Assembly (NCBI GenBank): GCA_015056585.1
Contig: SVFZ01000089.1
Coordinates: forward strand, 1 to 64,000
DNA: 64,000 nt
Reading direction: 5' to 3'
From: Butyrivibrio sp.
GTDB taxonomy: Bacteria; Bacillota; Clostridia; Lachnospirales; Lachnospiraceae
Shown: positions 1 to 64,000 of the stretch, in pieces
Numbering within the stretch: position 1 is the stretch's first letter
How the letters are laid out: every line of letters begins with the position of its first letter
Translations under genes and position numbers: made by a program
Notes under the pieces: generated by a model
Told to the model about the DNA's origin: nothing
Seen by the model: the letters and a program-made list of their open reading frames with translations, nothing else
The model's database searches: none

Positions 1-172
1 AAATGATATCAGAAATTGTCATGATAAGGTTTGAACTCATGGCAATCCAGAAAAAACCGCTCTGCCTGATGGGAAGATTTCTTCTAAAGCCATAGAATAA
101 TAGAAGTATTATCTGTATAGGTATTGATGCTATGGCAAAGTCGTAGTTAAAAGGGCTGATCCAATTGAACAT
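1..172 (-). CDS. Membrane sensor N-terminus, partial (GGDEF/EAL-type sensor family)
   Basis: The reverse strand encodes the first 57 residues of a protein that runs off the left edge. It starts MFNWISPFNYDF and contains one hydrophobic helix (about residues 12-28), a short basic loop (GFRRNLPIRQ) and the start of a second helix ending near a TISDII motif. The ATG at 172 is preceded by AGGAG (complement of 181-185) at 8 nt spacing, which supports this start. The pattern of helix, basic loop, helix with an acidic residue is the same as at the N-termini of the two GGDEF/EAL sensors at 45.8 and 50.4 kb, so I infer a multi-helix membrane sensor of that kind. The output domain is outside the window and cannot be stated. 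Confidence 0.6.
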   Translation of the reverse strand, partial: MFNWISPFNYDFAIASIPIQIILLLFYGFRRNLPIRQSGFFWIAMSSNLIMTISDII

Positions 173-557
173 ATCATTGTCTCCTGTGTGCAGGGCAAGG
201 GGACTGAATCTGTGATGATAATACACCCGCAATCATTATTGTTGAAATATCGTTTCATTTTAATTGTAACTTGGATTGCGCTGTGACTCAACAAAAAGCT
301 TTATAAACGACTACATTTTATGATTTGTAGTCAGTGCTCAAGAATGTTTTGCACCACGATTTATGATGCGAAATGTATATTAGATCTATGACGGATTGAA
401 GCATATAGAAAGCTCAATTGGTTCAAGCTAAAGCAGATATCTTGTGTGTGTAGTGCATAAGAAATCCAATATCCTTTTCCTGGACAGATAGAGCAGTATC
501 AGAATATGATCAACAACACACATTTACAGATGTGGCTAAAGTATGTATAATGTATGT
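173..557. other. Intergenic region, about 385 bases, no gene seen
   Basis: This AT-rich stretch separates the leftward partial sensor gene from brnT. The only clear structure is a perfect inverted repeat, GACTACA at 309-315 and TGTAGTC at 326-332 with a 10-nt spacer, which could be an operator or a small hairpin. I do not see a convincing paired -35/-10 promoter for brnT, nor an open frame with a ribosome binding site. Confidence 0.5.
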
Positions 558-863
558 ATGGACAAGATAAGATTTGTATGGGATGAAGAGAAGAACCACA
601 TCAACCAAGAAAAACATGGCGTGTCTTTTGAAGAGGCGAAGACAGTCTTTTATGATGACTATGCACTCTTGGAATTTGATGAAGAACATTCAGAGCTGGA
701 AGAAGATCGCTTCCGTATTCTTGGGTTAAGCAAAAAAGGCCGGCTTCTTATTGTGGTTCATTGCACCAGAGAATCTGAATCTGTCATCAGACTAATATCT
801 TCGAGAAAAGCAACAGAAAATGAAAAAAACGGATACGACCGGGAAAGGAGAAAAGGCTTATGA
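558..863 (+). CDS. brnT: BrnT-family ribonuclease toxin
   Basis: The protein (101 residues from this ATG) has the BrnT signature: F-WD-E-K at the N-terminus, then KHGVSFEEAKTVFYDD, an acidic DEEHSE stretch, RFRILGLSKKGRLLIVVH and the C-terminal IRLISSRKAT. BrnT toxins are RelE-fold ribonucleases that slow growth when released from their antitoxin BrnA. I chose 558 because homologues begin only a few residues before the F-WD motif; an in-frame ATG at 543 would add five residues, and neither has a strong ribosome binding site. The stop overlaps the following brnA start by 4 nt, the usual coupling for type II toxin-antitoxin pairs, here in the toxin-first order typical of brnTA. The functional assignment rests on motif recognition. 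Confidence 0.85.
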   Translation: MDKIRFVWDEEKNHINQEKHGVSFEEAKTVFYDDYALLEFDEEHSELEEDRFRILGLSKKGRLLIVVHCTRESESVIRLISSRKATENEKNGYDRERRKGL

Positions 864-1099
864 GAATCAATGAAGAAAGAGACGAGTATTTAGAAAAAGA
901 GTTTGACTTTAGTAAGGCTGTAAGGAATCCATATGCCAAAAAACTCCATAAGAAAATCACTATCAATATAGATGTTGATGCACTGGATTACTTTAAAGAT
1001 CAGTCTTCAGAATCAGGTATCCCATATCAAAAGCTAATGAATTTGTATCTTGTTGACTGCGCTAAATCAAAAAAGAAACTTGAAATGACGTGGAAGTAA
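860..1099 (+). CDS. brnA: BrnA-family antitoxin
   Basis: A 79-residue protein overlapping brnT by the ATGA at 860-863. Its centre reads KKITINIDVDALDYFKDQ followed by GIPYQKLMNLYLVDCA, the strand-helix-helix pattern of a ribbon-helix-helix DNA-binding fold used by BrnA to dimerise, bind the brnTA promoter and neutralise BrnT. A ribosome binding site (GGAAAGGAGAA, around 841-851) lies inside the end of brnT. The pair sits alone between a leftward gene and a terminator, so it is a self-contained module. Autorepression of the operon is expected from the family, but I could not locate its operator. Confidence 0.8.
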   Translation: MRINEERDEYLEKEFDFSKAVRNPYAKKLHKKITINIDVDALDYFKDQSSESGIPYQKLMNLYLVDCAKSKKKLEMTWK

Positions 1100-1114
1100 T
1101 GCAATAACTACAAT

Positions 1115-1147
1115 ATCCCTCTGCATATAGGCAGAGGGATTTTTTTT
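1115..1147 (+). terminator. Intrinsic terminator after brnTA
   Basis: A perfect 10-bp stem (ATCCCTCTGC at 1115-1124, GCAGAGGGAT at 1131-1140) with a 6-nt loop is followed by seven T residues. It closes the brnTA unit and lies just beyond the 3' end of the leftward ABC-F gene. Confidence 0.9.
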
Positions 1148-1208
1148 ATTATGCATTCATTGCTGCTGTTTTGTCTCTATATTTCTTTATTTCTGCATCT
1201 TTTATTGC

Positions 1209-3242
1209 TTACTCCTGAAGCCCAGCCCATTCATCATATAATTTTGAGAGCTTCTCCCCGATTTCTGCCTGTTCATCTGAAAGCTTTCTTAGCTTTGCAA
1301 GATCTGTTCCTATGGAAGGATCGGCAAGAAGTTCATTTATCTCAGAATCTCTTGCTTCCAGCTTTGCAATTTCATCCTCACATTTTTTGAGAGCGGCTTC
1401 AAGCTTGCGCTTCTTGGCCTGAGCTTCCTTTTGTGCCTTCCAGTCAAGGGCACCGGTTTGCTGGGTAGAAGCAGACACATTTGAGGTAAAGGAAGTGCTT
1501 GAATGATTGCCGCTTAAAGTTTCATTATCATCGTTTGCAATTGAATTTGCATTTTCTGAATCGGCATATTTGTAGGTTCCGGCCGAAAGAGTAGCATTTG
1601 AAAGATTGCCGTTTACGCCGAAGAGTCTGTTCATCTGCTCATCCACATGCTCCATGTAGTAGTCGTAGTTGCCGATGTAGTTGACCATCTGACCGTGGGT
1701 GAGATCGAGGATTCTTGTGGCTGTTCTGTTTATGAAATATCTGTCGTGACTTACATATAAAACAGTTCCTTCATAGCCTGAAATTGCGGTTTCCAGAATC
1801 TCTTTTGACGTGATATCCAGGTGGTTTGTGGGCTCGTCCAGAATAAGGAAGTTTGCATCCGAGAGCATGAGCTTGGCCAGAGATACTCTGCCTTTTTCGC
1901 CGCCTGAAAGGTCGCCTATGCGCTTAAATACATCATCTCCCGTAAAGAGGAAGGCTGCAAGGGTATTTCTGATCTCTGTATTGTTCAGTGTAGGATAAGC
2001 ATCTGAGATCTCTTCGAACAAGGTCTTCTCATCGTGAAGGACGTGGTGCTCCTGATCGTAGTAGCCGATGTGGACCTTTACACCAAAATTAATTGTTCCT
2101 TCATCCAGAGTTTCGATTCCGTTTATTATCTTTAAAAGAGTGGTCTTTCCAGTTCCGTTATCGCCTATTATGGCCACGTGTTCGCCCTTTTTGATGGAGA
2201 AATTAAGTCCTGAGAAAAGATGCTCGTTTCCAAAGGACTTGGACAGTCCCTCGGCATCCAAAACATCATTTCCGCTCTCACAGGAGGGCTTTAAGCTTAT
2301 CTTCATGCGGTCATCAATGGTGATGGGCTTATCCAAAACCTCAATCTTATCCAGCATTTTCTCGCGGCTCTCGGCACGTTTTATGGACTTTTCGCGGTTG
2401 AAGGACTTTAATTTGGCGATGACCTCCTCCTGGTGCTTTATCTCAGCCTGCTGCTTGATGTAGGCATTCCACTCAGTGGCACGAAGCTGTTCTTTTTTTA
2501 CTGCATAGGCTGAGTAGTTTCCGGTAAAAGAAGTTATCTTTTTGTTCTCAACTTCGATTATTTTGCCGGCTATCTTATCTAGGAAATATCTGTCGTGGGA
2601 TACGATGAGTACAGCTCCCTTATAGTTCAGCAGATAGTTCTCAAGCCACCTGATAGAAGTCATATCAAGGTGGTTGGTGGGCTCGTCAAGGATGATGAGG
2701 TCGGGCTTTTGTAAAAGAAGCTTACCCAGCGCAACTCGGGTCTTCTGACCGCCGGAGAGGGTATTTATCTTTTTGGAAAGTTCCTCGTCAAGGAAACCAA
2801 GACCCTTTGCCACACCTGTAACTTCGCTCTGCCAGGCGTATCCTGAAAGACGCTGGAACTCATCATTCATTCTGGTGTATCTGTCCATGAGGTTTTCCAG
2901 TTCCTGCCCTGAAACGTGCTTCATCTGCTCTTCGGCATCCCTGATATTCTGCTCAAGGTCTATTACGTCTCTTTTTACCTCAGCAAGTTCCTCATAAATA
3001 GTGTTTTCAGAAGTGATATTCTGATTCTGGGCAAGGTACCCCCAGGTAACATCCTTGGAAAAAGTAACTTCTCCTTCATCCGGGGAAAGCTCACCGATGA
3101 TGATTCTGAGGAGGGTGGTTTTGCCGGCGCCATTGATTCCAACAATGGCAGCTTTTTCATTATTTTCTATATGGAAAGAACCTCCGCTTAATATGTCCTT
3201 TCCATCGAAACTCATACATATATTATGAACGTTTAAAATCAT
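1209..3242 (-). CDS. ABC-F family ATPase with C-terminal coiled coil (Uup/YdiF type)
   Basis: A 677-residue soluble protein with two ABC ATPase domains and no membrane segment, the mark of the ABC-F family that acts on the ribosome. Domain 1 has Walker A GINGAGKT (about 35-42), signature LSGGQ (162-166) and Walker B ending LDEPTNHLD (185-193). The interdomain linker (about 240-320) is charged and helical. Domain 2 has Walker A GDNGTGKT (360-367), LSGGE (445-449) and LDEPTNHLD. After about residue 540 comes a Ser/Asn/Thr-rich linker and then a charged coiled coil (about 600-675), as in Uup and YdiF, where it binds nucleic acid. Antibiotic-resistance ABC-F proteins usually lack this tail, so a housekeeping translation or ribosome-quality role is more likely. 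It is transcribed alone. Confidence 0.85.
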   Translation of the reverse strand: MILNVHNICMSFDGKDILSGGSFHIENNEKAAIVGINGAGKTTLLRIIIGELSPDEGEVTFSKDVTWGYLAQNQNITSENTIYEELAEVKRDVIDLEQNIRDAEEQMKHVSGQELENLMDRYTRMNDEFQRLSGYAWQSEVTGVAKGLGFLDEELSKKINTLSGGQKTRVALGKLLLQKPDLIILDEPTNHLDMTSIRWLENYLLNYKGAVLIVSHDRYFLDKIAGKIIEVENKKITSFTGNYSAYAVKKEQLRATEWNAYIKQQAEIKHQEEVIAKLKSFNREKSIKRAESREKMLDKIEVLDKPITIDDRMKISLKPSCESGNDVLDAEGLSKSFGNEHLFSGLNFSIKKGEHVAIIGDNGTGKTTLLKIINGIETLDEGTINFGVKVHIGYYDQEHHVLHDEKTLFEEISDAYPTLNNTEIRNTLAAFLFTGDDVFKRIGDLSGGEKGRVSLAKLMLSDANFLILDEPTNHLDITSKEILETAISGYEGTVLYVSHDRYFINRTATRILDLTHGQMVNYIGNYDYYMEHVDEQMNRLFGVNGNLSNATLSAGTYKYADSENANSIANDDNETLSGNHSSTSFTSNVSASTQQTGALDWKAQKEAQAKKRKLEAALKKCEDEIAKLEARDSEINELLADPSIGTDLAKLRKLSDEQAEIGEKLSKLYDEWAGLQE

Positions 3243-3321
3243 TGTGTTTTACTCCTGTTTTCTTTCGCCAAAACATTTTAGCATGCCGGGGCGAAAGTGG
3301 CAATTTATCTGTAAAAAAGAC

Positions 3322-3349
3322 TTGACCAAAAAGTCGGTCAGTATATAAT
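3322..3349 (+). promoter_or_regulatory. Sigma-A-type promoter with overlapping dyad
   Basis: TTGACC (3322-3327) and TATAAT (3344-3349) are separated by 16 nt, so transcription should start near 3356. A dyad TGACC (3323-3327) / GGTCA (3336-3340) overlaps the -35 box and is placed like a repressor site, but no regulator is apparent nearby. Confidence 0.7.
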
Positions 3350-3388
3350 AATTCTTTGTTGTTGTTAACAGTTATGAGGTTAAATTTT

Positions 3389-4663
3389 ATGTTATTTACT
3401 ATTGCTTTTTTGATACTTATTGTTTTCTTGTTCGTTGAGATTTTCAGATATATCAAGGTTAAGGCCAATGCATTTAGTAGAAAAGAAGTAAAGAGAGCTG
3501 CACAGGAACAGGTACAGAGGATTACCTACAGGGATCCGGTCATTTCCTGTGATTATTGCGGAGGCAAGATAGATACCACAAAGTTCACAGCATGCCCTCA
3601 GTGCGGTGCTCCATTTGATAATGATGAGGAGTGGAAGACAAGACACAATGTAGTGCCTGAGAACTTCATCGACAAGAGCACGGATGAAGTCATTTCTTTA
3701 AGGGAACAGAAGGCGCTGGAAGAGAGTAAGAGGATACTTAAGAACATAAAGAGGACACTGTGGGTCCTTGGAGCAATGATCCTTATTGTTATTATCATTG
3801 GCATTTCTTCCTCATCCAAATCTTCTATAGGCGGCGCTTACAGAAGTTCGGAAAAGCTCAAGGACGGCTCTTATTATAAGTACTCAAAACTAGACTATGA
3901 AGTTGACGGCGATGGTGTTATTTACGACTATGACGATGTAAAAATATCAGTTACCGGCTTTTACAAGAAGGAATATGATTATGTACAGGACAGGGGTGCT
4001 GTAGCAGTGGAGTTTGTTGTGGAGAACAACAGAGACGAGGATATCAAGCTTAATCTGTCCTGCAATTCATATAACGGTATTTCCAGCAATTCTACATATA
4101 TTTTTATATATGATACCTTCAAGAAGAACTCCAAGTCTGTTTTCTATGAGGAAATCAGAGAAGTTCCGGATTACAAGCTTTCCGAGGTGGTATTTGATGA
4201 GATCAAGGTCAGAAATACCGACTACTCCTACGAGAAGATTCCTTATGAACCTGCATTTGTCAGAACAAACGCAGTTATGAAATCCGGAGAAGTGGACCTT
4301 GAGGAATGCAAGCTTGTCTATTCCAACGACAAGGTAGAGGTTTACGCAAAGCCTGTTGTACTTACTCATGATGCCTACAGACTTTTTGTGAAAAATATTT
4401 CAGACAAAGACTTCTACATAGAGAATAAGGATATCAAAATTGACAATATGCTGGTGGATTCCACAGGCCTTTACAAGTGCTTTGTTCCTGCATGGTATAC
4501 GCTGAGAGTAAATTATTTTTACGCATATGGCGGCGATGAATACAAGGACCTGACCGGCAAAAATGTTAGCTTTAATCTGGAGTTTAACTGCACTGAAGAG
4601 CCAAGCGCTTCATTCCAGACAGGTTATATTGATATAAGTAAGTCTCTTTTTGAAGAAGATTGA
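3389..4663 (+). CDS. Zinc-ribbon membrane protein of unknown function
   Basis: The protein (424 residues from 3389) starts with a hydrophobic helix (about 3-20). Then comes a zinc ribbon with CDYCGGK and CPQCGAP (four cysteines as two CxxC pairs), a second membrane helix (WVLGAMILIVIIIGI) and a roughly 300-residue, mostly beta-type extracytoplasmic region rich in Tyr, Asp and Lys. I recognise no catalytic motif. ATG 3389 is preferred because GAGG (3376-3379) sits 9 nt upstream and the promoter places the transcript start near 3356; in-frame starts at 3356 and 3374 are less likely. Zinc-ribbon proteins with one or two helices recur in this window (10866, 12974, 24526). The cytoplasmic ribbon plus external domain suggests a sensor or scaffold, which is inference. 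Confidence 0.75.
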   Translation: MLFTIAFLILIVFLFVEIFRYIKVKANAFSRKEVKRAAQEQVQRITYRDPVISCDYCGGKIDTTKFTACPQCGAPFDNDEEWKTRHNVVPENFIDKSTDEVISLREQKALEESKRILKNIKRTLWVLGAMILIVIIIGISSSSKSSIGGAYRSSEKLKDGSYYKYSKLDYEVDGDGVIYDYDDVKISVTGFYKKEYDYVQDRGAVAVEFVVENNRDEDIKLNLSCNSYNGISSNSTYIFIYDTFKKNSKSVFYEEIREVPDYKLSEVVFDEIKVRNTDYSYEKIPYEPAFVRTNAVMKSGEVDLEECKLVYSNDKVEVYAKPVVLTHDAYRLFVKNISDKDFYIENKDIKIDNMLVDSTGLYKCFVPAWYTLRVNYFYAYGGDEYKDLTGKNVSFNLEFNCTEEPSASFQTGYIDISKSLFEED

Positions 4664-4674
4664 AGGTTATCCCA

Positions 4675-4703
4675 TTGACCTTGTCTTTTCCTACTTATAT
4701 AAT
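4675..4703 (+). promoter_or_regulatory. Sigma-A-type promoter for the CPBP protease gene
   Basis: TTGACC (4675-4680), a 17-nt spacer and a consensus TATAAT (4698-4703) predict a transcript start near 4710. This lies downstream of the in-frame ATG at 4706 and so excludes that ATG as the start of the next gene. Confidence 0.85.
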
Positions 4704-4741
4704 AGATGAAGTGTGAGATTATACTCATAAAGGAGTCAGTT

Positions 4742-5374
4742 TTGAAGCGTTTATACATACCGTTAGCGTGGGAACTGCTATTTGTTATCTCTACTATTCT
4801 TATGCCCAAGCAGGCTTTTTACTTGTTCTTTGTATTTTATGCCGGGCTACTGATATATTTTTACTATTTTCACAAGCAGTTTTCATTCAGGAAATTTGCG
4901 CGTAATCTCTCCAGAGTAAGGAGGTTCTGGTTACCTGTACTCGTTACTTTTATCGGACTGTTACTGGCAAATGACATTAAAAACAAAATAATTCAGCCGT
5001 TGTTTATTACAGCCAAGGACGGAACCATCAGCATCATCACAAGGAATGATATATTTCCTACAATAATGTATGCAGCAATGATGATAATTATGAAGCCGGT
5101 GGCGGAGGAACTTTTTTTCAGGAAAGCGATCATAGCCTTTGGCAGTAAAAAAAGAGTGTTTGCGCTTGCTGTGGCGAGCCTTCTGCTATGCGCCGTGTCC
5201 AGAGCACACGGAGTACTGGGGATTGCAGAATGGATGCTTATGGCTATTCCGGTAACGGTAGCTTACGTTGTTACCAGAAATATCTATATATCCGTTATGG
5301 CTCACGTGGCATTTGAGTTTTACGACAATATTTATTCCATTGTTTATGCAATCGGAAGGATCATGAACAGATAA
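4742..5374 (+). CDS. CPBP-family intramembrane metalloprotease
   Basis: About 210 residues with at least five hydrophobic helices. It carries the CPBP (Abi/CAAX protease) motifs: EELFFRK, the EExxxR catalytic pair; SRAHG, which supplies the second-motif histidine; and MAHVAFEFYDN for the third motif. Family members cleave prenylated or other membrane-embedded peptides; bacterial ones are linked to bacteriocin self-immunity and stress. I chose the TTG at 4742 because AAAGGAG (4729-4735) precedes it by 6 nt and the promoter just upstream would start transcription after the only in-frame ATG. The gene seems monocistronic, so there is no neighbour to suggest a substrate. Confidence 0.8.
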   Translation: MKRLYIPLAWELLFVISTILMPKQAFYLFFVFYAGLLIYFYYFHKQFSFRKFARNLSRVRRFWLPVLVTFIGLLLANDIKNKIIQPLFITAKDGTISIITRNDIFPTIMYAAMMIIMKPVAEELFFRKAIIAFGSKKRVFALAVASLLLCAVSRAHGVLGIAEWMLMAIPVTVAYVVTRNIYISVMAHVAFEFYDNIYSIVYAIGRIMNR

Positions 5375-5426
5375 CCTTCCGATATGTAAAATAATCCAAA
5401 CACATTCAAAGGAGAGGAAAAAAGTT

Positions 5427-6791
5427 ATGTTGGAGAAGTATTTTAAACTGAAGGAGCATAACACAACTGTCAAACAGGAGGTTATTGCCGGTCTCACCAC
5501 ATTCTTGACAATGGCGTACATTCTTGCCGTAAACCCTAACATTTTAAGTGCTTCGGGTATGAGTGCAAACGCTGTATTTGTCGCAACTGCAATTGCATCT
5601 GCAATCGCAACCTTTATTATGGCTTTCCTTGCTAATTACCCAATCGGTCTTTCAGCAGGTCTTGGCCTTAATGCTTATTTCGCTTACACTGTTTGTCTCG
5701 GAGAACTTGCAGGAGAAGAGGATCCCTTCAGGATTGCTCTTACAGCAGTATTTGTAGAAGGTGTTTTATTCATCCTTCTGTCATTCTTCAAGTTCCGTGA
5801 ACAGATCATCAATGGTATTCCACAGAATCTTAAATTTGGTATTTCAGCAGGTATCGGTCTTTTCGTTGCATTCATCGGTATGCAGAATGCAAGGATCATT
5901 GTTGCCAACGATGCTACAATAGTTGGACTTGGCAGCTTTACAGATCTTGATATGGTACTTGCGCTGGTAGGACTTATCATCATCGCTTCACTTGTTTATT
6001 TCAAAGTGACAGGCGGTGTTCTTATCGGTATTCTTGCTACATGGGTAATCGGCATCATCCTTCAGCTTGCAGGCGTTTATGTTCCTGCAGAGGGAACAAG
6101 CCTTCTTCCTGATTTTTCAAGAGGACTTCAGCTTGGTGCCATTTCACAGACTGCCTTCAAGCTTAACTTTAACTGGGCAGGTTCACACCTTATTCAGTTT
6201 ATTGCTATTACCTTCAGTTTCCTCTATGTTGACCTTTTCGATACAGTGGGAACAGTAGTAGGTGTGGCAGACAAGGCAGGACTTCTTGATAAGGACGGCA
6301 ATCTTCCAAGAGTTGATAAGGTATTCTTATCAGACGCTGTTGGTACTACAGCAGGAGCTCTTCTTGGTACATCAACCGTTACAAGCTTTGTAGAGTCCAG
6401 CGCCGGTGTTGCTGCAGGCGGTAGAACAGGTCTTACAGCGGCTACTACAGGTCTTATGTTCCTTGTATCTCTTGTACTTAGCCCTGTATTCCTTGCTATT
6501 CCTTCATTTGCTACAGCACCTGCTCTTATCTATGTAGGAATGCTTATGGTATTCTCTATCACAAAAGTTAAGTTTGATGACGGAGATATCGCAGATTCAA
6601 TCGGAGCTTATCTTGCACTTGTTATGATGCCACTTGCATACTCAATCGCAACAGGTATCATGTTTGCTATCCTTGGCTGGGTTATCATCAAGACAATCGA
6701 GGGCAAGGCAAAAGAAATCAGCCCTGTTATGTGGGTTGTGTTTGTTTTGTTCCTGCTTAGAATTGTAGCTCTTGTTGCAAACTTCCAGTAA
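5427..6791 (+). CDS. pbuG: NCS2/AzgA-type purine (hypoxanthine/guanine) permease
   Basis: A 454-residue polytopic protein that matches the AzgA branch of the NCS2 family along its length: VKQEVIAGLTTFLTMAYIL at the start, NPNILSASGM, the GLSAGLGLNAYFAYT segment and the later FLYVDLFDTVGT and STVTSFVESSAGVAAGGRTG signatures. These residues form the substrate site in hypoxanthine/guanine/adenine:proton symporters such as PbuG and PbuO. AAAGGAGAGG (5408-5417) precedes the ATG. The upstream gap is only 52 bases, too short for a purine riboswitch, so control by guanine or PreQ1 RNA is not evident. The exact base specificity cannot be read from the sequence, and the gene symbol is by family. Confidence 0.9.
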   Translation: MLEKYFKLKEHNTTVKQEVIAGLTTFLTMAYILAVNPNILSASGMSANAVFVATAIASAIATFIMAFLANYPIGLSAGLGLNAYFAYTVCLGELAGEEDPFRIALTAVFVEGVLFILLSFFKFREQIINGIPQNLKFGISAGIGLFVAFIGMQNARIIVANDATIVGLGSFTDLDMVLALVGLIIIASLVYFKVTGGVLIGILATWVIGIILQLAGVYVPAEGTSLLPDFSRGLQLGAISQTAFKLNFNWAGSHLIQFIAITFSFLYVDLFDTVGTVVGVADKAGLLDKDGNLPRVDKVFLSDAVGTTAGALLGTSTVTSFVESSAGVAAGGRTGLTAATTGLMFLVSLVLSPVFLAIPSFATAPALIYVGMLMVFSITKVKFDDGDIADSIGAYLALVMMPLAYSIATGIMFAILGWVIIKTIEGKAKEISPVMWVVFVLFLLRIVALVANFQ

Positions 6792-6884
6792 GTCTAAAGG
6801 ACTTGATAAGTTTTTTGACAGTAGTCGGGTACATGAAATCATCCCGAAATAATATTTCGCCAAAAAAGGAAAATATATGAAAAA

Positions 6885-6928
6885 ATATGCCAATATGCTA
6901 TAAAAACACAGCGTATTGGCATATTTAT
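6885..6928 (+). terminator. Long hairpin, probable terminator
   Basis: A 15-bp nearly perfect stem (about 6885-6899 with 6909-6923, core ATGCCAATA / TATTGGCAT) is followed by TTTATTT. The T-tract is interrupted, so termination may be partial. It separates the purine permease from hflK. Confidence 0.6.
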
Positions 6929-7017
6929 TTACTGATATTGATATTTTCCATGGCTGAAAGTATTGCTATACTATCTACATAACATAAATTGTTTTATATG
7001 AAAAGGAGGAGTGGGAA

Positions 7018-7977
7018 ATGATTTTTAACAAGGGACCCAAGATGCAGAGCCCTCACGGATACAAAGAGTTCCCTGCCAAAAAGAATCCCAAGCTATTTAT
7101 TCTTATAGCTGTTATTGTGGTAATTTTAGTGTGTGCGGGAGAGAGCTTCTATTCGGTAAAGGAGCAGGAGCAGGCCATTCTTACAATGTTTGGCAAGGTT
7201 ATCAGGGTGGATACCGCAGGACTTTATTTCAAGATTCCTTTTATTCAGGATGTTCATACCATTGATATGACAACTCATGGTATAGGAATCGGATATACAA
7301 TCCAGAACGGCCAGAATATTACGGTGGAAGATGAAGGAATCATGATCACATCGGATTTTAACTTTGTCGATATTGATTTCTATCTTGAGTACAAGGTAAG
7401 CGATCCGGTTGCAGCGTATTATAATTCTGAGGAGCCTGAGCTTATCATGAAAAACATGGCTCTTGCCAGCATCAGAAATACGGTTGTAAATTACACTGTT
7501 GATGATGTTATCACAACAGCAAAGGGGCAGATCCAGTCTGAGGTAAAGGAAACACTTCAAAGAGAACTCTCGGACAAAAACATCGGAATGATGGTTGTTA
7601 ACCTCTCTGTTCAGGACGCAGAACCTCCGACAGAAGAAATCGTTCAGGCATTCAAGTCAGTTGAGACTGCCAAGCAGGGAAAAGATACTGCAGTAAACAA
7701 TGCCAAGAAGTATCAGAGCGAGGAACTTCCAAAAGCTGAGGCAGATGCAGACAAGATAATTCAGGACGCAGAGGCAGCAAAGCAGGCAAGAATTGCAGAG
7801 GCTGAAGGTCAGGTTGCAAGATTTAACGAGATGTATGAGCAGTATAAATTGCAGCCTTATATAACCAAAGAACGTCTTTTCTATGAGACTATGGAAGATG
7901 TACTTCCTGATCTTAAGGTTATAATTACAGACGGTCAGACACAGCAGATGCTTCCTTTGGAAAGCTTTGGCAATTAA
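7018..7977 (+). CDS. hflK: HflK-like SPFH/prohibitin membrane protein
   Basis: A 319-residue protein: short cytoplasmic tail, one membrane helix (about 27-45), then an SPFH (band 7) domain starting EQEQAILTMFGKVIRVDTAGLYFKIPF, and a C-terminal helical region rich in Ala, Glu and Lys (about 200-280). Together with HflC it forms the HflKC vault, which encloses and modulates the FtsH protease in the membrane. AAGGAGGAG lies 7-15 nt before the ATG. The next gene follows after 17 nt and is the partner hflC, which makes this assignment firm for the pair. Which member is K and which C is by order and length. Confidence 0.88.
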   Translation: MIFNKGPKMQSPHGYKEFPAKKNPKLFILIAVIVVILVCAGESFYSVKEQEQAILTMFGKVIRVDTAGLYFKIPFIQDVHTIDMTTHGIGIGYTIQNGQNITVEDEGIMITSDFNFVDIDFYLEYKVSDPVAAYYNSEEPELIMKNMALASIRNTVVNYTVDDVITTAKGQIQSEVKETLQRELSDKNIGMMVVNLSVQDAEPPTEEIVQAFKSVETAKQGKDTAVNNAKKYQSEELPKAEADADKIIQDAEAAKQARIAEAEGQVARFNEMYEQYKLQPYITKERLFYETMEDVLPDLKVIITDGQTQQMLPLESFGN

Positions 7978-7994
7978 GGGGAGGTAAGACAACT

Positions 7995-8882
7995 ATGGAA
8001 AAAAAGAAAACACCGGCTTTCGGTATATTTTTGGTAGTATTGGTGGCCATCGCATTATTTTTATTTGGATCAGCCACATATATTGTTCATCAGAATGAAT
8101 ATGTTACGGTAAGACGTTTTGGAAAAATTGTTTCAATAGTATCGGAGCCCGGACTTCATTTTAAGACTCCGTTTATTGAAGACACACAGTCAATCAGTGC
8201 TAAGGTTGTGCTCTATGATATTCCGTCATCCGACGTTATTACCAAGGATAAAAAGTCTATGATCACAGACACTTACGTTCTTTGGAAGGTAACAGATCCG
8301 CTTAAGTATGTTCAGACTCTTAATGCACTGAGCGCAAGAGCTGATGAGAGAATTGAAGCATCGGTTTACAATGCCACCAAGAATGCAATTTCATCCATGA
8401 CACAGGATGAGGTCATTGAGGCAAGAGGTGAATACCTGACAAACCTTATAACAGACGAAGCAAATTCTGATATGAACGGTTATGGAATCACTATTGTGCA
8501 GGCTCAGATAAAGGCACTGGATCTTCCTGACGACAACAAGAACGCTGTCTTCGAGCGTATGATCTCAGAGCGTAATAATATTGCAGCATCCTATACAGCG
8601 CAGGGTGATGCTGAGGCTCAGAAGATCCACAACGAGACCGACAAACAGGTTGCTATCATTAAGGCTCAGGCTCAGAAGAGCGCTGCAGTTTTAGAGGCAG
8701 AGGGAGAGGCTGCTTACATGGAGACTCTTTCAAAGGCTTATGATACAGAGGATAAGGCAGCATTTTACAGCTACATCAGAGGTCTTGATACCTTAAAGAG
8801 CTCACTTAAAGGTGAGGAGAAGACAATTATCCTGGACAAGGATTCCGAGCTTGCCAGAATTCTTTATGGAAATTTTAACTGA
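7995..8882 (+). CDS. hflC: HflC-like SPFH/prohibitin membrane protein
   Basis: A 295-residue SPFH protein with one N-terminal membrane helix (about 10-28). The SPFH domain begins NEYVTVRRFGKIVSIVSEPGLHFKTPF, a central LSARADERIEASVYNA segment and the coiled-coil region GDAEAQKIHNETDKQVAIIKAQAQ follow, and the end is DTLKSSL, all as in HflC. It follows hflK by 17 nt with GGGGAGG as ribosome binding site and is closed by a strong terminator, so hflKC is a two-gene operon. The expected partner FtsH is not in the window. Confidence 0.9.
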   Translation: MEKKKTPAFGIFLVVLVAIALFLFGSATYIVHQNEYVTVRRFGKIVSIVSEPGLHFKTPFIEDTQSISAKVVLYDIPSSDVITKDKKSMITDTYVLWKVTDPLKYVQTLNALSARADERIEASVYNATKNAISSMTQDEVIEARGEYLTNLITDEANSDMNGYGITIVQAQIKALDLPDDNKNAVFERMISERNNIAASYTAQGDAEAQKIHNETDKQVAIIKAQAQKSAAVLEAEGEAAYMETLSKAYDTEDKAAFYSYIRGLDTLKSSLKGEEKTIILDKDSELARILYGNFN

Positions 8883-8961
8883 TTTTTATATATGAAAGAC
8901 CATTTATAAATACACATTATTTCTTGCTTTATCGATATATATTTTATTTGACATAAAGTTC

Positions 8962-9012
8962 AAAAATGCTCGCAAACCGTAATACTATGCGGATTGCGGG
9001 CATTTTTATTTT
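8962..9012 (+). terminator. Intrinsic terminator after hflKC
   Basis: A long stem (AAAATGC-CGCAA-CCG, 8962-8979, with CGG-TTGCG-GCATTTTT, 8990-9006) carries single mismatches and is followed by TTTTTATTTT. It ends the hflKC transcript. Confidence 0.85.
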
Positions 9013-9205
9013 GGGGTTGATTTTTTGAAAAGAATGGTGTATTTTACTTTTAGCATTTTTGATAGATTTATGTTCTTTAAACAGACGCAGATTTGTTGCA
9101 ATCGTTTATTATTCCCAATGCTAAAACATGATGCTATATGAATAAACATAAATTATTTATAACTATTTATTTGGCGCCTTTTAATGGCGCAGAAACGGAG
9201 AAAAT
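9013..9205 (+). promoter_or_regulatory. rho leader region with long-range inverted repeat and small hairpin
   Basis: This gap between the hflKC terminator and rho holds a perfect 10-bp inverted repeat, TTTTAGCATT at 9048-9057 and AATGCTAAAA at 9117-9126, enclosing 59 nt. A short hairpin GCGCC (9174-9178) / GGCGC (9186-9190) sits directly before the ribosome binding site CGGAG (9196-9200). I see no consensus promoter pair. rho genes are commonly autoregulated by Rho-dependent attenuation in the leader, so these elements may take part; that is inference. Confidence 0.45.
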
Positions 9206-10720
9206 TTGAGAGAAAAATACGAGACACTTAAACTTAATGACCTTAGAGAGATTGCGAAGTCACGCGGTATAAAAAGCGTAGCTTCTCTTAAGAAAGCAGA
9301 GATCATCGACCTTATGTGTGAAATGGATGAAAAGGTTGCCAAGGAGAAGGAGAAGGCTAAGGCAAAAGAGGGTGATGGCGCTGACAATAAGCCTGCAACC
9401 AGCAGTGCCCGTCGCAAGAAGAATATTGTTGTAATGAACAACACAAAGGGCGGCGAAGAAAAGTCAGAGGACAAACCAAAGAGTGCAAAGGCTTTTGAAG
9501 AAAAGAAGGGGGCTGATAAGCCTTCTGAGGACAGAACAAAGAGCGATAAGGCTGCTGAGACTTCCGGCAGGGAAGAGGCACCTGAAGAAGTGGCTGACGG
9601 AGATGAGGCTGATGGAATCCTTGAGGTTATGCAGGACGGATACGGCTTTATCAGATGTGAGAACTATCTCCCCGGTGAAAACGACGTTTATGTTGCACCG
9701 AGCCTTATCAGAAAGTTTAACCTTAAGACCGGCGATATCTTAAAGGGAAGATGCAGAGCCAAGAAAGATACAGACAAGTTTGCAGCTCTTTTGAGACTTG
9801 ATTCTGTTAACGGATACAGACCTGAAGTAGCTATGGGAAGATGGAACTTTGAGAATATGACACCTATTTTCCCAAATTCCAGGATCAAACTTGAGCAGCC
9901 GGGCAGCAGCGTAGCTATGAGGATCATGGATCTTATAAGCCCTATCGGTAAGGGACAGAGAGGTATGATCGTATCACCTCCTAAGGCAGGTAAGACAACT
10001 CTCCTTAAGGATGTGGCTAAGTCAATCCTTAAGAGTGATGCAAATATTCACCTTATCATTCTTCTTATCGATGAGAGGCCTGAGGAAGTAACAGATATCA
10101 AGGAGTCAATCGAGGGACCAAATGCAGAGGTTATCTATTCAACATTTGACGAGCTTCCCGAGCACCACAAGAGAGTAGCTGAGATGGTTATGGAACGTGC
10201 CAAGAGACTTGTTGAGCATGGTAAGGATGTAGCAATCCTTCTTGACTCCATCACAAGACTTACACGTGCTTACAACATTGTTGTTCCTCCTTCAGGAAGA
10301 ACACTTTCAGGTGGTCTTGATCCTGCGGCTCTTCATATGCCTAAGAAGTTCTTCGGCGCAGCTAGAAACATGAGAGAGGGCGGATCACTTACAATCCTTG
10401 CCACTGCTCTTATTGAGACAGGCTCTAAGATGGACGATGTTATTTACGAGGAATTCAAGGGAACAGGTAACATGGAAATGGTTCTCGACAGAAAGCTCCA
10501 GGAAAAGAGAATCTTCCCGGCTATCAATATTCCTAAGTCCAGCACCAGAAGAGAGGATCTTCTTCTTGCACCGGATGAACTTGCAGCTATCAATGGCCTC
10601 AGAAAGGGATTCAACGGAATGAAGGCTGACGAAGCTGTTGATCAGTGCATCAATCTCTTTTCCAAGACCCGCAACAATGCTGAGTTTGTACGCATGGTTG
10701 AGAAGCAGATCAGATATTGA
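9206..10720 (+). CDS. rho: Transcription termination factor Rho
   Basis: A 504-residue protein with a helical Rho N-terminal domain (about 5-45), a Lys/Glu/Ala-rich low-complexity insert (about 46-135), the cold-shock-like RNA-binding domain ([14 protein letters not shown] to about 205) and the RecA-type motor. The motor has Walker [11 protein letters not shown], the DERPEEVTD motif, [13 protein letters not shown] (Walker B and Q-loop region), [20 protein letters not shown], and the C-terminal [11 protein letters not shown] signature. It is a hexameric ATP-driven RNA helicase that ends transcription. The charged insert is typical of Clostridia and Actinobacteria and extends RNA binding. The start is a TTG with CGGAG 5 nt upstream; no ATG lies near it. 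Confidence 0.97.
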
Positions 10721-10731
10721 TAATTGTAAAG

Positions 10732-10772
10732 AAATTCCGTCTTTTGCTTAATGTAAAAGGCGGAATTTTTTC
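10732..10772 (+). terminator. Intrinsic terminator after rho
   Basis: The stem AAATTCCGTCTTTT (10732-10745) pairs with AAAAGGCGGAATTT (10755-10768) with a G-T pair and is followed by T residues. It separates rho from the SPFH gene. Confidence 0.85.
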
Positions 10773-10865
10773 TGCGTTTTTTCGCGTAAATACTGCAATT
10801 TCTTTATAGTCAAAGCCGTACGGATATTGTATAATACAAGGAGTTGATTTTTGGAGGTAATGGCT

Positions 10866-12158
10866 ATGCCTATAATGTCAGTTATCAAGAATACTTCTAT
10901 CGGCAATTCGCTGTGTGCAAAGGTTCCATATGAAGATTTTAATATTGGTTCACAGCTGATAGTTGCGGAGTATGAAGAAGCGCTGTTCATGAAGGACGGT
11001 GTCATTGAAGAGGTCTTTGGACCGGGTAAGTATACACTTACAACAGAGAATTATCCTTTTTTAACAAAGTTTGTATCAAGGCTGGTATCAGGCGGAACAA
11101 GTGCCTACAACTGTAAAGTCTATTATATAAATAAGTCTCATCATCTTGAACTTAAGTGGGGGACAAGTACACCTATCAGAGTTATCGATCCTGTATGGGG
11201 TATTGAAGTGCATGTGCAGGCAAGAGGTGCCTATTCCGTAATTGTAAAGGACGGAAAGAAGTTCTTCCTTAAGTTTGTGGGAGCAAGTGCCAATGCTGTA
11301 GAGCAGGATATAGTCAAGAATTTCAGGTCTGCTTTCATTCAGAACATCACAGACGGTCTTGCTGAGTATCTCGTATCCAAACAGGATGAAGTTCTTGTTA
11401 CCTGCAACAAGAAGAAACAGCTGGCTGATGACATGCTGCCTATTCTCAATAACATTCTTGATGAATACGGAATGGAACTTGTTAATTTCTATATTGAGTC
11501 TATTGAGGTACCTGAGGATGATCCATGCATGACAAGGATCAGGGAACTGAGGATCCAGCGTCAGGAGAAGATGTTCGAACGTGAACAGTTTGGCGCAGAT
11601 GAGAGACTCAGGTACAACTTAAGACGTGAGTCATCAGAAGCAGACCGCTATGTTTCAGGTCAGATGGCTCAGGCAGATTACGAGCGTATGACTATTCGTG
11701 ACCAGGATGGCAACAACGGATGGGCAAGACAGGAATATGCTGATGTTCTTAAGTCTGCTGCAAACAATGATGGTATGGGCGGCGCCTTTACAAGTGCAGG
11801 AATGGGGCTTGCAGTGGGCGGAGCCATGGGCAATATGATGGGCGCCTTGATGAACGGCGCAGAGGGAAATGGTCCTCTTGGAGCCGGAACCGGAGCAGGT
11901 GCTTCTAACAAACAGATCTGTCCTAAGTGCAACAGTGTTGTTCCTGCCGGGGCTAAGTTCTGTGTCAACTGCGGAAGTCCAATGGAGCAGAAGAAGGAAG
12001 TATGTAAGGCTTGCGGAGCAGAACTTATTCCGGGAATGAAGTTCTGTGGACAGTGCGGAGCACCGGTAGCTGTTTCCAGAAACTGCAAGGTTTGCGGTGC
12101 AGAGCTTGCACCCGGTCAGTTATTCTGCGGATCCTGCGGTACCAAGTACGAGGATTAA
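10866..12158 (+). CDS. SPFH-domain protein with C-terminal zinc ribbons (virion-core/YdjI type)
   Basis: About 430 residues. Residues from about 30 to 240 form an SPFH-like domain of the soluble YdjI/virion-core class (LIVAEYEEALFMKDGVIEEVFGPGKYTL, then KWGTSTPIRVIDP). A charged helix (RELRIQRQEKMFEREQFG) and a Gly/Met/Ala-rich stretch (about 305-355) follow. The tail has three zinc ribbons (CPKCNS...CVNCGS, CKACGA...CGQCGA, CKVCGA...CGSCGT). In Bacillus, YdjI works with a membrane partner in antimicrobial-peptide and membrane-stress responses. ATG 10866 is preferred: GGAGG (10853-10857) is 8 nt upstream, and a -10 box TATAAT at 10830-10835 puts the transcript start near 10842. A TTG at 10851 is possible. 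Two small membrane proteins follow, probably as partners. Confidence 0.85.
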   Translation: MPIMSVIKNTSIGNSLCAKVPYEDFNIGSQLIVAEYEEALFMKDGVIEEVFGPGKYTLTTENYPFLTKFVSRLVSGGTSAYNCKVYYINKSHHLELKWGTSTPIRVIDPVWGIEVHVQARGAYSVIVKDGKKFFLKFVGASANAVEQDIVKNFRSAFIQNITDGLAEYLVSKQDEVLVTCNKKKQLADDMLPILNNILDEYGMELVNFYIESIEVPEDDPCMTRIRELRIQRQEKMFEREQFGADERLRYNLRRESSEADRYVSGQMAQADYERMTIRDQDGNNGWARQEYADVLKSAANNDGMGGAFTSAGMGLAVGGAMGNMMGALMNGAEGNGPLGAGTGAGASNKQICPKCNSVVPAGAKFCVNCGSPMEQKKEVCKACGAELIPGMKFCGQCGAPVAVSRNCKVCGAELAPGQLFCGSCGTKYED

Positions 12159-12217
12159 ATAAATTTAGTGGTGGCGGACCTTTTTTCGTACATCACGAAG
12201 CATGAAGGAGACAAGGT

Positions 12218-12898
12218 ATGAACAGAACAGTTATGAAGAGTATTGTGGCGGCAATACTTATTGTTGTGGCGAACATTGGGCTTTTCCTTTTTGGAAATAC
12301 CTTTGGTTCGGTATTTTGGATCAGTTATATTTTTACAATGATTGCGGCACTGATCGCATCATATGTTTTAATCTTTTATATTAACGAGAAACCATATATC
12401 CAGGTGTATGAGATATCTGCAGTGACCACTGCTTATCTTGTACTGGCAGTTATTGCAGGATTTATATGCAGGAATTTCCTGTTCTTGTGGCCTGTAAGAG
12501 CATTTTTTATCCAGCTCTGCATTTTGGCACTGTTTGGTGTAGCTTTTATCTTTGTGATGATCCATGGATCACATGTAGCAGAACAGCAACAGACAAGGTC
12601 CACAGACCTTATGAATTTCAAGTATATCCTTGATAATATGAAGAGTGCGGTTTCCAAGGTGGATTATTCCAATCCTCAGAGGAAGGCACTTATGCATGCT
12701 TATGACTCTCTTGCCAGCGGTCAGGTTACCAGCAATGAAGTGGTATTTGATGTTGAAAAGGGAATCCTCGATGCTGTAGAAGCTTTAAAGAGCGCTATTA
12801 CAAACGGTGATTCTGCAAAGATAGAAGAGTTGTGCAAGACAATTGAGGACCTGGCTGAGGAGAGAAAGAGAAAGCTCAGTCTCAAGAGGCCTTTCTGA
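12218..12898 (+). CDS. Four-helix membrane protein, unknown function
   Basis: A 226-residue protein with four predicted membrane helices in the first half (about 6-24, 30-52, 68-86, 95-114). A soluble, helical C-terminal half follows, rich in Lys, Glu and Ser (from about residue 120), with no cysteine motif. AAGGAGACAAGGT precedes the ATG. It follows the SPFH/zinc-ribbon gene after 59 bases in the same direction without a clear terminator, so co-transcription is likely. I recognise no family. The location suggests the membrane anchor or effector of the SPFH protein, in the way that YdjI-type proteins need a membrane partner; that is inference from context. Confidence 0.7.
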   Translation: MNRTVMKSIVAAILIVVANIGLFLFGNTFGSVFWISYIFTMIAALIASYVLIFYINEKPYIQVYEISAVTTAYLVLAVIAGFICRNFLFLWPVRAFFIQLCILALFGVAFIFVMIHGSHVAEQQQTRSTDLMNFKYILDNMKSAVSKVDYSNPQRKALMHAYDSLASGQVTSNEVVFDVEKGILDAVEALKSAITNGDSAKIEELCKTIEDLAEERKRKLSLKRPF

Positions 12899-12973
12899 GA
12901 AACTTATAAGTTATCATTTGCAGATTCTTGATTTAAGTATGATCTGACTAATAAAATAAAGGGGATTGTTGAA

Positions 12974-13600
12974 ATGAATAATATTGACACAAGTAAATGG
13001 TATTTTTCCACATGGTTCATCATCGTAATGTTTATCTGCTTCTGGCCTGCAGGAATTGCTCTTCTTATCCTTAAGAACACCGGCAGAAAGGATGCATTGT
13101 TTATTGGAACTACAGACAAGAGAAAATATGTCTTGGGTGGTGTGGCTCTTTTAGTTATCGGTCTTTCAACCATATCCGATCATACCTTCTGGGGACTTCT
13201 TATGATTGTTGGCGGAGCTGCAATGTTTTACTATTCCAAGAACCTTGCCGACAAGGCCGACAGAAACCGTAAGTATATCGATCTTATTGTAAATCAGCAT
13301 GAAGGAAGCATCGACAACATCGCAGGTGTATGCAACATCGCTTACGATAAATGTGTCAAGGAGCTTAAATACCTTCAGACAGTTGGAGTTCTTTCAAATG
13401 TCAGCATTGATGAGACCGGCAGAACTGTAAATCTCATCCAGACTCAGCCTCAGGCAGAGAGAAATGTTTCAATTCTTTCTCCTTTTGCACAGGCTGAAGA
13501 AGTAACCTGCACATGCCAGGGATGCGGAGCTAAGGTGGTAGTTGCGAAAGGTACAACCGTTAAATGTGAATACTGCGATTCACCTATTTCAGCAAACTGA
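12974..13600 (+). CDS. Membrane protein with C-terminal zinc ribbon, unknown function
   Basis: 208 residues. Two to three hydrophobic helices lie in the first 90 residues (STWFIIVMFICFWPAGIALLIL, VLGGVALLVIGL, FWGLLMIVGGAAMFYY). A soluble region of about 65 residues, with IAGVCNIAYDKCVKELKYLQTVGVL followed by a beta hairpin, looks like a small winged-helix or PCI-like fold. The end is a zinc ribbon, CQGCGAKV...CEYCDSPI. AAAGGGG lies 9 nt before the ATG, and a terminator follows 20 nt after the stop. It closes the three-gene group that begins with the SPFH gene. The specific role is unknown. Confidence 0.72.
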   Translation: MNNIDTSKWYFSTWFIIVMFICFWPAGIALLILKNTGRKDALFIGTTDKRKYVLGGVALLVIGLSTISDHTFWGLLMIVGGAAMFYYSKNLADKADRNRKYIDLIVNQHEGSIDNIAGVCNIAYDKCVKELKYLQTVGVLSNVSIDETGRTVNLIQTQPQAERNVSILSPFAQAEEVTCTCQGCGAKVVVAKGTTVKCEYCDSPISAN

Positions 13601-13619
13601 ATAATTTGTTTGAGCATGG

Positions 13620-13653
13620 GAGGTATGGCAATTGCTATACCTCTTTCATTTTT
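13620..13653 (+). terminator. Intrinsic terminator closing the SPFH cluster
   Basis: The stem GAGGTATGGC (13620-13629) pairs with GCTATACCTC (13634-13643), with one G-T pair, and is followed by a T-rich tract. The -35 box of the next promoter lies inside its right arm. Confidence 0.8.
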
Positions 13654-13660
13654 GTATAAT
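13632..13660 (+). promoter_or_regulatory. Promoter of the ECF transporter operon
   Basis: TTGCTA (13632-13637), a 17-nt spacer and TATAAT (13655-13660) predict initiation near 13667, leaving a leader of about 27 nt before the S-component gene. That is too short for a riboswitch. Confidence 0.75.
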
Positions 13661-13693
13661 TGTGTTAATTATTTAATTTCGGAGGAGAAAGGT

Positions 13694-14251
13694 ATGAACA
13701 AGAAGTTTGGAATCAAAGAAGTAGTTGCAATGGGTATTGGAACTGCACTTTTTGTAGTGCTCACAAATGTGCAGATTCCGCTGGTATTTATTCCAAATAC
13801 GGCGCTGCAGCCACGTATGGCAATATTGGCTTTCTTTTCAGCTATATTTGGTCCAATCGTTGGCGGAGTTGTTGGATTTTTGGGACATGCACTGGGGGAT
13901 GCTCTTTTCTACGGCTCAGTATGGTGGAGCTGGGTATTTCCGGAGGCTGTAGTGGGTGTTTGCATTGGCCTTTTTGTTAAGAAGTATGGCGTTGAAGAGG
14001 GCTCTTTTGCAAATACAAAGACAATAGTATTTTTCAATGTGGTACAGGCTGTTGCCAATGCTGTTGCATGGATTATTGTAGCTCCGGTTCTTGATATCAT
14101 TGTTTATAAGGAGCCGGCAAATAAGGTATTTGTTCAGGGCGCATTTGCATTCCTTGGAGACATTATCATAATTGGTATTTTAGGTACACTTCTTCTTGCG
14201 GCTTATTCCAAGATTGCCGGAAAGAGTTCGAATCTCAAGGCGGAGGATTAA
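13694..14251 (+). CDS. ECF transporter S component, UPF0397 family
   Basis: 185 residues with five to six membrane helices. The N-terminus MNKKFGIKEVVAMGIGTALFVV, the NTALQPRMAILAFFSAIFGPIVGGVVGFLGHALGDALFYG stretch (broken here by family-conserved glycines) and SVWWSWVFPE are diagnostic of UPF0397. These proteins bind a small substrate, often unknown, and dock onto an ECF module of ATPases and EcfT to import it. GGAGGAGAAAGG lies just before ATG 13694, which decides the start over an earlier in-frame codon at 13610. The ATPase gene begins 5 nt downstream. The ligand cannot be told from the sequence; a vitamin or nucleoside precursor is the usual kind. Confidence 0.85.
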   Translation: MNKKFGIKEVVAMGIGTALFVVLTNVQIPLVFIPNTALQPRMAILAFFSAIFGPIVGGVVGFLGHALGDALFYGSVWWSWVFPEAVVGVCIGLFVKKYGVEEGSFANTKTIVFFNVVQAVANAVAWIIVAPVLDIIVYKEPANKVFVQGAFAFLGDIIIIGILGTLLLAAYSKIAGKSSNLKAED

Positions 14252-14255
14252 CAGC

Positions 14256-15989
14256 TTGGGAAGTAATGAGCCAATCATCGAGTTTAAGGATTTTACTTTT
14301 AAGTACAGGGCTCAGCAGGAGCCTACGTTAAAAAACATTAATCTGAAAATATATCCCGGTGAAAAGATTCTTATAGCCGGAAGATCCGGCTGTGGTAAGT
14401 CAACATTGGCACATTGCCTTAATGCTCTTATCCCCTGTTCCTACACGGGGGATATGAGCGGAACGCTCCGAGTTTGTGGCGAAGAACCGTCAAAACTCGG
14501 AGTTTTTGGCATGTCCAAAAAAGTCGGGACTGTTCTTCAGGATACAAATGGACAGTTCATTGCGCTGACTGTAGCAGAGGACATAGCTTTTGCACTGGAA
14601 AATGACATGGCTCCGGTGGAGAAGATGCGTGAAAAAGTCGGGGGAGTAGCTAAAAAGCTTGAGCTGACAAATTTTATGGAAAGTGCACCGGGAGAACTCT
14701 CGGGTGGTCAGAAGCAGAGGGTATCTCTTGGCGGAGTTATGGCCTGTGACGTGGATGTTCTTTTATTTGATGAGCCTTTGGCAAACCTTGATCCCGCCAC
14801 CGGGAAAAGAACTATCGCTCTAATAGACGACATCATGAAAAAAGAAAACATGACGGTCATTATAATAGAGCACCGCCTTGAGGATGTTTTATACAAGGAC
14901 GTGGACAGGATAATTCTGATGGAGGATGGCAGGATAATTGCGGATATGCATCCGGATGATCTTTTGTGCACTGATCTTCTTGAAGAGAACGGAATACGTG
15001 AACCGCTTTATGTTACTGCGCTTAAGGCTTCGAGGGCCAAAATAAAACCGGAAGACCATCCTCAGCATATCGAAACCATGGATATTGAGCCCTATAAAGG
15101 CTTTGTCGAAAAATGGTACGAAAAGACCAAAGAAAGAGACCTTCCTTCTTATGGGGAAAGTCTTTTGACAGTGAAGAACCTTTGCTTTAGCTATGACGAA
15201 AAAAGAACTATTTTAAATGATGTTTCTTTTGACATAAAGAAGGGTGAGATGGTTGCTCTTGTGGGTAAGAACGGGGCAGGCAAATCAACTCTTGCATCAC
15301 TTATCTGCGGCTTTTATAAGCCGGTGTCCGGTGCGATCTTGCTTTCAGGAAAGGACATAGCGCCACTGTCCATCAAGGAGAGGGGCGATAAGATAGGCTT
15401 TGTTATGCAGAGCCCAAATCAGATGATAAGTAAGCCCATGATCTATGATGAGGTTGCACTGGGCCTGAGGGTCAGAGGAGTTTCAGAAGAAGAGATCAAG
15501 GGCAGAGTTAACGATATTCTTAAGATCTGCGGGCTTTATCCCTTCAGGAACTGGCCGGTTTCAGCTCTTTCTTTTGGCCAGAAAAAGAGAGTTTCAATTG
15601 CATCTATTCTTGTGATGAATCCGGAGCTTATTATTCTCGATGAGCCCACGGCCGGACAGGATTATAAGCATTATACGGAAATCATGGAGTTCTTGCTGGA
15701 CATCAGGAAAAAACTGCCGGTGACAATTCTGATGATCACCCACGACATGCATCTAATGCTTGAGTATACTGACAGAACGCTGGTTTTGACTGACGGAAAG
15801 CTCCTTATGGACGCCGGTCCCTGGGATGTACTGACAAATGAAGAGGTATGTGACAGGGCATATTTAAAGAGAACCTCTCTTTATGATCTTGCGCTAAAGT
15901 GCGGGATTGATGATCCCGGAAGCTTTGCCCGCAGATTTATAGAGGATGAGAGAAGTAAGAGAAATGCAGGAGAGGAAGATAAGTCATGA
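14256..15989 (+). CDS. ECF transporter double ATPase (EcfA1-EcfA2 fusion with DUF3744-like linker)
   Basis: About 577 residues with two complete ABC ATPase domains in one chain. The first (about 1-235) has Walker A AGRSGCGKST, LSGGQKQRVSLGG and LLFDEPLANLDP. A linker (about 240-305: PLYVTALKASRAKIKPED) matches DUF3744, found only in this type of ECF ATPase. The second (about 305-555) has Walker A VGKNGAGKST, LSFGQKKRVSIAS and LILDEPTAGQD. It powers the S and T components encoded on either side. The start is TTG 14256, with GGAGG (14242-14246) 9 nt upstream and only 4 nt after the S-component stop; no ATG fits. The stop overlaps the EcfT start by ATGA. Confidence 0.92.
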   Translation: MGSNEPIIEFKDFTFKYRAQQEPTLKNINLKIYPGEKILIAGRSGCGKSTLAHCLNALIPCSYTGDMSGTLRVCGEEPSKLGVFGMSKKVGTVLQDTNGQFIALTVAEDIAFALENDMAPVEKMREKVGGVAKKLELTNFMESAPGELSGGQKQRVSLGGVMACDVDVLLFDEPLANLDPATGKRTIALIDDIMKKENMTVIIIEHRLEDVLYKDVDRIILMEDGRIIADMHPDDLLCTDLLEENGIREPLYVTALKASRAKIKPEDHPQHIETMDIEPYKGFVEKWYEKTKERDLPSYGESLLTVKNLCFSYDEKRTILNDVSFDIKKGEMVALVGKNGAGKSTLASLICGFYKPVSGAILLSGKDIAPLSIKERGDKIGFVMQSPNQMISKPMIYDEVALGLRVRGVSEEEIKGRVNDILKICGLYPFRNWPVSALSFGQKKRVSIASILVMNPELIILDEPTAGQDYKHYTEIMEFLLDIRKKLPVTILMITHDMHLMLEYTDRTLVLTDGKLLMDAGPWDVLTNEEVCDRAYLKRTSLYDLALKCGIDDPGSFARRFIEDERSKRNAGEEDKS

Positions 15990-16813
15990 GTAAAATGATC
16001 TCCTATGAAAAGAAGGATACGCCGATTCATAAGCTCAGCGGCTTTACCAAGCTTGTGTTCTTTTTGCTGTGGTGCTTTTGCAGTGCGCTTACTTTTGATA
16101 CAAGAATACTTATTGTGATGCTGCTTCTGGGGGCTGTTATATATGCCATTTCCGGAACAAAGTTAAAGCAGGTAAGCAGCGTTTTTTATGCCGTGATGTT
16201 TTTTATGGTGATCAACCTTACCTGTATTTTCTTTTTTGCGCCATATCAGGGCTGTGATATTTACGGTACCAGGCATGACATCTGCCATTTATTTGGAAAT
16301 TACTTTTTGACAAGGGAACAGCTCTTTTACGAGTTCAATGTATTCATAAAGTACTTCACGGTTATACCGTCTGTGTTTATCTTTCTTGTGACCACTGACC
16401 CCAGTGAACTGGCCTCTTCCATGAACATGGTGGGGATTCCGTATACAGTTTCCTATGCGGTGGAGATTGCCCTAAGGTATATTCCGGATATTCAGGATGA
16501 ATTTCACAGGATCCGCAATGCCCAGGAGGCAAGGGGAATTGAGATGAGTTCCAAGGGAAAACTTATAGACAGGATAAAGAATACATCAGCCATTATTTTT
16601 CCACTGCTTTTTTCGACAATGGAGAGGATTGATGTTGTAAGTAATGCCATGGAGCTTAGGGGCTTTGGTAAACATCCAAAGCGCACCTGGTACAGCAAAA
16701 GAGATCTTACTTTTGCAGACTATGCGGTAATTGTGTTTATTATAGTTTTCTTTGTCACGAATATGATTATCACATTTCATGACGGCAACAGATTCTATAA
16801 TCCATTTGTGTAA
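15986..16813 (+). CDS. ECF transporter transmembrane component EcfT
   Basis: 275 residues with about six membrane helices. The cytoplasmic coupling region carries the two EcfT signature Arg motifs, QEARGIEM and MELRGFGK, which contact the ATPases. LRYIPDIQDEFHRIRNAQEARG is the usual long coupling helix. The ATG overlaps the ATPase stop (ATGA at 15986-15989), so S, A-A and T components form one tightly coupled operon, a dedicated (group I type) ECF transporter rather than a shared module. Confidence 0.92.
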   Translation: MSKMISYEKKDTPIHKLSGFTKLVFFLLWCFCSALTFDTRILIVMLLLGAVIYAISGTKLKQVSSVFYAVMFFMVINLTCIFFFAPYQGCDIYGTRHDICHLFGNYFLTREQLFYEFNVFIKYFTVIPSVFIFLVTTDPSELASSMNMVGIPYTVSYAVEIALRYIPDIQDEFHRIRNAQEARGIEMSSKGKLIDRIKNTSAIIFPLLFSTMERIDVVSNAMELRGFGKHPKRTWYSKRDLTFADYAVIVFIIVFFVTNMIITFHDGNRFYNPFV

Positions 16814-16851
16814 TTGAAGATTAAAGAATGTGGCTGCTGTCGCTATCATAA

Positions 16852-17730
16852 TTAAATATCATGCAGATCCAGGAGGTTTTCTATGGCCTTGGCTTCATTG
16901 GAAATTCGCTCATCGCGCTTTATTTCGCGGAGAGACTTCTCTCTGGAGACGTGCTCAAGGATGGCAGGATCAAGAGGATTGACTGTAGATATCTTCTTTG
17001 TGGGCTTTCTCTCGGGAATGAGCTGTTTGGCGATGTCTTCGTTGACTTCCATAACCTGCTCTTTCTCGGGAATTGCGGGATTTAGATTTGTGGCCGGAAC
17101 ATCGTCCAGATGAGTGTACTTTTCGTTTCGCTTTATGGTCACGAGGGACACAAAGTCAACGTTCATGTTGGCAATACTGCATCCTACAGCCGGCATATCT
17201 TTTATTGTAAAATTCCTGACAGCTATGGCGTTTACTTCGTAGTTGTGAAGAGTTGCGCCATACCTGAACTGGATATCAAGATAGTCACCGGGTCTTACTT
17301 TTGTTTCATTGTCCAGGATAATGGCCATTCCTCGAAGAGAGATGTCGTGTATGATACAGTTTTTAAGGGTGTTTTTATTTCCGTTGATCGTAAAAACTCC
17401 GAGCTTCTCTATATAGAACCTTTCAGCTTTTCTTGTATTCTCAGGTTCCAGTTCCGATGAACATCTTATCAGATGGAAATTACCGTATCTTGTTTTTACA
17501 GGGGTTATCGTTGTGGACATGAATTTGTAAATGCGGCCGTCTCTTTTGTTTCTGATCTGTACGGAGGAAGGCTCCATAAACTGCATGTATTTACCAAAGT
17601 ATTCCATGGGTTTTACTAAAAGACCTGCAGCCACACCAAATATGGCTTCGGTTAAGAGAACGATTTTATGATCTCCGACGGAGGCGTAGATTTTCACCTC
17701 TGAGCCGTTTGCAATATCGCGTATTACCAT
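16852..17730 (-). CDS. PilZ-domain c-di-GMP receptor (YcgR-like)
   Basis: 292 residues. The N-terminal part (about 1-95) is a beta-barrel like YcgR-N/PilZN. The PilZ domain begins with R100-K-A-E-R104 (the RxxxR motif) and has D129-I-S-L-R-G134 (DxSxxG); both c-di-GMP-binding motifs are intact. The last about 90 residues are charged and helical (SREKSLREIKRDERISNEAK) and may contact a target. PilZ proteins of this shape slow flagellar motors or control secretion and polysaccharide synthesis on binding c-di-GMP. It is convergent with the ECF operon and divergent from the PLP-protein gene. An intact diguanylate cyclase lies 1.3 kb away. Confidence 0.88.
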   Translation of the reverse strand: MVIRDIANGSEVKIYASVGDHKIVLLTEAIFGVAAGLLVKPMEYFGKYMQFMEPSSVQIRNKRDGRIYKFMSTTITPVKTRYGNFHLIRCSSELEPENTRKAERFYIEKLGVFTINGNKNTLKNCIIHDISLRGMAIILDNETKVRPGDYLDIQFRYGATLHNYEVNAIAVRNFTIKDMPAVGCSIANMNVDFVSLVTIKRNEKYTHLDDVPATNLNPAIPEKEQVMEVNEDIAKQLIPERKPTKKISTVNPLDPAILEHVSREKSLREIKRDERISNEAKAIENLLDLHDI

Positions 17731-17854
17731 TTTATCCCCCTGACCCCTGCATCAGAAATACGATAGCGGTAGTATTTTGACGCCTTTCTATGTATAATGA
17801 TATTATTTCCGTGGGCATTTATCAAGTAACACATTGTTTGACAGGGGAGGAAAT

Positions 17855-18553
17855 ATGATAAAAGAGAATCTTGCCATTGTTGAGGATAATATAAGAAAGG
17901 CGTGCGAAAAGGCTGGGAGAGAGCGAAGTGAAGTGACACTTATAGCGGTCAGCAAGACCAAGCCGGTAAGCGATATCAGACAGGCTATGGAATGTGGCAT
18001 CACAGTTTTTGGAGAAAACAAAGTGCAGGAGATCAGGGATAAGACTGCAGAGATAAAAGAGCCATTATCCTGGCATATGATCGGGCACCTTCAGGTAAAC
18101 AAAGTAAAATACCTTCCGGGGGTAGCCTGCATGATCCATTCTGTTGATAACCTTAAACTGGCTCAGGAAATTGAGAAGCAGTCTGCAAAGCATGACCTTG
18201 TGATGGATGTTCTTATAGAGGTCAACATGGCACACGAGGATACGAAATTTGGCCTTTCACCGCAGGAAGTCATTCCTTTTGTAAAAGAGATAAGTTCCTA
18301 TGAACATCTGAATATAAGAGGGCTTATGACGATTGCTCCCTATACTGAGGATCCGGAGAGCAACAGAGAATACTTTAAGGGACTTAAAGGCCTTAAGGAT
18401 GAGATAAATGCACTGAATATTCCCAGAGTAAAGATGGATACCCTTTCCATGGGCATGACAGGAGACTATCAGGTTGCAATTGAGGAAGGCGCCACATTTG
18501 TAAGAGTCGGAACCGGTATTTTCGGAGAGCGAGATTACGCAAATATTAAATAA
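17855..18553 (+). CDS. yggS: YggS/PLPBP-family pyridoxal phosphate homeostasis protein
   Basis: 232 residues matching the COG0325 fold-type III PLP-binding family: LIAVSKTKP contains the PLP lysine, FGENKVQE and WHMIGHLQVNKVKY follow, then LIEVNM, RGLMTIAP, and the phosphate-binding LSMGMTGDYQVAIEEGAT and VRVGTGIFGER. Members buffer PLP and affect amino-acid and cell-division gene balance. GGGGAGG (17844-17850) and spacing fix the start at ATG 17855 rather than an in-frame codon at 17834. In many Firmicutes this gene precedes sepF; here it does not. Confidence 0.93.
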   Translation: MIKENLAIVEDNIRKACEKAGRERSEVTLIAVSKTKPVSDIRQAMECGITVFGENKVQEIRDKTAEIKEPLSWHMIGHLQVNKVKYLPGVACMIHSVDNLKLAQEIEKQSAKHDLVMDVLIEVNMAHEDTKFGLSPQEVIPFVKEISSYEHLNIRGLMTIAPYTEDPESNREYFKGLKGLKDEINALNIPRVKMDTLSMGMTGDYQVAIEEGATFVRVGTGIFGERDYANIK

Positions 18554-18564
18554 ATATAAACGAA

Positions 18565-18610
18565 TTTACACTAATTCTGCTGGATAGTATAATTTAAATA
18601 TACTGTCCAG
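18565..18610 (+). promoter_or_regulatory. Promoter with a large palindromic operator
   Basis: TTTACA (18565-18570), a 17-nt spacer and TATAAT (18588-18593) form a good promoter. Over its -10 box and start site lies an inverted repeat, CTGGATAGTAT (18580-18590) and ATACTGTCCAG (18600-18610), which matches at 10 of 11 positions with a 9-nt centre. This is the placement expected of a repressor site. It controls the 90-residue gene at 18648. Confidence 0.65.
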
Positions 18611-18647
18611 TATTTCTTTGCACAAATATTAAAATTGGAAGTATCAT

Positions 18648-18920
18648 ATGTTAAAAACAACACCACTGACAAAAAATTATTCAATAGATCAGCTGAACTA
18701 CCTGATTGATACAGGACATGTTTTTGTGACGCCGTTTGGACTTAACAGAACATGCTATATAGTTGTTAATCATAAGCCGTTTATGGTTGTTGCAACTGAT
18801 ATATCAATTCGTGGAATCCAACTTAGCGGAGCCTGGTATACATGGGAAGATCTCGAAGCCATGGGCGGGGTGTATGAATCGGAGTTCGATGCACTGAAAG
18901 CAATTGCAGGAGGATCATGA
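18648..18920 (+). CDS. Hypothetical 90-residue protein
   Basis: A small acidic protein with a helical start (TKNYSIDQLNYLIDTG), a run of short strands (HVFVTPFGLN, CYIVVNHKPFMVVATDIS) and WYTWEDLEAMGG near the end. No cysteine cluster, signal peptide or membrane helix is visible, and I do not recognise the family. The start codon ATG 18648 has only a weak GGAAG site upstream. The gene has its own promoter and a likely operator, and a hairpin terminator overlaps its stop codon, so it is a single regulated gene. Confidence 0.65.
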   Translation: MLKTTPLTKNYSIDQLNYLIDTGHVFVTPFGLNRTCYIVVNHKPFMVVATDISIRGIQLSGAWYTWEDLEAMGGVYESEFDALKAIAGGS

Positions 18921-18950
18921 GCGGGAGGCGTAAGGCGTTTTCCGCTTTTC
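18920..18950 (+). terminator. Probable terminator after the 90-residue gene
   Basis: The stem AGCGGGAGG (18920-18928) pairs, with several G-T pairs, with TTTTCCGCT (about 18938-18946) and is followed by TTTTC. It is modest in strength but well placed just after the stop codon. Confidence 0.5.
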
Positions 18951-19049
18951 TATTTATAAAGAAAGTATAAACAATGAGCAAACAGCAACAAATCCAAGGA
19001 TTTTCGTGATAGAATAGTTCTTGCACTTGGAATTTGGGGAGGGTTATCG

Positions 19050-20201
19050 TTGGACTACGTCTTATATTATGTGGAAGCACACGTTGCCTGCATTTTTCTT
19101 TTGGGGATTTTTCTTTTCAAGATCCAACACGGCGTGAATAAGCAGATTTCTCAGATATACCTTGGAAAACTGGTATTTTATCTTATGCTTTATTTGGCTG
19201 CGGAGATTTTTTGGGCAGTTGTTGATGGCGGGATGTTTGGCGCTTCCAAATCGCTACTATATGTTTCCAATATTTTTACATATGTTCTGATATCGATGGC
19301 AGCATACCAGTGGTATCTGCTCTCAGAGGCAATTCAGAGCGACAAATCTGTTGAGTCTGATCCCATTAAGTTTGTGATCAGTATACCTGTGTGGATTTCA
19401 GCAGTTCTTTGCGTGAGCGCTTACAGGACAGGACTTGTTTTTTACGTGGATGAAGCAGGAAAGCTTGTGAACGGTAAGTTCTACATCCTTTTGATAATTG
19501 TTCCTTTTGGCTATATGATAGCATCATCGGTAAAGGCATTCGGAAGAGCTTTTGCAAAAGATAAATACGCGGACAGGAATACTTATTTTATGATAGGTGT
19601 ATTTCCTTTTGCTCCTATTGTTCTGGGAGCCCTTCAGGCAATCTACTGGAGAATACCGCTTCTTTGCTATGGCGCACTGGCAGCTGTAATATATATTTAT
19701 GTTTCGCTTCAGGACAACCTGATCTCTCTTGATCCACTCACACAGATCAACAACCGGAATCAGATGTACAAGTACCTGGCAAAAAAGATGAGAAATGAGG
19801 AACCGGGGCTGTCTTTGTTCCTTCTTATTGTTGATGTGGACAGTTTCAGAAACATCAATGAGGCTTACGGACATTCGGAGGGAGACAGAGCACTGGTAAG
19901 GATAGCAGGTGCCATTAAGAATGCCTGTCAGGGACCAAGAAGCAGATTTTTCGTATCAAGATATGGTGGCGATGAGTTTGTGGTTGTGGCCGAGATGGCA
20001 TACAGAGCTGAAGCTACATGGCTTGCAGATCAGATAAAGAGCAATGTAAGAAAGCTCTCTTCGCAGGACAATCAGAAATATTCCGTGTCAGTAAGCGTTG
20101 GAATTGCGCAATATGACTATTCTCAGCCGATATCAATGCAGGCATTTATAGCCAGGGCTGATTCGGACCTATACAAACAAAAGAAACTCGGGGCTGGTTG
20201 A
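19050..20201 (+). CDS. Membrane diguanylate cyclase (GGDEF)
   Basis: 383 residues. The first about 220 hold seven hydrophobic helices of an uncharacterised sensor module. A GGDEF domain (about 225-380) follows with DPLTQINNR, the metal site DVDSFRNINEAYGHSEGD and an intact RYGGDEFVVV catalytic loop; it ends VSVGIAQYD and ADSDLYKQKK. It should make c-di-GMP from two GTP in response to a membrane or small-molecule signal. No RxxD inhibitory site stands just before the GGDEF loop. The start is TTG 19050 with GGGGAGGG as ribosome binding site. It is the only clearly active GGDEF in the window and pairs naturally with the PilZ receptor at 16.9 kb. Confidence 0.93.
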   Translation: MDYVLYYVEAHVACIFLLGIFLFKIQHGVNKQISQIYLGKLVFYLMLYLAAEIFWAVVDGGMFGASKSLLYVSNIFTYVLISMAAYQWYLLSEAIQSDKSVESDPIKFVISIPVWISAVLCVSAYRTGLVFYVDEAGKLVNGKFYILLIIVPFGYMIASSVKAFGRAFAKDKYADRNTYFMIGVFPFAPIVLGALQAIYWRIPLLCYGALAAVIYIYVSLQDNLISLDPLTQINNRNQMYKYLAKKMRNEEPGLSLFLLIVDVDSFRNINEAYGHSEGDRALVRIAGAIKNACQGPRSRFFVSRYGGDEFVVVAEMAYRAEATWLADQIKSNVRKLSSQDNQKYSVSVSVGIAQYDYSQPISMQAFIARADSDLYKQKKLGAG

Positions 20202-20217
20202 TACCAGCTCCTTTTAT
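20190..20217 (+). terminator. Terminator overlapping the cyclase stop codon
   Basis: The stem GGGGCTGGT (20190-20198) pairs with ACCAGCTCC (20203-20211), with one G-T pair and a 4-nt loop, and is followed by TTTTATAT. The TGA stop at 20199-20201 lies in the loop. Confidence 0.8.
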
Positions 20218-20226
20218 ATGCGCAGG

Positions 20227-20319
20227 TCAAAATAAAGAAGTAATAAAGCTTACAAGAAGTCCTGCAGCAATAAAGGCTGCAAGTATGGAAACAGCGTAGA
20301 TAAATTTCATTCGTGCCAT
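20227..20319 (-). CDS. Single-helix membrane peptide, 30 residues
   Basis: The reverse strand encodes MARMKFIYAVSILAAFIAAG followed by LLVSFITSLF and a TGA stop. The ATG (20319-20317) is preceded by AAAAGGAG at 6 nt spacing, a near-ideal ribosome binding site. The peptide has a basic N-terminus and one hydrophobic helix of about 22 residues with a small-residue face (A, A, A, A, G), like small regulatory membrane proteins or type I toxin peptides. It lies between two rightward genes on the opposite strand. Such small genes are often missed. Function is unknown, and nothing suggests an adjacent antisense RNA except the overlapping terminator region. Confidence 0.6.
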   Translation of the reverse strand: MARMKFIYAVSILAAFIAAGLLVSFITSLF

Positions 20320-20453
20320 GGGAAACTCCTTTTGTAGGTGTGTTTATTGAGTTATAATTATTTTATACATGGCCGAATGTATTATTCAAGACTCATACAA
20401 TTCATTTTTTAAATCAACTTCAAACTATATGTAATACGTTAGGAGGTAGAGCT

Positions 20454-23228
20454 ATGCAGATTTATGTAGCTGGTAATGTTTTAAGAAGTGGAGATGGGAC
20501 TGTCAAGCATCCCTTTAAGACAATTCAGGAAGCTGCTGACATTGCAGCGCCCGGCGATGTGGTCTTTGTGGGACCGGGTGTCTACAGGGAATGGGTAAAG
20601 CCTGTAAGGGGCGGATGCCCGGACAAGAGAATATCATATATCAGCACTTCCAGAGGAGAGGCTGTCATTTCGGGAGCTGAGGAGCTAAAAGGCTGGGAAA
20701 GCTTTGAGAATGTATGGCGAATCAGGATACCAGGCAGCTTTTTTGGAAGCTTTAACCCGTATACAGAAAATGTAAGCGGAGACTGGTATCACAGCGGAGA
20801 AAATGCACCTCATCTGGGGGATATTTACCTTGCAGGCAGATCAATGTATGAAGTCTTTGATATGAACAGCCTTATGCATCCCACAAAAGATGGCAGATCC
20901 TGGGATCCGGACTTTTCATTGTACGTCTGGTATACGGTGCAGGAAAATGATGAGACTGTTATCTATGCAAATTTCCAGGATAATGATCCTAATTTTGAGA
21001 ACGTGGAGCTGTCTGTAAGGAAAGCCTGCTTTATGCCTTGTGAAAATGGGATTTCATATATCACTGTTTCAGGATTTGCAATCAGGCAGGCTGCCACTCA
21101 GTGGGCACCACCTACTGCTTTTCAGGAGGGAATGATTGGACCTCACTGGTCAAAGGGATGGATAATCGAGGACTGTGAGATATCCGAGTCCAAGTGCAGC
21201 GGTATTTCCCTTGGCAAGTACTACCAGAAGGGAAATAATAACAAGTGGACCACCACCTGGGTAAAAGACGGAACACAGACCCAGAGGGATGCTGTCTGCC
21301 AGGCCGTAAACGAGGGCTGGGATAAGGAGACAATCGGAAGTCATATCATCAGGCGCTGCGACATTCATGACTGTGGTCAGACGGGTATTGTCGGGCATAT
21401 GGGCGGAGCATTTTCTGTCATCGAGGACAATCATATCCACCACATCAATAACAAGCACAATCTTGCCGGGGCAGAGATCGGCGGAATCAAACTTCACGCT
21501 GCTATCGATACGATAATAAGGCGCAACCACATCGACCATTGTACAAGAGGAATCTGGCTTGACTGGGAAGCTCAGGGCACGAGAGTGTCTCAGAATTTCC
21601 TTCACGACAATGTTCCTCCAAAAGGAACCATAATAGATTCCGGCCTTTCTTTAGGTGAGGATATCTTTGTAGAAGTATCTCACGGCCCTACCATAATCGA
21701 TCACAACCTGCTTTTGTCTGACATTGCACTCAGACTCAGCACGCAGGGAATAGCCATCATACATAATCTTATCGCCGGCTCTTTTACCTACGTGGGAAAA
21801 GGGACTGATAACGGCGGCAAAAAAATGGCAACTGACAGGTACACGCCTTATCATGTTCCGCATTCCACAAAGATTGCGGGATTTATGACTATACTTCACG
21901 GAGATGCCAGAATCTGTAATAATATCTTTATTCAAAAGACGGTGCGTCAGGATCTTTTGGACTACTGCATACAGAAAAATTCCGATACCGTTGATCGCAA
22001 CAATTTTATATGCGGAACTATGCCTTACAATAATTTCCCAACTGCTTCCGAGTATTTTTCCAGATTCGGCAAGAATGCGGTAAAAGAGCTGGGATCCAAG
22101 GATCTGTACTATGAACATCTTCCTGTTACTTTGTCCGGAAATGCCTATTTTAACGGAGCAAGACCCTGTGACGGAGAAGTTTGCCATGTGGATAAGGATC
22201 ACAAGATAAGCTTTTATATCGACGAAAATGAAGGCAGATACACCCTTCATACAAATCTCTACGAGTATCTTCCAAGGAATATTACTACTCCGGTTAACAC
22301 AAGGACTCTGGGAGTAGCCTTTGAAAGTGAGCAGAGATTTGAAAATCCCGATGGCACGGAAATCATGTTTGATCAGGACTATTTCGGAAGAAAGAAGGGA
22401 ATACACCCGGTTGCAGGTCCTTTCGAAGAATGTGGAACAGACAGGTTTACTGTTCAGACTCCCGGCTTTGGATCTTACAGGATAGTGCATGACAAAAATG
22501 AGAGAATAACAGACAAGAGCCTGTCGGAGGCTAAAGGTAAGCAGGAAACAACTGACAGGAAGGAATCGGCAGATAAGTCTGAGAAAGCAGCTGAGGAAAA
22601 AGAAGATCGCAGCTTTTACGAGAACGTCGAGGAAATCCTTGATGAAGTGAAAGATGCCGAAACTGAGCATGATCCGAAGTTTGATCCAAACTTTACCATA
22701 GAGGAAGACGACTTCGAGGTAGAAGACAGAGTAAGCGAAATTAATTCCAACATTCTTCTTACCGGGTGCGACAGTGTGGATATAAAGTTCCCGTTTGAAG
22801 GAGAACTCTTCAGGGTCAGCGATATGTTTGTAAAGGGCAATGAAGTGTGGCTCTATGACAACATAAATGAAAAGCTGGTGGAACTGGATCTGGAATATGG
22901 CATCTATCGCAACCTTAAAAAATGGTCAGTGGGAGCACTTCAGTCGCTGGATGTTTCGGACGATCCCAATGTTGCAGGAATGGTAAGAACGGCGGGGACG
23001 CTTCTTTGCATTTTGTCAAAGAGCATGACTCATGATGCCAAAGATACCTGCGATACCATACAGACCAAAGCCAATGAGGGCATTGAACCTAAGGGTATCA
23101 AAATGAGATTTACGCCAAAATATTTGAAGTTTATCCGTAATAAGAAATTCATATCCCTTGAGGATGTTATTTACCGCATGAGCAAGGGAAGCATGGATGT
23201 TGTTACCGAGAGGCTTGAGCATCTATAA
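20454..23228 (+). CDS. GH120 beta-xylosidase with extra C-terminal region
   Basis: 924 residues and no signal peptide, so cytoplasmic. Residues 1-675 match GH120 beta-xylosidases of the XylC type: a right-handed parallel beta-helix with PGVYREWVKP, HLGDIYLAGRSMYEV, GPHWSKGWIIED, GSHIIRRCDIHDCGQTGIVGH and IKLHAAID. By alignment in mind with XylC, the nucleophile is D370 (IWLDWEAQGTRV) and the acid/base E407 (DIFVEVSHGP). About 14 extra residues lie between them. It releases xylose from xylo-oligosaccharides. Beyond about 680 is a Lys/Glu-rich linker and a domain of about 150 residues (from ILLTGCDSVDIKFPFEG to the end) that I do not recognise and that GH120 enzymes normally lack. GGAGGTAGAGCT precedes the ATG. 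Confidence 0.88.
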   Translation: MQIYVAGNVLRSGDGTVKHPFKTIQEAADIAAPGDVVFVGPGVYREWVKPVRGGCPDKRISYISTSRGEAVISGAEELKGWESFENVWRIRIPGSFFGSFNPYTENVSGDWYHSGENAPHLGDIYLAGRSMYEVFDMNSLMHPTKDGRSWDPDFSLYVWYTVQENDETVIYANFQDNDPNFENVELSVRKACFMPCENGISYITVSGFAIRQAATQWAPPTAFQEGMIGPHWSKGWIIEDCEISESKCSGISLGKYYQKGNNNKWTTTWVKDGTQTQRDAVCQAVNEGWDKETIGSHIIRRCDIHDCGQTGIVGHMGGAFSVIEDNHIHHINNKHNLAGAEIGGIKLHAAIDTIIRRNHIDHCTRGIWLDWEAQGTRVSQNFLHDNVPPKGTIIDSGLSLGEDIFVEVSHGPTIIDHNLLLSDIALRLSTQGIAIIHNLIAGSFTYVGKGTDNGGKKMATDRYTPYHVPHSTKIAGFMTILHGDARICNNIFIQKTVRQDLLDYCIQKNSDTVDRNNFICGTMPYNNFPTASEYFSRFGKNAVKELGSKDLYYEHLPVTLSGNAYFNGARPCDGEVCHVDKDHKISFYIDENEGRYTLHTNLYEYLPRNITTPVNTRTLGVAFESEQRFENPDGTEIMFDQDYFGRKKGIHPVAGPFEECGTDRFTVQTPGFGSYRIVHDKNERITDKSLSEAKGKQETTDRKESADKSEKAAEEKEDRSFYENVEEILDEVKDAETEHDPKFDPNFTIEEDDFEVEDRVSEINSNILLTGCDSVDIKFPFEGELFRVSDMFVKGNEVWLYDNINEKLVELDLEYGIYRNLKKWSVGALQSLDVSDDPNVAGMVRTAGTLLCILSKSMTHDAKDTCDTIQTKANEGIEPKGIKMRFTPKYLKFIRNKKFISLEDVIYRMSKGSMDVVTERLEHL

Positions 23229-23254
23229 ATACTTAAGATAAGGAAATTGTTTTA

Positions 23255-24520
23255 ATGGACAGAAAGACCAATTGGTATAAGCTTGATAATGCTGCAAAAA
23301 TTGTTCCATCCACAGCGAAGGGAGCAAATACCAGAGTATTCAGGATCACATGTCAGCTCAAGGAGGAGGTTGATGAGGAGACTCTCCAACAGGCTCTTGA
23401 TGACATCATAGATGAATACCCTATCTTTAACTGTGTCCTTAGAAGAGGTATTTTCTGGTATTACCTTGAGGACAGTAATCTGCGTGAAACTGTCCATGAA
23501 GACTGTATCCCGGCTTGTTCTCCACTTTATATTCCGGGAAGAAAAAATCTTCTTTACAGAGTAAATTACTACAACAACAGAATAAATCTTGAAATGTTCC
23601 ATGTTCTTGCGGACGGAACCGGTGCCTTTATGTTCTTTAAGAATCTTATTACCAGGTATCTTGTTATCAGGCATGGAATAGAGGCAGACATTAAACCCAT
23701 CGATGATTTTTCCATCGAGGAAAAGAATGTGGATGCCTTTACCGATTTTTACAGCAAGCAAAAGGGACTCAAGCAGCTTAAGGAAATGTCTGCTGTGAAG
23801 GCTTATCAGATAACCGGAGAGATAGATGACAATCTTTTGCCTCATCTTGTGGAAGGAACGGTTTCTGCCAAAAAGTTCCTTTCAATCGCTCATGAATACA
23901 ATACTACAGTGGGTGTTTTGTGTGTTTCGATCTATATAAAGGCCATTATTCAGGGGATGAATCGAAAGCAGCAAAAGCGCCATGTTGTTGTCAGTGTTCC
24001 GGTTAACTTAAGGCAGTTCTTTAAATCAGGAACCAGCAGAAACTTTTTCGGAGTCATAAATATTGATTATGATCCGGCTGATTACAAGGGAGAGCTTAAG
24101 GATATTATTGCTAAGGTTGACAGAGACTTTAAGGAGAAGCTTTCCCCTGACAACATCGAGAAGACCATGAATTCTTATGCTGCACTGGAGCACAATTTCG
24201 GTATCAAGATGATCCCTCTTCCCATAAAGGATTTTGGAATCGGGATGTTTGACAGGGCGGCAAAAAAAGGAGTTACCAGCTCCATGTCCAACCTTGGCCA
24301 GATCAAAATGCCCGAGGAAGTGGAAGATTATATTGAGGGCTTTAGTGCCTTTATGACGGCGCAGTCTCAGCAGATATGCGTCTGCTCCTACAAGGACAGG
24401 CTCAGCTTCGGCGAAGTATCACCCTATAAGACTCATAAGAGTATGCTGAACTTTTTCAGGTGCCTTACTGAGATGGGAATTGAGGTTGAAATCGGAACCA
24501 ACGATTATGACAAGGAGTAA
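23255..24520 (+). CDS. Condensation/alcohol acetyltransferase-type acyltransferase
   Basis: 421 residues of the BAHD/condensation/WES chloramphenicol-acetyltransferase-like superfamily. The catalytic HxxxDG motif is HVLADGTGAF (about 114-123). VSVPVNLRQFF with SRNFFGVINIDYD is the matching second-half motif (usually DFGWG/NFxG-like), and SSMSNLGQI closes the tunnel. Such enzymes move an acyl group from CoA or a carrier onto an alcohol or amine. It follows the GH120 gene by 26 nt and precedes a DUF6320-like gene by 5 nt, so all three are probably co-transcribed. Acceptor and donor are unknown; an acetylated sugar or lipid is a possibility. Confidence 0.8.
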   Translation: MDRKTNWYKLDNAAKIVPSTAKGANTRVFRITCQLKEEVDEETLQQALDDIIDEYPIFNCVLRRGIFWYYLEDSNLRETVHEDCIPACSPLYIPGRKNLLYRVNYYNNRINLEMFHVLADGTGAFMFFKNLITRYLVIRHGIEADIKPIDDFSIEEKNVDAFTDFYSKQKGLKQLKEMSAVKAYQITGEIDDNLLPHLVEGTVSAKKFLSIAHEYNTTVGVLCVSIYIKAIIQGMNRKQQKRHVVVSVPVNLRQFFKSGTSRNFFGVINIDYDPADYKGELKDIIAKVDRDFKEKLSPDNIEKTMNSYAALEHNFGIKMIPLPIKDFGIGMFDRAAKKGVTSSMSNLGQIKMPEEVEDYIEGFSAFMTAQSQQICVCSYKDRLSFGEVSPYKTHKSMLNFFRCLTEMGIEVEIGTNDYDKE

Positions 24521-24525
24521 TTTAA

Positions 24526-25191
24526 ATGCAGTATTGTCCTAAGTGTAAGATAAACATCAGAGGAGAAAAGTATTGCTGTCCTCTGTGTCAGGGTAAGATA
24601 AAAGAGGTGGATGATAATATCAATGATCCTTTCCCTACTTTGCCCAAAAAAAAGATCAGTAACATAACCTTCTTTAAAGTGGTTACTTTTATATTTATCG
24701 CGCTGGAGATCGTATTTGAAACAGTGAATTTCCAGACAGACGGCAGATACCCCTTTGTGGGCATCACAATGCTTGGCCTGCTTGTGGCATGGATCACGAT
24801 CCTTACAACGATGTATCTTAGAAACAACCTCATAAAGGTCATAACCTGGGAGGTTGTGGTGGCTATTTTGGTAGATATTTACATTGATCAAAAAACCGGG
24901 TTTTATGGCTGGAGCGTTATGTGGATGATTCCGTCAACGCTCATAGCGCTTGCAGCAGCAACGATCATCACTGCAAAGATAATGAAGCTTCGCCTGGATG
25001 AGTATATTTTATATCTGATCCTCGATCTTGTGATGGCTCTTTTGCAGATCATATTTATTGTAAACGGAATGAATAAATTTACCTGGCCTGCAGTGATAAG
25101 TATCATGGTTTATCTTATCATGCTGGTGGCACTTTTCATCTTCAGATTCAGAGATCTCAAGAATGCTTCTGAGAAGGTTTTCAACATGTAA
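24526..25191 (+). CDS. Zinc-ribbon multi-helix membrane protein (DUF6320-like)
   Basis: 221 residues starting with a zinc ribbon, YCPKCKINIRGEKYCCPLCQG (paired CxxC motifs at 4-7 and 17-20). About six membrane helices follow, and the protein ends in a short basic tail. In Lachnospiraceae this layout, beside an alcohol-acetyltransferase-like gene, is annotated as DUF6320; the label is from memory of that context. It lies 5 nt after the acyltransferase gene. A membrane platform for an acyltransferase is a reasonable guess. Its TAA stop is the first part of the outer stem of the structured element at 25189-25350. Confidence 0.75.
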   Translation: MQYCPKCKINIRGEKYCCPLCQGKIKEVDDNINDPFPTLPKKKISNITFFKVVTFIFIALEIVFETVNFQTDGRYPFVGITMLGLLVAWITILTTMYLRNNLIKVITWEVVVAILVDIYIDQKTGFYGWSVMWMIPSTLIALAAATIITAKIMKLRLDEYILYLILDLVMALLQIIFIVNGMNKFTWPAVISIMVYLIMLVALFIFRFRDLKNASEKVFNM

Positions 25192-25350
25192 CGATATAAG
25201 ATAGCAAGCTTACCATCCGTGCATGCTTGCATGCGAAGGATGGTAAATTTGCTATCTGAACGAACATAAGGAAGTAGCACTTTTGTGCGGATTCCGCATG
25301 TTCGCAGGATTGCGAGAGTTGCATGCAACGGAGCAATCCGTATATCGTTA
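25189..25350. repeat. 162-nt three-armed cloverleaf element (structured RNA or small mobile repeat)
   Basis: A perfect 10-bp inverted repeat (TAACGATATA at 25189-25198, TATATCGTTA at 25341-25350) encloses three hairpin arms with almost no unpaired linker. Arm 1 is 25201-25255 (ATAGCAA/TTGCTAT, then TTACCATCC/GGATGGTAA, then GCATG/CATGC). Arm 2 is 25261-25304 (CGAACAT/ATGTTCG around GCAC-TTTT-GTGC and the palindrome GCGGATTCCGC). Arm 3 is 25307-25339 (GGATTGC/GCAATCC around GTTG/CAAC). There is no T-tract, so it is not a simple terminator. It starts in the stop codon of the preceding gene. It could be a non-autonomous mobile repeat, a cis-acting leader for the next gene or an RNA gene; no transposase is nearby. 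Confidence 0.75.
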
Positions 25351-25386
25351 CAAAAATAGTGGGCATAAAACCGGTGGGTATCATAC

Positions 25387-26574
25387 ATGAGCATAAAGAA
25401 TCGACTCAATAAAAACAATTTAAAGCGCGGAGTTGTATTTGCCTCCAAGGTAGGGGACTTCGTTGAAAACAGGATAGGTAAGGCTATAGAAGAAAAAGGC
25501 TACGAAGCAGATATTCTTCCCGATGATCCCGAGAGTATGAAATGGTATAAGGTTCCTATAGAAAAGGGTATGTCAGGTGATGGCTCTGAATATCACATTT
25601 ATGTAAAAAAAGCAGATCCTGACAAGCTCTGCATCTTTTTATCAGGCGGAGGCGTTGCCTACAATGAATATACGGCAGCAAGACCTGTCACCGGAGGTAA
25701 GGTTGCAGCGGGACTTCCGAATTACTACTGGAACAATCTAAGACCCTTTACCCAGATAATGAATATCAACATGGGTATCACTGATATAAGTAGTGACAAA
25801 AATCCTTTCAGGGACTGGAGCTTTGTGGTTGTGACCTATTCCACCGGAGATTTCCATGTGGGCAATAACGACTATCCTTATGTAGGGGAGGATGGGCAGG
25901 AGAGAGTCCTTCACTTTCACGGCTATGTAAATTTCCTTGAGAGCATGAAGGTTTCGAAAGCTCTTTTCCCAAATCCGGTCAAACTTCTTATCGCCGGCAA
26001 TTCAGCCGGTGCATTTGCTGTACCTGCTCTTGCAGGGGAGATAGCAGACGATTACTATCCAAAGACGAAAAATATAACGCTTCTTTCTGACAGCGGTCAG
26101 CTCCTTTATAAGCATTGGAGAAAAACTGCAAAGAATATCTGGAAGACCAAGGCTTCTGTATACGAACCTTTAGTGACAGACAATATTACCCTTGACTGGT
26201 ATAAGAGCCTTTATGGAAAGTACGGGGAAAGATTCAGATATCTGTATTCAAGTTCTATCTACGATTACCTGTTGAGTGCCTATTATAACGACATTATCCG
26301 CAAAAAATACAAGACAGATCAGGAGGTTCAGCAGGACTACTACAGACAGCTTGTTGAGATGGTGGGAGAGTTAAAGGCTTTGACGCCTTCCTTCGGAATA
26401 TTTTTAAATGAGTGGAAAATACCTCTTATAACCATGGGGGGAACGGTGCATACCAGTGTTCGCGAGCCTCATTTTTTACTGTTTACTCAGGATGGAATAA
26501 CCATGGCAAAATGGCTTTTCGATGCCTGCGAAGGAAAGGTCTACGACGTGGGAATGGATCTTTTGAAAAGGTAG
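25387..26574 (+). CDS. Pectinacetylesterase-like alpha/beta hydrolase
   Basis: 395 residues, no signal peptide. It resembles the pectinacetylesterase/Notum family: KLCIFLSGGGVAYNEYTAA (oxyanion region), FVVVTYSTGDFHVGNN (equivalent to the plant Y-C-S-G-D motif), and the nucleophile elbow AGNSAGAFAVPAL with serine in GNSAG. The late histidine is in TMGGTVHTSV. Family members remove O-acetyl or O-acyl groups from polysaccharides or proteins. It lies 37 nt after the cloverleaf element, with only a weak GGTGGG ribosome binding site. Next to an acyltransferase and a xylosidase, an ester-editing role on sugars is plausible; the cytoplasmic location is odd for a pectin esterase. Confidence 0.75.
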   Translation: MSIKNRLNKNNLKRGVVFASKVGDFVENRIGKAIEEKGYEADILPDDPESMKWYKVPIEKGMSGDGSEYHIYVKKADPDKLCIFLSGGGVAYNEYTAARPVTGGKVAAGLPNYYWNNLRPFTQIMNINMGITDISSDKNPFRDWSFVVVTYSTGDFHVGNNDYPYVGEDGQERVLHFHGYVNFLESMKVSKALFPNPVKLLIAGNSAGAFAVPALAGEIADDYYPKTKNITLLSDSGQLLYKHWRKTAKNIWKTKASVYEPLVTDNITLDWYKSLYGKYGERFRYLYSSSIYDYLLSAYYNDIIRKKYKTDQEVQQDYYRQLVEMVGELKALTPSFGIFLNEWKIPLITMGGTVHTSVREPHFLLFTQDGITMAKWLFDACEGKVYDVGMDLLKR

Positions 26575-26590
26575 CAGAAAATGATCATAG

Positions 26591-26629
26591 AAAAAGGGTC
26601 ATTACCCATTGAATGATAGGCGATGACCC
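26591..26629 (-). terminator. Terminator of the leftward 56-residue gene
   Basis: On the reverse strand GGGTCAT (26629-26623) pairs with ATGACCC (26602-26596), with further pairing inside the loop, and is followed by TTTTT. It lies 26 nt beyond the stop of the small leftward gene and just beyond the convergent hydrolase gene. Confidence 0.75.
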
Positions 26630-26654
26630 AAAGATATTCTGTTTGCCTGTAAGA

Positions 26655-26825
26655 TCAGTCGATGAAACATTCCTCAATCTGAGCTTCGTACTCGCTGCGC
26701 TCTTCTGCCGGAATATCATATTCATCAAGTGCCTCTGCAACTGACCAGTGTTCATTGGCCATTGAGCGTAATATGTTGCGAATAATCCCGGAATCGAGAG
26801 CCCCAATATTAGCAACATTAGTCAT
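26655..26825 (-). CDS. Small acidic protein, 56 residues
   Basis: The reverse strand encodes MTNVANIGALDSGIIRNILR and then a helical acidic stretch, with SVAEALDEYDIPAEERSEYEA near the end. GAGGAGG lies 7-8 nt before the ATG at 26825, and a hairpin terminator follows the stop, so the gene is well delimited. There is no cysteine, membrane helix or recognised motif. The pattern IRNILRSMANEHW-SVAEALDEYDIP suggests two to three helices, perhaps a helix-turn-helix-sized adaptor. Function is unknown. Confidence 0.65.
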   Translation of the reverse strand: MTNVANIGALDSGIIRNILRSMANEHWSVAEALDEYDIPAEERSEYEAQIEECFID

Positions 26826-26840
26826 AACACATCCTCCTCA

Positions 26841-26928
26841 TACTACATACAGACTATAAATAGATTGTTGTTTTTTAATATACATTTAAACTAGAAACAA
26901 TCAATTCTTACTACAATATATTGTAGTA
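26841..26928. promoter_or_regulatory. Divergent regulatory region with a perfect 20-bp palindrome
   Basis: TACTACAATA-TATTGTAGTA at 26909-26928 is a perfect palindrome. A matching half-site TACTACA lies at 26841-26847, near the start of the leftward 56-residue gene. A second inverted repeat, GATTGTT (26863-26869) / AACAATC (26896-26902), lies between them. The symmetry and the position between divergent genes suggest a repressor operator; the regulator is not identified. Confidence 0.5.
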
Positions 26929-27009
26929 TAAATTTTTATATATACAAGTATTGACATTTATATTGAAACTATTTTTGTATAATGTGCACAGAAAATGAGA
27001 GGAAATTTC

Positions 27010-28236
27010 ATGCATATAATAACCATTGCATTGATATTGTCCATACTGGCGGGGATTGCTTCTTTCTTTTTTGTAGGAATAATTCCGTCAATCATAGCGA
27101 TAATTCTGAATATTATATGTATCAGAAAAGAAAAGTCTATCAATACTGTAAGATCTCTGGCAATTTCCATTGTGGGAGTTCTTTTGCCAATAATCATGTA
27201 CGTAAACAGCTATGGCCTTAGCCTTCCATACGATAAGTCTCAGCATCTGCCCATGCTGACACAGATACTCTATGACAATTACACAAGGCTTGGCTTTGAT
27301 ATGTCAGTTCTTCTAAAGGGAAACGACGAAGGTGATGAGGAATTGCTTGCACAGGTAAATGATTCAAAGGGTATGTACTTTGTAAGCGAAGGCGTAGGTT
27401 TTGACGAAGAGGGCGTTCATGTTGAGAACGGCCCGGAAACATCAGGTAGTGAAGAAAATGATCAGAACGGAAAGCAGCGCTTTGATATAAACGGAAATCC
27501 GCTTGGGGAAAATGCGTACAAAAGCGAAAAGGAATCCTCTCTTGACGACAGCGTACCCGGAATGGATATAGAACTTGATGATTCTTCTATTTTTGAAGCG
27601 ATAGATTCAAATACAGATTCAGGAAAAATGGAGATTGGAAAATCCGATGATGATATGCCTTCTTACGGCGGACTTCCTGTGGGAACGCTGATAGTTGGGC
27701 AGTATTTCAGAGAGGATGACCACAATTGCAACCCTGTACTTGTGCTTCAGAACAAAACAGGCAAAGACTGCAGATTTGAATGTGTATTTACAGCAAGGGA
27801 TGGAGACGGAAATGAACTGGCAACCTCAAAGAAGACAGTAGAGGCTGTTAAAAGTGATGCACTTTTTGTTTTTGAGGGAAGATTTGATAAGGCAGAACTA
27901 GAGGGAGAACTTCCGTCCATGTACGAATTTCTTGTATCAAAAAGAGATCCCTATGAAAAGGATATGTTTGATGAGGTTGCAGTCTCCAGCCAGGTTCAGG
28001 ATTACTCTGTGGTGCTGACTGCAAATAACCCCTCGGACAGAAAAGTAAAGATAGATGCATATGTGCTGTTTTTTGATGGTGATGAGCTGGTGGACTGTAT
28101 CTGGATGATACCCAGAAATGAGGATGAGGTCACAATCGACCCGAACAGCGCAGCAGCCATAAAGGCAGATGCCTACTACAGGTTTGATCGCATAGAAACC
28201 TATTATACCGCATATGAAGCGGTGGGCGGAAACTGA
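27010..28236 (+). CDS. Membrane-anchored extracytoplasmic protein, unknown function
   Basis: 408 residues from ATG 27010, chosen because GAGAGGA lies just upstream (an in-frame start at 26995 would contain it). Three hydrophobic helices lie within the first 65 residues. Then comes a long soluble part: an acidic low-complexity stretch (about 105-220, rich in Glu, Asp, Ser) and a C-terminal beta domain (from LPVGTLIVGQYFRED) with alternating strands. Two parts look like FxxE-type immunoglobulin-like repeats (PVLVLQNKTGKDCRFECVF and YSVVLTANNPSDRKVKIDAY). I do not recognise a family. TTGACA (26951-26956) and TATAAT (26978-26983) lie upstream, but their 21-nt spacing is too wide for a standard promoter. 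Confidence 0.72.
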   Translation: MHIITIALILSILAGIASFFFVGIIPSIIAIILNIICIRKEKSINTVRSLAISIVGVLLPIIMYVNSYGLSLPYDKSQHLPMLTQILYDNYTRLGFDMSVLLKGNDEGDEELLAQVNDSKGMYFVSEGVGFDEEGVHVENGPETSGSEENDQNGKQRFDINGNPLGENAYKSEKESSLDDSVPGMDIELDDSSIFEAIDSNTDSGKMEIGKSDDDMPSYGGLPVGTLIVGQYFREDDHNCNPVLVLQNKTGKDCRFECVFTARDGDGNELATSKKTVEAVKSDALFVFEGRFDKAELEGELPSMYEFLVSKRDPYEKDMFDEVAVSSQVQDYSVVLTANNPSDRKVKIDAYVLFFDGDELVDCIWMIPRNEDEVTIDPNSAAAIKADAYYRFDRIETYYTAYEAVGGN

Positions 28237-28305
28237 GTAAGCAAAAATAAGAAGGGTAACCAACTAAAGACATTCACTTAAAAAAGCAAAATGGTGGTTA
28301 AAAAA

Positions 28306-28602
28306 TCACCCCTCGGGAGGATTCCCGCTCTCTACCAGCATGCTGATTGCCTCATAAGCGACTTCATAAATATCAGCCAGCTCTTTTGCGCCTTCGTCAT
28401 CCATTTCAGCAAGTTTTTTGTACTGATTTAAGAAATAAAGGCGTGACTGTTCGATTGTTCTCTTGGAGAGAACATGGCCATTACTGAAGATAGAGCCTGA
28501 TTCCGGATTGTATTTGCCGGATGAAAATTTTGCCTTCTGGGAATCAACCATTCCCATGGATTTTGCAAGTGAATGAATTAAATCTTCTCTTCCAAGTGAC
28601 AT
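28306..28602 (-). CDS. Hypothetical 98-residue protein
   Basis: A small, mostly helical, hydrophilic protein starting MSLGREDLIHSLAKSMGMV and containing LSKRTIEQSRLYFLNQYKKLAEMDDEG near its middle. CAGGAGC sits 6 nt before the ATG at 28602, which supports a real start. There is no membrane helix, cysteine motif or recognised domain. It is on the opposite strand to the genes on both sides, transcribed divergently from the fusion esterase at 28709, so the 106-nt gap between them should hold both promoters. Confidence 0.6.
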   Translation of the reverse strand: MSLGREDLIHSLAKSMGMVDSQKAKFSSGKYNPESGSIFSNGHVLSKRTIEQSRLYFLNQYKKLAEMDDEGAKELADIYEVAYEAISMLVESGNPPEG

Positions 28603-28708
28603 ATTATGCTCCTGTATTTTTGAGATGAAACCATTATTACTGCACCTGTTCCTTATATATATGATAGCATTAGTCGCTATTCAATAACAAGAAAAAACGG
28701 AGGAATAT

Positions 28709-31700
28709 ATGTTTTTTAACATTTTAGTGGTTGTAGTTACGATAATTTATATAGCGGTGCTTGAACTGTCAAAGAACATGCTGATAGGCTGGGCAGTGGC
28801 AGCTTTCGCAGCATTTCTGACGCTGATCATAAGAGGGAAAATGCGAAAAAAAGGCAGCGGCAGGATGAGTTACATTTTTTTATTTGCCGCATTTGCATTG
28901 GTACTTATCCTGAACTATAAGCTCACAGGACCTCCCATAAAGAGAGTTCCTGCAGTAGATAACAAAAATCCTGACGTGACTGAGATTGTAAAAATCCCGC
29001 AGGGAGAGCTCACCGGGGTCTATAATGCAGATCACAGCGTAAAGGTCTATGCGGGAATTCCATTTGCAAAGCCACCGGTGGGAGAACTCCGCTATAAAGA
29101 GCCTCAGGAGCCGGATAAATGGGAAGGTGTATTTAGGGCAGATCATTTCGGACCTATGGCAATGCAGAACAGAGGATCCATCCTGTACGATTCACTGTCA
29201 CATATCCTGGGCTGGCATGATTATCAGATAAAGTTTGGGGACGAGTACAGAGAAGAAGTCAGCGAAGACTGCCTGTATCTCAATGTCTTTTCCCCGGAAA
29301 AAAATAATAATGAAAATAGCGAGTTACTTCCTGTAATATTCTATATTCATGGCGGATCTCTTACCACAGGACAGCCCTCCTATACCGAGTACAGGGGAGA
29401 GAGCCTTGCAAAAAAAGGTGTGGTATTCGTCAACTGTGCCTACAGGCTTGGCGTATTTGGCTATTATGCAGCCGAGGATCTAAAGGAGGAGTCGCCCAAT
29501 AATACCACCGGTAACTATGGACTTCTGGATCAGATTGCAGCTCTTAAGTGGGTTCATGAAAATATAGAGGCTTTCGGAGGAGATCCTGACAGGATCACAA
29601 TTGCCGGAGAATCGGCAGGAGCATCAAGCGTTAATGCTTTGTGTGTATCGCCGCTTACGGAGGGACTTTTTAACTATGCAATAGCTGAGTCCAGCGGTAT
29701 TGTTCCCATAAAACCTTTTCATACTTTCAGATACTACGAGGATGCAATAAAGACAGGAGATGAGGTAAGAGCTGAATTTGGAGTATCATCGTCGGATGAA
29801 CTCAGGAAAATTCCGGCAGAGGAACTGGTAAAAACTAAGACGCAGAATTCCTCTATGACGGTGGATGGGTATGCCATAACAGAGCAGCCGTATCTCACCT
29901 ATGAAAAGGGAAATAATCACGAGAAGGCTCTTTTGAACGGATTTAATAAAAAGGAGTCCGATGCCTTTTTGCTGAGCACGAAAGCCACGAAGGAGAACTA
30001 TGAGGAACTTCTTGCTGAGGATATAGAGGGTTATGCAAAAGAGCTTGCGCAGGTTGTACCCTATGATCTTCCTCAGAGAGACCAGCACTTTATAGTTGAT
30101 GGCATGGGAGAGGCAAAGGGGGCATTAAATGTGGCCTACAGCGCTATGTGGTTCAGCTATTCACACTATGTCTGGAACAACTATATGGTTGCTCAGGGGA
30201 GACCGTCCTACGAATACTATTTTACCAGGACCAACAACATTTTATCCAACTACCATGCGGGAGAGCTTCCTTATGCCTATGGTAATCTCTTCCGTCATCC
30301 GGGGCTGTACGATGAAGAGGATTATAAACTCTCTGAGATAATGCAGAATTATTTCATTAACTTTGCTTACACCGGGGACCCTAACGGAGAGGGGCTTCCC
30401 AAGTGGGATATGAGATCTAAGGACAACGATAAGCTACTTAACCTTGATACTGAAATAAAGATGATGGATGATCCGAATATGGAAATCTACAAGGTCATCG
30501 ACAAGTACCAGGAAGGATTCAGGCTTACGGATGAAGAGGAGGCTTTGAACGGTCAGGATAAAGAGGCAGATACTGAAGAACTTTCAGCAAATTTAAAAGG
30601 CTCCAAGGCTATAGAAGCTTATCGGGAAAAACTTGAAAAAGCAGGGATAGATCCTAAGGCTTTCGAATATATAGACAAAGTAATAAATGCGGATATTGAA
30701 CATGGGTTTTCCAGTGCCCAGCTGGCTGTTGTAAAAGATGGAGAGCTGGTTTTTAGCGATGCCTGGGGACAGGTGCAGACCTATGATGTAAACGGCGAGA
30801 AAATAGATTCTGCTCCGGTAACAACCGATTCTCTTTATGACCTTGCTTCCAATACCAAAATGTATACGGTAAATTATGCTATTCAGTACCTCTATAGCAG
30901 GGGAGAGCTGGATCTTGATACCAAAATAGTTGATATTTTAGGGGATTCTTTTGCCGGTGACACAATAGACATAGCGTATGAGGGATATGATCACAGGTAT
31001 CCGGATACGATCAAGACCTGGAAGTCTGATATCACTATCAAAGATCTGTTGATGCACAGGGCAGGATTTCCTGCAGGAGTCCAGTATTATAATGACAGGT
31101 ACGACGTGGCTGAATTTGACTATGATTCTGATAACGGAAATGTCCTTTATGTAGGAACTGACGGTGACTACGAAGCCAGAAAGGAAACTCTTTATCAGAT
31201 CTTCAGGACTCCGCTTATGTATGAGCCGGGAACAGATACAATCTACAGCGATCTGGACTACATGATACTTTGCTATTGCATTGAAGAGATAACCGGCATG
31301 GATTTTGACGACTATCTTCAGGAAATCTTCTATAAGCCGATGGGGCTAAGTCACATTACCTTCAACCCTCTCAGTAATGGATTTGAAAAGAAAGACCTGG
31401 TTGCAACCGAGCTTATGGGTAACAGCAGGGACGGGAAGCTTACCTACTCAGGAATAAGAAAGTACACGCTCTGCGGAGAGGTTCATGATCCAAACGCATA
31501 TTACTGTATGGCAGGTGTTTCGGGACATGCGGGACTTTTTGCAAATGCTGAGGATTTAGCCCGGCTTGCAAGTGTCATGCTGACAGGCCAGTATCAGGGA
31601 AAAGAGTATTTTTCAAGGGAGTGCATAGATCTTTTTACAAAAGAGGATAAGGATAATCCCGGATACGGACTTGGCTGGTGGGTTCAGGGAAATCATAACT

Positions 31701-32080
31701 ATGACGGCTATTTTGGCGAAAAATGCAGCAGCAAAACCTTTGGACATCAGGGATTTACGGGAACACTTACTATGATAGACCCGGATAAAAATCTGGTAAT
31801 AGTTCTTTTGACAAATAAGATTCATTCAAGACTTCTTGAGGGAACGGATAATCTTAATGCCTACAGAGGAAATTTTTACACAACGGCAAAACTTGGATTT
31901 GTACCTGAACTAATTATGACAGGGACAGATGAAAAGGCTGACGAATCTGATTATAGGGGCGTTTTAAGTAAGATGGCAGATGGCTATAAAAAGATTATAG
32001 ACAAAAAGGGGATTTCTGCCGAGGATGACCCTAGAATGCTGGCCTATAAATCTCTTCTAAGTGTACTTGAGAATGAATGA
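28709..32080 (+). CDS. Carboxylesterase type B fused to a serine beta-lactamase-type hydrolase
   Basis: 1123 residues in three parts. Two to three membrane helices at the N-terminus (about 3-22, 25-41, 53-70) anchor it. A type B carboxylesterase (about 90-600) has EDCLYLNVF, the oxyanion segment FYIHGGSL, nucleophile S302 in GESAG and the late H516 in NYHAGELPY. A serine beta-lactamase/esterase domain (about 640-1075) has S714-N-T-K717 (the SxxK motif), YSDLDY in place of YxN, and HQGFTGT in place of KTG. Both active sites look intact, so it is probably a surface enzyme with two ester- or amide-cleaving sites. Substrates are unknown; feruloyl or acetyl esters of plant wall material or cell-wall peptides are possible. 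GGAGG precedes the ATG. Confidence 0.85.
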   Translation: MFFNILVVVVTIIYIAVLELSKNMLIGWAVAAFAAFLTLIIRGKMRKKGSGRMSYIFLFAAFALVLILNYKLTGPPIKRVPAVDNKNPDVTEIVKIPQGELTGVYNADHSVKVYAGIPFAKPPVGELRYKEPQEPDKWEGVFRADHFGPMAMQNRGSILYDSLSHILGWHDYQIKFGDEYREEVSEDCLYLNVFSPEKNNNENSELLPVIFYIHGGSLTTGQPSYTEYRGESLAKKGVVFVNCAYRLGVFGYYAAEDLKEESPNNTTGNYGLLDQIAALKWVHENIEAFGGDPDRITIAGESAGASSVNALCVSPLTEGLFNYAIAESSGIVPIKPFHTFRYYEDAIKTGDEVRAEFGVSSSDELRKIPAEELVKTKTQNSSMTVDGYAITEQPYLTYEKGNNHEKALLNGFNKKESDAFLLSTKATKENYEELLAEDIEGYAKELAQVVPYDLPQRDQHFIVDGMGEAKGALNVAYSAMWFSYSHYVWNNYMVAQGRPSYEYYFTRTNNILSNYHAGELPYAYGNLFRHPGLYDEEDYKLSEIMQNYFINFAYTGDPNGEGLPKWDMRSKDNDKLLNLDTEIKMMDDPNMEIYKVIDKYQEGFRLTDEEEALNGQDKEADTEELSANLKGSKAIEAYREKLEKAGIDPKAFEYIDKVINADIEHGFSSAQLAVVKDGELVFSDAWGQVQTYDVNGEKIDSAPVTTDSLYDLASNTKMYTVNYAIQYLYSRGELDLDTKIVDILGDSFAGDTIDIAYEGYDHRYPDTIKTWKSDITIKDLLMHRAGFPAGVQYYNDRYDVAEFDYDSDNGNVLYVGTDGDYEARKETLYQIFRTPLMYEPGTDTIYSDLDYMILCYCIEEITGMDFDDYLQEIFYKPMGLSHITFNPLSNGFEKKDLVATELMGNSRDGKLTYSGIRKYTLCGEVHDPNAYYCMAGVSGHAGLFANAEDLARLASVMLTGQYQGKEYFSRECIDLFTKEDKDNPGYGLGWWVQGNHNYDGYFGEKCSSKTFGHQGFTGTLTMIDPDKNLVIVLLTNKIHSRLLEGTDNLNAYRGNFYTTAKLGFVPELIMTGTDEKADESDYRGVLSKMADGYKKIIDKKGISAEDDPRMLAYKSLLSVLENE

Positions 32081-32103
32081 TTTTTTTAATAAAAATTTTC
32101 AGG

Positions 32104-32141
32104 GACTCCTGCTTTTATGAAAGATTGCGGGAGTCTTTTAA
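32104..32141 (+). terminator. Intrinsic terminator after the fusion esterase
   Basis: The stem GACTCCTGC (32104-32112) pairs with GCGGGAGTC (32127-32135), with one G-T pair, and is followed by TTTTAATTT. Confidence 0.8.
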
Positions 32142-32225
32142 TTTAGATTTAATTGTCGTAATATATAATGTACTGTTTTTTTTGTATGCATAGATATCAG
32201 ATGTTTGCAGGAGAGATCACAGAAT

Positions 32226-32858
32226 ATGTTGCTGATAATTTTTGATCTTATAGGAACTGTGGCCTTTGCCATATCCGGCGCTATCACCGGCATAAAAAAA
32301 CGGATGGATATTTTCGGAGTCAATATACTGGCAATAGTTACAGCCTGTGGCGGAGGACTCTTAAGGGACGTTGTTATGGGTGACTTTCCACCAAAGATGT
32401 TCGTTGATCCGTTCTATGTGGCTGTGGCTGCCATCGTGGCAAATATAGTATTTCTTGTTATGTATTTTCACAGACCGATTCCACAGAAGTTTGCGGGGCT
32501 CTATGACAGAGGACTTTTTGTGTTTGATACCCTGGGCCTTGCGGCTTTTATGGTGGATGGCGTTATGATAGGGGCAAACTTCGGCTATGAGGACGATCTC
32601 TTTTTCCTGGTGTTTCTGGGGGTTATTACGGGAGTGGGAGGCGGCGTCTTAAGGGATGTACTCTCCATACAGATGCCGGCTATTTTTGTAAAACACGTAT
32701 ATGCTCTGCCTGTTATCTTCGGAGGAATTCTCATGGTGATAATGCATGAGGTAATGGGCACCTGGCACGCAGCAATGATCTGCGGATTTTTGCTGGTACT
32801 TGTCCTCAGGGTGATGGCAAGGCACTTTTTATGGAACCTTCCAAAGGTATCTATCTGA
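32226..32858 (+). CDS. TRIC-family cation channel (UPF0126)
   Basis: 210 residues with seven membrane helices and the two-fold internal repeat typical of UPF0126: the first half has FDLIGTVAFAISGAITG and ACGGGLLRDVVMG, the second FDTLGLAAFMVDGVMIG and GVGGGVLRDVLS. The two GGG-LRD loops line the pore of bacterial TRIC channels, which are trimers passing potassium or sodium. ATG 32226 is preferred because family members start within a few residues of the LLxIFDLIGT motif; AGGAG is 11-12 nt upstream. A -10 box TATAAT lies at 32164-32169 without a strong -35. Confidence 0.9.
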   Translation: MLLIIFDLIGTVAFAISGAITGIKKRMDIFGVNILAIVTACGGGLLRDVVMGDFPPKMFVDPFYVAVAAIVANIVFLVMYFHRPIPQKFAGLYDRGLFVFDTLGLAAFMVDGVMIGANFGYEDDLFFLVFLGVITGVGGGVLRDVLSIQMPAIFVKHVYALPVIFGGILMVIMHEVMGTWHAAMICGFLLVLVLRVMARHFLWNLPKVSI

Positions 32859-32920
32859 ATGATCAGAGAATCATGAACTAAAATACAGTTCGGAAAAAGA
32901 ACTGGCGAGGAGAATGAAAA

Positions 32921-33487
32921 ATGACTATTGAAAAAGTACTTCTTTCAGATGCGGAGGAACTCTTAAAAATCTATACTCCCTACATCGAAAAAACCGCGAT
33001 AACCTTTGAATATGAGGTGCCTTCGGTGGAGGAATTTGAAGGAAGGATTAAAAATATATCTTCCAAATACCCTTATATCAAGGCAGTTAATGACAGCGGA
33101 GAAATCGTAGGATACGCCTATGCTTCATCCTTTAAAGGCAGGAAAGCCTATGACTGGTCTGTGGAGAGCACTGTATATGTAAGAGAAGATCAAAAGAGAA
33201 ACGGAGTCGGAAAGGCGCTTTATGAGGCTTTAGAGAAGTCCCTTTCAGGAATGGGAATTTTGAACGTCAATGCCTGCATTGCCTATTTAAAGGACGGTAC
33301 TGCTGATGAGCACCTTACCAATGACAGTTTCTTTTTTCATAAAAAACTGGGCTATAAACTGGTTGGAACTTTCCATGACAGCGGATACAAGTTTGGCACA
33401 TGGTATGACATGATATGGATGGAAAAAATGCTGGGAGATCATGGCAAGGATCCTCATCCGGTTGATTTTGGGAACTGGAGAATCTAA
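32921..33487 (+). CDS. GNAT-family N-acetyltransferase (phosphinothricin acetyltransferase-like)
   Basis: 188 residues with the GNAT fold. The N-terminus (DAEELLKIYTPYIEKTAITFEYEVPS) and the acetyl-CoA loop VREDQKRNGVGKALYEAL (Q/RxxGxG/A) match the PAT/MnaT branch, whose members acetylate phosphinothricin, methionine sulfoximine or related amino acids. The end has KKLGYKLVGTFHDSGYKFGTWYDMIWMEK, also typical of this branch. The natural substrate is unknown. It follows the TRIC gene by 62 nt and may be read through from it. Confidence 0.85.
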   Translation: MTIEKVLLSDAEELLKIYTPYIEKTAITFEYEVPSVEEFEGRIKNISSKYPYIKAVNDSGEIVGYAYASSFKGRKAYDWSVESTVYVREDQKRNGVGKALYEALEKSLSGMGILNVNACIAYLKDGTADEHLTNDSFFFHKKLGYKLVGTFHDSGYKFGTWYDMIWMEKMLGDHGKDPHPVDFGNWRI

Positions 33488-33603
33488 TACCGATAATAAG
33501 ATATTACGAAATATGTGGTATCATATTAATGATGGTAAATTTGCGCTATATTGATATTGGCGTCAATGATACAAACAAATAAATTATGAACGGAGGGTTA
33601 GTG

Positions 33604-35298
33604 ATGAGTTACAAGGAAAGATATAATGAGTGGCTTGAGAAACTGTCTGACAGCGATCCTTTAAAGGCTGAGCTTCTTTCAATAAAGGATGATGATAAGG
33701 AGATTGAAGACAGATTTTATCAGGATCTTTCATTTGGAACTGCAGGTCTTCGAGGTAAGGTTGGAGCAGGAACTAACCGAATGAATTTTTTGACTGTAGG
33801 TAAGGCTTCACAGGGTGTTGCTGACTATATTGTCTCAAAGGGCAAAGAGGCTTGTGAGAAGGGAGTTGTTATTGCTCACGATCCAAGACATTTCTCAAAG
33901 GAGTTTTCACAGCTGGCAGCAGGCATTTTTGCAGCCAATGGCATTAAGGTTTATACATTTCCGGATCTTCGCCCGACCCCTGAACTTGCATTTATGATAA
34001 GAAGACTTGGAACAGTATCGGGAATAAATATTACAGCGTCCCACAATCCAAGGGAATACAATGGTTACAAGGCATATTGGGACGATGGATGTCAGGTTTC
34101 ATCAGCTGTTGCGGATGGCATGACAGAGAAGATAAATGCAGTTGATATTTGGAGCGGCATTAAGACTTCTGACTTTGATGAGGGAGTTCTTTCAGGTAAA
34201 ATTATTGTTCTCGGACAGGAATATGACAGAGAGTATCTTGATAAGATCGAGTCCATGGCCATCCACGAAGGGGATGAGCTTGATCTTACTATACCGCTTG
34301 TTTATACACCGCTTAACGGCTGCGGCTCTGTTCCATTTAGACAGATGCTTACAGACAGAGGATTTACCAACTGGAAGATCGTTCCCGAACAGGAAAATCC
34401 TGACCCTGATTTTACAACAGTAGGATACCCAAATCCTGAGGATCCAAAGGCCTTTAAACTCAGCGAACAGTATGGAAGAGAGTTTGGCGCAGAGCTTTTG
34501 ATGGCGACAGATCCCGACTCAGACAGATTTGCCATTGAGATCAGAAATGACAACGGAGAGTATATACCTCTTAACGGAAACCAGACCGGATATCTTTTGG
34601 TAAATTATGTTCTTGAGGGACATAAGTCTGCAGGAACACTTCCAAGTAAGGGAGCGATGGTAAAATCTATTGTTACATCAACCCTTTCAACCATTATGGC
34701 AAAGGCCTATGGGGTTGAGATGTTTGAGACTTTAACAGGCTTTAAGAACATCTGTGGAAAGATTCCGTATCTTCACGAGAATGGCTATACTTACCTCTTT
34801 GGATATGAGGAGTCTGTAGGCTATGCTGTGTGTGAGGATATCCGTGACAAAGATGGTATCAGCGCAGGAATGCTTGTGGCAGAGGCAGCAGCTTATTACA
34901 GAAAACAGGGTAAGACTCTCTGGGATGTTCTTCAGGAAATATATGCAAAGTACGGCTTTTTTGCAGAGGATGAACCAAACATTGTTCTTGAGGGAATCCC
35001 CGGAGCACAGAGAATCCAGAGAATGATGAAGTACTTCAGAGAGAATATTCCCGCATCTGTTGCAGGCAGTAAAGTAGAAAAGGTTATAGATTATATAAAC
35101 GGCTATGAGGATATTCCTCCTCAGAATGCCATAAGACTATTCCTTGATAACGGCTCCTGGTTTGCCATAAGGCCAAGCGGAACCGAGCCCAAGATCAAGT
35201 TCTACTTCTATTCAAGCCGCGACAGCAGGGAGAATGCTCTTGCTACAAATAAACAGATCAAAGAGGAAATTTTCGGTATCATAAATTCTGTAGAATAA
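33604..35298 (+). CDS. pgcA: Phosphohexomutase (phosphoglucomutase/phosphomannomutase)
   Basis: 564 residues of the alpha-D-phosphohexomutase superfamily. The order is FGTAGLRGKVGAGTNRMN, the phosphoserine loop TASHNPREYNGYK, the metal site ATDPDSDR, the sugar-binding loop GYEESVGYA and the phosphate-binding RPSGTEPKIKFYF. This is the long PgcA/PGM2-like form that interconverts glucose-1-phosphate and glucose-6-phosphate, supplying GlgC at 42 kb and cell-wall precursors. GGAGGG lies just before ATG 33604; an in-frame ATG at 33586 lies before it and is not favoured. It is first in a three-gene operon. Confidence 0.92.
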   Translation: MSYKERYNEWLEKLSDSDPLKAELLSIKDDDKEIEDRFYQDLSFGTAGLRGKVGAGTNRMNFLTVGKASQGVADYIVSKGKEACEKGVVIAHDPRHFSKEFSQLAAGIFAANGIKVYTFPDLRPTPELAFMIRRLGTVSGINITASHNPREYNGYKAYWDDGCQVSSAVADGMTEKINAVDIWSGIKTSDFDEGVLSGKIIVLGQEYDREYLDKIESMAIHEGDELDLTIPLVYTPLNGCGSVPFRQMLTDRGFTNWKIVPEQENPDPDFTTVGYPNPEDPKAFKLSEQYGREFGAELLMATDPDSDRFAIEIRNDNGEYIPLNGNQTGYLLVNYVLEGHKSAGTLPSKGAMVKSIVTSTLSTIMAKAYGVEMFETLTGFKNICGKIPYLHENGYTYLFGYEESVGYAVCEDIRDKDGISAGMLVAEAAAYYRKQGKTLWDVLQEIYAKYGFFAEDEPNIVLEGIPGAQRIQRMMKYFRENIPASVAGSKVEKVIDYINGYEDIPPQNAIRLFLDNGSWFAIRPSGTEPKIKFYFYSSRDSRENALATNKQIKEEIFGIINSVE

Positions 35299-35310
35299 TT
35301 TGGAGGGTGC

Positions 35311-35922
35311 ATGGGTACTTACCCAAAAGAAATCTTCAGAAAAATACTACATCTATGTGGCGTTGCAGGAGTAATAGCATGGTTCTATACCCTTGAAGAC
35401 TTCAGGCAGTCCGTTGCTATTACTCTTCTCGCCATTGTGGTCCTATACCCTGTGCTTTACCTGTGCTCATTTATTCCGGGACTTACAGAGTTTTTTAATG
35501 CCAGAAAAAAGGGAGAGTATGGTAAAAGCTTTATTGCGTTGTTTGCGATGTATGCAATCGTAGCATCGGTATGCTGGGGCTATTTTGGACAGCGTATTTT
35601 GGGTGTTGCCTGTATTCTTGCCTGGGGACCCGGAGATGCGGCAGCTGCGCTTATAGGTAAGAAATACGGAAAACACAAAATTGGCAGAAAAAAGGTAAAG
35701 TCCCTTGAAGGGTCTTTATCCATGTTTGTCTTAAGCTTCCTTAGTGTATGCATTGCTCTTTATATTTCGGGGCTATACAGCTTACCGGTTCTGATCGCTG
35801 TGTCGCTTCTAACAGCTATTGTTACTACTATCACTGAATTATTCGTCCTTAGCGGATACGACACATTTTTTTGCCCTGTGGCAGCCATGGTTGTTATCAG
35901 CTTATTCCAACTAATCCTATGA
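35311..35922 (+). CDS. Dolichol/phytol kinase-type CTP-dependent lipid kinase
   Basis: 203 residues with six to seven membrane helices. The FRKILHLCGVAG start and AWGPGDAAAALIGKKYGKHKI followed by KSLEGSLSMF are the CTP-transfer signature shared by dolichol kinase (Sec59), phytol kinase (VTE5) and bacterial relatives labelled phosphatidate cytidylyltransferase. It probably phosphorylates an isoprenoid or other lipid alcohol. It begins 12 nt after the phosphohexomutase and overlaps the next gene by 4 nt. The true substrate in bacteria is not known. Confidence 0.82.
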   Translation: MGTYPKEIFRKILHLCGVAGVIAWFYTLEDFRQSVAITLLAIVVLYPVLYLCSFIPGLTEFFNARKKGEYGKSFIALFAMYAIVASVCWGYFGQRILGVACILAWGPGDAAAALIGKKYGKHKIGRKKVKSLEGSLSMFVLSFLSVCIALYISGLYSLPVLIAVSLLTAIVTTITELFVLSGYDTFFCPVAAMVVISLFQLIL

Positions 35923-36581
35923 AAAGAAAAACAGAAGAAAAAGACAATAAAAAAAGCGGATTTAAGACTCTGCTTTTATCGGTACTCTTAAGTTCTCCAG
36001 GCCCCCTTATACTGGGGCTTGGTCTTACTGTGGGCAGAAGCAGCACACAGATATCTGACTTTACCAGAAGAAGCGCTGAACTCCTTGCAATAATAGCTTC
36101 TTTTGTGGTCTACTGCATGACAAGCAAAGATGAAAATATGGATCCCGTAAAGAAAAGGAATATTGAGCTGTCGAGCAACATTTTTGTGGGAATCATCATG
36201 TGCATCAGTGGAATAAGTATGATAGTGCTGGCTCTTGTTTCGAATAATGAGGATAAAGGAAACGTCATACCAGCTCTATTGATTGCAATAAGCGGAGTTA
36301 TTGCAAATACTCTTTTTTGGCGCAAATATACTTCGCTCTATAAAGAGAGCGGAAATGTTATCCTTAAGGCTCAGGGAAAGCTCTACGGTGCCAAATCAAT
36401 AGTTGATACCTGCATAACACTATCTCTTTTTATGGTGGCATTTTTTCCGGGAAAAAAAGTTTCCCAGTATTTTGATGTGATTGGTTCAATACTTGTGTCT
36501 GTATATATGATAAAAAGCGGAATCCAGACAGTAAGGGAGAGTTTTGGCAGGAAAAAAGCGGAAAAATTTACAAATATTTAA
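35919..36581 (+). CDS. CDF-like membrane protein without clear metal site
   Basis: 220 residues and five to six membrane helices, starting at the ATG that overlaps the previous stop (ATGA at 35919-35922). The layout SSPGPLILGLGLTVGRSST, RRSAELLAIIASFVVY, and a late KLYGAKSIVDTCIT resembles the transmembrane part of cation diffusion facilitators. The usual HxxxD/DxxxD metal pairs are mostly missing, and there is no C-terminal cytoplasmic domain. It could be a divergent CDF or an unrelated six-helix protein. Translational coupling to the lipid-kinase gene suggests a shared membrane function. Confidence 0.65.
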   Translation: MKRKTEEKDNKKSGFKTLLLSVLLSSPGPLILGLGLTVGRSSTQISDFTRRSAELLAIIASFVVYCMTSKDENMDPVKKRNIELSSNIFVGIIMCISGISMIVLALVSNNEDKGNVIPALLIAISGVIANTLFWRKYTSLYKESGNVILKAQGKLYGAKSIVDTCITLSLFMVAFFPGKKVSQYFDVIGSILVSVYMIKSGIQTVRESFGRKKAEKFTNI

Positions 36582-36687
36582 TATAATACTGTAAACTATG
36601 CGGTCAAAAATACGATATAATAATAGAAAGACAGAATACATCTGACTTTAAGCTATTTGAAAATCGTAGAAAGGAGGAAAAAAGTGT

Positions 36688-36861
36688 ATGACAGCTACAT
36701 TGGATGCTAGAATGGAAGTAATGGACTGCATTAGCAAGGACTGCACCAATGAATACTATCCGGATCCTGAAAAAGTAGCCCATATTACAGGTTTACCTTT
36801 GGGGGTAGTTTTTGATCTGCTCATTGAACTCAAAAACCAGGGTCGTCTGGGAAAGAGATGA
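36688..36861 (+). CDS. Small winged-helix-like protein, 57 residues
   Basis: ATG 36688 follows AAAGGAGG (36670-36677) by 10 nt. The protein begins MTATLDARMEVMDCISKDC, then has PDPEKVAHITGLPLGVVFDL and LLIELKNQGRLGKR, which reads as helix, turn, helix and a final strand: the core of a winged helix such as seen in small DNA-binding regulators. A possible -10 TATAAT lies at 36616-36621. An efficient terminator follows. Function is unknown, and DNA binding is inference. Confidence 0.7.
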   Translation: MTATLDARMEVMDCISKDCTNEYYPDPEKVAHITGLPLGVVFDLLIELKNQGRLGKR

Positions 36862-36908
36862 TCTTCATCGTTTAATTGGAGAATACAATGGAAGAACAGC
36901 AAAAATAA

Positions 36909-36941
36909 GGCTCTATGCGTCGATAGCATAGAGCCTTTTTT
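36909..36941. terminator. Bidirectional terminator
   Basis: A perfect 10-bp stem GGCTCTATGC (36909-36918) / GCATAGAGCC (36926-36935) with TTTTTT on the right and, on the reverse strand, TTATTTTT. It serves both the 57-residue gene and the convergent leftward 83-residue gene. Confidence 0.9.
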
Positions 36942-36974
36942 CAATTATAAAAGTATGATCTGTAAACGTAAGCT

Positions 36975-37226
36975 TTAGAGCATTTCCACAGGCTCGTGAG
37001 TAAAATCAGCGTAGCCGTTTGTGTAAAGGCTTCTTACAAAATCTATAGCTCTCTGGCCGGACTCTTCAATCGGCACATTCTGGCTGTAAATGAATTTTAC
37101 CTGATCTTTGGTGCTTAAAGTAAAATCAATCTGTGTACCTGCAATCTGCCCATCGCCAAAGTCTAATGGTTTAACCTCAACCGCTTCAACTTCTTTCACA
37201 ATTCCCTCTCCGAAAAGTACTCTCAT
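36975..37226 (-). CDS. Hypothetical 83-residue protein
   Basis: AAGGAGG sits 6 nt before the ATG at 37226. The protein, MRVLFGEGIVKEVEAVEVKP then FGDGQIAGTQIDFTLS and RAIDFVRSLYTNGY, alternates strands with one late helix. There is no membrane segment or cysteine. It ends at a shared bidirectional terminator. I do not recognise the family. Confidence 0.7.
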   Translation of the reverse strand: MRVLFGEGIVKEVEAVEVKPLDFGDGQIAGTQIDFTLSTKDQVKFIYSQNVPIEESGQRAIDFVRSLYTNGYADFTHEPVEML

Positions 37227-37334
37227 GAAAACCTCCTTGAATCAGTTTGTAGTAACTATAAAACAACAATTATTTGATGAAATATTATAACTATACATTA
37301 TTCTATCATATAATTCTCACTATTGCGATATTCT

Positions 37335-37363
37335 TTGGATTAAGCCAAATGTTATGGTATTAT
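37335..37363 (+). promoter_or_regulatory. Promoter upstream of the lipoprotein gene
   Basis: TTGGAT (37335-37340), a 17-nt spacer and TATTAT (37358-37363) predict a start near 37370. A dyad TTTGG (37334-37338) / CCAAA (37345-37349) overlaps the -35 box. Confidence 0.55.
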
Positions 37364-37449
37364 ATTGAGGGAAAAAACTATGAAAAAAGCAAGCTATCCT
37401 AAGGAATCCAATGCAAACGGTATCCCTTGGGATCTTGGATGGGGTAATT

Positions 37450-38142
37450 ATGATAAATGTTGTAAAAAAGACTGTGGGCATTTTTCTTGCCACAGCATTA
37501 ACTGTTACATCTCTTACAGGATGTACTTCTAAAGATAAGGCGGCAGTAGAGGAAACTGCGAATGGATTTCTTGCAGTAGTTGCCTCTGACTCTGATGAGG
37601 ATATCAATAAATTCGCGACGATGGAAGTGGCAGGCGGAGATTTTGTTCAGCTCTTCGATGCAGATTCCATGACCGATGCCTTTGTATCCGGATTCGATCT
37701 GTCTGAACTCACGGATGAGACCAAAAAGGAAGTAGACAGTTTCTGTAATCTCTTTGACGATATGATAAAGGAATATTCCATAACTAAAGTTGATATCGCA
37801 AAGGACAAAACCGCAACTGCCATTGCAACTATCAAGACCAATTTTCCTGTTGACATCATAAACAGTGACTCTGCTTCTGAAAAAATATCAGAGGCAACAG
37901 AGGCCTACAACAAGAATAACGAAGAGAAAATCGCCTCCTGGTATGAAGAGGGGGAAGAGTACGCCAAGGCCAAGATATATGATGACATGATCCGTATCAT
38001 CCTTGAAATTTACGAGGACGAGATTGCAAATTCCTCTGAGGAAAATTATGCAATAGCTTTAACTCTCAAGAAGAATGCTGAAACCGGTTCCTGGCTCGTT
38101 ACAGAAGTCAAGGATTATGAGAGTTCCACAAGTGAGAATTAA
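37450..38142 (+). CDS. Lipoprotein, unknown function
   Basis: About 230 residues. The signal sequence MINVVKKTVGIFLATALTVT ends in the lipobox LTGC, so the mature protein starts at Cys25 and is lipid-anchored outside the membrane. The rest is acidic and helical (KDKAAVEETANGFLAV... DEDINKFATMEVAGG), ending EVKDYESSTSEN, and resembles the NTF2-like or DUF5105-type lipoproteins that are common in Firmicutes; this is a weak resemblance. ATG 37450 is favoured by signal-peptide length, but ATG 37411 has a better ribosome binding site (AAGGA) and would add 13 residues. A small overlapping frame lies upstream (see findings). Confidence 0.75.
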   Translation: MINVVKKTVGIFLATALTVTSLTGCTSKDKAAVEETANGFLAVVASDSDEDINKFATMEVAGGDFVQLFDADSMTDAFVSGFDLSELTDETKKEVDSFCNLFDDMIKEYSITKVDIAKDKTATAIATIKTNFPVDIINSDSASEKISEATEAYNKNNEEKIASWYEEGEEYAKAKIYDDMIRIILEIYEDEIANSSEENYAIALTLKKNAETGSWLVTEVKDYESSTSEN

Positions 38143-38163
38143 ATGATGTGACATATAAAAAGG

Positions 38164-38206
38164 AATGCCCGATTTCACTAAGATATGTGAAAACGGGCAT
38201 TTTGTA
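38164..38206. terminator. Bidirectional terminator between convergent genes
   Basis: The stem AATGCCCG-TTTCAC (38164-38178) pairs with GTGAAA-CGGGCATT (38187-38201), with a bulge, and has TTTT on the right and CCTTTTT on the reverse strand. It serves the rightward lipoprotein gene and the leftward chemoreceptor gene. Confidence 0.82.
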
Positions 38207-38221
38207 TTTGCGTTAATTAAG

Positions 38222-39688
38222 TTATTTTTTTGTCTGCATGTCTGTGAGCTTGTTTGCTTCCTGGAAGATGTTTAAAAGAATTCCTTTAAAGTTTTCAAAT
38301 TTATCCATGGCATTTTCGGATGCATTTAAACCTTCGTTTGAAAGTGATGCAACCTCCTGGCTGGTAGCTGAGAGATTCGAAATGCTGTCGTTGATTTCAG
38401 TGGTTGAAGCTGCGATGGACTTCATGCCTTCACCGATTTCCGAGAAACGGCTGAGCATTTCAGTGACGTTTTCATTTATGCTGTTAAAGTTTTCCCCTAC
38501 AGATTCGATCATCTCATTTTGCTCAGATACGGAAGAGACAGTATCATCTATGCTTGACATAGCTTTCTGAACATCTTCATTCAGCTCGTTGATAATATTC
38601 GTAATCTCGCTTGAAGCTTTATTGGTTTCTTCTGCCAGCTCTCTGACATCGTTTGCAACAACCGCAAATCCTTTTCCTGCTTCACCGGCTCTTGCTGCTT
38701 CAATACTGGCATTCAGTGCCAGAAGATTAGTCTGCTTTGCTATGGACATGATGGAACCAACGATTTTTGTGACTTCTTCAACTTTATCTATAACAGCCTG
38801 GGTGGCGTCTACTGTGACCTGACTTGTGGCAGCCACATTCTGCGACTTTTCTTTTAATTCTCCAATAACTTTAACACCTTCTCGAACAGCGCTTTGTGCA
38901 GATTCTGAGGCTTTCGTCATATCTTTTCTGTGCTGCTCGGTAGTAGCGGTTTCTTCCTGGATCTGCTGAACACGCTGTGCCTGAGAGGTAATGGCCTGAG
39001 CCGTTGACTCCATGCTGCTGGCTATATCCTTCATACCGGAGTTCTGGGTGCTCATGATGTTTTGAAGATCCTGCATATCCGCCTGGGATTCATTAAACAA
39101 ATCTGTTATCCTACCGGCTATTTCAGCCATCTGATTTCCTGTTTTTAATGTCGTCTCTGCATTTTCTGAAATTGTAATATTGTTTTCTTCATTGAATTTA
39201 GTAAGAAGTGTAACTGTGGCAAGTGTAGCAACAAAAGCAAGTGCCAGAGTGATGAAAGCAGGTATATATGCTAGATCCAGGGACCCTGTGGAAATAAAGG
39301 ATTTTAGACAGGTAATAATAAACGATATGCTTATGGCAGATATTCCGCCTTTACAAAGCCTTACGTTCAGGTAAATTATGCTGCAGATAAGAATAGGAAG
39401 ACCAAAGGCGAAGTAGACTATATCGTTCTCTGCAAGCAGAAGAACGAAGTAGTAGATTGTTGCACCGCCCATTATCAGGATAGATCCCAGTTTTTGCGTG
39501 GAATACTTGAAATTTCCGAGTGCCCCCATCCCAAGTCCGACAAAAATGGAAAGCAGGATCACTATTCTTGGCAGCGAGAAACCGTCTTTCAGGAGGTTGT
39601 TTAAATTAAGCAATGTTCCACAAACATAGATAACTATGCAAACATTAAAGCTGTTACGATTTGCTCTTCTGTATTGATCTGCATTCAT
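38222..39688 (-). CDS. Methyl-accepting chemotaxis protein without extracellular sensor
   Basis: About 488 residues. Six closely spaced membrane helices (about 15-165) with no extracellular domain are followed directly by the signalling coiled coil. The conserved hairpin tip, [21 protein letters not shown] followed by [19 protein letters not shown], is intact, with methylation-type heptads on both sides. Such receptors sense membrane or cytoplasmic conditions such as energy state and drive CheA. ATG 39688 is preferred because AAAGGGAG lies upstream of it; the frame is open for 22 more codons but those have no ribosome binding site. It is divergent from the second receptor at 39894. Confidence 0.9.
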
Positions 39689-39893
39689 ATTTATTATTCT
39701 CCCTTTCGCGTGATTTTTACAGTTTATCACAATAATTTTAACATATGGCATCATTGCTAAAATATTAAATTTTGTTTATAATTTTACTTTTTATGGAATA
39801 TTGATTCCCAATTATAGTAAAATGTTGATAGATAAAATTGCACCCGTATCCAAGTTGTTTTGCAAGATAATTTCATTAAAGGAGTATCGTTAT

Positions 39894-41963
39894 ATGAAGA
39901 AGATGAGTTTAAAAACCAAGATGCTGCTCTGTATTCTCCCTGTTATGGCGATCGCCATGATCATATTGACGTATATCGCTTCTCAGGAACTATCAACGAA
40001 CATACAGGAGGCAAATACAACAAGTATGTTCCAGCAGGTTAATGCAAATGCCACGGGGGTTGATTCAAAGCTTGAGATCATAAGAACCACTGCGGTAAAT
40101 ATTGCTGAAATGGTATCAACCTCTTATCAGTTTGTAGAAATGGATAACTATAAGGGAACTCTTACGAAAATTATCGCGGATAATGACTCAATACTTGGAA
40201 GCGGACTTTGGTTTGAACCATATACATTTGACAAAGAACAGGAATATATAGGTCCATACTGGTATAAAGACGGGGACAATATTGTTGAAACCTGGGATTA
40301 CAGTAATGCGGAATACGACTACTTTAATCAGGAATATTATTTAAACGCAAAAGCGCTTAAAAATGGACAGGCAGTTATTACTAATCCATATTATGATCCT
40401 ACATCCGGAATTGTAATGTCCAGTTGCTCGGCACCTATCTATGATAACGGGACATATGTGGGATGCGTTACCGTGGATATGGAGCTTTCCGATATCGAAG
40501 ATATGGTATCCGGGATAAAAATTGGTGAAACAGGAAGAGCTATGCTCCTTGATTCCACAGGTGTTTATATTTATACGGACAATCCGCAGAAAGTGCAGGA
40601 TGGTGTAAATATCATAAATGACGAGAATAAAGAACTTGCAAGTCTGGGTAAAACGATTGTTGAGACAGCAAGCGACACTCCGGGAATGAATGCTTTTATG
40701 GAAGGCGCGGAGAGAATAGTTGTTGCTTACAAGAACATCCCACAGGTTAATTGGAAGATGATCGTCAGGATGGACATCTCCGAACTTGAGGCTCCTGTTA
40801 AGAAAGCAACCACAGAATTGATAGCGGTCATGATCATCTCACTTATCATTGGCGCAGCTATTATCCTTATCTTTGTAATGAGCATCTCCAAGAGCATAAA
40901 CAATGTTAAGCAGTTTGCTTCCGTCCTTGCAAGTGGAGACTTTACAGTAGATAAGATCAACAATAAACGAGGTGATGAACTCGGACAGATGAGTGAATCA
41001 TTAAATGATATGTTTGAAAATAACAGAGATGTTATTTCAAAGATATCGGATGGATCTGAGAAAGTTTCAGAGACATCAACAGGCCTTGCAAGTATGGCCA
41101 ATGAACTTGCAGATCAGTTCAATTCAATCCAGGGAAATATCTCCGGTGTAAACGATGCCATGATGTCTTCGGGAGCAGCCACGGAAGAGGTTAATGCATC
41201 TGTTGAGGAGGTAAACGCATCTGTTCACCAGCTTGCTGCAGAGACTGAAAAGACAAGTACTGAAGCCTCAGATATCAAGTCAAGAGCAAGAGAGATTGAA
41301 AAAGAAAGTAAGTCTGCTTACGACTATGCAATCAATATTGCAGAGCAGAGAGAGGCAGATCTTATAGAAGCCAATGAAAAGGCTAAAGTAGTGGATCAGA
41401 TTGGAACCTTGGCGGATACGATCGCTGAGATTGCGGATCAGATCAATCTTCTTTCACTTAATGCTTCAATTGAGGCTGCAAGAGCAGGTGATGCAGGTAA
41501 AGGATTTGCGGTTGTTGCATCCGAGATCAATAAGCTTGCCAGCAGTACATCTGAAGCTGTAGAGCAGATCAGAGAGACAATCGACGGGGTTCAGGAGGCA
41601 TTTGGAACTCTTTCAAATTCTTCAGGAGAATTGCTTACCTTCATTAAGGAAACCGTTACACCTGATTATGACAAGTTTGTAAATGTGGCTAAGCAGTACG
41701 GCGATGATGCAGGATCTTTTGGCGATTCTTCTGAGAACATCGCACAGATGGTTGAGAATATCAGAGCTTCCATGGAAGAAGTCAGCAAGGCTATTCAGAA
41801 CATTGCTGAATCCACCCAGGATACAGCTGATCTTTCCAGCAGAGTTAATGATTCCGTCATGGCTGCTGCAGATGTAGTATCTAATGTAAATGAGATGACC
41901 AACAAGCAGGAAGCGGTAGCAGGAACACTTGAGGAAATCGTAGGAAGATTTAAACTTAAATAA
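39894..41963 (+). CDS. Methyl-accepting chemotaxis protein with dCache sensor
   Basis: 689 residues: one helix (about 9-28), an extracellular dCache_1 domain of about 270 residues, a second helix (about 300-325), a HAMP domain and the signalling coiled coil. The dCache domain has [34 protein letters not shown] and a [17 protein letters not shown] distal part. The coiled coil has the intact tip [23 protein letters not shown] and [14 protein letters not shown]. dCache receptors bind small ligands such as amino acids or organic acids directly. AAAGGAG (39878-39884) fixes the start. A strong terminator closes the gene. Confidence 0.93.
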
Positions 41964-41980
41964 AAGCCAAAAAATATACG

Positions 41981-42015
41981 GCGCCGGACCTAAAAATCCG
42001 GCGCTTTTTCTTTTG
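41981..42015 (+). terminator. Intrinsic terminator after the dCache receptor
   Basis: The perfect stem GCGCCGGA (41981-41988) / TCCGGCGC (41997-42004) is followed by TTTTTCTTTT. Confidence 0.93.
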
Positions 42016-42064
42016 TCTTTGCGCATATTATGGTATTATAAAAATAGTAAACATCGGGGATATG

Positions 42065-42106
42065 TTCTTATTTTCTGATTTTACTTCTAACAAATTCTTA
42101 TTTTCT
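42065..42106 (+). promoter_or_regulatory. 12-bp direct repeats in the glgC leader
   Basis: TTCTTATTTTCT occurs at 42065-42076 and again at 42095-42106, exactly 30 bp apart (about three helical turns), between a -10-like TATTAT (42034-42039) and the glgC ribosome binding site. The phasing would suit a DNA- or RNA-binding protein; this is speculative in AT-rich DNA. Confidence 0.35.
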
Positions 42107-42132
42107 TTTGAGTAACATAAGGGGGACGAAAT

Positions 42133-43275
42133 ATGGCTCATAATGAAATGCTCGCCATGATTCTGGCAGGTGGGCGCGGAAGCAGACTTAAGGACCTTAC
42201 AACCAAAGTTGCTAAACCGGCTGTCTATTATGGCGGCAAATATCGTATCATTGATTTTCCACTAAGTAATTGTGCTAATAGCGGAATCGACACAGTTGGA
42301 GTTCTGACTCAGTATGAATCGGTACTTCTTAACAGTTATGTGGCGCAGGACGGTCGTTGGGGACTTGACTCCAAGGACAGTGGTGTTTATGTTCTTACAC
42401 CGCGAGAGAAAGCTGATGAGGGGCTTGATGTATACAGAGGAACCGCAGATGCCATTTCTCAGAATATTGATTTTATCGATAATTATAATCCTGAATATAT
42501 ACTGGTTCTTTCAGGTGACCACATTTACAAGATGAACTATGCTGCCATGCTTTCTTTTCACAAGAAGATGGGAGCAGATGCAACCATAGCGGTAAGACCG
42601 GTACCGATGAAAGAGGCCAGCCGTTTTGGTATTATGAATGCTGATGCCGACGGAAGGATCATTGAATTTGAAGAAAAACCCAAAAAACCAAAGAGCAATC
42701 TTGCTTCCATGGGTATTTATATCTTTAGCTGGAAGTTGATGAGAAAGATGCTGGTTGAGGATATGAATAATCCGGAGTCCGATCATGACTTTGGAAAAGA
42801 CATTATCCCGAGAATGCTTGCCGATAAGAAGAAGCTCTTTGCATATGAGTTTAAGGGCTACTGGAAGGATGTGGGAACAATAGATTCTCTCTGGGAAGCC
42901 AACATGGATCTTCTTGAGACCAAAAACGAACTCGACTTAAATGACTCTTCATGGCTTATTTACACTGAGGATGTTTCAACTCTGCCTCAGTATATAGGCA
43001 AGAATGCCAAGATCAAAAAGGCATATATTACTCAGGGCGTGCGAGTTGAAGGAAGTGTAACCAACTCGGTTCTCTTTACTGGAGCAGTTGTGGCAAACGG
43101 AGCCAGAGTGGTTGACTCGGTTCTTATGCCGGGTGTTGTGGTAGAAGAGGGAGCAACGGTAACAAGAGCTCTTGTGGCAGAGAATGTACACATTGGCAGA
43201 AAAGCTAAAGTTGGCAGCAAGTCCAGCGAAGAGATTACTCTTGTGGCAAATGATGTGAAGGGAGGTACAAAATAA
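42133..43275 (+). CDS. glgC: Glucose-1-phosphate adenylyltransferase, catalytic subunit
   Basis: 380 residues: the nucleotidyltransferase signature [23 protein letters not shown], then [24 protein letters not shown], the catalytic [32 protein letters not shown] and the left-handed beta-helix tail with hexapeptide repeats ([20 protein letters not shown]). It makes ADP-glucose from ATP and glucose-1-phosphate, the first committed step of glycogen synthesis. AAGGGGG precedes the ATG. It overlaps glgD by one base. Confidence 0.96.
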
Positions 43276-44396
43276 TGTCAGCACTCAGAGCTTTCGGAAT
43301 AGTATCTTCCGCAGATAACAGTATTCATGTTGAAGGTCTTCATGACTACAGACCAATCGGAGCCTTTTCATTCCTTGGAAGATTCCGTGTTATTGATTTC
43401 CCGATTTCCAACATGAGTAATTCGGGAATGGACAGAATACAGGTTTATTTAAGAACAAGACCAAGGTCACTGGCTGAGCATATCGGTTCGGGAAGACATT
43501 ACAATATCAACTCCAAACGTGGTAAGATTCAGATGCTTTTCTCTGAAGACAACTCAGCTCATAATATCTACAACAACGATATCGCTGCATACATGCAGAA
43601 CATTGATATTATCGAGAGAATGCATCAGGAGTATGTGATAATCGCTCCAAGTTACATGGTTTACAAGCAGGATTATTGTCAGCTCCTTGATACCCATATT
43701 CAGTCAGGAGCAGATGTTACACTGCTTTATCACAAGGTAGAAAATGCAAGAGACTACTACCAGAACTGTCGAATTGTTACTGTTAACAGGCAAAAAGGTA
43801 TTGCTTCTCTTGACAGAAACCTTGGAACGGCCAAAGAAAAGAATATATTCATGGACACATACTGCATGAGCAAGGAAGTATTTGTAAGCCTTGTCAAATC
43901 CGCCCATGAGCTTTCATCGGTTTATTCGCTGGCGGATATAGTTGCATTTAAGCTTAAGGACATGGATATCAGGGGCTATCAGCATAAGGGATACTTTGCA
44001 TCACTTTTAAGCCTTTCGGATTATTACAGAGCATCAATGGAACTTCTTGATTACGATATGGCGAGCAGCCTCTTTAACAACAGCTGGCCTATTTACACAA
44101 GGACAACAGACTCCTGTCCTACAAGATATTTTGATACTGCAAGGGTTGAAAACTCCTTTGTATCAAACGGATGTCTCATTGAGGGAATTGTAGAAGATTC
44201 GATCATAGGACGTGGTGTTACCCTTAAAAAAGGCGCATCGGTCAAGAACTCCATCATCATGGCACACTGCGTAATTGAAGAGGGTGTTCACATCGAGAAC
44301 GCCATAGTTGATAAATGGGCACACATAATCCACGCAAAAGAAATAACCGGTACGGAAGAACATCCTCAGTACATTAAGAGAAGAGATACGTTGTAA
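43275..44396 (+). CDS. glgD: Glucose-1-phosphate adenylyltransferase, GlgD subunit
   Basis: 373 residues, homologous to GlgC but with the nucleotide-binding GGxGxRL loop replaced by FGIVSSADNSIHVEGLHDYRP, as in GlgD regulatory subunits. It keeps FRVIDFPISNMSNSG, YMQNIDIIERM, IIAPSYMVYKQDY and the C-terminal hexapeptide helix (VEDSIIGRGVTLKKGASVKNSIIM). GlgD raises the activity of GlgC and alters its regulation. The ATG shares its first base with the glgC stop, and GGGAGG lies within glgC. A strong terminator follows, so glgCD is a two-gene operon; no other glg genes are in the window. Confidence 0.94.
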   Translation: MSALRAFGIVSSADNSIHVEGLHDYRPIGAFSFLGRFRVIDFPISNMSNSGMDRIQVYLRTRPRSLAEHIGSGRHYNINSKRGKIQMLFSEDNSAHNIYNNDIAAYMQNIDIIERMHQEYVIIAPSYMVYKQDYCQLLDTHIQSGADVTLLYHKVENARDYYQNCRIVTVNRQKGIASLDRNLGTAKEKNIFMDTYCMSKEVFVSLVKSAHELSSVYSLADIVAFKLKDMDIRGYQHKGYFASLLSLSDYYRASMELLDYDMASSLFNNSWPIYTRTTDSCPTRYFDTARVENSFVSNGCLIEGIVEDSIIGRGVTLKKGASVKNSIIMAHCVIEEGVHIENAIVDKWAHIIHAKEITGTEEHPQYIKRRDTL

Positions 44397-44403
44397 AAAT
44401 ATG

Positions 44404-44442
44404 ACAAAGATCGCAGTTTTGATAGCTGCGGTCTTTGTTTTT
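44404..44442 (+). terminator. Intrinsic terminator after glgCD
   Basis: The stem ACAAAGA-CGCAG (44404-44416) pairs with CTGCG-TCTTTGT (44426-44438), with a mismatch at the T/G position, and is followed by TTTTTT. Confidence 0.9.
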
Positions 44443-44557
44443 TGGTGCGCGAATAGACGCAATTTTAATAAAAAAATAATATTTTTCAGCATGGGATTTT
44501 GTTACAATATATTTAAGTGGGAATATGTCTTTTTATGTGCGGAAAGGAGACATTGTT

Positions 44558-45784
44558 ATGCTTGCAACCTTAATTCCTCTATTTGACGATAATATGCTTG
44601 TATGCGCATATTCTGTCTTTGCCAGAAAGGAAAACCACTTTCTTAATCCAAATTTTGAAGGCGGGGCAAGATATGATGGCGCAGGCACTGTTCATGAGCT
44701 TGAAGTTGTCAGCAATATGGGCGTTGCAACTTTATCCGGAGGAAAAGAGGTATTTGTTCCGGTAAATCAGTTCTCCATTTTCGCTGAGATTTCCCTGCAG
44801 TGCACTGTTCCGTCCAATAAGGTCGTTCTCCTTATGGACAATAGTATTTTACCACAAGAGCAGTTTGTAAAAAGAGTTAAAGAGCTTAAAGAACAGGGTT
44901 ATAAGCTTGCCATAAGAAAGCTTCCTATAGCAGAATTCGAAAACTACAAGGAAATTCTGTCCAGATGTGATTACATTCTTCTTAATCACGCAAAAATTGA
45001 TATCAGTAAAGCAAAGGTATATTTCAGTAAAGTTTACCCGAATATAAAGTTGTGCGCAGTTAATGTGGACTCCCAAGAGGAGTATGATGTACTAAAAAAG
45101 GACGGCGGATACGATCTGTATGAGGGAAGCTTTTTCAGAATGCCAATAAAGGAATCTGAAACAGAAGTAAGTCCCTTGAAGGTAAACTATATCGAACTTC
45201 TTAATGTTGTTAACGCACCTGATTTTGATCTGCAAAAAGCAGCTGACGTCATAGGTAAGGATCCGGCTCTTGTAATCTCACTTCTTGAGATGGTCAACAG
45301 AATGGCTTTAAATTCAGAGATCACATCAATCCGTCATGCCGCAGCCATGCTGGGACAAAAGGAACTGAAGAGATGGATAAACACAGCAGTGACAAAAGAG
45401 CTGTGCGCTGATAAGCCAAGTGAAATTACAAGGCTTGTTATGATAAGGGCGAAATTTGCAGAGAATCTTGCTGAATGTTTTGAGATGGCCATGGTTTCCC
45501 AGGAACTGTTTATCATGGGACTCTTTTCCGCAATTGATATCATGCTTGAAAAGACTATGCAAGAGGCTCTTTCCATGGTTCAGGTATCTAAGAATGTAAA
45601 AGATGCTCTTTTGGAAAATAAGGGAGACTTTGCGAAGGTTCTAAACTTTATCAAGAGATATGAGGATGCGGACTGGACAGAGGTTTCCAGGCTGATGGTT
45701 CTTGAGAATATAGAGATGGATAAGGTGTATGAAGCTTACCTTAATGCTCTAAAGTGGTATCGGGATCTTATTCCTTCAAAGTAA
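44558..45784 (+). CDS. EAL-like/HDOD signalling protein (YuxH type)
   Basis: About 408 residues. The N-terminal half (about 1-190) has the fold order of an EAL domain but lacks EAL and DDFGTG-type catalytic motifs, so it is not expected to cleave c-di-GMP. The C-terminal half is an HDOD domain: YIELLNVVNAPDFDLQKAADVIGKDPALVISLLEMVN, SIRHAAAMLGQKELKRW and later LFIMGLFSAIDIMLEK. EAL-HDOD proteins act as c-di-GMP receptors or stress-signal scaffolds. AAAGGAG fixes ATG 44558 over an earlier ATG at 44525. It lies 50 nt before the hybrid kinase gene and may be in the same unit. Confidence 0.85.
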   Translation: MLATLIPLFDDNMLVCAYSVFARKENHFLNPNFEGGARYDGAGTVHELEVVSNMGVATLSGGKEVFVPVNQFSIFAEISLQCTVPSNKVVLLMDNSILPQEQFVKRVKELKEQGYKLAIRKLPIAEFENYKEILSRCDYILLNHAKIDISKAKVYFSKVYPNIKLCAVNVDSQEEYDVLKKDGGYDLYEGSFFRMPIKESETEVSPLKVNYIELLNVVNAPDFDLQKAADVIGKDPALVISLLEMVNRMALNSEITSIRHAAAMLGQKELKRWINTAVTKELCADKPSEITRLVMIRAKFAENLAECFEMAMVSQELFIMGLFSAIDIMLEKTMQEALSMVQVSKNVKDALLENKGDFAKVLNFIKRYEDADWTEVSRLMVLENIEMDKVYEAYLNALKWYRDLIPSK

Positions 45785-45834
45785 TGCTTTTCCTGCTTGT
45801 TATGTGCAGGTAATGGCAACACAGAGGTGTGGAT

Positions 45835-48800
45835 ATGCTCGGTTTGGATAGTGTAGGCAGTATTACCTTCAACTTTGCTGCCATTTTAATAAGCATCACT
45901 TGTGTCTTTTATTCACTGATAATGAATAATAAATATCGTCTCCGCGGACGTTTATTTGTTGCGCTTTGTATGATAGTCGCCCTTGATGCTCTTACCGGGA
46001 TTATAGGTGAGCTCATAGGAGCGGCTTCTTTTTCTAATGGATTAAAGCGCGTCTTCATGCATGCTGTGCAGTTCACATATTTTTCCACGCACTTTGCGAT
46101 TGCTCCGATATTTGCCCTGTATATCATTTTGGTCTGTAACGTTCAGTACAGATTTAACAGGTTTTCCAGGACACTTGTAAGTATTCCGTTTGCTGTCATG
46201 GAGCTTGTTGTGCTTATCTCACCCATAATCAACGTTGTATATTACATCGATGACAACCTGGTCTTTCACAGACGTGGGGGAGTGTACTTTGCATATATTG
46301 TGAGCGCCTTCTATATTGTCTTTGCGATGGCTTCTCTGTTTTTATACTGGAATTATCTGACTAATATCAGGAGAATTGCGATAATCTATTTCTTTGTTCT
46401 GGTATCTTTTGGAACACTGCTTCAGATGGCTGTCTTTGAAATACGTAGCGAACTTATGTCAGAGGCCATCGGCTTTATGGGAATTATGATGATGCTCGAA
46501 AATGATGATGACAGGATTGACGTCTCTACCCGGGCATATAATAAAAACGCATTTGTAATTGATACGGAGACATATTTCAGGTATGGAAGAAGCTTTTTTT
46601 CCATATGCATTCGAGTTCAAAATGCCGATATTTACAGGAAAATCGTGGGATATGAGGAATATGAAAAATTCCAGGCCACGATGATAGACTACTTGTCAAG
46701 GCTGGATAAGAAAAATGATGTTTACAGAATGGGAGTAGATACCTTTATGGTAATCTGCCCCGACACCATAGAAGATGTTGCTTCATTTTATGCTTCCAAA
46801 ATAAGAGAGAGATTTTCCCTTGAGTGGAAGCACAAAGACAATACTATCAATCTTAAAGCACTGGTACTTTTGGCAAATTCTCCGGGTCAGTTTACAAGTA
46901 CGGATTATCTGCTGCTTCTTTCAGATAGCAAGATTGACCTGGAAACCGACAGAGTCTTATCCTGCCATGACCTTGACTTCCTGCTTAGAAGAGCTGATGT
47001 TGAAAAGGCTGTAAAAAGAGGAATTGATGACGGGAATTTCAGAGTATACTTTGAACCTATATACACCAGAAATGAGAGAGCTATTTGTGCGGCGGAAGCT
47101 GTTTTGCAGCTTATGGATCCGGAGCTTGGGCTCATAACTTCGGATGAGTTTAATCCTGTTGCGGATCAGGCGGGGCTTATCGACCAGCTTGGCTTTTATA
47201 CTATTGATCAGGTTCTGTATTTCCTTGGCGGCGGTATTGTCGATGAGATGGGAGTTCAGGCGATCAGTGTGACACTGTCATCTGTTCAGATGATAAAAGC
47301 AGATTTTGTTGACAGGGTAAAAAAGTTATTGGAGGTAAACGATGTCTTTCCTTCACAGCTTGTGTTTAATATTCCCGAAAACATGGCTACTTCCGATAAG
47401 AGCATCCTTATACCGGTAATGCAAAAGCTTGGAGATGAGGGTGTAAGGTTCTATTTGGATGAATTCGGAACGGGCTTTTTAAACATGCAGTCGGAGGCAG
47501 CTTCTCTTTTTGAAGGGGTCAAGATAAAAGCGTCACTTCTTGAGGATGCTGTGGATCTTCCTCAGAACAGGATCATTCTGGAGAACAGGCTCAGGATGAT
47601 TGGACAGATGGGAAAGACGATAGACATTTACAGAGTCGATGATCAGGAGGCGCTGGAAAGTCTTTCCAATATTAAATTTGACTTTTTCCACGGCGAATTT
47701 TTCTCATCAGCCATCAGCAAAAATGAATTACTGGCAATCCTAAAGGCCACAGAAATGGCCAGGATGGAGGAGAGAAGGGCAAAGGCAGCCAATGAAGCAA
47801 AGAGTAATTTCCTTGCAAATATGTCTCATGAGATCCGTACGCCTATAAATGCTGTCCTTGGAATGAACGAGGTGATCCTTCGCGAATGTAAGGACGAAAA
47901 GATACTTGAATATGCTCAGAATATAGAGGGAGCCGGCAGATCGCTGCTGTCTCTTATCAATGATATTCTCGATTTCTCCAAGATTGAAGCCGGCAGTATG
48001 GAGATAAATGAATCCGAATATGAGCTGAGCTCAGTTCTTAATGATATTTATAATATGATCAATATCAAGGCACAGCAAAAGGTTTTGGATCTTATTCTTG
48101 ATGTTGACGACAACCTTCCCGATAAACTCTACGGCGATGAGATGAGGCTTAGACAGGTAGTTGTTAATGTCCTTAATAATGCGATCAAATATACGCAGGA
48201 AGGCAGTGTGACTTTAAGGGTAACAGGGGATAAAAACTTTGACGGGACAATAACCTTAAAGCTTGTGGTCTCCGATACCGGAATAGGTATCAAGGAAGAA
48301 GATCTGGGCAATCTGTTTGAGAAATTTAAAAGACTTGATATTGATAAAAACAGAACCGTTGAAGGAAGCGGACTTGGACTTGCTATTACAAGTTCCCTAT
48401 TGGAACTTATGGGCGGATCTATTTCTGTGGAGAGTGTTTATGGCAGCGGCTCTACCTTTACGATACTTCTTCCTCAGAAAGTAATTGATGATACAAAGAT
48501 CGGCAACTTTAAAGAGAGGATAAGAATAAACGCCAGGGAGAGAAAGGATTATAAGGAAAAGTTTACAGCGCCCGAAGCTGATATTCTTGTTGTAGATGAC
48601 ACACCTATGAACCATGTGGTTTTAAGGGAACTTTTAAAATCCACTCTTGTTAAGATTGACTCAGCAAGAAGCGGAAAGGAATGCCTTGAGAAGCAGCATG
48701 ATAAAAAATACGATCTTATTTTCCTTGATTACAGAATGCCGGGAATGGATGGAACAGAGACATTTCAGGCCATCAAAAAGGACTTGTCTTCTCCTAACCT

Positions 48801-49623
48801 GACGACTCCTGTAATTGTGCTTACTGCCAACGCAATCTCCGGAGCAAGGGATAATTTCTTAAAGATCGGCTTTGACGATTACCTCACTAAGCCGGTCGAG
48901 AGCGATAAACTTGAAGCTGCAATGATAAGGTTCCTTCCAAAGGAGAAGGTTATCTTAACAAAAGAAGAAAGCAAAGATGAAGACGAACCTGTAAAAGACG
49001 AAACTGTTAAAAGTGCTAGTGATGACTGGATGGATAAACTTGAGGAGATTGATTCAAGTGTCGGGATAAACAACTGCGGCGGTATAGACAGCTACATCAG
49101 CATTTTGAAGGTTTATTATGAGTCGATTGAATCATCAAGAAACAATATTGAAACTGCCTATGCTGATGAAAACTGGAAGGATTACACCAGCTATGTTCAT
49201 TCGCTGAAAAGTACCAGCAGAACTGTTGGCGCAATGAATCTTTCAAGGCTGGCAGCGTCACTGGAAGAAGCAGGAAATAATAATGATATTGAAACTATCA
49301 GAAGTTACCATCCTGAACTGTTAAATCTGTATTCCATTGTTAAATACAGTCTGGATTCGATTCCGGAAATTGCAGGAGAAAAAGAAGATGATACAGATAA
49401 GCAGGAAATTACTCAGGCGCAGCTTACGGATGCCTATAATACTATTTTGGAAGTGAGTAATATACTTGACTACGACACACTTTCATTTGTACTTGATTCT
49501 GTCAATAATTATAAGCTACCGCCTGATGATAAGGAAATTTTCAAGAAAATATCCGATCTTGCTTATAAACTTAAATGGGATGAGATCACTGAGGTAGTAA
49601 AAGAGAAACTTGGTAATCAGTAA
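45835..49623 (+). CDS. Hybrid sensor kinase carrying degenerate GGDEF and EAL domains
   Basis: 1262 residues. Membrane module of about seven helices (1-220); degenerate GGDEF (about 230-385, loop G300-V-D-T-F304); degenerate EAL (about 395-635, EAL reads E421-A-V423, DDFGTG reads DEFGTG, and the final QG glutamine is H619); coiled coil; HisKA with H665 in ANMSHEIRTPINAVLG; HATPase with NNAIKY, DTGIG (814-818) and GSGLGLA (844-850); receiver with D965 in LIFLDYRMPGMDG; HPt with H1122 in YVHSLKST. So the relay H665-D965-H1122 is complete, while the cyclase and phosphodiesterase parts look like ligand-sensing or dimerisation units. AGAGG (45823-45827) is 7 nt before ATG 45835. Confidence 0.9.
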   Translation: MLGLDSVGSITFNFAAILISITCVFYSLIMNNKYRLRGRLFVALCMIVALDALTGIIGELIGAASFSNGLKRVFMHAVQFTYFSTHFAIAPIFALYIILVCNVQYRFNRFSRTLVSIPFAVMELVVLISPIINVVYYIDDNLVFHRRGGVYFAYIVSAFYIVFAMASLFLYWNYLTNIRRIAIIYFFVLVSFGTLLQMAVFEIRSELMSEAIGFMGIMMMLENDDDRIDVSTRAYNKNAFVIDTETYFRYGRSFFSICIRVQNADIYRKIVGYEEYEKFQATMIDYLSRLDKKNDVYRMGVDTFMVICPDTIEDVASFYASKIRERFSLEWKHKDNTINLKALVLLANSPGQFTSTDYLLLLSDSKIDLETDRVLSCHDLDFLLRRADVEKAVKRGIDDGNFRVYFEPIYTRNERAICAAEAVLQLMDPELGLITSDEFNPVADQAGLIDQLGFYTIDQVLYFLGGGIVDEMGVQAISVTLSSVQMIKADFVDRVKKLLEVNDVFPSQLVFNIPENMATSDKSILIPVMQKLGDEGVRFYLDEFGTGFLNMQSEAASLFEGVKIKASLLEDAVDLPQNRIILENRLRMIGQMGKTIDIYRVDDQEALESLSNIKFDFFHGEFFSSAISKNELLAILKATEMARMEERRAKAANEAKSNFLANMSHEIRTPINAVLGMNEVILRECKDEKILEYAQNIEGAGRSLLSLINDILDFSKIEAGSMEINESEYELSSVLNDIYNMINIKAQQKVLDLILDVDDNLPDKLYGDEMRLRQVVVNVLNNAIKYTQEGSVTLRVTGDKNFDGTITLKLVVSDTGIGIKEEDLGNLFEKFKRLDIDKNRTVEGSGLGLAITSSLLELMGGSISVESVYGSGSTFTILLPQKVIDDTKIGNFKERIRINARERKDYKEKFTAPEADILVVDDTPMNHVVLRELLKSTLVKIDSARSGKECLEKQHDKKYDLIFLDYRMPGMDGTETFQAIKKDLSSPNLTTPVIVLTANAISGARDNFLKIGFDDYLTKPVESDKLEAAMIRFLPKEKVILTKEESKDEDEPVKDETVKSASDDWMDKLEEIDSSVGINNCGGIDSYISILKVYYESIESSRNNIETAYADENWKDYTSYVHSLKSTSRTVGAMNLSRLAASLEEAGNNNDIETIRSYHPELLNLYSIVKYSLDSIPEIAGEKEDDTDKQEITQAQLTDAYNTILEVSNILDYDTLSFVLDSVNNYKLPPDDKEIFKKISDLAYKLKWDEITEVVKEKLGNQ

Positions 49624-49653
49624 CTAAAAAATATGTATGTGACGAGGTGTCAT

Positions 49654-50418
49654 ATGTTCGGAAAGAAGATTCTGCTTGTTAGAAATGAAGAGACTTTTTT
49701 GGTAAATGCCATAAAGAATGCACTTATTTCAAATCACTTTAGTGTGGTGGACTGTTCGTATGCATTGGCTGATCTTAGTACCAAAAAGCAGGGAGTGGAT
49801 CTTATAATTCTATATACGGACCAGGACTTTGAAGAGCATAGGGAAGCGCTTGTGTACTTTAAGGATCTGTGCGTAGAGGAAAATATGGTGATGCTGATAA
49901 TAGGCGATAAGCCGGCCTTTGATCTGGTTCATCACTATATTCCAAAAGAGGATATTGCCTTTGAAGTCACAAGACCTCTTGACATGGCATCACTGATGGA
50001 AAAGGTTGCTACAGCTACCGATGATGAATTTGAAATTCAGCGCAGAAAATGCATTCTTATCGTTGATGATGATCCTACCTATATCCAGATGGTCAGAGAG
50101 TGGCTTAAAGACAGTTACAGGGTTGGAATGGCAAATTCGGGAACTCAGGCTGTTGCATGGCTTGCTACCAATAAAGCGGATCTTATTCTTCTTGACTATG
50201 ATATGCCCGTCATCGACGGACCAAAGGTAATGGAAATGTTAAGGAGCGAATCTTTTTCCCAGTCTACACCTGTTATGTTCCTTACGGGAAAAAATGACAG
50301 AGATTCCGTTACCAATGTGATTTCCCTAAAACCTGCCGACTATCTGCTAAAGACTATAAGCAAAGACAAGCTACTTGGAACTTTAGACAACTTTTTTAAA
50401 CAAAGAAAGAACAAGTAA
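49654..50418 (+). CDS. Response regulator with pseudo-receiver and receiver domains
   Basis: About 254 residues with two receiver folds and no output domain. The first (about 5-120) has Y54 where the phospho-accepting aspartate should be (LIILYTDQD) and RP in place of KP (EVTRPLD), so it is probably not phosphorylated. The second (about 132-252) has the acidic pair in ILIVDDDPTY, D181 in LILLDYDMPVIDG, T211 (FLTGKND) and the lysine in YLLKTISKD, and should be active. GAGG sits 8 nt before ATG 49654. It lies between two sensor genes and is the likely phosphate acceptor from the hybrid kinase HPt domain. Confidence 0.87.
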   Translation: MFGKKILLVRNEETFLVNAIKNALISNHFSVVDCSYALADLSTKKQGVDLIILYTDQDFEEHREALVYFKDLCVEENMVMLIIGDKPAFDLVHHYIPKEDIAFEVTRPLDMASLMEKVATATDDEFEIQRRKCILIVDDDPTYIQMVREWLKDSYRVGMANSGTQAVAWLATNKADLILLDYDMPVIDGPKVMEMLRSESFSQSTPVMFLTGKNDRDSVTNVISLKPADYLLKTISKDKLLGTLDNFFKQRKNK

Positions 50419-50421
50419 AGC

Positions 50422-52392
50422 ATGGATATTGAGATCATAGACAGCATGACCTATAGGTTTGCTGCAGCAATTATCTGCATAACCTGTCTTTTTTATTCGA
50501 CTATGATGCGAAAAAGATATCGTATCAGAAGCCGTTTATTTACCATGCTTGTTGTTATCACTTTGATAGATTCCCTGACGGAAATTATATCAAAGCTGGC
50601 TATTGCTTATGGTTTTAGTGACTCTTTCAAGTGGATTGTGAGCTATAGTACACAGCTTATATACTATTTCACGCATGTAGGAGTGCTTCCTGTTTTTACT
50701 TTTTACATTATTGCGATCTGTGGTGTCAGGTACAGGATAAATGTGTTTTTTAACTGGGCGCTTAAATTGCCTGTTTTTGTTCTTGAGTTTTTACTTTTGA
50801 CTAATCCTTTTACACAGTTCTTTTTCAGGGTAGTAGGGAAATTTGAATATGCAAGGGGCATAGGCATTTATCTGGCTTATTTTGTGTCTGTCTACTACCT
50901 TGGAGTGGGAATCTCTTTTCTTATCAGATACTGGTATACCATTAATGCCATGAAGCAGATAGCAATGGTGTATTTTCTTTCTCTTGCGATCCTGGGAACT
51001 GCAATTCAGATGTTTTTCCCAAGCATTAAGTGTGAACTGTTGTGTGAAGCTATTGGTCTCACCGGCATTATGCTCATGATCGAGAAGGATGATGAGCGCA
51101 CAGATACGGTTTCAAAGGCATATAATCGTATGGCTTTTGTGCAGGATATGAAGAGCCTCCTTATTATGAAAAGAGAGTTTAAGGTGCTTTGCCTTAGGAT
51201 TGAAAATCTTGAGACTTATCGTAAGATTTACGGCTCAAAGATGGTGGAGATTTTACTTAGGGATATTTCGTCGTTCTTTATGGACGATGGAAGCGAAACC
51301 AACGCATACAGGACAGCTTTCAATGTGTTCTATATTTTAAATCCCGATCTTTCCGAAGAAGAAATGAATAATCTGGCAGGGGCAACCAATCAGCGAATGC
51401 AAAGCCCATGGATTGTGGACGGTATAGAACTTACATTGGAATATAATGTTCTTTTGGCAGATTGTCCTGAGCGTTTTTCAAGTGTGAATGATGTGTTCCT
51501 GCTTGAAAGCATAGACCTGGACAGACAGGAAAAACATTTCTTTGCAGGATCGGACCTTAATTTTATCGTTAGGAGAATGGAAGTTGAAAAGGCTATAGGA
51601 AGAGGCCTTAAGGAAAAAGGCTTTTTGATATACTATAGGCCGGTTTATCTTCAGGGCAGTTATACAATTAAAGTTGCGGAAGTATGCATTAAGCTTAAGG
51701 ATGTGATCCTTGGAGAAATTGATTCGGTGGAATTTATGGAGATTGCCGAACACTCCGGATTTATCGAGGAGATTCAGTTAAGGACCATAGAGAGCGTATG
51801 CAGATTTCTCTCGAGCGGGGTTGATAAATCGGATATGCAGATAGAATTTATACTGCTTCCTATTCTGTCAGCACATATGATAAAAAGAGATCTTATTACC
51901 TGGGTATCAGATAATATAAAGCGGTTTAATATTGATCCTTCCCTTCTTGCTTTTGTACTTAAGGAATCCGATGCACTGGAGGCAAAGGATGCTCTTTTGA
52001 AAATGAAAAACAAGATACAGGAGCTTGGCGTGCGCACTTATATCAGTGACTATGAAGCCGGATTTTTGGGACTTAATACTATCGCCAATATCAACTTTGA
52101 AGGTGTTATTCTGGACGTAAAAAGTATCTTTAAAACCGCTAATCAGGAGAATGCAGAGATAGTTCTTAACAACAGGATCAACATGATCAGTCAGCTTGAA
52201 AAGAAGATTGTCATTTCCGGAATAGACAATGACTATTATTATGGTAAGATTAAGAATGTGCCGGCTGATTATATTGAGGGAGCTTTTTTGTCAAAAGAAG
52301 TTACGAGAAATGAGCTGCAGAATAAGTTCTGGCACGGAGAGCATCTTTTTATCCGGGAAGATAAAGTTGAAAGGGTTACTGAAGAATACTGA
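50422..52392 (+). CDS. Membrane protein with degenerate GGDEF and EAL domains
   Basis: 656 residues, a shorter relative of the hybrid kinase without the kinase part. It has the same seven-helix membrane module (about 1-215; compare FAAAIICITCLFYSTMMRKRYRIR). A GGDEF-like domain (about 225-385) has lost the GGDEF loop (AYRTAFNVFYI). An EAL-like domain (about 395-640) has AEVCIK for EAL, SDYEAGF for DDFGTG and no conserved QG. Neither enzyme activity is expected. It starts 4 nt after the receiver gene and its stop shares a base with the next start, so it belongs to the same transcript. Probably it senses or binds a nucleotide or partner without catalysis. Confidence 0.85.
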   Translation: MDIEIIDSMTYRFAAAIICITCLFYSTMMRKRYRIRSRLFTMLVVITLIDSLTEIISKLAIAYGFSDSFKWIVSYSTQLIYYFTHVGVLPVFTFYIIAICGVRYRINVFFNWALKLPVFVLEFLLLTNPFTQFFFRVVGKFEYARGIGIYLAYFVSVYYLGVGISFLIRYWYTINAMKQIAMVYFLSLAILGTAIQMFFPSIKCELLCEAIGLTGIMLMIEKDDERTDTVSKAYNRMAFVQDMKSLLIMKREFKVLCLRIENLETYRKIYGSKMVEILLRDISSFFMDDGSETNAYRTAFNVFYILNPDLSEEEMNNLAGATNQRMQSPWIVDGIELTLEYNVLLADCPERFSSVNDVFLLESIDLDRQEKHFFAGSDLNFIVRRMEVEKAIGRGLKEKGFLIYYRPVYLQGSYTIKVAEVCIKLKDVILGEIDSVEFMEIAEHSGFIEEIQLRTIESVCRFLSSGVDKSDMQIEFILLPILSAHMIKRDLITWVSDNIKRFNIDPSLLAFVLKESDALEAKDALLKMKNKIQELGVRTYISDYEAGFLGLNTIANINFEGVILDVKSIFKTANQENAEIVLNNRINMISQLEKKIVISGIDNDYYYGKIKNVPADYIEGAFLSKEVTRNELQNKFWHGEHLFIREDKVERVTEEY

Positions 52393-53090
52393 TGGGGACT
52401 GCCAGATCAAGGATATACGGAATTGAAGTTGATTTTTTGAAGGACACAAAAGCTTTTGATTTTTGGTATTCTAAAATGCCTTCATACCGCAAAGAGAAAA
52501 CAGACAGGATAAAACCTGAGAGCGGAAAAAGACTGTCATTGGGAGCTGGTATACTTCTTTATACCGGACTTAAGGAATTTGGAATAGAGGGGGCATCTGT
52601 TTTTTATGGAGAGAACAAGAAGCCCTATATTGATATGAATTTGAAATCGGGATTAAATGATGAGGGCGCAGGCAGCCTGTACTTTAACCTGTCACATTCA
52701 GGAAGTATGGCTGTGTGCGCTTTTTCTGATTCTGAGGTGGGCATTGATATTGAGCAGAATAAGGATTTTAATGACAGCCTTATAAATTATGTTTTTGATG
52801 AAAGGGAAGCAGAGTTTATCCGGTTGCAGAAAGAAGATATAACTGAGAGAAATGCTTTTTTTACAAGTCTTTGGACCATGAAGGAGAGCATCATGAAGTA
52901 CTATGGCAAAGGTATTGCTATGGGTCCTAAAAATATATTTATAGATCTGGAAAAAGAACTGACGGTTTATTATGATGGGGAGCCCCAAAATGATATTCAT
53001 CTTAGCACATACACTTTTAAGGATTATCAGATCTGTGTCTGCTCAGACCGGATTCCATTTGTGGAAAGTATAGAGATGTTTAATTACTAA
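52392..53090 (+). CDS. 4'-phosphopantetheinyl transferase (Sfp/AcpT type)
   Basis: 232 residues. FNLSHSGSMAVCAFS, the magnesium site VGIDIEQNKDF and the catalytic LWTMKESIMKYYGKG (WxxKEAxxK with S for A) are the three Sfp-type motifs. It transfers 4'-phosphopantetheine from CoA to a serine of carrier proteins of fatty-acid, polyketide or peptide synthesis. No carrier-protein or synthase gene lies in the window. The ATG shares a base with the stop of the preceding signalling gene, which suggests translational coupling, unusual company for this enzyme. Confidence 0.9.
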   Translation: MGTARSRIYGIEVDFLKDTKAFDFWYSKMPSYRKEKTDRIKPESGKRLSLGAGILLYTGLKEFGIEGASVFYGENKKPYIDMNLKSGLNDEGAGSLYFNLSHSGSMAVCAFSDSEVGIDIEQNKDFNDSLINYVFDEREAEFIRLQKEDITERNAFFTSLWTMKESIMKYYGKGIAMGPKNIFIDLEKELTVYYDGEPQNDIHLSTYTFKDYQICVCSDRIPFVESIEMFNY

Positions 53091-53112
53091 ATAAATGATT
53101 TTTGGAGGTTTT

Positions 53113-54672
53113 ATGAGTATTTTAAATGTTGAGCATCTGACCCACGGATTTGGGGACAGAGCGATTTTTGATGATGTGTCCTTCAGACTTTTGAAGGGTG
53201 AGCATATAGGACTTGTCGGAGCTAACGGAGAAGGCAAGTCTACTTTTATGAATATTATAATAGGCAAACTGATGCCGGATGCAGGAAAGATTGAATGGGC
53301 CAAAAATGTGAAGGTTGGTTACCTGGATCAGCATGCATCTCTTAAAGAGGGCATGACGATAAGAGATGTTCTTGCTTCTGCCTATGAGCCTTTATATGCC
53401 ATGGAGACAAGGATGAATGAAATCTGCGATGCTATGGGCGAGGCAGATGAGAAACAGCTTGAAGAATATATGGAAGAGCTGGGAACTATTCAGGATCTTT
53501 TGACTAATAGGGATTTTTATCTTATCGATTCAAAGATTGAAGAAGTCTCAAGGGCTTTGGGCTTTTTGGAGCTGGGACTTGACAGAGATGTAACCGAGCT
53601 GTCAGGTGGTCAGAGAACCAAGATACTGCTGGCAAAACTTCTTTTGGAAAAGCCGGACATTCTTTTGCTGGATGAGCCTACCAACTATCTGGACGCTGAG
53701 CATATAGTGTGGCTTACAAGATATCTTCAGGATTATGAAAACGCGTTTATCCTGATATCCCATGACATTCCTTTCCTGAATAATGTGGTCAACATCATAT
53801 ATCATATGGATGGAACAAACCACAGCCTCGACAGATATGTGGGTGACTATGATAAATTCATGGAAGTCTATGAGATGAAGAAGGCGCAGAGGGAGGCTGC
53901 ATACAACAGACAACAGCAGGAGATTGCCGACCTTAAGGACTTTGTAGCAAGGAACAAGGCAAGAGTAGCCACAAGAAACATGGCAATGGCGCGTCAGAAG
54001 AAACTGGACAGCATGGACATTATTGAGAAGGTTCAGGAAAAGCCAAAGCCCGAGTTTAACTTCAAGGTGGCAAGGACACCGGGGAAAGTAATATTCGAGA
54101 CTAAAGACCTTGTCATAGGCTATGATGAGCCTCTGTCAACACCTTTAAACATTACCTTTGAGAGAGGATCAAAGATTGTTCTTACGGGAGCAAACGGTAT
54201 AGGAAAGACGACGCTGTTAAAGAGCATTCTGGGACTTATTCCTGCCATTTCAGGCAGCGTGGAACTGGGAGAAAATGTGGCTATCGGGTATTTTGAGCAG
54301 GAGATGGCTCCCGATATTGAGACAACATGTATGCAGGAGATATGGAACGAATTTCCCGGTTTTTCACAGTATGAAGTAAGGTCAGCTCTTGCCAAGTGCG
54401 GACTTACAACAAAACATATTGAGAGCAAGTGTAAGGTTCTCTCAGGTGGAGAGCAGGCCAAGGTTCGTCTGTGCAAGCTCATTAACAGAGAATCCAACAT
54501 TCTGGTTCTTGATGAGCCCACAAACCATCTGGATGTTGATGCAAAAGAGGAACTTCACAGGGCGCTCTCGGAGTACAGGGGCAGTATCCTTATGGTATGC
54601 CATGAACCAGAGTTCTACAGGGATCTTGCCACAGAAGTTATGGACTGCACCAAGTGGACCACAAAGGTGTGA
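53113..54672 (+). CDS. ABC-F family ATPase (YbiT/YkpA type)
   Basis: About 519 residues, two ABC domains without membrane segments. Domain 1: Walker A VGANGEGKSTF, ELSGGQRTKILLAKLLL, LLLDEPTNYLD. Linker with RQQQEIADLKDFVARNKARVATRNMAMARQKKLD (the P-site tRNA interaction motif region, typical of YkpA/YbiT). Domain 2: Walker A TGANGIGKTTLL, LSGGEQAKVRLCKL, LVLDEPTNHLD. It belongs to the housekeeping ABC-F branch acting on translating ribosomes rather than antibiotic resistance. GGAGG precedes ATG 53113; an in-frame ATG at 53095 lies upstream of that site. It differs from the first ABC-F gene at 1.2 kb in lacking the C-terminal coiled coil. Confidence 0.88.
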   Translation: MSILNVEHLTHGFGDRAIFDDVSFRLLKGEHIGLVGANGEGKSTFMNIIIGKLMPDAGKIEWAKNVKVGYLDQHASLKEGMTIRDVLASAYEPLYAMETRMNEICDAMGEADEKQLEEYMEELGTIQDLLTNRDFYLIDSKIEEVSRALGFLELGLDRDVTELSGGQRTKILLAKLLLEKPDILLLDEPTNYLDAEHIVWLTRYLQDYENAFILISHDIPFLNNVVNIIYHMDGTNHSLDRYVGDYDKFMEVYEMKKAQREAAYNRQQQEIADLKDFVARNKARVATRNMAMARQKKLDSMDIIEKVQEKPKPEFNFKVARTPGKVIFETKDLVIGYDEPLSTPLNITFERGSKIVLTGANGIGKTTLLKSILGLIPAISGSVELGENVAIGYFEQEMAPDIETTCMQEIWNEFPGFSQYEVRSALAKCGLTTKHIESKCKVLSGGEQAKVRLCKLINRESNILVLDEPTNHLDVDAKEELHRALSEYRGSILMVCHEPEFYRDLATEVMDCTKWTTKV

Positions 54673-54735
54673 TGATCCGCAGATAATACAACAAGGTTTA
54701 ATAGGAATTAAACTAATAAAGTAAAAGGTTAAACA

Positions 54736-54832
54736 TTGACAATATATAAACAATGCCGAATATATATTGGGATATATAGTAAGTATAGATATAAAATTGG
54801 ACAGATTGCACAAATATCTGTCCGTTTTTTTT
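54736..54832 (+). terminator. Terminator, with a possible short transcription unit before it
   Basis: The stem GGACAGAT (54799-54806) / ATCTGTCC (54816-54823) followed by GTTTTTTTT is a strong terminator. Upstream, TTGACA (54736-54741) with AATATA or TATATA 17-19 nt later could start a transcript of about 60 nt ending here. Otherwise it simply terminates the ABC-F gene. Confidence 0.75.
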
Positions 54833-54837
54833 ATGTT

Positions 54838-54894
54838 TTGACGTTAAATATTACGTCTCAAAGAGTTGAAGTTTAGAAAAAATTATAGTATTCT
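54838..54894 (+). promoter_or_regulatory. Promoter and dyad upstream of the arabinofuranosidase operon
   Basis: TTGAAG (54866-54871), a 17-nt spacer and TATTCT (54889-54894) is the best promoter. Just before it lies an inverted repeat GACGT (54840-54844) / ACGTC (54853-54857), with flanking TTTT/CAAA adding further symmetry. This would suit an upstream activator or a LacI/AraR-type regulator responding to sugar. Confidence 0.5.
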
Positions 54895-54961
54895 TGTTTC
54901 ATCATTTAATTTTGATAAAACTAAAATATTAAAGCACTTATTAAAATAAAAGGAGACAACA

Positions 54962-56467
54962 ATGTATAAGCTGTGTGTAAACCCAAGAGTACATAAGGGA
55001 CATATCAATCCGGAAATTCAGGGACACTTTTCCGAACACCTCGGAAGAGGAATTTATGAAGGCCTTTTTGTAAGAGAGGGCGATAACATCGATAATATAA
55101 ACGGAATGCGACAGGATGTTGTAAAAGCGCTTAAGGAACTGAAGGTTCCTGTCCTTCGCTGGCCCGGTGGATGCTTTGCGGATGAATATCATTGGAAGGA
55201 TGGTATTGGTCCTAAGGAAAACCGTAAAAAGATGATAAATACACACTGGGGCGGAGTTGTAGAAGATAACAGCTTTGGAACACATGAATTCATGGAGCTT
55301 TGTGACCAGCTTGGATGCAAGAACTATGTAAACGGAAATGTAGGAAGCGGCACAGTGCAGGAAATGCAGGAATGGGTTGAGTACATGACATTTGATGGTG
55401 TATCTCCCATGGCTGATCTCAGAGAGAAGAATGGACATAAGAGTCCATGGAAAGTTGACTATTTTGGTGTCGGCAACGAGAACTGGGGATGCGGAGGAAA
55501 TATGCCGCCGGAATACTATGCAGGGCTTTATCGCAGATATCAGACATATGTAAGAGATTATAAGCAGGGAGAACATCTTTTCAAGGTTGCCTGCGGAGCA
55601 AATGTGGATGATTACAACTGGACTGAAGGTGTTATGGGAACAGCCTTTGCACAGGCTCCATGGATGCACGGTTTCATGGATGGTCTATCTCTTCATTACT
55701 ATACTCATCCGGGCGGATGGGAGCACAAGGGAAGCGCTTTGGAATTTGATGATAAGATGTGGTATCAGACACTTTCCAAGACTCTTTACATGGAGGAACT
55801 TATTACAAGACATCAGGCAATTATGGATAAGTACGACAAGGAGCACAAAGTCGGAATTATCGTAGATGAGTGGGGAACATGGTATGACTGTGAACCCGGA
55901 ACTAATCCCGGATTCCTTTACCAGCAGAACACAATAAGAGACGCTCTTGTGGCAGGTATTAACCTCAATATATTCAACAAGCACTGCGACAGAGTTAAGA
56001 TGGCAAATATCGCACAGATGATCAATGTACTCCAGGCTGTAATTCTGACAGACGGAGAGAGGATGATAAAGACACCTACTTATCATGTTTTCAATATGTA
56101 CAAATATCATCAGGATGCAGAGCTTCTTGACAGCTATGTAGAGACAAAGAAGATCGGGCTTGTGGATGAGTACATGGTACCAAATCTTACAGAGTCAGTT
56201 TCACTTGGAACAGATGGAAAGATCCACGCCACTATAACAAATCTTTCCTGCGAAGAAAACTATGACATCAACATATCAGTTGCAGATACGGATTTAAAGA
56301 GCGTAACAGGAGAAATCGTCGGAGGTGAGATTCATCTGCACAATACCTTTGATGAGCCGGAAAATGTTGTGGTAAGAAAGTTTGATGAAGTTAAGCTTTT
56401 AGAAAAAGGAGAAGCAACTTTATCAATTCCGGCAAGCAGTGTAATACATCTTGCATTTGAAATTTAA
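54962..56467 (+). CDS. GH51 alpha-L-arabinofuranosidase, intracellular
   Basis: 501 residues without signal peptide. The GH51 catalytic (beta/alpha)8 barrel carries the acid/base E173 in [12 protein letters not shown] and the nucleophile E303 in [11 protein letters not shown], with [21 protein letters not shown] for the sugar pocket. A C-terminal beta-sandwich (from about 385) completes it. It releases arabinose from arabino-oligosaccharides, including those from arabinoxylan. AAAAGGAG precedes the ATG. It is first in an operon with the sugar ABC transporter, so imported arabino(xylo)-oligosaccharides are the likely substrate. Confidence 0.95.
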
Positions 56468-56491
56468 AAGTGATTCAGGAGTGACTGGAGT

Positions 56492-59464
56492 ATGATCACA
56501 GGTAACATAAAGAAACTGCAAAGAATACTTGGGATATGCCTTAGCGCATGTCTGTGCTTTGGAACTTTCAGCGGTAGTCTTGTGTCTAATGCAACAGACA
56601 ACGCATCAGATAGTTTATCAGAGTCTTTATCAGAAGAGGTTACAAGTACGGAGAGGCTTTCCACCAATTACACCCATGTTAGTGAAAGCTATTCCAAAGC
56701 CGATTATAAGGGCAGTGATGTTGTGATCGATATTGAAGAATCCATCAAAACCGGAAGCGAATATCTGACAGAGGATAGTCATGAATATGCAGGTAAGGTG
56801 GCGGACATAGAGCATGGGGATGAGTTGACTTTAAGTGTAAATGTCCCGGAGGATGGACTTTATTGGTTGTCTTTTGATTATTTATCCTATGATGAGTCTA
56901 TTCTTCCTATAGAAATTGCATTTACAGTTGACGGCGTTTTTCCGTTTTATGAAGCTAGGAGTCTTAGTTTTGAAACTACCTGGGTTCAGGAAGAAAGCGC
57001 TGATGTTGACCGTTACGGCAATGAAATAGTATCACTTCCTGACAAACTGGTAAGATGGGAGAGTAAGCTTCTTGGAGATTCCAGTTACAGATATTCGACT
57101 CCCCTTAAGATAGAACTTACAGCGGGGGAGCATGAGTTTGGAATCAAAGTAAAGGAAGGAACACTTCTTTTAGGAAATCTTACACTCACATCACCTAAGG
57201 CAACAGAAGAATACACAGGATCTGAAAAAGCAGAAGGCTCAGCGCTTATTACTATAGAAGCTGAGAATTTTACAGAGAGAAATGACTCATCTATCCACGC
57301 TGCATATGAGTATAACAGCGCACTCAGTCCTCTTTCAGCCAAAGAAAAGGTACTGAACATTATTGATGAAGCGTCTTTTGACACAGCAGGACAAAAGGTA
57401 ACTTATTCATTTGAAGTTGAAAATTCGGGTTACTACAATCTGGCCATGAACTACAGACAGTCGGAAAAAAATGATTTCCCCGTATTTGCAGATATCAGCA
57501 TTGACGGTCAGGTCCCAAATACTGCATTTGAAGGTTACAGCATAGAAGCATCTACGGATTTTACTACAAAGACTCTCACAGATAATGATGGAAATGCATT
57601 AAGCGTATATCTCGATGCAGGAACACATACCATTTCCATTATGTTGGTTCAGGATGAGATAAGGTACGCCGTTGAAAAAGTTGACGAGATTATGAGTGGT
57701 ATTTCCGATCTTTCGTTGGATGTAACAAAAGTAGCCGGAACCAATAAAGATAAATACAGAGATTTAAAGCTTACAAGATACATTCCTGATCTTGAGGAAA
57801 GATTAAATACCTGGATAACAGAGCTTAGAGAACTGGCAGATAAGGCAACAGTTTATGTTGATGCTAAAAGTGCAGATGACGTTGCAGCATTTTCATATCT
57901 TCTCATAGCGGCAGACCAGCTTGAGAGCCTGGCCAAAGAACCTGATGAGCTGGTATACAGAGTTGATGAACTTTCAACCAGCGTAAACTCAATCAACACA
58001 CAGATTGCAAACTTTGTAGATATTATAGGAAACAATAATCTTTCAATAGACAGAATTTATATTTATCAGTCAGGAGCAAAGCTGCCTAAGGGACTTTCAT
58101 TTTTCTCATCAATCGGAATGAATGTTTCAAGATTTATAAATTCTTTCTTCGGACAGTCATACTCTGCAAGTAATACCAACGAAGAACACATACAGGTTTG
58201 GGTAAACAGACCGAGGCAGTATGTTGAGATCATGCAGAAGATGATAGACGAACAGTTTACTCCTGAAACCGGAATCGAAGTTGACCTTAGCCTTATGACA
58301 GATGCCCAGAAGCTTATTCTTTCTAATGCATCAGGAGACACACCGGACATTGCAACCGGAATCAACTACTCAATTCCGTTTGACCTGGCAATAAGAGGGG
58401 CGCTGGTTGATCTTACACAGTTTGATAACTATAAAGAAGTCTTTGGCAGATACAGCGAAGGACTCCTTGTTCCATCTGTAGTGGGAGATGGACTGTACTC
58501 TCTTCCTGAAACAATTAATTTCTATGTTATGTTCTACAGAAGTGACATTTTGGAAAAGCTGGGGCTTGAAATCCCGGGAACCATGGATGAACTTGTGGGA
58601 ATGCTCACAGATCTTCAGATGAGAGGACTTAATGTTTATTATCCTACAGCTGCAATGCTTGCTATGAGAAATTATCACGGAACAACACCTCTTATATACC
58701 AGAATGGCGGTAAATTGTACGGCGATACAGCACTTGATATAGAGCTTGATTCCGAAGAGACAGTTGAAGGCTTTACACAGCTTACAGAGCTTTTCACTTT
58801 GTACAATCTGCCGGTAGATGTACCAAACTTCTATCAGCATTTCAGAAACGGAGACCTTCCGATTGGAATTGCGGATTTCAATGCTTATAACCTGATACTT
58901 AACGCAGCTCCGGAAATTGCAAACTCTTGGGATATAGCTCTTATCCCCGGGGTAGAGGATGAAGAAACAGGAGAAATCCTAAGATATACAGCAGGTGGTG
59001 CAGAAAGTACAGTAATGTTCCACTCCGATGAAGAGAGAGAAAATAAAGCCTGGGAGTTCATGGACTGGTGGTCAACTGCTGAGGTACAGGCTGAATTTGG
59101 ACAAAGACTTCAGATTTTGTACGGAGATGAATATATCTGGCCGACAGCGAATTTAGAAGCATTTTCAGATCTTTCCTATCCTACAGATGACAAGGAAATC
59201 ATTATTGAGCAGGCTAAGTATATGCTTGAAGCTCCAAGACTTCTCGGAGGTTATATGATGGAGCGCGAGACCAGTAACGCTTTCAATGACATCGTGGTAA
59301 ACGGAGAATCTGTAAGATCCAGAATTGATGAGGCAGTTAAGACAGTCAAGAGAGAGACTGAACGTAAGCTGGAGGAATTCGGATATATAGATAGTGAAGG
59401 CAATGTGCTCAAAGAGTACATAACACCTTCGGTTGAAAAAGTCAGAGAGATTTTAAGCAGATAG
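56492..59464 (+). CDS. Large sugar ABC solute-binding protein with N-terminal carbohydrate-binding-like modules
   Basis: 990 residues. A signal peptide (about 1-34, SGSLVSNA) lacks a convincing lipobox (LSAC at 17-20 leaves too short a hydrophobic core). Two beta-sandwich modules of CBM6/35-like shape follow (about 70-235, ending GTLLLGNLTLTSP; and 252-388, starting ITIEAENFTER and with GYYNLAMNYRQSE). A helical, partly coiled segment (395-520) leads to a type 1 extracellular solute-binding domain (about 565-960; RPRQYVEIMQKMIDEQF, GLYSLPETINFYVMFYRSDILEKLG). Ordinary binding proteins are about 430 residues, so this one is more than doubled. It feeds the two permeases encoded next. AGGAG lies 10 nt before the ATG. 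Confidence 0.9.
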   Translation: MITGNIKKLQRILGICLSACLCFGTFSGSLVSNATDNASDSLSESLSEEVTSTERLSTNYTHVSESYSKADYKGSDVVIDIEESIKTGSEYLTEDSHEYAGKVADIEHGDELTLSVNVPEDGLYWLSFDYLSYDESILPIEIAFTVDGVFPFYEARSLSFETTWVQEESADVDRYGNEIVSLPDKLVRWESKLLGDSSYRYSTPLKIELTAGEHEFGIKVKEGTLLLGNLTLTSPKATEEYTGSEKAEGSALITIEAENFTERNDSSIHAAYEYNSALSPLSAKEKVLNIIDEASFDTAGQKVTYSFEVENSGYYNLAMNYRQSEKNDFPVFADISIDGQVPNTAFEGYSIEASTDFTTKTLTDNDGNALSVYLDAGTHTISIMLVQDEIRYAVEKVDEIMSGISDLSLDVTKVAGTNKDKYRDLKLTRYIPDLEERLNTWITELRELADKATVYVDAKSADDVAAFSYLLIAADQLESLAKEPDELVYRVDELSTSVNSINTQIANFVDIIGNNNLSIDRIYIYQSGAKLPKGLSFFSSIGMNVSRFINSFFGQSYSASNTNEEHIQVWVNRPRQYVEIMQKMIDEQFTPETGIEVDLSLMTDAQKLILSNASGDTPDIATGINYSIPFDLAIRGALVDLTQFDNYKEVFGRYSEGLLVPSVVGDGLYSLPETINFYVMFYRSDILEKLGLEIPGTMDELVGMLTDLQMRGLNVYYPTAAMLAMRNYHGTTPLIYQNGGKLYGDTALDIELDSEETVEGFTQLTELFTLYNLPVDVPNFYQHFRNGDLPIGIADFNAYNLILNAAPEIANSWDIALIPGVEDEETGEILRYTAGGAESTVMFHSDEERENKAWEFMDWWSTAEVQAEFGQRLQILYGDEYIWPTANLEAFSDLSYPTDDKEIIIEQAKYMLEAPRLLGGYMMERETSNAFNDIVVNGESVRSRIDEAVKTVKRETERKLEEFGYIDSEGNVLKEYITPSVEKVREILSR

Positions 59465-59489
59465 GGTTATTTAAGAAAGGTAAGCAAAA

Positions 59490-60401
59490 ATGTCACCAGT
59501 AAAAACCAAAGTCGGACAGCGAATGCATTCAAATAAAAACGGTTATGTGTTTGTTGCTCCATATGCAATCCTATTTATATTGTTTATCCTGGCTCCGGTT
59601 ATAATGGCGGTCATACTGTCATTTACAAACTTCAATGCGATTCAGTGGCCGAGCTTTGTAGGTTTTCTTAATTACATCAACCTGATCACAGGAGATGATG
59701 TATTTATGAAATATGTTTTACCGAATACTGTAAAGTATGCACTTATAGTCGGTGTGGGAGGATATGTGCTGGCGTTTCTCCTGGCCTGGGGGCTTTCCAA
59801 TCTGACCAAAGGACCAAGGACGATATTTGCACTTATTTTGTATTCCCCCAGCATGACAACCGGTGTAGCTATGGCAGTGCTCTGGAAAATCATGTTTACA
59901 GGAGATCAGACAGGATACCTCAATAGCTGGCTTATGGATATCGGGGCTATAAATGAACCGATCATCTGGCTTACAAATACAAATTTCCTTCTTCCAATAA
60001 TTATCATCATAGGATTGTGGAGCAGCATGGGTGTTGGATTTTTGTCAATCCTTGCAGGTCTTTTGAATGTTGATGAAGCTCTTTATGAAGCGGCTGCAAT
60101 TGACGGAGTAAAGAATCGTTTTCAGGAAATGATATTTGTAACGATTCCCAGTATGAAGCCTCAGATGCTTTTTGCAGCGGTTATGCAGATTGTAGGTGCG
60201 TTCCAGAATGGTATGATTTCCACACTTCTGGCAGGGAACCCTACACCCGGTTATGCGGGACAGCTTATTGTAAATCATATTGAAGACTATGGTTTTATCA
60301 GATATGAGATGGGATATGCGGCATCGGTTTCAGTGGTACTTCTTCTGATAGTTCAGATATTCTCATCGGTATCAACGAAACTGTTTGGAGATAATGATTA
60401 G
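59490..60401 (+). CDS. Sugar ABC transporter permease, MalF/UgpA type
   Basis: 303 residues, six membrane helices. [41 protein letters not shown] is the EAA loop that docks the ATPase. The N-terminus [20 protein letters not shown] is typical of CUT1-family carbohydrate permeases. It starts 26 nt after the binding-protein gene. No ATPase is encoded here, so the operon probably relies on a shared MsmK/UgpC-type ATPase elsewhere, the common arrangement for CUT1 systems in Firmicutes. Confidence 0.94.
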
Positions 60402-60419
60402 TTTATTAAGGAGTGAGAG

Positions 60420-61298
60420 ATGGCAGCATACAGAGGACATAGAACAAATCCGGATAAGTTTGAAAAAAGTCAGATAAAGATTTATCTTCTGATTCTTCCA
60501 ATGGTTCTTTTGACCGGACTTCCGATAGTTTTCATTATATTCCATGCGTTTAAGCCAATGGAGGAGCTTTTCGCTTTTCCACCTAAATTTATAACATTGA
60601 ACCCGACGCTGGACAACTTCAGAAAGCTTGTTAAAGCATCAAGAAGTGCAGGAATACCGATAAGTAAATATGTGTTTAACAGTATCTTTATAACTTCAGT
60701 AGTTGTATTTGGCTCTCTTTTGTTTTCAACAATGGCAGCATATGCACTGTCAAAGTTAAAGTTCAAGGGAAGAAATGTAATGATGCAGATAAATCAGATA
60801 GCTCTTATGTTTGTATCGGTGGCTGTAATGATACCCAGATATCTTGTAGTAAATAAGCTGGGAATGATTGATACATACTGGGCTGAGATTCTTCCTCTCA
60901 TAGCACTTCCGGTAGGACTCTTTCTGATAAAACAGTTCGTAGATCAGGTGCCGGATTCGCTGATAGAAGCAGCTTACATGGATGGGGCAAAAGAGTGGCA
61001 GATATATTTAAAGGTAATCATACCGCTGATAAGGCCGGCAATAGCTACAGCAGCAATCCTGGTATTCCAGCAGGTATGGACCAATCTTGAAACATCCAAT
61101 TACTACATCAATGATGATTCTCTTAAGAGCCTTGCGTTTTACATGAATACACTTACATCTACCACAACCACCAATACGGTTGCGGGACAAGGTGTAGCAG
61201 CAGCGGCTTCGCTCATTATGTTTTTACCAAACCTGATACTATTCTGTATCTTACAAAAGAACGTAATGAACACAATGGCACATTCCGGAATCAAGTAA
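60420..61298 (+). CDS. Sugar ABC transporter permease, MalG/UgpE type
   Basis: 292 residues, six membrane helices. The EAA loop reads VPDSLIEAAYMDGAKEWQIYLKVIIPLIRPAIA, and the fold start LLILPMVLLTGLPIVFIIFHAFKPMEELF matches MalG. AAGGAG lies just before the ATG, and the gene begins 19 nt after its MalF-type partner. Together they form the transmembrane pore for oligosaccharides bound by the large binding protein. Confidence 0.94.
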   Translation: MAAYRGHRTNPDKFEKSQIKIYLLILPMVLLTGLPIVFIIFHAFKPMEELFAFPPKFITLNPTLDNFRKLVKASRSAGIPISKYVFNSIFITSVVVFGSLLFSTMAAYALSKLKFKGRNVMMQINQIALMFVSVAVMIPRYLVVNKLGMIDTYWAEILPLIALPVGLFLIKQFVDQVPDSLIEAAYMDGAKEWQIYLKVIIPLIRPAIATAAILVFQQVWTNLETSNYYINDDSLKSLAFYMNTLTSTTTTNTVAGQGVAAAASLIMFLPNLILFCILQKNVMNTMAHSGIK

Positions 61299-61320
61299 AG
61301 AGCAAAAAGAGGACGTATTC

Positions 61321-63393
61321 GTGAGAAACAAAAATACGATGGGACGAAAAAAGAACTTTATAAAGCTGGTGGCATCGGCCATTGTGACAGCTGCGATTGC
61401 ATTTTCCGCATCAGAAATTACAGCATATGCTGATGCCCCTTACAAAACATACACTGTTGATGGCTATGGATCTGTATCGGAGACACAGACGGCTTATCTT
61501 CCCTATGAAACCATAACCAAGATTGGCGAAGATACATTGAATGGTCCGACAGATTTTAAACTCCTTGATGATGGGACAATGTATATTCTTGACAGCGGAA
61601 ATGCCAGAGTTGTTGTTTCGGATATTGAGGGCAATTTGATAAAGACCTTCGGTGAGGGAACACTGGTTACACCAAGAGGAATATTTGTAACAGATGAACA
61701 TATCACTTATGTTGCAGACAGGGATGCCAAGGCCATATTTGTTTTTGATGAAGACGGAAAGCTGATAAATTCTTACGGCAGACCTGATGTTCCGATGTAT
61801 GGTGAGACACAGGATTTCCTTCCCCTTAAGGTAATAGTAAATGATGCGGGAACGATGTACGTTATCTGCGAATCAAATACAAACGGTGTGGTGGAAATAA
61901 GTCCTGTAGACAACGGAACTTTCCTTGGCTACTTTGGAACAAACTCAACCAACTCAAGTCTTATCAACATAATCTGGAGAGCGGTTCTTACAGATGCTCA
62001 AAGAGCAAAGATGAGATCCAATATTCCTTCGACCCCTGACAATATGGCAATTGATGATAAGGGAATTATCTACACTGTAACAAGAGGTGAAGGAAGCGGA
62101 ACAGTAAAAAGACTGAACATTGCCGGAGTAAATATGCTTGAAGCAAGTGATTACGACACAGTTCCGGCGGCAATAGCGGTAGGTAATCATGACAACTGCT
62201 TTGTGGTTTCACAGCAGGGCTTCATTTATGAATACAACAACGAAGGCGAGCTATTGTTTGTTTTCGGAGGGAAAGACGACGGACAGCTTAGAATAGGTCT
62301 TTCTACAAAGGCTGAGGCGATTCAGATAGGAACAGATGACAAGATATATGTTCTTGATTCTGATAAAGCACAGATCCAGATTTATGAACCTACTGAGTTT
62401 ACGGATTATCTTCACGAAGCACTCTATCTTTTCTCAAAGGGAAGATACGAAGAGAGTAAAGAGCCGTTGTCAGAGGTTCTGGAGATGAATAACCTGTTTG
62501 ACTATGCCAACAAGGCGATGGGCAAGGCTCTATACAAGGAAGAGGATTACGATGGAGCACTTCATTATTCCAAGCTTTCCAAAGACCTTGATACATATTC
62601 GGATGCCTTTTGGGAAATCAGAAACAACTGGCTTAGAAGAAATCTGACGGCAATAGTTCTTATCATCATTGCTTTTCTGATACTAAGATTTGTAGTCAGA
62701 AAGCTCGATGAGAAGAAAAAAATACTTGATAAGCCAAGAGCTGTAATAGCTGCGTTCAAGGAAAAGAAGCTTGTAAAAGAACTGGGATACATGTTCTATT
62801 TTATCAGACATCCGATAGACGGATGCTATGGAATAAAGTGGGAAAACAGAGTATCGGTTTTATCTACAAATATAATACTTGCACTGGTAATTATTATTTA
62901 TGTAATAAACAAGTACTTTTGCGGATTCTTGTTTAAGACGGTTCGTGAAGGAAGCTTTGATGTAGTTTCTGACGTAGGTATGATCATTGTTGCACTTGTG
63001 CTGGTAGTTGGATGTAATTACCTGATGTGTACTATCAATGATGGCGAAGGTAAGTTTAAGCATATATACTGCTCTTTCATTTACAGCTTTGCTCCATATG
63101 TGATAATAATGCCCTTTGTTTTTGTACTTTCGCACATAGTTACATACAATGAAGAGTTTTTTGTAAGCTTCGGAATCTTCTGTATGATGGTGTGGATAGC
63201 TGCTTTGGTTGTGATTTCCATAAGAGAGATCAACCAATACACAGTTGGAGAAACTGCAAAAATAATCTTCCTTACCCTATTTACGATTTTGATTGTCTGC
63301 CTGATTGCCTTTATTTTATACGTGCTTTGGGCTCAGGTATTCGACTTCCTGCAGTCAGTTGTCAGAGAGGTGGTGTATAAAATTGGCTCATAA
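61321..63393 (+). CDS. Secreted beta-propeller, TPR and YIP1-like membrane protein
   Basis: 690 residues from a GTG with GAGGA 7 nt upstream. A signal sequence (about 1-38, ending AYADA) leads to an NHL-type beta-propeller (about 45-365; repeated DLxDDGTMYILDSGNARVVV-like blades). Two TPR-like repeats (about 370-435; HEALYLFSKGRYEESKEPLS and KALYKEEDYDGALHY) come next. A membrane helix (about 445-465) and a YIP1-like region with five helices (about 495-685) end the chain. In Lachnospiraceae this protein goes with DUF5696 and CUT1 permeases. It may present or process the polysaccharide at the surface for the ABC transporter. It overlaps the next gene by 11 nt. Confidence 0.85.
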   Translation: MRNKNTMGRKKNFIKLVASAIVTAAIAFSASEITAYADAPYKTYTVDGYGSVSETQTAYLPYETITKIGEDTLNGPTDFKLLDDGTMYILDSGNARVVVSDIEGNLIKTFGEGTLVTPRGIFVTDEHITYVADRDAKAIFVFDEDGKLINSYGRPDVPMYGETQDFLPLKVIVNDAGTMYVICESNTNGVVEISPVDNGTFLGYFGTNSTNSSLINIIWRAVLTDAQRAKMRSNIPSTPDNMAIDDKGIIYTVTRGEGSGTVKRLNIAGVNMLEASDYDTVPAAIAVGNHDNCFVVSQQGFIYEYNNEGELLFVFGGKDDGQLRIGLSTKAEAIQIGTDDKIYVLDSDKAQIQIYEPTEFTDYLHEALYLFSKGRYEESKEPLSEVLEMNNLFDYANKAMGKALYKEEDYDGALHYSKLSKDLDTYSDAFWEIRNNWLRRNLTAIVLIIIAFLILRFVVRKLDEKKKILDKPRAVIAAFKEKKLVKELGYMFYFIRHPIDGCYGIKWENRVSVLSTNIILALVIIIYVINKYFCGFLFKTVREGSFDVVSDVGMIIVALVLVVGCNYLMCTINDGEGKFKHIYCSFIYSFAPYVIIMPFVFVLSHIVTYNEEFFVSFGIFCMMVWIAALVVISIREINQYTVGETAKIIFLTLFTILIVCLIAFILYVLWAQVFDFLQSVVREVVYKIGS

Positions 63394-64000
63394 GTATTCA
63401 TGCAAAAAAATATTCGGCTTAATAACCGCCGCCGCCATAGGCATTTCGGCAATTGCAGGAGATTTTTCAATCGGAAGCTTTGATAGTTTAATTACTGCAA
63501 ATGCACAGAGCGATATAAACGGTCACAGGTTTTTGACAGAAAATTCCGGATACAGATTGTACGTTAATGAAGATGATCTGTCTTTGGTGATAGAGGATAA
63601 GAATACCGGAAAGTTCATGGAATCATCAATAAGCTATGATGATGGGAAAAGCAATAATATATGGCTTGGTGCCATGAAGTCGGCGGTTGTTCTTTCACTT
63701 ATCAACAACAATTCGGATACAACACAGGCAGATTTGGTTAATGATGAAAACACCAAGACAGTAACCTATAACGAAAATGGCTTCACAGCTGAGATATATT
63801 GGACAAAGCTTAAAATAGGGATGACTCTTGAAGTTACACTTACTGAAGACGGTGTGGTTGCGAGAATCCCTGAGGAGTCAATCAAAGAGGATGGAAGTCA
63901 GTATTATATAGGAACGGTAAGAATCTATCCGTATATGGGTTGCTCATACCTTGATGACAAAGAAGGATATATGCTTGTTCCGGATGGAAACGGTGCACTG
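63383..64000 (+). CDS. DUF5696-like secreted protein, partial
   Basis: 206 residues are present and the frame is open to the right edge. TTG 63383 is favoured: GGTGG lies 9 nt upstream and the frame starts MAHKYSCKKIFGLITAAAIG, a signal-like sequence. Later residues include GYRLYVNEDDLSLVIEDKNTG and, at the edge, KEGYMLVPDGNGAL, which is characteristic of DUF5696. These proteins accompany CUT1 sugar transporters and are thought to be extracellular glycan-processing (GH-like) proteins; the catalytic part lies beyond the window. Confidence 0.75.
   Translation, partial: MAHKYSCKKIFGLITAAAIGISAIAGDFSIGSFDSLITANAQSDINGHRFLTENSGYRLYVNEDDLSLVIEDKNTGKFMESSISYDDGKSNNIWLGAMKSAVVLSLINNNSDTTQADLVNDENTKTVTYNENGFTAEIYWTKLKIGMTLEVTLTEDGVVARIPEESIKEDGSQYYIGTVRIYPYMGCSYLDDKEGYMLVPDGNGAL

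Follow-up and report, generated by a model that had tools for sequence, protein, structure and literature searches.

What is a three-armed cloverleaf doing between two genes of Butyrivibrio, with its first stem running through the stop codon of one of them? In this work, we have analysed a 64,000-nt stretch of the genome of a Butyrivibrio sp. (contig SVFZ01000089.1; this whole stretch is called the window here), in which such a structure separates a DUF6320 gene from an esterase-like gene. The initial annotation of this DNA had offered two answers: a non-autonomous mobile repeat inserted at a gene end, or an undescribed structured RNA controlling the downstream hydrolase. Our results make it probable that the cloverleaf is a mobile repeat of a family of miniature transposable elements (MITEs), kept in place as a transcribed intercistronic structure.

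Structure of the locus

The minimum free energy (MFE) fold of positions 25180-25360 reproduces a cloverleaf at 25187-25352 on the forward strand, consisting of a closing stem and three arms. The fold has an energy of -84.1 kcal/mol, whereas dinucleotide shuffles average -43.0 (sd 4.1; z -10.0), none of them (0/200) being as low, and the complementary strand folds almost equally well (-79.2, z -11.0). The closing stem (5΄ side 25187-25198, 3΄ side 25341-25352) measures 12 bp and not the 10 bp first reported. Arm 1 (25199-25257), 2 nt longer on each side than annotated, is a long hairpin whose TGCTTGCA loop is conserved while its stem sequence varies among copies. Arms 2 and 3 lie exactly where they had been placed: arm 2 (25261-25304) has a stem broken by conserved purine-rich internal loops, and arm 3 (25307-25339) a GGATTGC...GCAATCC stem with a conserved internal loop. 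The upstream gene (24526-25191, forward strand; DUF6320, PF19845) ends inside the closing stem, which contains its TAA stop codon at 25189-25191, as had been noticed. The downstream gene (25387-26574, forward strand) is pectinacetylesterase-like by a weak match to PF03283 (32.5 bits, cut-off 26.6), and its start codon lies 39 nt 3΄ of the cloverleaf on the same strand. Inspection of the sequence 3΄ of the element revealed no T-tract, in agreement with the first reading, so that the hairpin plus T-tract of an intrinsic terminator is missing from this copy.

The cloverleaf belongs to the Clostridiales-1 family

The sole Rfam match in the window, at the gathering threshold and also at E values up to 1, is RF01699 (Clostridiales-1), which covers 25192-25347 on the forward strand and model positions 1-166 of 166 with 106.8 bits (gathering score 48). 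Rfam types this family as Gene; sRNA. The window copy shares sequence and structure over the full model length with the Clostridiales-1 RNA of Weinberg et al. 2010 (PMC2864571), whose table gives it as a probable RNA that is probably not cis-regulatory ('RNA? y, cis-reg n') and names Clostridiales and human gut as its sources. As its family already has a name, the locus does not represent a new RNA, and the label 'undescribed' has to be dropped, since Rfam 15 catalogues the family. The description of Clostridiales-1 in that paper, as far as it bears on the family, carries no mention of mobility, a tail, inverted repeats or stop codons, and mobility of Clostridiales-1 goes unmentioned in the titles and abstract openings of the literature searched. 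As far as these searches reach, the evidence that the family moves, and the orientation preference of its older copies, are new.

A covariance-model search showed that the element is far from single-copy: the genome that carries the window (G000) has 18 RF01699 copies above the cut-off, besides 8 hits that are weaker or partial. Of 79 genomes of the genus, 77 contain a match at E values up to 1e-6 and 76 one that exceeds the cut-off; copy numbers range from 0 to dozens. In a sample of the class, in which the best seven candidates or fewer were scored per genome, at least 13 of 391 genomes have a match; these are scattered, six being of the same genus and seven from seven other genera. Fuller scoring gave 44 matches in G021, 58 in G370, 33 in G010, 34 in G048, 23 in G055, 12 in G045 and 3 in G016, whereas two comparison families in the same set number 0 to 3 (TPP riboswitches) and 0 to 2 (RNase P RNA) per genome. 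The family as a whole thus has the many short copies per genome that characterize a MITE.

Two loci with weak RF01699 hits (L301, G000:C128:34300-34900; L302, G000:C45:2000-2600) hold nearly identical folded elements of ~95 nt with a TGCTTGCA loop, each placed directly after the T-run of a different upstream terminator and followed by the same terminator hairpin. They are possibly a related small RNA gene or element.

Tailed copies bear the marks of transposition

The same or nearly the same copy occurs at different loci in four genomes (G014, G016, G018 and G019), and several of these copies carry a 35-nt tail that ends in an inverted, imperfect copy of the element start. Read from the two ends, the inverted ends are TGATATAGGTGTCAAAAGT and TGATGTAGGTGTCAAAAGT, imperfect 19-nt repeats; such terminal inverted repeats were found in tailed copies only. 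Of the 32 copies classed as tailed at first, 28 have a readable end, and 20 of these are from G021 alone. A direct repeat of 6 or 7 nt flanks 24 of the 28; when the flanks were shuffled 500 times, on average 3.0 of the 28 had one, and never more than 8. The direct repeat may take in the last A of the element, so that the duplication may be 5 to 7 nt long. Four copies counted as tailed (L025, L127, L196 and L208) have no readable tail end and may be tailless.

G021 has undergone a burst, with at least 18 near-identical copies of 155 nt plus tail and two more with an extra insert. In these two (L160 and L161) the insert is hairpin-like, 58 nt long and lies in arm 2; four matches of the fuller scoring are 213 nt long, so this enlarged form has multiplied too. 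Copies 93-98% identical are present in G001, G002 and G077, and the Butyrivibrio fibrisolvens plasmid pNP243 carries the element at six places, the best being 98% identical. When an empty site was sought for one burst copy, the candidates scored turned out to be other copies of the element.

The search for the inverted repeat in G000, G014, G016, G018, G019, G064, G370 and G021 yielded no transposase with these ends. There were no matches to the inverted repeat or to the arm 2 pattern in viral contigs, and none in phage records. Of 14 regions with unpaired ends, two had their open reading frames listed, and at 18 places the ends were read together with the next 230 nt; these readings showed MITE fragments and ordinary genes.

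The window copy has no tail in its 3΄ flank and no direct repeat, the two marks that tailed copies display, and its own mobility is therefore inferred from its family. The proposal of a non-autonomous mobile repeat at a gene end accordingly stands for the family, on account of its many copies, its patchy spread, its filled and unfilled orthologous sites (see below) and its inverted and direct repeats, but this copy itself bears neither a tail nor the target duplication that the initial annotation had named as a check. Among tailless copies, by an earlier classification (104 tailless, 32 tailed), a direct repeat of at least 5 nt flanks 5 of 56 at stop codons (shuffle mean 0.36) and 1 of 46 elsewhere. 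Behind a full copy at two loci (G000:C82:30769-31140 and L137), the 3΄ half of the element is repeated in tandem. Motifs like GTGGGCATCAC are repeated just 3΄ of several copies, in the window at 25370-25386 and in the flanks of L018, L020 and L024; these are similar to the 3΄ terminus of RF01699 and may have been left by older copies.

Tailless copies tend to lie in sense behind stop codons

We fetched 138 copies (18 from the genome of the window, and sets of 60, 20 and 40), drawn from ranked lists and bursts and not at random; removal of duplicates left 136, of which 99 are tailless and 37 tailed. Genes were called as simple open reading frames 80 codons or longer. By these calls, 57 of the 99 tailless copies begin at a same-strand stop codon (-16 to +10 nt) and 6 end at an opposite-strand one, with 3 copies counted in both groups, while the 37 tailed copies include 6 with a sense stop and 2 with an antisense stop. 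When both neighbouring genes are considered, the tailless copies are in sense to both in 55 cases and in antisense in 4 (n = 99), as against 8 (++) and 13 (--) for the tailed ones, a difference with a Fisher p of about 1e-6 if kinship among copies is ignored. By genome, sense stops outnumber antisense stops by 12 to 0 among 17 copies in G000 and by 16 to 2 among 20 in G010; the bias is weaker in G048 (7 to 4 of 20) and absent in the three copies from G045 (0 to 0). Our sample shows that tailless copies are concentrated in sense directly behind stop codons and that tailed copies are not.

Covariation with few G-U pairs

Compensatory changes, for which the initial annotation had asked, are abundant: the stems covary copy by copy, and strongly. 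In 84 copies selected for diversity, the 2092 pair cells of the conserved arms comprise 2014 Watson-Crick, 16 G-U, 12 A-C and 50 other combinations. RNase P RNA of the same genus, taken from 30 of the 77 genomes with a match, gives 2454 Watson-Crick, 282 G-U, 8 A-C and 14 other (n = 2758). The G-U share is thus 0.8% in the element and 10.3% in RNase P RNA, which makes the element a poor fit to an RNA under selection. RNase P RNA served as the control because the TPP riboswitch alignment is too conserved, with few pairs (4 G-U and 4 A-C in 299 cells).

In the conserved arms, 7 of the 12 A-C cells fall in one column pair. In arm 1, 40 of 43 A-C and 26 of 54 G-U cells fall at positions 19-22 from the loop and are for the most part a fixed mismatch, and outer arm 1 without this region has 28 G-U against 3 A-C. 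Among 15 copies from the genome of the window, the 5΄ strand of arm 1 is 30% identical and the loop 82%. The closing stems are matched copy by copy: in tailless copies, pairing with the own partner averages -12.7 kcal/mol and with that of another copy -6.7, and in tailed copies -10.4 and -7.9; neither own-partner average was reached in 2000 permutations.

Two alternatives depend on these counts. According to the first, Clostridiales-1 would be a family of trans-acting noncoding RNAs, each copy being transcribed separately, as its Rfam type implies and the table of Weinberg et al. (PMC2864571) would allow; the strong paired covariation, the conserved loops and the 28 to 3 excess of G-U over A-C in outer arm 1 agree with it. 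We regard it as unlikely, given that the copies behave like insertions, that more than half of the tailless ones begin at a stop codon, and that G-U pairs are so much rarer than in RNase P RNA. According to the second, the fold would act at the DNA level, as a cruciform or as single-stranded hairpins recognized by a recombinase or transposase, or would be maintained by template switching, its RNA form being incidental. Watson-Crick covariation with almost no G-U is what such a fold would leave, as are an arm 1 that diverges among copies of one genome around a conserved loop, and closing stems that reach into the host flanks. Template switching is able to make and repair perfect stems, as described in PMC8794818, and on our analysis it plausibly contributes to the pairing seen here. 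The sense bias of the tailless copies, the G-U excess in outer arm 1, the concentration of conserved-arm A-C cells in one column pair and the U-G pairs of the rplL orthologs (see below) all speak against a purely DNA-level role, to which we give a low probability.

The RNase P RNA of the genome of the window (L297, G000:C34:32300-33200) is 476 nt long, while elsewhere in the genus this RNA measures about 350 nt. Its insert of some 125 nt, which G004 lacks, contains a hairpin with the CATGCTTGCATG loop of the cloverleaf; RF01699 does not match this insert at E values up to 1.

The esterase locus in relatives

Comparison of 14 esterase loci (the window and 13 relatives) showed five with a full element, one with a deleted copy (L139) and eight with none, the last being empty sites of the kind for which the initial annotation had asked. 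In the five (the window, L134, L136, L137 and L138), the full cloverleaf stands directly behind the DUF6320 stop codon, in L137 together with further 3΄ ends in tandem. In L129, at 93% protein identity the closest relative, the element is absent and five bases lie between the two genes. The window copy thus has unfilled orthologous sites, as expected of a MITE, although the exact ancestral site is not alignable base by base. L131, counted as empty, has at the insertion point before the esterase gene a palindrome, TGATGATTATCATCA, which resembles the halves of the closing stem without the arms and, judged by its sequence, is a possible footprint or target of the element.

Arm 1 is wholly different among the window, L134 and L136 despite their shared position, which may reflect either a single ancient insertion lost many times or more than one insertion at this point. 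In three of the six filled loci, the stop codon and the right flank vary together (TAA/TTA in the window, TGA/TCA in L134 and TAG/CTA in L138). These joint changes, together with unrelated first arms at one position, favour a reading in which tailless cloverleaves would arise by a second, strand-specific route, as a DNA fold that homes to stop sites and uses the host flank to restore its closing stem. It is disfavoured by the wider sample, in which the stop codon is fully paired in 5 of the 26 copies that directly follow a host stop, compared with 8.3% of cross-pairs, and in which the 5 of 56 tailless stop copies mentioned above keep a direct repeat, and we hold it to be improbable.

The rplL locus

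The element also lies behind a ribosomal protein gene. L119 was read as lying behind rplL, and of the 60 genomes in which rplL was matched, 30 loci were read, the filled ones being chosen by reading and folding; in 6 of the 30 (G012, G006, G010, G070, G028 and G063) a cloverleaf follows right after the rplL stop codon. In all six, arm 1 ends in a T-rich tract, like the terminators that other genomes have at that place, and the changes between their first-arm stems come in pairs, G012 and G010 having U-G pairs. At this locus the terminator seems to be the element itself or a part of it. This T-rich tract and the position behind stop codons could suggest that the cloverleaf is in general an intrinsic terminator or 3΄-end element of the upstream gene, but with no T-tract in the window copy and the esterase gene beginning 39 nt downstream on the same strand, this is very unlikely for the locus studied here. 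Least probable of all is control of the hydrolase by a cis-regulatory RNA such as a riboswitch, the second half of the original proposal, because most relatives of the esterase locus (eight of 14) lack the element and its copies adjoin unrelated genes such as rplL, even though it sits just upstream of the esterase start codon and recurs in full at five of the 14 loci.

A proposed mobile repeat retained between genes

We propose that the window cloverleaf is a copy, tailless and probably old, of a MITE, a non-autonomous transposable element with the Clostridiales-1 RNA as its body. A DDE-type transposase acting in trans would move the tailed copies, some of which would lose the 35-nt tail, perhaps via deletion between ATCA repeats. 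Selection would then retain those copies that enter a shared transcript in sense, as an intercistronic or 3΄-UTR structure; there they may shield the upstream message, expose it or terminate transcription. The window copy would serve as a structured spacer separating the DUF6320 cistron from that of the esterase.

Other small repeats offer precedents, compared here by description. ERIC affects the stability of the co-transcribed mRNA in a way that depends on its orientation, according to the review by Delihas (PMC2229807), and by analogy the sense bias of the tailless copies argues for a similar action of the cloverleaf. As that review describes them, ERIC/IRU/RU-1 and Correia/NEMIS are likewise small intergenic bacterial MITEs transcribed as stable folds; they are single 5΄-3΄ stem loops, most of them with TA ends, whereas the present family has three arms, other ends and direct repeats of ~6 nt. 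The bcr1-bcr18 repeats, as described in PMC3446304, are also interspersed, often in UTRs or between operon genes, with bcr1-bcr3 MITE-like, but belong to another host group, the Bacillus cereus group. QMITE2 of Coxiella burnetii, in the description of PMC5896051, measures 150-190 bp, has direct repeats, resides mainly in 3΄ untranslated regions and was first noticed via an sRNA; it differs in holding a GTAG REP that is hit by IS1111.

What does this mean for the family? What is catalogued as a bacterial 'sRNA' family looks to be a transposable element's body, which implies that RNA discovery based on covariation can be misled by mobile palindromes, and the scarcity of G-U pairs offers a simple test for other orphan Rfam families. 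The family also provides a natural experiment, with a young, unbiased tailed form on one side and, on the other, a sense-biased tailless form fixed behind stop codons, that of rplL included. This contrast makes the co-option of bacterial MITEs as 3΄-end structures testable.
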